The position numbers and the translations under genes are program-made. Positions 1 through 21,551 of a stretch of 21,551 bases of DNA are shown one piece after another. The notes under the pieces are model-generated. The model was not told where the DNA came from. It searched no databases and was given only the letters and a program-made list of their open reading frames with translations. The stretch comes from Chrysochromulina tobinii (lineage: Eukaryota; Haptophyta; Prymnesiales; Chrysochromulinaceae): NCBI GenBank assembly GCA_001275005.1, contig JWZX01002665.1:1-21551 (forward strand). The letters are read 5' to 3'. How positions within the stretch are numbered: position 1 is the stretch's first letter; every line of letters starts with the position of its first letter.

Positions 1-2548
1 CCGGCACATTGTGACGACTGCCGTCAGCAGCATTGCCACCTCCTTGTGCACGTTGCGAGGGCGGCCGGCGCGCCAGACGACTGAGGCGCGGCGCTTGGCC
101 ACGTACATAGTCAAGGGAGCGGCCGACGATGCCCCGCCTGGCGGATGCGATGAGCCGCTTGCTCGAAGCATTGCTCGCGCGGCTGTGCCACTTATTCAGC
201 CATTCGCGCTCTTGGGACGCGACGGGCGGCCGGTAGAGGGGCACATTCACAGACCAAGGCACCTGGTCGAAGCGTACGAGCGCACGCTTGGCATAGCGCG
301 TGGCCTTCGTGTCGTCTCGGCACTTGAGGTGAGGGCGCATCCGCCTCTCAACTATCTCGACCCAGTCCCTGTGCGAAGCGTAGAGGTGATTATAATCGGC
401 CGAGTCGGCCGAGATGTCAACCCACTTGACTTTGCCTGCATCGTCCCCTGCCTCGAGTTTGAGCAGCCGCGCTTGTTTTTCGTCACAGTGGAAGTGGTAG
501 GCTGTCGTCTCAATCCACGCATTGTCCGTATTGCGCGGATCATCGACGTACCCCCGGTAGACGACGACGCCCGACTCAAAGAGATCGCTCACGAGCTTCT
601 TATTGCTCTCTTTCGTGGCGTTTGCATTCACGGCGCATGCCTCTTCCATGAACTCGCGCTTCAGGGTCTCAGAGACAGTCTCGCCCTCGTCGACCATACC
701 GCCCGGAATGGCCCAGTCACCTGTGTCTTTCCGCTTGATGACGACCATCTGCAACTTGCGCTCGCCCGGATGGGTGGGGTCCCAGCGCGTGACGATAGGA
801 TCGGCCGCATGGTTCGGGCCCCATTTTCCAAGCACCCCCCGCATGCAGAGGCCGGTGCGCCCACGGGGGTTGCGCGGCCTTTTGTACCCATCCATCTCAA
901 TCCTCGTCGTCTCGAAGCTCTTGCGCTTCGAGAGCTCCTCTACAAACGGCAGCGGAAAGGGCTGCCACTGACCGTTCACCTTTGGCAGCTCTGGGTCGGC
1001 CCAGCCCTTCCTCGGCTTTTGCTCCTGAGGCACTTTGCCGCGATCATTGTCGAGGACCTCCTTGGAGGTGAATTCGAGTGGTCGGTACGCTTCGAACTCT
1101 GCAGTCCAGGGCACCTTAGAGTCGGGCACTGCGACACGCTGCGGTAGATTCGGATGCGGCCCGCGGCACTTGTGGTGCTCGCGTTTCACGCCACCGAGTG
1201 GCTCAAGCTGGAACGTCCTACTCGTGCCCGCTCGCTTGCGGTGCGCATCCTCTTTCTCACGCTTCTTGAAGGACTCTACGAAGGCTTTGAGCATCGCGAT
1301 GTCGAACGAGTGGCCCGAGGTGACAGAGAAGATCGAGAGCAAGTCGAGCCGCTGCGCGATGCTCTTGAGGTTCTCGAGGCACCTTTCCCTCTTATCCTCC
1401 TTCATCTCCTCGCGGTTGTGCCTCACAAAGACAGGCCTGAACTCACCCATGCGCTCCTCGATGCGCTCTTTGAGGCGCTCGGGGTCTTCCAACAGGCCCT
1501 TCTTGTCATGGACGAGCGGCTCGATAAACTCAGAGATGGTCTGCGCGGCGCCCTTGCTCTCCTTGACCAGCACAACCATGTGCTCTTCCTTTACGGCGCT
1601 CGCGACCGTTTCGTACGTGCCTGGACCGCCCTCGAGCACGAGCAGCACGAGCGGCACTTTCTTCTCCTTCGCAATCTCCGCCTCGAGCTTTGTGCGCAGC
1701 GAGATCGCGCTGCCCCACTCGTCCTTCCCATTCTCGACCAGGATGAAATGCGTGTGGTTCGGATCGAGCGCGGAGCTCTCCTTCGAGTTCTTCTTCCGCT
1801 TCACGTACACCACCTCATGCTCCTGCGTAAGGTGCTTCTCCCTCGTGGAAGCGCGTGCACCTGCGGCCGTGGATGCGCGCGCGGTCGTAGCCGTGCGGGG
1901 AAGCTGCGGCGGAGCTGCGGACGAGGCCGCGGCTGCCGTGTGGTCGCCATCCCGGCCGCTGCCAGCGCCACCGCTGACTTTCTGCGCCGAGTCGAGCCTA
2001 TAGAGCTTCTCGCGATGCGTCACCTTGCGCCACGGCCGTATGCCGATGCACGGCGTGCTCCCATAGCGGCTGAAAGCCTCACGCATCGCCAGACCCGTCA
2101 GGTTCATCACGCCGCGGTCTTCGCCTCCGGTAAACACCCACGCGTTCGTCGATCGCGCGGCAGACGCGAGGCCTTGCTTCATAAAGTTCTGCAGCGTCAG
2201 GTCCATCTTCAGCTCGTGCTTGCCTCCAACAGAGCCGATGACAGAGATGAGCACCGACGGCGGCGGCAGTTGCCACTCTTTTAGGAGGGTGAGGATTGCC
2301 GCCTGGTCTTGAATTTCCGACGACACGACGGCAAATTTTGCCTGGGCCTTGGCGAGCTGCGAGTGGACATTCTCCCCAAGGGCACCATCATTATTGAAGA
2401 TGATGGTGCCCTTGGCGAGAATGTCCAGTGGCCCAGAACCCTCAGTCTCGTCTTCCTCGATGTCCACGGCCACTCCACTCTTGGCACTAAACGACCTGAC
2501 CCGACCCCAGAAAGAGCTACCAGTTCGGACCACAGGAGGCGTCGTCAT
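1..2548 (-). CDS. TRPM-type SLOG/LSDAT domain fused to a NUDT9-type ADP-ribose pyrophosphatase (partial, 3' end beyond window)
   Basis: The frame is open from the ATG at 2548 to base 1 (849 codons, no stop), so the C-terminus is missing. Residues about 55-330 match the N-terminal MHR1/2 region of TRPM channels, the SLOG/LSDAT fold: PPPSVLISVIGSVGG (96-109), AWVFTGGEDRGVMN (136-149), IGIRPW then HREKL, FILVENGK (268-275) and LEGGP (305-309). Residues about 470-745 match NUDT9: VPDSKVPW (474-481), NPRGRTGL (560-567), GPNH and TRW, a Nudix box from G617 to E636 with REFMEEA (631-637), and GYVDDPRNTDNAW. The Nudix consensus G-x5-E-x7-R-E-aliphatic/aromatic-x-E-E is complete, so I infer an active hydrolase of ADP-ribose to AMP and ribose-5-phosphate. 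A low-complexity Ala/Gly/Ser linker (about 211-234) interrupts the SLOG region. In TRPM2 the channel separates these two domains; here they are adjacent. Codons near the left edge are doubtful (see findings). Confidence 0.88.
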   Translation of the reverse strand, partial: MTTPPVVRTGSSFWGRVRSFSAKSGVAVDIEEDETEGSGPLDILAKGTIIFNNDGALGENVHSQLAKAQAKFAVVSSEIQDQAAILTLLKEWQLPPPSVLISVIGSVGGKHELKMDLTLQNFMKQGLASAARSTNAWVFTGGEDRGVMNLTGLAMREAFSRYGSTPCIGIRPWRKVTHREKLYRLDSAQKVSGGAGSGRDGDHTAAAASSAAPPQLPRTATTARASTAAGARASTREKHLTQEHEVVYVKRKKNSKESSALDPNHTHFILVENGKDEWGSAISLRTKLEAEIAKEKKVPLVLLVLEGGPGTYETVASAVKEEHMVVLVKESKGAAQTISEFIEPLVHDKKGLLEDPERLKERIEERMGEFRPVFVRHNREEMKEDKRERCLENLKSIAQRLDLLSIFSVTSGHSFDIAMLKAFVESFKKREKEDAHRKRAGTSRTFQLEPLGGVKREHHKCRGPHPNLPQRVAVPDSKVPWTAEFEAYRPLEFTSKEVLDNDRGKVPQEQKPRKGWADPELPKVNGQWQPFPLPFVEELSKRKSFETTRIEMDGYKRPRNPRGRTGLCMRGVLGKWGPNHAADPIVTRWDPTHPGERKLQMVVIKRKDTGDWAIPGGMVDEGETVSETLKREFMEEACAVNANATKESNKKLVSDLFESGVVVYRGYVDDPRNTDNAWIETTAYHFHCDEKQARLLKLEAGDDAGKVKWVDISADSADYNHLYASHRDWVEIVERRMRPHLKCRDDTKATRYAKRALVRFDQVPWSVNVPLYRPPVASQEREWLNKWHSRASNASSKRLIASARRGIVGRSLDYVRGQAPRLSRLARRPPSQRAQGGGNAADGSRHNVP
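2364..2425. repeat. 27-bp inverted repeat inside the SLOG-NUDT9 coding region
   Basis: Two 27-base arms, the left starting GGACATTCTC and the right ending GAGAATGTCC, are reverse complements with one mismatch (CCC in the left arm, GCC equivalent in the right). They flank a loop of about 8 bases. The repeat lies in the N-terminal coding part of the fusion gene, around DILAKGTII to GENVH. Because of frame symmetry both strands encode nearly the same peptide there. It could form a strong mRNA hairpin or a cruciform. The coordinates are good to a few bases. Confidence 0.85.
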
Positions 2549-2921
2549 GTCAGGCCGTCGGATGTGTGCTCGTGAGTGAACTCGTTTGCGGAATTTGCGC
2601 GGCCTTCTTACCGGTAAAAAGACACCGGGGGGAGCCGGGACACACACTTACCGGTGACCTCATTGTGTGAACGTTAAAACGACAGACGCGACATTGTGTG
2701 TCGAAATGACCGGAACGGCACGAAACGCAAACGGCACGAATATCACCTAAAAAAAAACCACACACGTTACTTAAATGTGAACTGGAGCAATGAACTGGAG
2801 GCGAGGCGTCTCTGCATGCGTCTCTGAAACAGAACCTGGAGGTCCAGGACGCTATGCAGAAATAACCACACAGCTCTCAGGTCATACTCACAGCGCGATC
2901 CCGCGCCGCGATCTCAGCGGT
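2549..2921. promoter_or_regulatory. Intergenic region: putative promoter of the SLOG-NUDT9 gene and 3' end of the decarboxylase gene
   Basis: No convincing gene lies here; the small ORFs have no recognisable composition. The region holds two ACCGGT palindromes, at 2609-2616 (as TACCGGTA) and around 2650. It also has two CATTGTGTG words (near 2663 and 2692), a repeated CGGCACGAA (about 2716-2740), a run of eight A with neighbours near 2750, and a 13-bp-spaced duplication of TGAACTGGAG (2778-2787 and 2791-2800). The first TACCGGTA is about 60 bp upstream of the SLOG-NUDT9 ATG. The regulatory role is inferred from position only. Confidence 0.4.
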
Positions 2922-4406
2922 TTAGCCGGCTCTGCGCTCACAGTCACACCCCGCGGCCGCGGCCTGCGGATGCGAGAGTGGCAATTGCCACAAGCGCAGA
3001 GCGTCATCGACCGTCTCGCCACTCGCAATCTGATACACCGTGCGTCCCCCGTTCCGAACCCCATATGCAGGCGGAGCCTGTCGGCTATTGTACTTGGAGA
3101 ACATGGCGAGCGTGTACGCGCCCGTGTCGTGCACACATACGAAATGGCCACTCTGGAGCCGTGACGTCAGCCGAACACCTTGGGCGACAATGTCCCCTCG
3201 GAAGCACAGCGGGCCGACAACATCCCACACGTCGCCATCCGCCGCGGGCTCCAGAAAGTTGCCGTCCGCGTCCCACGCCGAGACTCGGTGCGGCCAGTTG
3301 GCAGGTTGATAGGCGGTGCGCAAGAACAGGTCGGCCCCGCAATGCACCGTCGCTATGCGACGGCCGCCTGCCCTCTTGACGTACTCGACCTTGCTGATCG
3401 TGAGGGCGCACTTGGCGGACGCAAACCGGCCGAACTCGGTCACGACTGTATAGCGTCCGCCGCCGAGGAGGCCAGGCAGTTGAGCGCGCAGAGCTGCCGC
3501 GTAACGCCCTGGTGTGAGGCGAGTGGGCATGAGCTCATTGGGCTCATCGGACGCATAATCTGCCGGCAGGCCGCCGCCCACATCAACCAGCGTCACCTGT
3601 GGACGACCGGCCGCCGCGTTGATCTCATCGGCGAGCGCAAGGGCCGCGCGCGCGCCGCTCACGAGCAGCTCAAGCCCGCACCCTTGCGAGCCCACGTGGC
3701 AATGAACGCCGGTTAGCCATCGGAACGTTCTGAAGCTCTGAAGCAGCTCTGCCTTGGCCTCCGTGAGGGGCACGCCAAACTTGGACATGGGTGCGATGGT
3801 GCCAGTCGCGGCTATGCTTCCTTCGCCCAGTTGGGGATTCACACGGATGCCGATGCGCGACCGGCAAGTGCCCAGACCGAGGGTCCCACCGCCGCCATAC
3901 TCAGAAGCAAGGATCTCGTCGATGCGCACGAGCTCATCAAGGTTGTCAGCGTTGAGCAGCACGCCGGCCGCGAGCGCGGCGCGAAGATCACGCCGCGTCT
4001 TGGCGGGGCTATCCATGACGATGCGGTCGGGTGTGAACCCGAGCCGCATGGCGTGCTCGAGTTCGGCTGGGCTGGCGACTTCGCATCCAAACCCCAGCTC
4101 CTTGGCGATGAGCAAACACGCCGCGAGCGGGTTGGCCTTCATGGCAATTGCATGCATGGTGTCGGGAGGAAAGCTCTGTTTCACGTCGCGCAGGGTAGCC
4201 TCGAACGCGTCCAAGTCAAAGTAGAGCGCGCAGGGCACTTCGTCGGAGAGCATTGCGATGGCCTTTGGGAGCAGCTCCTGCTGCAGTGGCGTGGGCACGC
4301 TTACAGGCGGCAGCGGGTGCGTTCGTGCGAAATCCGCAGCGGCGAAATCGGGTGTGAGCGCACAAAGGATCACCGCTCTGCCGCCGAGCAACTCGCCGAG
4401 CCTCAT
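2922..4406 (-). CDS. Fold-type III PLP-dependent decarboxylase (Orn/DAP/Arg decarboxylase 2 family)
   Basis: The protein has 494 aa from the ATG at 4406; an upstream in-frame extension to 4631 overlaps the next gene and lacks family similarity. The alanine-racemase-like TIM barrel is clear: MKANP with the PLP lysine K90, HVGSQ (237-241), VDVGGG (275-279) for the PLP phosphate, and EFGR (324-327) at the usual EPGR site. The C-terminal beta domain has GPLCFRGD with the active-site Cys C401, and HDTGAY (426-431) followed by KYNSRQ. These motifs are closest in layout to diaminopimelate and ornithine decarboxylases, which release CO2 from a basic or dicarboxylic amino acid using pyridoxal phosphate. 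The substrate-specifying stretch after C401 (FRGD) is neither the typical DAP nor the typical ornithine form, so the substrate is not assigned. The ATG lies only 67 bp from the stop of the upstream F-box gene. Confidence 0.85.
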   Translation of the reverse strand: MRLGELLGGRAVILCALTPDFAAADFARTHPLPPVSVPTPLQQELLPKAIAMLSDEVPCALYFDLDAFEATLRDVKQSFPPDTMHAIAMKANPLAACLLIAKELGFGCEVASPAELEHAMRLGFTPDRIVMDSPAKTRRDLRAALAAGVLLNADNLDELVRIDEILASEYGGGGTLGLGTCRSRIGIRVNPQLGEGSIAATGTIAPMSKFGVPLTEAKAELLQSFRTFRWLTGVHCHVGSQGCGLELLVSGARAALALADEINAAAGRPQVTLVDVGGGLPADYASDEPNELMPTRLTPGRYAAALRAQLPGLLGGGRYTVVTEFGRFASAKCALTISKVEYVKRAGGRRIATVHCGADLFLRTAYQPANWPHRVSAWDADGNFLEPAADGDVWDVVGPLCFRGDIVAQGVRLTSRLQSGHFVCVHDTGAYTLAMFSKYNSRQAPPAYGVRNGGRTVYQIASGETVDDALRLWQLPLSHPQAAAAGCDCERRAG

Positions 4407-4441
4407 TGTGCTCGTGCATGCTCGTGTGAACAACGATGTTT

Positions 4442-4452
4442 GTGAATATAAC
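4442..4452 (-). promoter_or_regulatory. Possible TATA-like element in the 67-bp gap before the decarboxylase gene
   Basis: Read on the minus strand the gap contains GTTATATTCAC about 40 bp upstream of the decarboxylase ATG. It is the only AT-rich patch in this very short intergenic stretch. Its position would suit a core promoter with a short 5' leader, but this is inference. Confidence 0.25.
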
Positions 4453-4473
4453 GTCGCAAACGCACAACTCAAG

Positions 4474-6021
4474 TCAAATCGCTTGGGCTTGCATGGCACG
4501 TGCCGTAGCCCGGGCCGCCCTCCCGGCCAAGTCGCCACTGCGGGAAGAGTCGCCACTGCGGCGCTCTCGCTCGACCGGGAGATCGACGTGGCTGAGCAGA
4601 AGACGTGTGGACCACACGTCCTCTGCAGCACTCACAAGCACGTGGCACTGGCTCATGCCCAGGCTGAGCCGGTAGGTGCCGCAGGCCGAGAGCAGACTGA
4701 GCACCTGGCCGTAGCGCAGCGGCAGAGCCTGTGCGGCCGACGGCGCCGCCGCGGAGGTGGAGGACGAGGCAACGGCTGCTGAGGGTGACAAGGCAGCGGC
4801 CGCCGTCGCTTCGGAGGTTGGCGCGGCTGGCGCCAATCCGGCGCCAATCTCGCTCGATCTCTCATACGGGCAGAGCCGTACGCGAGTGCCCCCACTCTCG
4901 TGCGAGACAGGCTGCGGGTTGAGGGCGTACACCAAGTCGAGTCGGTGGGTCCCATCGGAGGTGAATAGGCCGATGGTATGCCGAGTGCTCAGGTAGCCAA
5001 TGCTCGGCCCGTCAAGCCGGCGCACTACGAGCTGCGTCCACTTGTCAGAACCGACCCCCTCGCCCCATATGCCTCCGCAATCGGCAAGCTGGCGCAGTCG
5101 GAGGCTCGCGAGCTGACCCAGAGGGCGCGGATGCGTCCCCTCGGGGCCGACGTCGAGGCGCGCCTTGGCGGACTCGCTGAGCACCCGTAGTGTCGAGCTC
5201 GCATAGACGCAGCCAAAACTTGCCTGCCACTTTGGGCTCTGGTGCAGCCGACGTACGGCCGCGCGCCACTCGCGGCTCGCGCACTCAAGAGCCGCGTGCG
5301 CGTCTGGCGAGAGGATCTGAAGCACAAGGTTGGTACAGTCGTCGTCAAGGACGAGAAGCGGGCACGAGCGGCGGCGCAGCCCGAGCCGCGCCGAGCGGCG
5401 CTGGGGCGGCTGCGCCCGCGAGGGCGCGTCCGCCACGAGTGCGTTCGTCGCGGTCGCGAGCGCGTCCGCAGCCACCGCATCCGCAAGCTGGTGTTGGCGC
5501 TGGCGCTCGCGCTCGCGCTCCTCGGGGGGCTGCCTAAAGGTAGCACTGCTGCCGCCGTCGCGCAGGTGCCGGAGCTCAGCGAGGACCTCGGCGGGCGGTG
5601 GCAAGAAGCCGCCCTCCAGCTCGAGCATCTCTGCAACTTCGGGCACGGACGAGGCAATCTGGATCGCCGACTCAGCAAAGGCCCGCGCCTGGTCCGACTC
5701 ACTCAGCAGCGTATCCATCAGCTCGATCATCGCCGACGCAATCGGAGTCGGATTGGAGAGCCACGCCATGACCTCGGCCCGCTCATACGGCTGCATCGTC
5801 GCCATCAGCCGCTGCGCGAGCGGGTTGAGCGCGGCGATGAGTGTGTTCGAGATGGTGAGAGCCAGGTCCTGCATGTCCATCGCCTCGGGCTGCAGCAAGC
5901 CCTCCGTATCGAAGGCGTGGTGTAGCACCTCGCTCACGAGGTCGACCGATGCCATGCCCTCGGCCGCGAGCGCCGCACGGAGCGCTGGCGGGATCACGTC
6001 AAAGAGAAAGGATCCCTCCAT
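4474..6021 (-). CDS. F-box-like protein with a helical N-terminal region
   Basis: The protein has 515 aa from the ATG at 6021 (MEGSFLFDV...); an in-frame extension to 6147 is Cys-rich and unconvincing. Residues 1-140 are predicted helical and Leu/Met/Ala-rich. A charged Arg/Glu/Gln stretch lies at about 166-178. Residues about 224-263 look like an F-box: PLLVLDDDCTNLVLQIL, then DAHAALECASREWRAAV, the pattern of a hydrophobic helix followed by L-x-x-(A/V)-C-x-x-W. F-box proteins link substrates to SCF ubiquitin ligases through SKP1. The C-terminal half is beta-like with an Ala/Ser/Thr-rich low-complexity insert (about 400-440) and no family I recognise. The gene sits 67 bp upstream of the decarboxylase on the same strand and is divergent from the armadillo-like gene. 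Gene reality is well supported by length and composition; the F-box assignment is moderate. Confidence 0.6.
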   Translation of the reverse strand: MEGSFLFDVIPPALRAALAAEGMASVDLVSEVLHHAFDTEGLLQPEAMDMQDLALTISNTLIAALNPLAQRLMATMQPYERAEVMAWLSNPTPIASAMIELMDTLLSESDQARAFAESAIQIASSVPEVAEMLELEGGFLPPPAEVLAELRHLRDGGSSATFRQPPEERERERQRQHQLADAVAADALATATNALVADAPSRAQPPQRRSARLGLRRRSCPLLVLDDDCTNLVLQILSPDAHAALECASREWRAAVRRLHQSPKWQASFGCVYASSTLRVLSESAKARLDVGPEGTHPRPLGQLASLRLRQLADCGGIWGEGVGSDKWTQLVVRRLDGPSIGYLSTRHTIGLFTSDGTHRLDLVYALNPQPVSHESGGTRVRLCPYERSSEIGAGLAPAAPTSEATAAAALSPSAAVASSSTSAAAPSAAQALPLRYGQVLSLLSACGTYRLSLGMSQCHVLVSAAEDVWSTRLLLSHVDLPVERERRSGDSSRSGDLAGRAARATARAMQAQAI

Positions 6022-6346
6022 CACGATCAACCCGGGCGCCGGTCGGCTCAAGAACGTCGCACCGACACAACAGCAATCTGCCGACGTCAGCCATCGTATG
6101 CGACAATGCTTCGCGCCGTCGTGGGCGACTTTTGCGAAAGGTCGCACAAGACACTGGCAAGTCTAGGGCAGGATTACATTAGGAGGATTGAGCGTCGATG
6201 GAGGGAACTGTCGACACTTCTAGGAAACTTCTCGGAAGGATCCTCGCGCGCGCTGGGACCAAGAACGCGGACCGGCCAGGTAGCTCTCGCCAATTGCTCC
6301 GTCGGCCTTTACTGTTACCCCCACGCCGGCCTGCAGCATCTGGTGA
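6022..6346. promoter_or_regulatory. Divergent promoter region (F-box-like gene / armadillo-like gene)
   Basis: This 325-bp gap separates divergently transcribed genes. It contains GACGTCA at 6083-6089, a CRE/bZIP-type site that recurs in the other divergent promoter (18896-18902). No TATA box is obvious. I see no gene in it. Confidence 0.4.
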
Positions 6347-7639
6347 ATGCCAAGCCATCTTCGGGCAACAGACTTATTCTCGGACCGCCCCTCCAAGCCG
6401 GTCCGGCCGCAGAAGCCAGAGTCCAAGACGGCGCTCGATATCTTGCTCGCGCTCTGTGCCGATGCTGCGACGCTAGGAGAGGAGAACGGCTCGACGAGTG
6501 ATTGTTCAGCTCATTTGGTGGCCGTGCTGAGTGATCTCATCGTGCGAGACATACCGCAAATCGAGCTCGCGATCTCAGCGCTCGAGCCATTCACGTGGGG
6601 CTCCAAGCTCCACCGTAACGTAGTCTGCCGTCAGGGCGCTGTGCCTCCACTGATCGCGATGGTGCGAGGCAGAAACGCTCGGCTGCAGAGCGCCGCGCTC
6701 CGGATCCTCTCGCATTTGGCCGACGGTGACTCGGAGCGGCACCGCATCCTAGCACGCGAACAGTGCATCAGCCCGCTGCTCCAGCTGCTGCGCGATGCAG
6801 AGGGCTTGGAGCCGGAGGTGGCCTTCATGTGCAGCCGCACGCTGACCGCGCTCGCGGTCGGGGACGAAGCCGATGCGGGCTGCGAGAAGACGCGGGGCGT
6901 CCAGTCCACACAGGCCATCTGCGCTGCACAGATTTGCGCCGCTCACGGCATTGAGATCGCCGTCGAGTGCCTGCGCTCTGCGGATCCGCTCTTGTCAGCG
7001 GACATGGCACACATGCTGCAGGCCCTCTTCCCTCTGGATGGTGAGAGGCTGGCGGAGACTTCGGTCGGCACCGACGAGCGGCTCCGGTTACGTCAGTTGG
7101 CCGACGCCCTCAAGTCCGCTGGTCCGCCGCCCGAGATAGTACCCGAGATGCAATCTAACGACGGTCTGCCTGCAACGATGGGCAACGGCGGCTTGGTCTT
7201 GCACCTGCAGCGCCTGGCCACGGCGATGATGGAGGCGGCGGCGCATGAGGCGACCGACCGCGCGTTGCTCGAGGACGCGTGCTGCATCGCCACATGGGCA
7301 AAGCTGCCGGAGACGGTGGCGGAGGGGGCGCGCGCGCGCTTCGAGGAGCGAGCTAGCGCGCCAACTCGTACGAGGAAGGACGGGCAGCTCCACCTGTCCT
7401 GTCCTCCTCCGAGCATACCGAGCATCGCTTCGGAGCCTCGCTCCTCGGGGCACTCCGAGCGCTGTACCGAGCGCTCCTCGGGGCACGAGGTGAAGTCGTC
7501 GCCAGGTGACAAGGGGACGCGCTCCCTCTTCGGCTCCATGTCCTTCTCGCCTGTGACCTTATCCTCGCAACTATCCTCGCGAAGGTTGAGGCACCGACAG
7601 CTAATTCCAGCGAGCCCACCGCAGGTCCAGTCCATTTGA
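6347..7639 (+). CDS. Armadillo/HEAT-like repeat protein
   Basis: The protein has 430 aa from the ATG at 6347. Residues about 25-250 are paired amphipathic helices with armadillo-type phrases: NVVCRQGAVPPLIAMVRG, LQSAALRILSHLADGD and EQCISPLLQLLRDAEG. The G-(A/C)-(V/I)-(P/S)-P-L-(I/L)-x-L/M-(V/L) pattern recurs at the spacing of ARM repeats, which form curved protein-binding scaffolds. Residues about 270-330 are still helical. The last 100 residues are Ser/Pro/Arg-rich and probably disordered, with a duplicated RSSGH. No enzymatic motif is seen and the partner is unknown. The stop codon sits inside an 11-bp tandem repeat (7633-7654). Confidence 0.65.
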   Translation: MPSHLRATDLFSDRPSKPVRPQKPESKTALDILLALCADAATLGEENGSTSDCSAHLVAVLSDLIVRDIPQIELAISALEPFTWGSKLHRNVVCRQGAVPPLIAMVRGRNARLQSAALRILSHLADGDSERHRILAREQCISPLLQLLRDAEGLEPEVAFMCSRTLTALAVGDEADAGCEKTRGVQSTQAICAAQICAAHGIEIAVECLRSADPLLSADMAHMLQALFPLDGERLAETSVGTDERLRLRQLADALKSAGPPPEIVPEMQSNDGLPATMGNGGLVLHLQRLATAMMEAAAHEATDRALLEDACCIATWAKLPETVAEGARARFEERASAPTRTRKDGQLHLSCPPPSIPSIASEPRSSGHSERCTERSSGHEVKSSPGDKGTRSLFGSMSFSPVTLSSQLSSRRLRHRQLIPASPPQVQSI

Positions 7640-7654
7640 CTGACATTTGACTGA
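7633..7654. repeat. Tandem duplication of an 11-bp unit across a stop codon
   Basis: CATTTGACTGA occurs twice back to back (7633-7643 and 7644-7654), followed by CATTG. The TGA at 7637-7639 in the first copy ends the armadillo-like ORF. Confidence 0.9.
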
Positions 7655-7784
7655 CATTGGACGTGAGACGTTGAGCGCCGTTGACCTGAGGCCTCCTGAT
7701 CGCTCGAGCCTACTGTGTGAGCAGGTGAACACGACTAGTCGGGTACGTATCGCGCGCCGGGTCGACTTCCCTGTGGGGGAAACG

Positions 7785-7885
7785 GAGTACTCAGTATTTG
7801 TGTTGACCGAGGCGGTGCGGAGCCATCCTTTGTGCTTTGAGACGGTGTCGCGGTTTGAGCGTGGGGCGGGTCGCGGGACCGTGAC
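7785..7885 (+). repeat. Dispersed direct repeat, copy 1
   Basis: It begins GAGTACTCAGTATTTGTG and continues with TTGACCGAGG, CGGAGCC, TGAGACGGTG and GAGCGTGGGG. The same words occur in the same order in copy 2 (9587-9668). The first 28 bases differ at one position, and the rest is diverged with small gaps. A related CCTGTGGG word lies just 5' of both copies. The two copies bracket the His-repeat membrane protein gene. Confidence 0.8.
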
Positions 7886-7987
7886 GAATCATGACTTTCT
7901 AAAAAGTAATCGGACGGAGGCGAGAGCTTTCGTTTCCTGTACTCCTCCTTGGTACCGGCTCGTAGGCTTTCGCGCGGGAAAGTTTAC

Positions 7988-8009
7988 TGTACTGTACATG
8001 TACAGTACA
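7988..8009. repeat. 22-bp perfect palindrome
   Basis: The sequence around the central GTACATGTAC reads identically on both strands over 22 bases. It is about 130 bp upstream of the chosen ATG of the membrane protein. It could be a binding site for a dimeric regulator or form a small cruciform. Confidence 0.9.
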
Positions 8010-8138
8010 ATAGGGTGTGCGCGTTCACAGCCAGCATCCAGCAGAAAGCACGCCGGTTGTCGCGTCGGTCGTGTTAACGTTCACGCCAGGGTCGCCAGGG
8101 ATTGGGAAAGAGGCCCACACAAGGCCGGATCCGTCCTG

Positions 8139-9269
8139 ATGAGCCTCGCGCGGCGGCTGCAAGGCGCCGGCGGAGGACACGGCCACAGCCCGCACGGCCA
8201 TAACCCGCACGGCCACAGCCCGCACGGCCATATCCCGCACGGCCACAGCCCGCACTTCCACCATCCACACACGCCACACGTGCACTACCCGCCCCCGCCC
8301 CCTCCGCCACCTCCCTCTCCGCCGCCCTCGCCACCACTACCACCTTTCTCACCGCCAGCACCGCCGAGCCCTCCATACCCACCATCAGCACCGCCGCCTC
8401 CTACCGCGCCGCTGCCGGAAGGGAACCTTGGAGCGGTGATTGCGGTGATTATTGGGACTGTGGTTCCCATCGTCCTCTGTTGCATGTTCTTCTACTACAT
8501 GAGACGACGGCAACGTGGCAACACCTCAGCGCAACTTGAGACGCAGCTTCTAACTTCTGGTCCTGCAAAAGCTGACGAGCCACAAGACTGGCGATGCCTC
8601 GATGCAGTGGGCATGCTGCATCTGAAGATGGCGGAGGCCAATCTTGCGACGACGGCTCCGATGGGCACTCCAGTCGTCTGGAGCCCGGCGGGGAACTACG
8701 TGGGCATCTACTGGCAGTATGGGCGTGCGCACCCGATCCCCGCGCAGGCGATGGGGTGCACGCCCAAGGAGGACACCGCCGGTATCGTCGTGGGCAATGG
8801 GTTCGATGACGTGGGCACGTTCAACATGGTCGGCACGTACAAACTCGCGAAGCTCAAGCTGACGAAGCAATACGTGCCCGGCACGGGGGACCCGAGAGAG
8901 AACTTGGGCCATGCCGTCGAGCTGCGCCTCACGTGCTGCGACCTCTTCGCGGCGTTACCCTCTCGCGCTGCCGAGTTCCAAAGCTGGGGATGCCCACCTG
9001 GCAACGTCGGGTTCTATGGCACGTGGCACGTGCGCACTCGCAAGTACAAGGGCGATGGGGAGATGTGCCTATGGCTCCCGCCGGTGCCCGTCGTGATTGG
9101 GTACGTCATCACGCAGACCATGACAAGCACGACGCAGGCGGTTTCGTACGACTCCAACGGCGACGGCGTGGTGGACGCGTCACAGACGACGCAGACCTTC
9201 ACGATAACCCCCACCCAGGCGCAGTATGGCATTCAGCTTCAAAACCCGTTTGGGCCCAAATTTGCATAA
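8139..9269 (+). CDS. His-repeat, Pro-rich single-pass membrane protein with an EF-hand-like loop
   Basis: The protein has 376 aa from the ATG at 8139. Residues 1-13 (MSLARRLQGAGGG) lead into five 5-residue units of the type HGHSP (about 14-38), then FHHPHTPHVHY, a possible metal-binding segment. A Pro/Ser-rich stretch (about 50-92, PPPPSPPPSPP type) resembles algal hydroxyproline-rich wall glycoproteins. A transmembrane helix spans about 97-121 (GAVIAVIIGTVVPIVLCCM) and is followed by RRRQR, which predicts an outside N-terminus and cytosolic C-terminus. Residues about 150-335 form a Gly/Trp/Tyr-rich domain I do not recognise. DSNGDGVVDASQ (338-349) fits a DxNxDGxxD calcium loop. The protein ends QAQYGIQLQNPFGPKFA. 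No classical signal peptide precedes the His repeats, so an unseen 5' exon is possible. The role is unknown; surface sensing or matrix anchoring is speculation. Confidence 0.7.
   Translation: MSLARRLQGAGGGHGHSPHGHNPHGHSPHGHIPHGHSPHFHHPHTPHVHYPPPPPPPPPSPPPSPPLPPFSPPAPPSPPYPPSAPPPPTAPLPEGNLGAVIAVIIGTVVPIVLCCMFFYYMRRRQRGNTSAQLETQLLTSGPAKADEPQDWRCLDAVGMLHLKMAEANLATTAPMGTPVVWSPAGNYVGIYWQYGRAHPIPAQAMGCTPKEDTAGIVVGNGFDDVGTFNMVGTYKLAKLKLTKQYVPGTGDPRENLGHAVELRLTCCDLFAALPSRAAEFQSWGCPPGNVGFYGTWHVRTRKYKGDGEMCLWLPPVPVVIGYVITQTMTSTTQAVSYDSNGDGVVDASQTTQTFTITPTQAQYGIQLQNPFGPKFA
8178..8252 (+). repeat. 15-bp coding tandem repeat, 5 copies (His-rich)
   Basis: Five consecutive 15-bp units of the type CACGGCCACAGCCCG start at 8178, 8193, 8208, 8223 and 8238. 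They differ mainly at the Ser/Asn/Ile codon and encode HGHSP, HGHNP, HGHSP, HGHIP and HGHSP. Confidence 0.92.
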
Positions 9270-9291
9270 AATTTACTGCCCGAGCTTGCAA

Positions 9292-9358
9292 CCACCAGGC
9301 ACAATACGGCATGCAGCTACTCCGGAACCCGTTTGGGCCCAAAGCGGAGAATGTCTGA
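9292..9358 (+). pseudogene. Second copy of the membrane protein's C-terminal tail (orphan tail or alternative last exon)
   Basis: In a frame different from the gene at 8139-9269, this stretch encodes QAQYGMQLLRNPFGPKAENV and a stop (TGA at 9356-9358). The upstream gene ends QAQYGIQLQNPFGPKFA. Over the shared part most DNA differences are at third codon positions (GCG/GCA, CAG/CAA, TAT/TAC, CTT/CTA). A 17-base block around CCGTTTGGGCCC is identical. The sequence just before it reads ACCACCAG, which would suit a 3' splice site. Confidence 0.55.
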
Positions 9359-9586
9359 CAGTCTTGAGCAGGTGAGTTCTAGCGCCTCGGCGCTAGATTG
9401 GTTGTCTTCCAGGGCAAGCAACGCAACTTTGGGCGGAGGCGCGGCGGCTCGACTAGCCGACCGCGCCGGCGGGCGGGTATGCATGTGATACATACCATAA
9501 CCCTCAGGTAACAGTCTGTACTATTCCTGTGGGAAAAGCGCAAGTGTGAGGTGACCTCGTCGCGAAATTGAGTAGCCCGAGCGAGC

Positions 9587-9668
9587 GAGTACTCAGTACT
9601 TGTGTTGACCGAGGGGAGCGGAGCCGTCCTCTGAGACGGTGGTGGAGTGAGCGTGGGGGGACCGCGAA
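9587..9668 (+). repeat. Dispersed direct repeat, copy 2
   Basis: This is the counterpart of 7785-7885 in the same orientation, beginning GAGTACTCAGTACTTGTG. It is shorter than copy 1 because of small deletions after the first 45 bases. Confidence 0.8.
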
Positions 9669-9904
9669 GAAACTGAACTGAACTGACCTCGTCGCTAGGC
9701 CTTGTCGGAATGTCGCTTTCGTGCCACGCGCCTGTGTGAGGTCGTCCCGAGTGGCTCTCTCACCGCGTGTTTGTCTTGCCCCACCCTCCCGGACCCGTAC
9801 TGTCTAGAATAGGGGACTCAGAGCCAGCCCCTGGCCGGCTCTCGGGGCTGTTTATTCATAACCATCCCTTTCGAGTGTGATGCACAGAGAAGACACTGAG
9901 CTAG

Positions 9905-9956
9905 CATGAGCCAAAGCGGCTGTCTGAGCACACCATGCGCCAAAGCGGCTGTCCGA
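9905..9956 (+). repeat. 23-bp tandem pair
   Basis: Two 23-base copies (9905-9927 and 9934-9956) share the core CCAAAGCGGCTGT and differ at two positions. They are spaced 29 bp start to start, about 90-135 bp upstream of the GDSL hydrolase ATG. They may be a duplicated upstream element. Confidence 0.85.
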
Positions 9957-10011
9957 TTCATCTGTGGCCAAAAGGCGTCCGTGACTTGACTTGTCGGAAA
10001 AACTCCGAGTA

Positions 10012-10023
10012 TTCACAGCCAAT
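10012..10023 (+). promoter_or_regulatory. TTCACAGCCAAT motif upstream of the GDSL hydrolase
   Basis: The 12-mer TTCACAGCCAAT lies 29 bp before the ATG at 10041. The identical 12-mer occurs at 18914-18925 upstream of the ankyrin-like gene, and TTCACAGCCAGC occurs at about 8025 upstream of the membrane protein. It may be an initiator/CCAAT-type element. Confidence 0.4.
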
Positions 10024-10040
10024 TCACAACCAAGGTTCCG

Positions 10041-10754
10041 ATGTTTTTCTTGCTCACAGTGGTCACCGCTGCAGGGCCGCTGCGAGTTCTTTGCTACGGG
10101 GACTCGCTGACCGCCGGCACGAGCCCACCGTTAGACACGCTTCACCCATTCTCGCCCATTCTCGAGAGAGCGATAGGCTCCTCTACGGCGATCGTCCGTC
10201 ACCTCGGCCTTCCCGGTTGGACTGCCGCAGCCATGCTGCAGAACGTGAATGATGACCAGAGAGGCCTCAATAGCCTGCTGAAGCGAACATCGCCAAGCCT
10301 TGCAATCATCCTCGCGGGTACGAACGATCTTGGATACAACTCTGAGCCGGGTCCTATCCTTCAAGCACTCTGCGGCTTGCACCAGATCGCACATGATCTG
10401 GAAGTGCCCACGCTCGCGGTGGGCATCCCGCCGTCCGCGTATCAGGCTCAACAAACAGAAGCTGCGGAGCTCGCCATTGCCGTCAACCGCGGGTTGCGTG
10501 CGTGGTGCGACGACAGAGGCAACATGGTGCCTTGGAAGCGTGCGTTTGCTGGGGGCCGGGTGGAGGTTACTGGCGGTGGGGTGGGTCCCTGGGCGACGTA
10601 CGTGGAGCCGCCGATCACGCAATGGCGGCGAGGGGATTGGCTGTGGGCCCCCGACGGCCTGCATTTCTCGCCCGAGGGATATGCCAAGATCGGCGAAGGT
10701 CTTGCAGGCCCGGTAGCCCAGCGGCTCCAAAGCTTGACGAGCAGCAAAGCATGA
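10041..10754 (+). CDS. GDSL/SGNH-family hydrolase (putative esterase/lipase), probably secreted
   Basis: The protein has 237 aa from the ATG at 10041. A short hydrophobic N-terminus (MFFLLTVVTAAG) is probably a signal peptide. Block I is CYGDSLTAG with nucleophile S22. Block II glycine is probably G59 in GLPGWTA. Block III is GTNDLG (93-98) with the oxyanion-hole Asn N95. Block V is PDGLHFSPEGY with D205 and H208 completing the triad. The family hydrolyses ester bonds in lipids, polysaccharide acetyl groups or similar substrates. Length is normal for a single-domain SGNH enzyme and all catalytic residues are present. The substrate cannot be assigned. The first beta-strand follows the leader within a few residues, so a signal anchor or short cleaved leader are both possible. 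The gene converges on the next minus-strand gene with a 119-bp gap. Confidence 0.88.
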   Translation: MFFLLTVVTAAGPLRVLCYGDSLTAGTSPPLDTLHPFSPILERAIGSSTAIVRHLGLPGWTAAAMLQNVNDDQRGLNSLLKRTSPSLAIILAGTNDLGYNSEPGPILQALCGLHQIAHDLEVPTLAVGIPPSAYQAQQTEAAELAIAVNRGLRAWCDDRGNMVPWKRAFAGGRVEVTGGGVGPWATYVEPPITQWRRGDWLWAPDGLHFSPEGYAKIGEGLAGPVAQRLQSLTSSKA

Positions 10755-10873
10755 ACGGAAGCGTATATACATACCCTGTTGAAGCATGAAGGGCTCGGAC
10801 AGTTCGAAAATCTGACCGACAAGTGAAATTCGTGTCGGTGACGAAGCGTTTTATAATGAGTGACTCTCACACC

Positions 10874-12067
10874 TTATAGGCCACCCATGGGCCCAAACAG
10901 ATCGTCCATAGTCAGGCCAAGATCGGAGACGTCGATCTCGATGCCTCCTCCCTCGGCGCGTCCGGGTCCCACATCTTTCGCATCCATGTACTCGTCAAAG
11001 ATGCGCCGCCGCTCATCGTCGCTGAGCCCACCGGGAACGGCGTGGTCGAACTGCATGTGCTGCGCCGCCTCCTCGTACGGCACGGTGGCGCTCGCGCCGC
11101 CGCCCTGCGGATCCTCTCGCACGCCGCCGGCGCCGCCTGAGACCAGGGAGCTCGTCGCCAGATCGCGAGGTCGCGGGAAGCTCGCGGCGAGATCACGCCG
11201 GTAGAGCTTCCTCGCGTGCTCGAGCATCGCAGCCTCCAGGTAGGTGATCAGACCCACGGAGCACGTAGCCGCGGCACCGAGGAGGGTCTTTGCACGGCCC
11301 AGCTGCTCGCTCGCGAGCCCGTCGTTAGAGCACGTCGGAAGGTCGAGCAACTTCTGCGAACCCGCCGTACTTTCGGCAAGGTAAGGTTGTAGCTCCTCGG
11401 GCACCAAGCCTTCTCGAGTGATCGGCACGCAGCCCGCGAGAAAGTCGGACGCGCACAGTACGGCAGCGCCCTCGCCCTCGCCAGAGAGGTGCGAGCTCCA
11501 CTGCAACAGGCCCGCGTCCTCGTGCCACCTATCGCCAGACGGCACACTGCCGCCGGCGCGCCGAAGGACGTTGACGGCACGAGCGAGGCTTCTGACGCGC
11601 TCGAGCGTGGCAAGATCGACGCATAGGACGACATCCCAGCGCGAGGTGCTTAGCAGGTCCGATGGAATCAGCCGACGCGGCGGCTGCTCGAAGGGACTCG
11701 GAGGAAGGCCCAGCAAGGCACACAGCTCGGCGGCCGCGGGGCGTTCTTGTTGGGCCACGACGGGGCCGAGCACAGTAGACGCGCAGTCGATATCCGCCGA
11801 GGAGGAGCCGCAAAGGCTGTCTACGATCGCCTCGCACGTGCGTGCGCGCATGCCATCGCCACTGTCGACCACCAAGATTTGTGTCCTGTAGCGGAGGTCT
11901 GGCCTAACTTTGCCTCGGTAGCGGTACTCTGCATCCCATCGCGCTTCGAGATGACGGGTCCAGAGGCCTAAACGTTTGGTGCGCCATGCATTGAGAGCAG
12001 CGGCGGGACTCCTCGACCAGCATAAGGCCGAGAGTGCAAAGAACTGCCAGAACATGATTTTCAGCAT
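10874..12067 (-). CDS. Secretory/plastid-leader protein with weak resemblance to low-molecular-weight tyrosine phosphatase
   Basis: The protein has 397 aa from the ATG at 12067; a longer frame to 12085 begins with GTG and was not used. Residues 1-25 (MLKIMFWQFFALSALCW...) form a hydrophobic leader ending near AAALNA, followed by an Arg-rich stretch that could be a transit peptide. Residues 64-85 (ILVVDSGDGMRARTCEAIV) have the spacing of the LMW-PTP start, beta-strand then C-x5-R-S then a helix with (A/C)-E-A. Here the Cys position is Asp and the Arg is kept. DVVLCVDLATLERV (145-158) resembles the later strand-helix of that fold. The C-terminus (about 330-397) has an acidic/amphipathic SDDERRRIFDEYMDAKD segment and ends LTMDDLFGPMGGL. 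If the fold is right the protein is catalytically dead. Gene reality is good; the family call is weak and it may be an unrelated alpha/beta protein. Confidence 0.45.
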   Translation of the reverse strand: MLKIMFWQFFALSALCWSRSPAAALNAWRTKRLGLWTRHLEARWDAEYRYRGKVRPDLRYRTQILVVDSGDGMRARTCEAIVDSLCGSSSADIDCASTVLGPVVAQQERPAAAELCALLGLPPSPFEQPPRRLIPSDLLSTSRWDVVLCVDLATLERVRSLARAVNVLRRAGGSVPSGDRWHEDAGLLQWSSHLSGEGEGAAVLCASDFLAGCVPITREGLVPEELQPYLAESTAGSQKLLDLPTCSNDGLASEQLGRAKTLLGAAATCSVGLITYLEAAMLEHARKLYRRDLAASFPRPRDLATSSLVSGGAGGVREDPQGGGASATVPYEEAAQHMQFDHAVPGGLSDDERRRIFDEYMDAKDVGPGRAEGGGIEIDVSDLGLTMDDLFGPMGGL

Positions 12068-12373
12068 CGGATACCGCACATTCACACTTCACACAAGTCA
12101 AGTCAAAGCAAGCCAAGGGAAATCGCCCGCGATGATGTCGCTGCACCCAGTGCGGACTGTGCCGGTCAATCATCGGTCAAGGTGGTGATGTGAATCTCGT
12201 AACCATCTGATCGTAATATCGAGAGGAAAACCTCCGCGACCCCCCTGCCCCCGGGCCCCGGCCGGCGATACACTCTTCCGCGGAAGAGCCCCTCAGGGAA
12301 GCTGGGTATGGGGGCGTCTTCCAATCCGCACACACCCGCAACCGCCCCGGAGGCGGCGCTGTACGAATGCTCT
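12068..12373. promoter_or_regulatory. Intergenic region between two minus-strand genes, with a 16-bp palindrome
   Basis: It holds the 5' flank of the gene at 10874-12067 and the 3' flank of the NYN-domain gene. A perfect palindrome CTCTTCCGCGGAAGAG lies at 12273-12288 and a C/G-rich run CCCCCGGGCCCCGGCCGGC at about 12249-12267. TCAAGTCAAAGCAAGCCAAG is a purine/pyrimidine-biased run near 12100. I see no gene. Confidence 0.4.
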
Positions 12374-14293
12374 TCACAACGTTGCTTGCGCCGCCGGCCG
12401 GAAGATGGCTGCGACGAGCTCCTCGGCCGGCGAGAGTGGTTGCAGCTCCCACAGGTCTACCTCGTCCTCGCGCTCGCCGCGACCGCCGCGACTCGAGAAG
12501 GATGTCGCCCTTAGACTCAAGGCTCCCAGCTGGCTGCCGAGCAGCACGCTCGCCACGCTCGCGACGACGGCGCGGCGCGGCGTGAGAGGCGGGTCAAGCC
12601 GCTCGAAGCGGCGCTGCTCGACCGCAGGAAGCTCATCGAAGGCGGCTTGGCATAAGTCGTAGCCCTGACCATCAGTGTACCGGTAGCCAGTAATCGGCAT
12701 CATCGTCACGTCGCACAGGACGCCCGGGTGCAGCCCCACCGGCACGGCTGCACCTGAGGCCGTTGCTTGAGCGGAACCCGACTCGACGGGAGGGTCCGCC
12801 AGGTCTGCCAGGCAGAGCCGCGGCTGGTCCGTCCGTCTGTTTCGGGCGCGGCTGGGCCGCACAGCGCGCGTGCCAAGCTCGTCGCTCGCAGCCGCCTCGT
12901 CATCACCCGTTGGCTCGGCATCTGCCTCCTCGCCGCCCACGTCCGCCTCTTCCACACCGTGCAAGCTCGGAGTCTCCCTTTCTTCGTCGAGGGCGTACAA
13001 GCTCGGGTCGTCGTCCAACCAGCGAGCGAGACCCGCCATCTGCTCACGGCGTACCCAGGCCGATTCGTCGGCGCGGCTCGGCGCGCTCGTCGTTGCCACG
13101 CGCGCGCCCGCGCCTTCGCCCGCGCTCGCCGCCGATGCGCGAGCAGCGCGGGCGAGCTTCTGCTCAACACGACGCTCCCGATGTGTCGGCCGCCGTCGCA
13201 CCATCACGGGCGTCGTGTTGGGCTCCCCTTCGCCCCGTTGCTGCCGCTGCTGCTGCCGCCGCTGCTGCTGCTGCCGCTGCTGGAGGAGCGAACCGTCCGA
13301 GAGCATCGCGCCGTAGCGCAGCAGCAGCGCACGTTGCTTCGCGTCGAGCCGGCAGTCGCTCAACATCGCCTCGGGCCCATCGATCTCGTCGATCTCCGCC
13401 GGCGCACCTCGGCGCAAGCGGCGCTGCGCCGCGAGATGCAAAGCCTTTTCGACCAGGGCGGTCTGCATTGAAGGGGCCCGCTCGCCAGTGCGTCCGGTCG
13501 CCGGGATGCTGCCATCGAGCTCGCTGCTCTTGGCGAGCGAACGGCGTAGCTTCTCGGCCATGAGGACCCTCTGCCACGTGCGCTCTGCATAAGGGGCGCC
13601 GCTCGAGGACGCCCGGGAGGACGCGCGCTCGCGCTGCCGACGCCGCTCGTGTGGCCGAACGGGCCGAAGCGACGAGGCGAATTGGCGCACGCTCGCATCG
13701 CTCAGCGCGTACTCTTTGGGGAGTACGGCGGGCGCAGCGCCGGGGCTGTCCGCGCTCGCCGCTGCGCCTGCCACCGTCTCGTCCTCCGCCCCGTGCAGCA
13801 GCAGCGCGACAAACTTGCGTGTGCCAAGAAGCCGGAGGCGGCCCTGAGCCGCACCGCTCTCGGCCGCCTCGTGCTTCATGCGATAAATGAGGCCACGGTC
13901 CGTTGTCACCACGCACACGCGTTCGCACCCGCCCGTCAAGAGCGCTGGAACCACCTGCTCGGCGATCACGTCGTCGGCCGACTGCCGTGGGCCTGCGAAG
14001 GCGTGCGTGACGCCGTGCCACTCCAGCGTCGTCGGCTGCTGCCCGTGATCCCAGACGACCACGACGCGGCTGCGTAAGCCGTTGCGCTGCGCCCACGCGG
14101 TGCACAACGTGGCAAGGCGCTGCTTCGAGAGACGGAAGGCAGTGGCGCCTCGCACGTTGTTGGCGTCGACGATTATGTGCGTCGGCTCGTAGGTGAGCGA
14201 CTGCACGGCCTCGGCGCACTGGCGTCCGGGGAGTTTTGGAGGCCACGCGAGCCTCGCGTTGGAAAGGCCAAGGACGCCGAGCCAGAACAGCAT
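12374..14293 (-). CDS. NYN/PIN-like domain protein (putative ribonuclease) with leader peptide and poly-Gln tract
   Basis: The protein has 639 aa from the ATG at 14293. Residues 1-16 (MLFWLGVLGLSNARLA) are a hydrophobic leader, suggesting secretory-pathway or complex-plastid targeting. Residues about 36-165 match the NYN/YacP (Rae1-type) PIN-like nuclease fold: HIIVDANNVRGA (D43, N45/N46), VVVVWDHG (D82), SADDVIAEQV (D107/D108) and VCVVTTDRGLIYRM (D132). These acidic residues form the metal site of PIN-like RNases. About 170-560 is low-complexity, Ala/Arg/Glu-rich with helical stretches and a Gln/Arg run (about 338-354) encoded by CAG-type triplets. Residues about 565-639 include a compact DVTMMPITGYRYTDGQGYDLC segment, possibly a small Cys-containing module, then a hydrophobic helix. 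An RNA target is likely from family knowledge only. Confidence 0.75.
   Translation of the reverse strand: MLFWLGVLGLSNARLAWPPKLPGRQCAEAVQSLTYEPTHIIVDANNVRGATAFRLSKQRLATLCTAWAQRNGLRSRVVVVWDHGQQPTTLEWHGVTHAFAGPRQSADDVIAEQVVPALLTGGCERVCVVTTDRGLIYRMKHEAAESGAAQGRLRLLGTRKFVALLLHGAEDETVAGAAASADSPGAAPAVLPKEYALSDASVRQFASSLRPVRPHERRRQRERASSRASSSGAPYAERTWQRVLMAEKLRRSLAKSSELDGSIPATGRTGERAPSMQTALVEKALHLAAQRRLRRGAPAEIDEIDGPEAMLSDCRLDAKQRALLLRYGAMLSDGSLLQQRQQQQRRQQQRQQRGEGEPNTTPVMVRRRPTHRERRVEQKLARAARASAASAGEGAGARVATTSAPSRADESAWVRREQMAGLARWLDDDPSLYALDEERETPSLHGVEEADVGGEEADAEPTGDDEAAASDELGTRAVRPSRARNRRTDQPRLCLADLADPPVESGSAQATASGAAVPVGLHPGVLCDVTMMPITGYRYTDGQGYDLCQAAFDELPAVEQRRFERLDPPLTPRRAVVASVASVLLGSQLGALSLRATSFSSRGGRGEREDEVDLWELQPLSPAEELVAAIFRPAAQATL
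13238..13283. repeat. Imperfect GCTGCY trinucleotide repeat
   Basis: The plus strand reads GCTGCTGCC-type triplets almost without interruption. On the minus coding strand they give CAG/CGG codons and the Gln/Arg run in the NYN protein. The tract may be length-polymorphic. Confidence 0.85.
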
Positions 14294-14497
14294 TGTACCG
14301 GTAAATCAGTGCTTTCGTGGCTGGCGGCCGCCCCTCCCCATCCCAAGACACCGGCGTGGTCTCGAGAATATATATAGGGTCACTTTCCGATTCGCTTGGA
14401 AAAAAAATTCGCCGAGTTTTTGTATTTCCCGCCTCTCCGGCGAAGGGTCGAAGGGCGAGCACTTGAGGTCGGCCCAGGGTGGCCTCCAGGGTGGCCC
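14294..14497. promoter_or_regulatory. Divergent promoter with TATA box (NYN gene / coiled-coil gene)
   Basis: GAATATATATAGGG (about 14365-14378) is the clearest TATA-like element in the window. It lies about 125 bp before the plus-strand ATG at 14498 and about 75 bp from the minus-strand ATG at 14293. TACCGGTA occupies 14296-14303, three bases upstream of the NYN ATG. A run of eight A follows at 14400-14407, close to where a plus-strand transcript from this TATA box would start. Confidence 0.5.
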
Positions 14498-15316
14498 ATG
14501 CCGCGCGGTATGAAGGCCCCTGTTGCTCCGGCTGCGAAGCCCAGCGAGACGAAGGATCGGCGCGAGAACGACATCGGCGCAAAGCGCGGCGAGACGGCAA
14601 TCCTCTGCAAGGCGTTCCTGGACAAGTTCGGTGCGTTTCGCGGCGCGTGGAAGCACATCGAAAGTGATACCCGCCAACTCGTTGATGAGCTGGTCACTCA
14701 GGCGAGTGATCATGGCGCTCAGGCGACGGCTTTCACGCTCACCAGCTTACGCGACGTGCTAGATGCGCGCCACTTCAAGAGGCAGCGGAAGGAGAAGAAC
14801 AACCTCGGCAACGAGCAAAAAGCCGTCTGGGCTCAGGTCATGGCACTCGAGCTTATTGAGTTCACGCCCAGCAAGTACTGCCAGAGCTCCGCGGACGTGC
14901 ACACTTGCGCGATGCTGGCCGTGCAGGCCGAGGCTGCCGCCGCGCGCGCCGAGGCGGCCGCGGCGCTCAAGGAATCGGCGAGACTGAGCGAGTTGCTGAG
15001 CATCGAGCGTGAAGAGAATGCCAGGCTGCGAGCGCTCGTCACCTCCGTGCACCTACCGGAGGGCCCACTGGGCAAGCGCAAGGTGGACTGCGACGGCGAG
15101 CTGTACAGCTCGCCCACGCGCATCAAGCTCGAGTGCGTCCAGCGCGAGTGTGTCGAGATGATGCCGCCGCTGGCGATCGCACAGCCGCCTGCGCCTGCGC
15201 CTCCGCTGCCGGACCCGCTGACGATCGAGCTCCTGATTAGAGGCATCGCCGAGGACGATGAGATTGTCAAGGGTTTCGCCGATGACGAGGAGATGATCAA
15301 GGGTCTCTTCAGCTGA
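14498..15316 (+). CDS. Uncharacterised coiled-coil protein with acidic C-terminus
   Basis: The protein has 272 aa from the ATG at 14498 (MPRGMKAPV). The frame is open back to a TTG at 14396, but that lies at the expected transcription start for the TATA box and is not a normal start. The N-terminus is basic/Pro-rich. About 25-130 is helical and charged, with a KRQRKEKNN basic patch near 92-100. About 150-185 is an Ala/Glu coiled coil (AEAAAARAEAAAAL, then LSELLSIEREENARLRAL). After a Pro-rich hinge the last 35 residues are acidic with a near repeat, EDDEIVKGFADDEEMIKGLFS. The layout (basic patch, coiled coil, acidic tail) suggests a nuclear or regulatory protein, but no family is recognised. 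Confidence 0.6.
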   Translation: MPRGMKAPVAPAAKPSETKDRRENDIGAKRGETAILCKAFLDKFGAFRGAWKHIESDTRQLVDELVTQASDHGAQATAFTLTSLRDVLDARHFKRQRKEKNNLGNEQKAVWAQVMALELIEFTPSKYCQSSADVHTCAMLAVQAEAAAARAEAAAALKESARLSELLSIEREENARLRALVTSVHLPEGPLGKRKVDCDGELYSSPTRIKLECVQRECVEMMPPLAIAQPPAPAPPLPDPLTIELLIRGIAEDDEIVKGFADDEEMIKGLFS

Positions 15317-16116
15317 GGCGGAGGGTCTTCGATGGCTTGACTGCGGCTCGGTGATCGACGTGTTCATTACGTGTTCAGTATTGCAGGGCGCGGCACCTCG
15401 CGCCTGGCGATGAGCCTCGTCCCGGCGCCAGTGAACGGCGAACCTAGCCTCATGGTGGCATGCACACGCTCGTGCAAATCTTCCGTTTGTGTTTCGGCAG
15501 TGTCGTTATTTGCTGTGGGGCCGCTGCGGGTGTGTGTGTCAGCTGACACTGTAGCGTGCCGGTCTCTGGCTCTCCGGTCTGCCGTTTTTTTATGCGGGCG
15601 GCGCGCGCGGGCGCGCGCCCTCGGCCCTCGCGGGCCTCCGTCGCCGGCACGCGCGCGCGTGACGGTGGAGGACGTGCACCGCCGAGCGCCGTGCTGCGCG
15701 GTGTGTGCTGACTCGTGAAACTGGCGACGGCCCCATGCGACGGCGGCCCACGGCGTGAACCGTGATCTCCACATCTCGGGGGCGTATAAGCTATAACAAG
15801 AACTGGAACGGACGAAAGAGACGGCGGGTTAGCGATTCCGTATCACGCACGTACCGACGGACTGCAGAGACGATACACGTACGCTGTCCGCACAGCCAGG
15901 GCGTCGTCGGTCGAAGTCGGTGCGCGCCGCATCGTAGGAGTGCCGCGGGCCGCTCTCACATAGCGCTACCGTACCGCGCACTCGAGCCGCTGTGGGTCGT
16001 ATCCTTACCGGTATCCTCACCGTAGCTCGTCGCACATGCTCGCTCAGACCCTGCCTCTCCCATCATCATCATCTTACGCGCGCGCCGCCGCCGCCGGCAT
16101 CGGCGGCGTGCGCGCT
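15317..16116. other. 800-bp convergent intergenic region with GC-rich inverted repeats
   Basis: No gene is supported; small ORFs on both strands look random. A near-palindrome of GC dinucleotides centred on GGGCGCGCGCCC lies at about 15598-15622, TACCGGTA at 16006-16013, and a GCC/GGC hairpin at about 16079-16114 directly downstream of the CFAP58 stop. It presumably carries both 3' UTRs. Confidence 0.5.
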
Positions 16117-18770
16117 CTATGTGCCGGGCATGTTGAGGTTGAAGCCACCGCCCGTGAAGCGGTTAAGTGTCGAGCGCGCCTCTTGCACGAGCAGCTCGGT
16201 AGGGATGGCGCGCTCGGCACGGCGCACCTCAGCCGCGTGCTGCTCGCGCTTGCGCTGGTCGTAAAACTTCTTCTTCACCTCTTGTAGCTCCTTGGAGATG
16301 CGAGCGATCTCGTACTTGTACTCGGAGGCCTGCGTATGCGACATGGACAGCTCGGCCTCTAATTGCTCCATCTGCTTGGCGCGCTCGACGAGCGACGCCT
16401 GGAAGGTCGATAGCTGCTCGGCGACCTCGGGGCCGGGCTGGCGCGCGAGGATGTTCTTGAGCTCGAGGTAGAGCTTCTCCTTGTGCCGGATGAGCAGATC
16501 CTTATCGAGCACCTCCTCGGACTTCTCGATTAGCCGCTTCTGGAGCATGTGAGTCTTCTGCACGAGCTCGTACGTGGCCGGGTCGGAGCCCTCGAGCTTG
16601 CGCCACCGGTGCACGTTCATCGGGTTCTCGAGCTCCTCCGAGAGTGCGCGCACCTTGGTGCGCTCGTGCAGCAGCTCGCGCTGCAGCTGGTACACCTCAT
16701 TGCGCAGCGTCTCGACCGACCCCTTTTGGGAAGCCACGCCTCCCAGCTGGCCGCCGAGCTCCCGGATGCGCCGCTTGAGCGCGCGGATGTCCTTGACGCG
16801 CACCTTGTACTGCTGCTCGCCTTTTTGGAGGTTGGACTGCTGGATGCGGATCTTCTCGTACAGCAGCGAGAGCTCCTCGTTACGTCGAATGAGCTGCGTG
16901 CCGAGGATGTCGCGCTCGTTGACGACGACCTCGCACTCCTTGCGCTGTCGCTGATGCTCTTTGTCGGCCTCGTTGATGATCGTGTTGAGCTTGGTCGTCT
17001 CGGCGAGCATCTGGGCCACGTAGTCCTCGCTCTGCTGCTCGCGCGTGCGCAGCTTCCCCAAGTGGTCGCGCAGCAGCTCCTTCTCCTTCTCTACCTTCAT
17101 CCGGTCGAAGTGCTCGCGCACCAAATTCTGGTCTTTGATATGGATCTCCTCCTTCAGCTGCTCGATCTGGTGGTTCATGATCTTGAACTTGCGTTTCATC
17201 TCGGCGATCTCGTCCTGCGACTCGACCAGGTTCTTCGAGTACAGGTTGCGGTCCGAGCGCACCGCCTCGTACAGCGCCTGCTGCTGCTTGAGCTTCGCCT
17301 CGCCCTCGGCGATGCGCTTCTGCAACTGGATAATGGACATCTCGCGCACGCGAACCTCATCGAGCGCCTGGTTGTACTTGCCGCGCGCCTCGGCGGCCTC
17401 GGCGCCGTACTTCTCGCCCTCCTTCTCGAGCAGGTACAGCTGCTTGCGCTGCATGTGCGCCTCGGTCTTGAAGCCCGAAATCTCGAGCTCGAGATTGCGC
17501 CGCGTGTTCTCGCACATGAGGACCTGGTCCATCTGCTTGGCGGTCACGCCCGACGCGAGGATGAGCTTCTTGTTCTGCAGGTCGCGCTCGCGCAGCAGAT
17601 CATCAAGCTCGCGCCGCTCCTTTTCGTGCGCCTCCTTGGCCGCCTCGAGCTTCTCGTCGAGCGCAATGATCTCGAGCTTGGCCGCGTCGCGATCCTTTTC
17701 ATCCGCGAGCAATTCCTTCCGCTTCGCTTCGAGCGCCTTCTCGGCCACCTCGGCGGTCTTCAAGATGCGCTTGAGCTCCGCCTCAGTGCGCGCCTTCTCC
17801 TCCTGGCACAGCTTGAGCTCCACCTGCCGCTGCGCCCCCTCTGTCACCATCTGCTGCAGCGCATGCTGCGCCTCCTCGCACTCGCGTATCAGCTTCGTCG
17901 TCTTGCCGCTGAGCGCGTCCGTCTCCTTGCCGTTCTTGTCCGTCTTGCCGCGCTCCTCGCGCAGCAGGATCTCGAGCTTGGTGCAGCCGTCCTGCGTGCG
18001 CGCGAGCCCGGTAACCTTGTCCTTGATCGCCTGCTGCTTCGCCTCGAGGGCCTCGCGCAGCGTCCGCACCTCCGCCTCGAGTTTCTCATCCTTCTTGCCC
18101 TCCTTCTCCGCCTCGAGCTTGCGCTGGTGTATGACCTCCTTGAGGGCCTCCATCTCCTCGTGGGCCGCAGCTACCTCGCCCTCGATGTTCTCGAGCTTGG
18201 CCAGGTACTGCGTGATCTCCTTTGCGAGGGATTGGATCTGCGCCGCCTGCGCCTCTTTCTCCTTAGCAAGGTCCTGCTTCACCTTGACCAGCTCGTTGAC
18301 CGTGTTCTCCTGCCCGATCGACAGGCCCGCACCCTGCTCGACGAGGCGCGAGAGGTTCTGGATCTCGTGCCTTCAGCTGCTGGATCGTCTCCCTGGCCGC
18401 GCCCCTCCTTCTCGTGCGCAGCGTCCACCATCTTCCACGCCTTCTCGATCTCGCGCTTGAGAGACGCGATCGTGTTCTGGTCCTCTTGCGAGAGCTTGAG
18501 CGCCGTCTGCACCTTGGCGGCATTCGCCACGATTTCCTGGTTCAGCTCGCGGCACTTTTTGATCAGCCGCTTCTCGGATTCGTGCGACTTTTTCAGCGCG
18601 CGGTGCAGCTTGTCATACTCGTTCCGGAAGCGCTCGAGGCTCTTGTCGCCGACAAGCTCCTGCAGCACCTCCTGGAAATCGTTCTCGAGCGCCTCGAAGG
18701 CACCGCTCTCGAAGCCTGGCGCGTTGTCGGTCGCCTTCTTTACGTCGTCCGAGTTCGAAGGCTCTCCCAT
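16117..18770 (-). CDS. CFAP58: Cilia- and flagella-associated protein 58 (CFAP58/CCDC147) with two frame breaks
   Basis: The start is the ATG at 18770 (MGEPSNSDDV...). With two 1-base corrections the reading gives about 883 aa, close to the usual ~870 aa. It is coiled coil almost throughout. Diagnostic runs along the whole length match CFAP58: GDKSLERFRNEYDKLHRAL, ALKLSQEDQNTIASLKREIE, YEAVRSDRNLYSKNLVESQD, ERDILGTQLIRRNEELSLLY, ELENPMNVHRWRKLEGSDP and LARQPGPEVAEQL. The protein is needed for assembly of axonemes and, in animals, sperm flagella. As given, the frame from 18770 ends after 163 aa at 18279; the remainder is open from 18282 in another frame. One extra base lies in the C run at 18402-18405 and another at about 18367-18371. 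The 35 bp between reads in the third frame and still matches the family, so these are single-base insertions, not an intron. The stop TAG is at 16117-16119. Confidence 0.92.
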
Positions 18771-19037
18771 TGCAAGGCGTCGAGGAGGAAACCAGCCGCC
18801 ACAACTCAACAACCGCTCTTCACTGAGCGTCGCCACGGGCGTTTTCGAAAGGGCTGTTTTGCGGCATTTTGTGTCGTATGTGCTCTTCAAATTGGGACGT
18901 CATTTTCACGCTTTTCACAGCCAATGTTTATCATTCACACGAGAAGCCCTGCAGGCCCTGCCAGCGGCGATCGCGAAGCTGCTCGTGCGTGCGTGCGTAC
19001 GATCTCGTGCAGCAAAAAGCCTGCTCTCCTCGAGGCG
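18771..19037. promoter_or_regulatory. Divergent promoter region (CFAP58 / ankyrin-like gene)
   Basis: This 267-bp gap holds GACGTCA at 18896-18902, the same bZIP-type core as in the other divergent promoter at 6083-6089. TTCACAGCCAAT lies at 18914-18925 and includes a CCAAT box at 18921-18925. Ciliary genes are often co-induced, but no RFX-type X-box is obvious here. Confidence 0.45.
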
Positions 19038-20165
19038 ATGGGATTGAGCTCCACAGAGGCACGCGGGGCACAGCCGTCAATGCTCGACCAAAAACGGCGC
19101 GAGGAGCGGTGTGCCATGGCAGCAACGAGTCTGCCGCCTCTGCCCGAGGCGGTGTCAATGTCCACTGATCCGAGGCTCGCGTCGACGCTGACTTCCACCG
19201 ATCAGAAGCTCGTGCGCTTCGCCGAGCTCGGAGACGTCGAAACTCTCGCCTCCAGCTTGGCCCGCGCGAGTGCCCCCGGCCTCGAGGTGGCACTGAATGC
19301 TGCGATCGCGAACCGGCAGGCCGCAGTCGTCCTGATGCTCTTGGAGCGTGGGGCGCTGGCGACTGCCATCGGCGTCTTCCCGTCCGCGCTGCATCGGCCG
19401 GGCCTCACGTATGAGCAGCGCCTCGCGGTGATGGAGATCCTCCTCGGCCACTATCGCGACCTCGCCCTCAGCGCAGCTTCGGAGCATGCGAGCAGTGAAG
19501 GGTCGCTGCCGCGCGCCGGATCGGCAAACAAGGGGCGCAGCGGCCCCTCGGCACGCGACGTCGCGCGCGCGCAGCAAGTATATCGGCATGCAGTCAGCAA
19601 GGTGCTCAACGCGGGCGCGGCTCAGCGCGAGGGCCCTCTCTTGCTCGCAGCACTGGTGCGAGGCGGCCACATGCGCACCGCTTTCGAGGAGCCGGCCTTG
19701 CTGGACCCGACGGTCATCGGGGTGGCGCACCAATGCCTGAGCAAGGCCCTGCAGCTCAACAAGAAAGCCATGCACATCTCATGGAGTGTGGCGCGGCAGT
19801 CCGGTGCCGACGCGGTCGTGTGCGATCTCGTCCGCGTACCAATACGGCGCCACTTTTCTGGCTACCTGCTTGCGCAGCAGCAGCTCCACCTGTGCTCCGC
19901 GGGGCTGAGCTCGATCCCTTGGAGCGTCGCCACGGCCAAGGACTACCCGCGCCCGTTCCGAGCCGCCGCGCGCAGCTTGCTACTCTGCTGGCAACGGGAG
20001 CCGCTGAACAAGCTGCCGCCCGAGATTGCCTATTGCGTGCTCGAGCAACTGGCGGCGCTCACGTATTGGCGGGCCCCGTTGCTCGACTTGGGTGAAGGCG
20101 AGGATATCGTCCCTGTGCCTGGACAACCTCTGTCGAAGCTTTCCAATTACAAGGCGCTGTCGTGA
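19038..20165 (+). CDS. Ankyrin-like repeat protein with C-terminal F-box/SOCS-box-like helix
   Basis: The protein has 375 aa from the ATG at 19038; later ATGs at 19080 and 19116 are possible. The frame is open much further upstream, but that part is the antisense shadow of CFAP58. Residues about 57-107 read as degenerate ankyrin helices: LVRFAELGDVETLASSL, LEVALNAAIANRQAAVVLMLLERGA. Residues 108-300 are further helical pairs without a clear consensus, split by a Ser/Gly/Arg linker (about 148-178). At about 305-340, RPFRAAARSLLLCW and LPPEIAYCVLEQLA resemble the C-terminal box that follows ankyrin repeats in many protist proteins and could recruit a ubiquitin ligase. No catalytic motif is seen. 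Confidence 0.6.
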   Translation: MGLSSTEARGAQPSMLDQKRREERCAMAATSLPPLPEAVSMSTDPRLASTLTSTDQKLVRFAELGDVETLASSLARASAPGLEVALNAAIANRQAAVVLMLLERGALATAIGVFPSALHRPGLTYEQRLAVMEILLGHYRDLALSAASEHASSEGSLPRAGSANKGRSGPSARDVARAQQVYRHAVSKVLNAGAAQREGPLLLAALVRGGHMRTAFEEPALLDPTVIGVAHQCLSKALQLNKKAMHISWSVARQSGADAVVCDLVRVPIRRHFSGYLLAQQQLHLCSAGLSSIPWSVATAKDYPRPFRAAARSLLLCWQREPLNKLPPEIAYCVLEQLAALTYWRAPLLDLGEGEDIVPVPGQPLSKLSNYKALS

Positions 20166-20598
20166 CACGTGCTGCATGATCCGCTGCTCTTGCTTCGAGT
20201 ATGCTGGCGGTTGCGGAGTCGACTCCGCCGGGAGACGCGGAGATAAGGTATTTCGGCCCGCGCGGCCAGCCGCGAGGCGGTTAGGGATGGAGTTTTTCGT
20301 TCAAATCGAATTCACTCGATGAGCTCCGATGGAAAATCTAAATCACGCGATCCGCGCACTTATCTACACACGACACTGTGGACAATCTCGTCTCGCGCTG
20401 TCGTGACTCGCATTCTGTGCGCCCACAGGTGGCTGACCATACGTGACCCTGCCCATTGCCTGATGCCGTCCCGGCACGGCAACGTTGTACCAGCGCCCAC
20501 GAGCGGGCGGGGGGGCAACCGAACAGGGCCCGTGGGCCGCAGCGCGCCTCCCCCAACCACACCGCGACTCTGAGCATCGCCATGCGCCGAGGAGCGGC
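20166..20598. other. 433-bp convergent intergenic region
   Basis: No gene is supported. A perfect 16-bp palindrome GCGGAGTCGACTCCGC lies at 20213-20228, about 50 bp after the ankyrin-like stop, and could form a small 3' UTR hairpin. Nothing else stands out. Confidence 0.5.
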
Positions 20599-21375
20599 TC
20601 AAAGTTCGAGCACGCGCGTGGCGGTGCCCACAAGGTCCTTATGGGCCGAGAACCACCTTGACATCTGAGGGCCCAGCAGCTCCCGCGTCACTAGCGTGCC
20701 CCGGCGAGCTTCTTCGACAGAGCCGTACCGCGCTGCACTAATGAACTGAGGCATGCCGCCTTTGGCTGCAGGCTGCTCCATGACTAGCCGCCCAAAATAG
20801 GAAATGCCCTCCAGTAACATTTGGGACGCGATCTGCTCCTCGAGCTCGGGCGCGGCCGCCTGTATGCGCGCCTCCTCGTGCATCGCTCCGTCGCGCAGCG
20901 TGTAGTGCGAGTAGCGCAAGGCCATGCCGAGTTGGAACTCGCCAAAGCGCGTGTCCGCGAGGACGCGCACGCCCTTACCAAAGAGCAGTGATTGTCCCGT
21001 CGGTAGCACGTCGCCCGGCATCGCCGCACTCGTCAGGCAAACGTGGTAGGCGCTGCCCGGCTCAAGCGCGTTCGCCGTGTACCACGTGAGGAATCGGTTC
21101 ATGTTTTCCTCGGTCTCGAAAAAGGAGGCATTGAACACCTTCCCAGCCTCGTCGACGTGCGACAAGATCCGAAATGGCCGCGAGCTGGCATCCAACTCGC
21201 GGATCGCATTGATGAGAGGAGCAACCGCGGGCTCTGGCGGCACGACCGCCAGAAAGTAGCGCCAAAAGGGCGCGCCGACGATCATGCAACGGCCGCCGCT
21301 CGTGGGAGTGAGGAATGGCATGCGCAGGTGCGAAGGTAGGTGGAAGCCGGAGAGCGAACGCCGAAATAGCCGCAT
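20599..21375 (-). CDS. Uncharacterised protein with two similar halves, possibly dimeric alpha/beta-barrel type
   Basis: The protein has 258 aa from the ATG at 21375 (MRLFRRSLSGF...). The frame is open upstream to a stop at 21541-21543 but has no ATG there. An alternative start is 21321 (MPFLTP). The N-terminus is Arg/Ser-rich and hydrophobic, possibly a mitochondrial or plastid leader. Two segments share a layout, strand then charged helix: VFNASFFETEENMNRFLTWY (about 83-102) and the C-terminal QFISAARYGSVEEARRGTL followed by a helix. This is the pattern of ferredoxin-like ABM or stress-response barrel domains. No active-site residues are recognisable, so the name is only structural. It converges on the ankyrin-like gene. 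Confidence 0.5.
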   Translation of the reverse strand: MRLFRRSLSGFHLPSHLRMPFLTPTSGGRCMIVGAPFWRYFLAVVPPEPAVAPLINAIRELDASSRPFRILSHVDEAGKVFNASFFETEENMNRFLTWYTANALEPGSAYHVCLTSAAMPGDVLPTGQSLLFGKGVRVLADTRFGEFQLGMALRYSHYTLRDGAMHEEARIQAAAPELEEQIASQMLLEGISYFGRLVMEQPAAKGGMPQFISAARYGSVEEARRGTLVTRELLGPQMSRWFSAHKDLVGTATRVLEL

Positions 21376-21551
21376 AAAAAAAGAACGCGGAGGCGGCCGA
21401 CCGCGCGCGCGACCGGGACCGGGAACCGCGATCAAGTTCGTCAAAAAGTCGTACCGGTACCCAGATCTCGACGCTGCGCTCCCAGGTCGGCTTCGCCGCG
21501 GCCGTTGCGCATGCCCGCCTCCGCCTCTCGCGCCTCGAGCTTATCGGGGGT
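21376..21551. promoter_or_regulatory. 5' flank of the last minus-strand gene
   Basis: TACCGGTA lies at 21452-21459, 77 bp upstream of the ATG at 21375. A run of A (about 21375-21382), CGCGCGCG and GACCGGGACCGGGA repeats also occur. An upstream exon beyond the window cannot be ruled out. Confidence 0.35.

Follow-up and report, generated by a model that had tools for sequence, protein, structure and literature searches.

A contig-edge gene of Chrysochromulina tobinii, best read as the beginning of a permuted TRPM-type channel with NUDT9 ahead of the pore

Does a SLOG sensor joined directly to a NUDT9 hydrolase make up a soluble ADP-ribose protein, or is it one part of a rearranged channel? This question is raised by a gene at the edge of contig C1509 of the haptophyte Chrysochromulina tobinii. 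The window, which is the whole stretch of 21,551 nucleotides analysed from base 1 of this contig onward, has its left edge at the contig start, and the gene is therefore a fragment. Its minus-strand frame (2-2647) runs for 882 codons without a stop; residues are numbered along this frame, and ATG 2548, the probable start codon, which aligns to Met1 of protein P0115, is residue 34. Pfam matched a TRPM SLOG domain (E 5.3e-41) in two stretches parted by a low-complexity insert, as well as a NUDIX domain (E 1.2e-9), and the best match among PDB sequences was Nematostella TRPM2 (E 5.1e-76, three stretches). Hydropathy revealed no membrane-spanning hydrophobic segment in the 882 residues. The description given by the first-pass annotation, SLOG followed by NUDT9 in one open frame free of membrane segments, was thus borne out by Pfam, phmmer and hydropathy. 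Its phrase "without an intervening channel" is literally true of the space between the two domains, but the channel comes after both; a second, degenerate NUDT9 domain lay outside the view of that annotation, since the window reaches no further than its weakly matching beginning. The window gene is best read as the first third of a permuted TRPM-type cation channel gene, and its features are collected in Table 1.

Table 1. Features of the putative channel gene in the window
Feature	Residues	Window positions	Strand	Evidence or remark
5' part of coding sequence, putative permuted TRPM2-type channel		2..2548	-	ORF, P0115 alignment; open at left contig end
SLOG/MHR1 half	103-221	1985..2341	-	
Low-complexity insert (Ala/Ser/Thr-rich) within SLOG	222-277	1817..1984	-	translation; low model confidence
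SLOG/MHR2 half and subsequent helices	278-461	1265..1816	-	PF18139/PF18171; HMM 281-461
W311	311	1715-1717	-	counterpart of srTRPM2 F268 by alignment
R318	318	1694-1696	-	counterpart of srTRPM2 R275 by alignment
NUDT9 domain 1, intact	490-774	326..1180	-	phmmer to human NUDT9 1q33 (its residues 3-281 aligned, E 4.8e-64); HMM 429 bits
Nudix box REFMEE	664-669	641..658	-	box identical to that of the active choanoflagellate enzyme
NUDT9 domain 2, probable beginning	773-821	185..331	-	second match of NUDT9 HMM, model positions 2-47, 16 bits, weak
No domain match, runs off contig	822-882	2..184	-	window 1-912 overlaps C955 end

What lies beyond the contig edge is indicated by P0115, which is 88% identical to the window from Met1 onward (746/845) and in which a single frame of 2511 aa holds SLOG (71-182 and 247-426), NUDT9 (455-739), a degenerate NUDT9 with interrupted NUDT9-like matches (878-959 and 1120-1245), MHR3/4 (1228-1617) and the pore (S1-S6, 1668-2029) in this order. 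The domain HMMs giving these boundaries were built from sequences of this analysis, and the result agrees with Pfam, where LSDAT_euk (2.1e-40), NUDIX (5.4e-9), TRPM2-like (1.7e-6) and Ion_trans (2e-7, profile positions 33-235 of 241) were all over the cut-off, MHR3/4 passing narrowly (PF25508, 28.8 against a cut-off of 27). Hydrophobic segments above 1.6 were confined to residues 1682-1987 of P0115, and hydropathy resolved its pore region into five merged segments instead of six. The end of contig C955, which overlaps window 1-912 (885/945 columns identical, 36 gaps), also leads into a channel: its frame, open for 1886 codons, contains the rest of the degenerate NUDT9-like domain 2, MHR3/4 (PF25508, 27.9 against 27, again narrowly over) and a pore (PF00520, Ion_trans, E 3.9e-8, over the cut-off). 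PDB matches of this pore region were TRPM4, TRPM3, TRPC and other TRP channels, mainly at S4-S6, and the region has a TRPM-like S6/TRP helix; S1-S3 are weakly supported, with nvTRPM2 aligning at 3.2 bits only. Ion_trans was below the cut-off in the relatives P0117 and P0119, and the HMM search found no NUDT9 match after the pore in C955 or P0115.

A further contig, C1723 (L033), matches window 1609-2569 at 97.2% over its positions 1-949 and ends at the contig edge, the similarity breaking off just upstream of the start codon. Judging from these contigs, the window gene exists in two or more near-identical copies or alleles. Pairwise dN/dS values were only mildly low (0.40 and 0.63), with few changes. 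Since C1723 reveals a second near-identical copy, to which C955 may belong instead of to the gene on C1509, the join of C1509 to C955 is unproved, and because C955 could belong to either copy, P0115 is the decisive evidence.

In the genome, SLOG matches occur on 14 contigs and NUDT9 matches on 5. On contig C1166 a single frame of 1587 codons covers SLOG and a pair of NUDT9 domains and then enters MHR3/4, and C2058 carries SLOG, NUDT9, NUDT9, MHR3/4 and a pore across successive open pieces; because both carry two domains, the NUDT9 tandem is probably older than the divergence of these genes from the window gene. The NUDT9 domain on C1766 is apparently free. A SLOG-bearing frame of 1782 aa was also noticed on C518 (L028, 2390-7735), with a long C-terminal extension whose repeats look EF-hand-like by eye; this contig has no NUDT9 match, and a scan of it for the S6 motif found nothing.

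The protein set comprises 226 matches listed, from searches that each scored about 8000 best candidates, one listing being the best 120 of 239; it was shaped by the queries and is rich in animal TRPM2, and counts from it are not natural frequencies. Among the matches listed, 148 proteins combine NUDT9 with MHR3/4 or a pore, and NUDT9 stands ahead of the channel parts in 12 of them and behind in 136; another 12 have SLOG then NUDT9 with no channel part, and 66 have NUDT9 alone. Eight of the 12 NUDT9-first proteins begin with SLOG, and the seven of these that reach the pore (P0115 and P0117-P0122) all have the order of P0115 (7/7 among the matches listed). In P0023, P0024 and P0027, NUDT9 is located after the pore. 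The nearest relatives that bear species names are haptophytes, P0014 and P0043 having Prymnesium names, and for the CFAP58 gene farther along the window the best hit with a species name is Prymnesium parvum (63%), although ten hits lacking such a name score higher; a haptophyte source is thus likely on these matches. The first-pass annotation had proposed a search of algal genomes for this domain order, and the order was recovered in C1166, C2058 and P0117-P0122. Two of these relatives have additional features: P0120, with the permuted SLOG-NUDT9-NUDT9-channel order, is annotated with EF-hand domains (PF13499 and others), and in P0122 (2848 aa) the NUDT9 domains are split by long inserts.

These observations bear on two rival readings of the fragment. 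A soluble SLOG-NUDT9 protein that senses and hydrolyses ADP-ribose without a pore, which was one of the two alternatives first offered, would agree with the 882 residues lacking a membrane segment and with the 12 short SLOG-then-NUDT9 records among the matches listed, of which P0004, P0016, P0018 and P0037 come from contigs between 7.8 and 32.9 kb long. However, seven of these 12 records lie on contigs shorter than 6 kb and one has no contig, short records may have been cut at introns, and no stop closes the frame in the window before the contig runs out; P0115 and C955 proceed into MHR3/4 and the pore, and a soluble protein is thereby disfavoured and seems highly improbable. The other alternative, a permuted channel with its membrane part past the left edge, is backed by the pore found in the flanking C955 and in P0115, together with the two genomic paralogues. 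It might also be argued that the order arose from misassembly, a gene-fusion artefact or a pseudogene fragment, given that the gene is broken off on all three of C1509, C955 and C1723, whose partial copies are nearly identical. Yet C1166 and C2058 repeat the order, as do seven proteins encoded on further contigs, the frame has no stop in 882 codons and P0115 stands for 31 member sequences, so an artefact is disfavoured by paralogues and relatives alike and can be regarded as extremely unlikely.

Predicted structure was examined as well. The AlphaFold model of residues 88-782 had a pLDDT of 77 and a pTM of 0.55, with pLDDT below 50 at model residues 128-192 (protein 215-279), and its best Foldseek matches were the TRPM2 chanzyme and human TRPM2, the latter in its MHR1/2-NUDT9H part; NUDT9 domain 1 matched the fold of 1qvj. 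The folds anticipated by the first-pass annotation, TRPM2 MHR1/2 and NUDT9, were thus both recovered by Foldseek. SLOG and NUDT9 each match singly, and because their joint rmsd is about 13-16 Å, the model leaves their relative placement unsettled. A model of the part of the relative P0017 from the two NUDT9 domains to MHR3 was poor (pLDDT 52, pTM 0.37) and did not confirm the fold of domain 2.

The residues that would bind ADP-ribose in the SLOG cleft can be compared with those of Salpingoeca rosetta srTRPM2, in which F268 and R275 are both essential according to the available text of PMC11479946, and which align to W311 and R318 of the window. This pair of aromatic and Arg is kept in 16/20 SLOG rows, with Trp in all 16, and is altered in c1166, P0120, P0121 and P0122 (Ala at the Arg position in P0122); P0014 was left out of this count for a gap at the aromatic. 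By analogy, Trp would do the job of the Phe/Tyr of tested channels. Human TRPM2 R358 aligns to Gly.

The first NUDT9 domain of the window keeps the REFMEE box together with D616, D703, R705 and D736 in alignment; srTRPM2 E1386, E1390, D1330, D1426, R1428 and D1460, with roles described in the available part of PMC11479946, correspond to E665, E669, D616, D703, R705 and D736, and the position of srTRPM2 F1372 is Met651. A choanoflagellate enzyme with the REFMEE box has been reported to hydrolyse ADP-ribose (PMC6461439, in the part available). The P-loop Arg1347 of srTRPM2 contacts MHR2 (PMC11479946, likewise), and because the corresponding loop is shorter by 7 residues in the window, the same NUDT9-MHR2 contact is not expected.

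When the canonical Nudix box is defined as R-E-hydrophobic-x-E-E and only rows covering the box are counted, it is present in 13/26 first domains and 0/20 second domains, although rows are not independent, near-identical copies being included (win, c955 and P0115 being closely related). Left out for uncovered boxes were P0003, P0015, P0043 and P0122 among first domains and the window, P0010, P0012, P0014, P0018 and P0043 among second domains, and the animal protein P0009, with several NUDT9 matches, was also left out. The ribose-site Asp/Arg is retained in 19/20 second domains, P0120 having His, in an alignment that long inserts break up. In the group nearest to the window (win, c955, P0115, P0117 and P0118) 5/5 first domains are canonical, and non-canonical ones are those of c2058, P0001, P0005, P0006, P0008, P0010, P0011, P0016-P0018, P0026, P0119 and P0121. 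Activity of domain 1 is therefore no general property of this group, one half of its covered first domains lacking the canonical box, and some relatives may carry two inactive NUDT9 domains.

We consider it fairly probable, from the domain order and the residues, that the window protein is an ADP-ribose-gated cation channel with a built-in eraser and a pseudo-enzyme reader. The mechanism proposed is modelled on srTRPM2 and human TRPM2 as described in the available portions of PMC11479946 and PMC6759353. ADP-ribose would bind the SLOG cleft and close the MHR1/2 clamshell, MHR3/4 would relay this motion and open the pore, and domain 1 would destroy local ADP-ribose and thereby end the signal. 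Domain 2, since its catalytic glutamates are lost and its ribose-binding residues kept, might be a non-hydrolysing ADP-ribose reader or a link between the sensor and the transduction layer. The chain from the sensor to MHR3/4 passes through both NUDT9 domains. In TRPM2 cryo-EM structures (PMC11479946 and PMC6759353, parts available), a single ADPR-sensing layer is made up of NUDT9-H and MHR1/2; as they share this layer, a NUDT9 domain directly behind MHR1/2 is spatially plausible and could keep a similar neighbourhood, with a changed covalent route. PARG-domain matches number 6 in the genome, counted at exon level and not as genes, and together with PARP-domain matches they suggest that this alga has sources of ADP-ribose; a search for CD38-type cyclases gave no match, but neither did its control. 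The PARP-domain matches number 58, of which 57 are over the cut-off; these too are exon-level matches and not genes, apparently many for an algal genome of 53 Mb.

It might instead be supposed that the permuted channel is not gated by ADP-ribose, its SLOG domain sensing another nucleotide and its NUDT9 domains serving as housekeeping enzyme or scaffold. This would be consistent with the Gly at the R358 equivalent, the replacement of Phe/Tyr by Trp, the altered site pair in 4/20 rows and the box departures among first domains, and nvTRPM2 was reported to keep ADPR currents after removal of NUDT9-H (PMC11479946, in the part available). However, W311 and R318 occupy both essential srTRPM2 positions, and an intact NUDT9 on the same chain would argue for a common ligand, which makes this supposition somewhat unlikely.

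The origin of the hydrolase in the algal protein may differ from that of the animal one. In a tree of 73 NUDT9 domain rows, for which bootstrap had not settled, all 16 animal and choanoflagellate TRPM NUDT9-H rows share a cluster with 7 further NUDT9 proteins (99/100) and are separated from the algal domains, which suggests a separate NUDT9 capture in algae. Branches are long, and the tree requires at least 5 label changes for first domains and 4 for second domains. However, an AU test did not reject a grouping of 12 algal first domains with 12 animal TRPM domains to the exclusion of 3 animal NUDT9 (p 0.357), and a single ancient NUDT9 fusion is thus not rejected.

Several known systems are comparable. 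Like the algal protein, srTRPM2 (PDB 8sr7 series; PMC11479946, in the part available) has the aromatic and Arg SLOG site, MHR3/4, a TRPM-type pore and REFMEE, but it carries one NUDT9-H after the pore, whereas the algal protein has two NUDT9 domains between MHR1/2 and MHR3/4, a box-less second NUDT9, Trp as the aromatic and a shortened P-loop. Human TRPM2 likewise combines an MHR1/2 and NUDT9 sensor and has a degenerate NUDT9, but as one inactive C-terminal domain (RILRQE), in contrast to intact and degenerate copies ahead of the pore. Compared with human NUDT9 (1q33), a free ADP-ribose pyrophosphatase, algal domain 1 is a full NUDT9 but is embedded in a channel protein. Elsewhere in the genome, TRP channels on C957, C1272, C2125, C1295 and C37 also have a SLOG match and an S6-like motif, and no NUDT9 match was found on these contigs. 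With MHR1/2 in the window and MHR3/4 and the pore outside it, in C955 and P0115, the TRPM features are present, but the C-terminal NUDT9-H of TRPM2 is not, the NUDT9 domains preceding MHR3/4.

Previous studies described NUDT9-bearing TRPM2-like channels in protists (srTRPM2; PMC5671594, the available text of which cites Mederos y Schnitzler 2008 for Nudix-linked TRPM in unicellular protists), and a metazoan survey treats NUDT9H as C-terminal (PMC13143021, part available). In the accessible portions of the literature, mostly other than subscription papers, no description of NUDT9 ahead of a TRPM pore was found, nor any paper on haptophytes, TRPM and NUDT9 together. It is tentatively put forward, as a rather doubtful generalisation from sequence, that a haptophyte family joins a SLOG activator, an active NUDT9 hydrolase and a gating inactive NUDT9 in one polypeptide, a combination that would have evolved separately from the inactive NUDT9-H of vertebrates, possibly through a NUDT9 capture of its own. 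For TRPM2, the sources available leave it a live question whether NUDT9-H belongs to the gating ring or is an eraser with a loose attachment, and a hydrolase placed between MHR1/2 and MHR3/4, doubled into an intact and a box-less copy, would separate the eraser and gating roles in one protein. The permuted channel could therefore serve as a natural test of enzyme-channel coupling and, if the reading is true, would extend ADP-ribose-linked channels to haptophyte algae.

Elsewhere in the window, the minus strand encodes an ornithine/DAP/arginine decarboxylase-like protein (2922-4631, PF02784, E 2.3e-34) and the plus strand a GDSL-type esterase/lipase (10041-10754, PF13472, E 2.5e-16). As well, a CFAP58 flagellar protein is present on the minus strand (16117-18282, PF21771, E 5.1e-87), which is 100% identical to P0227 over the query.
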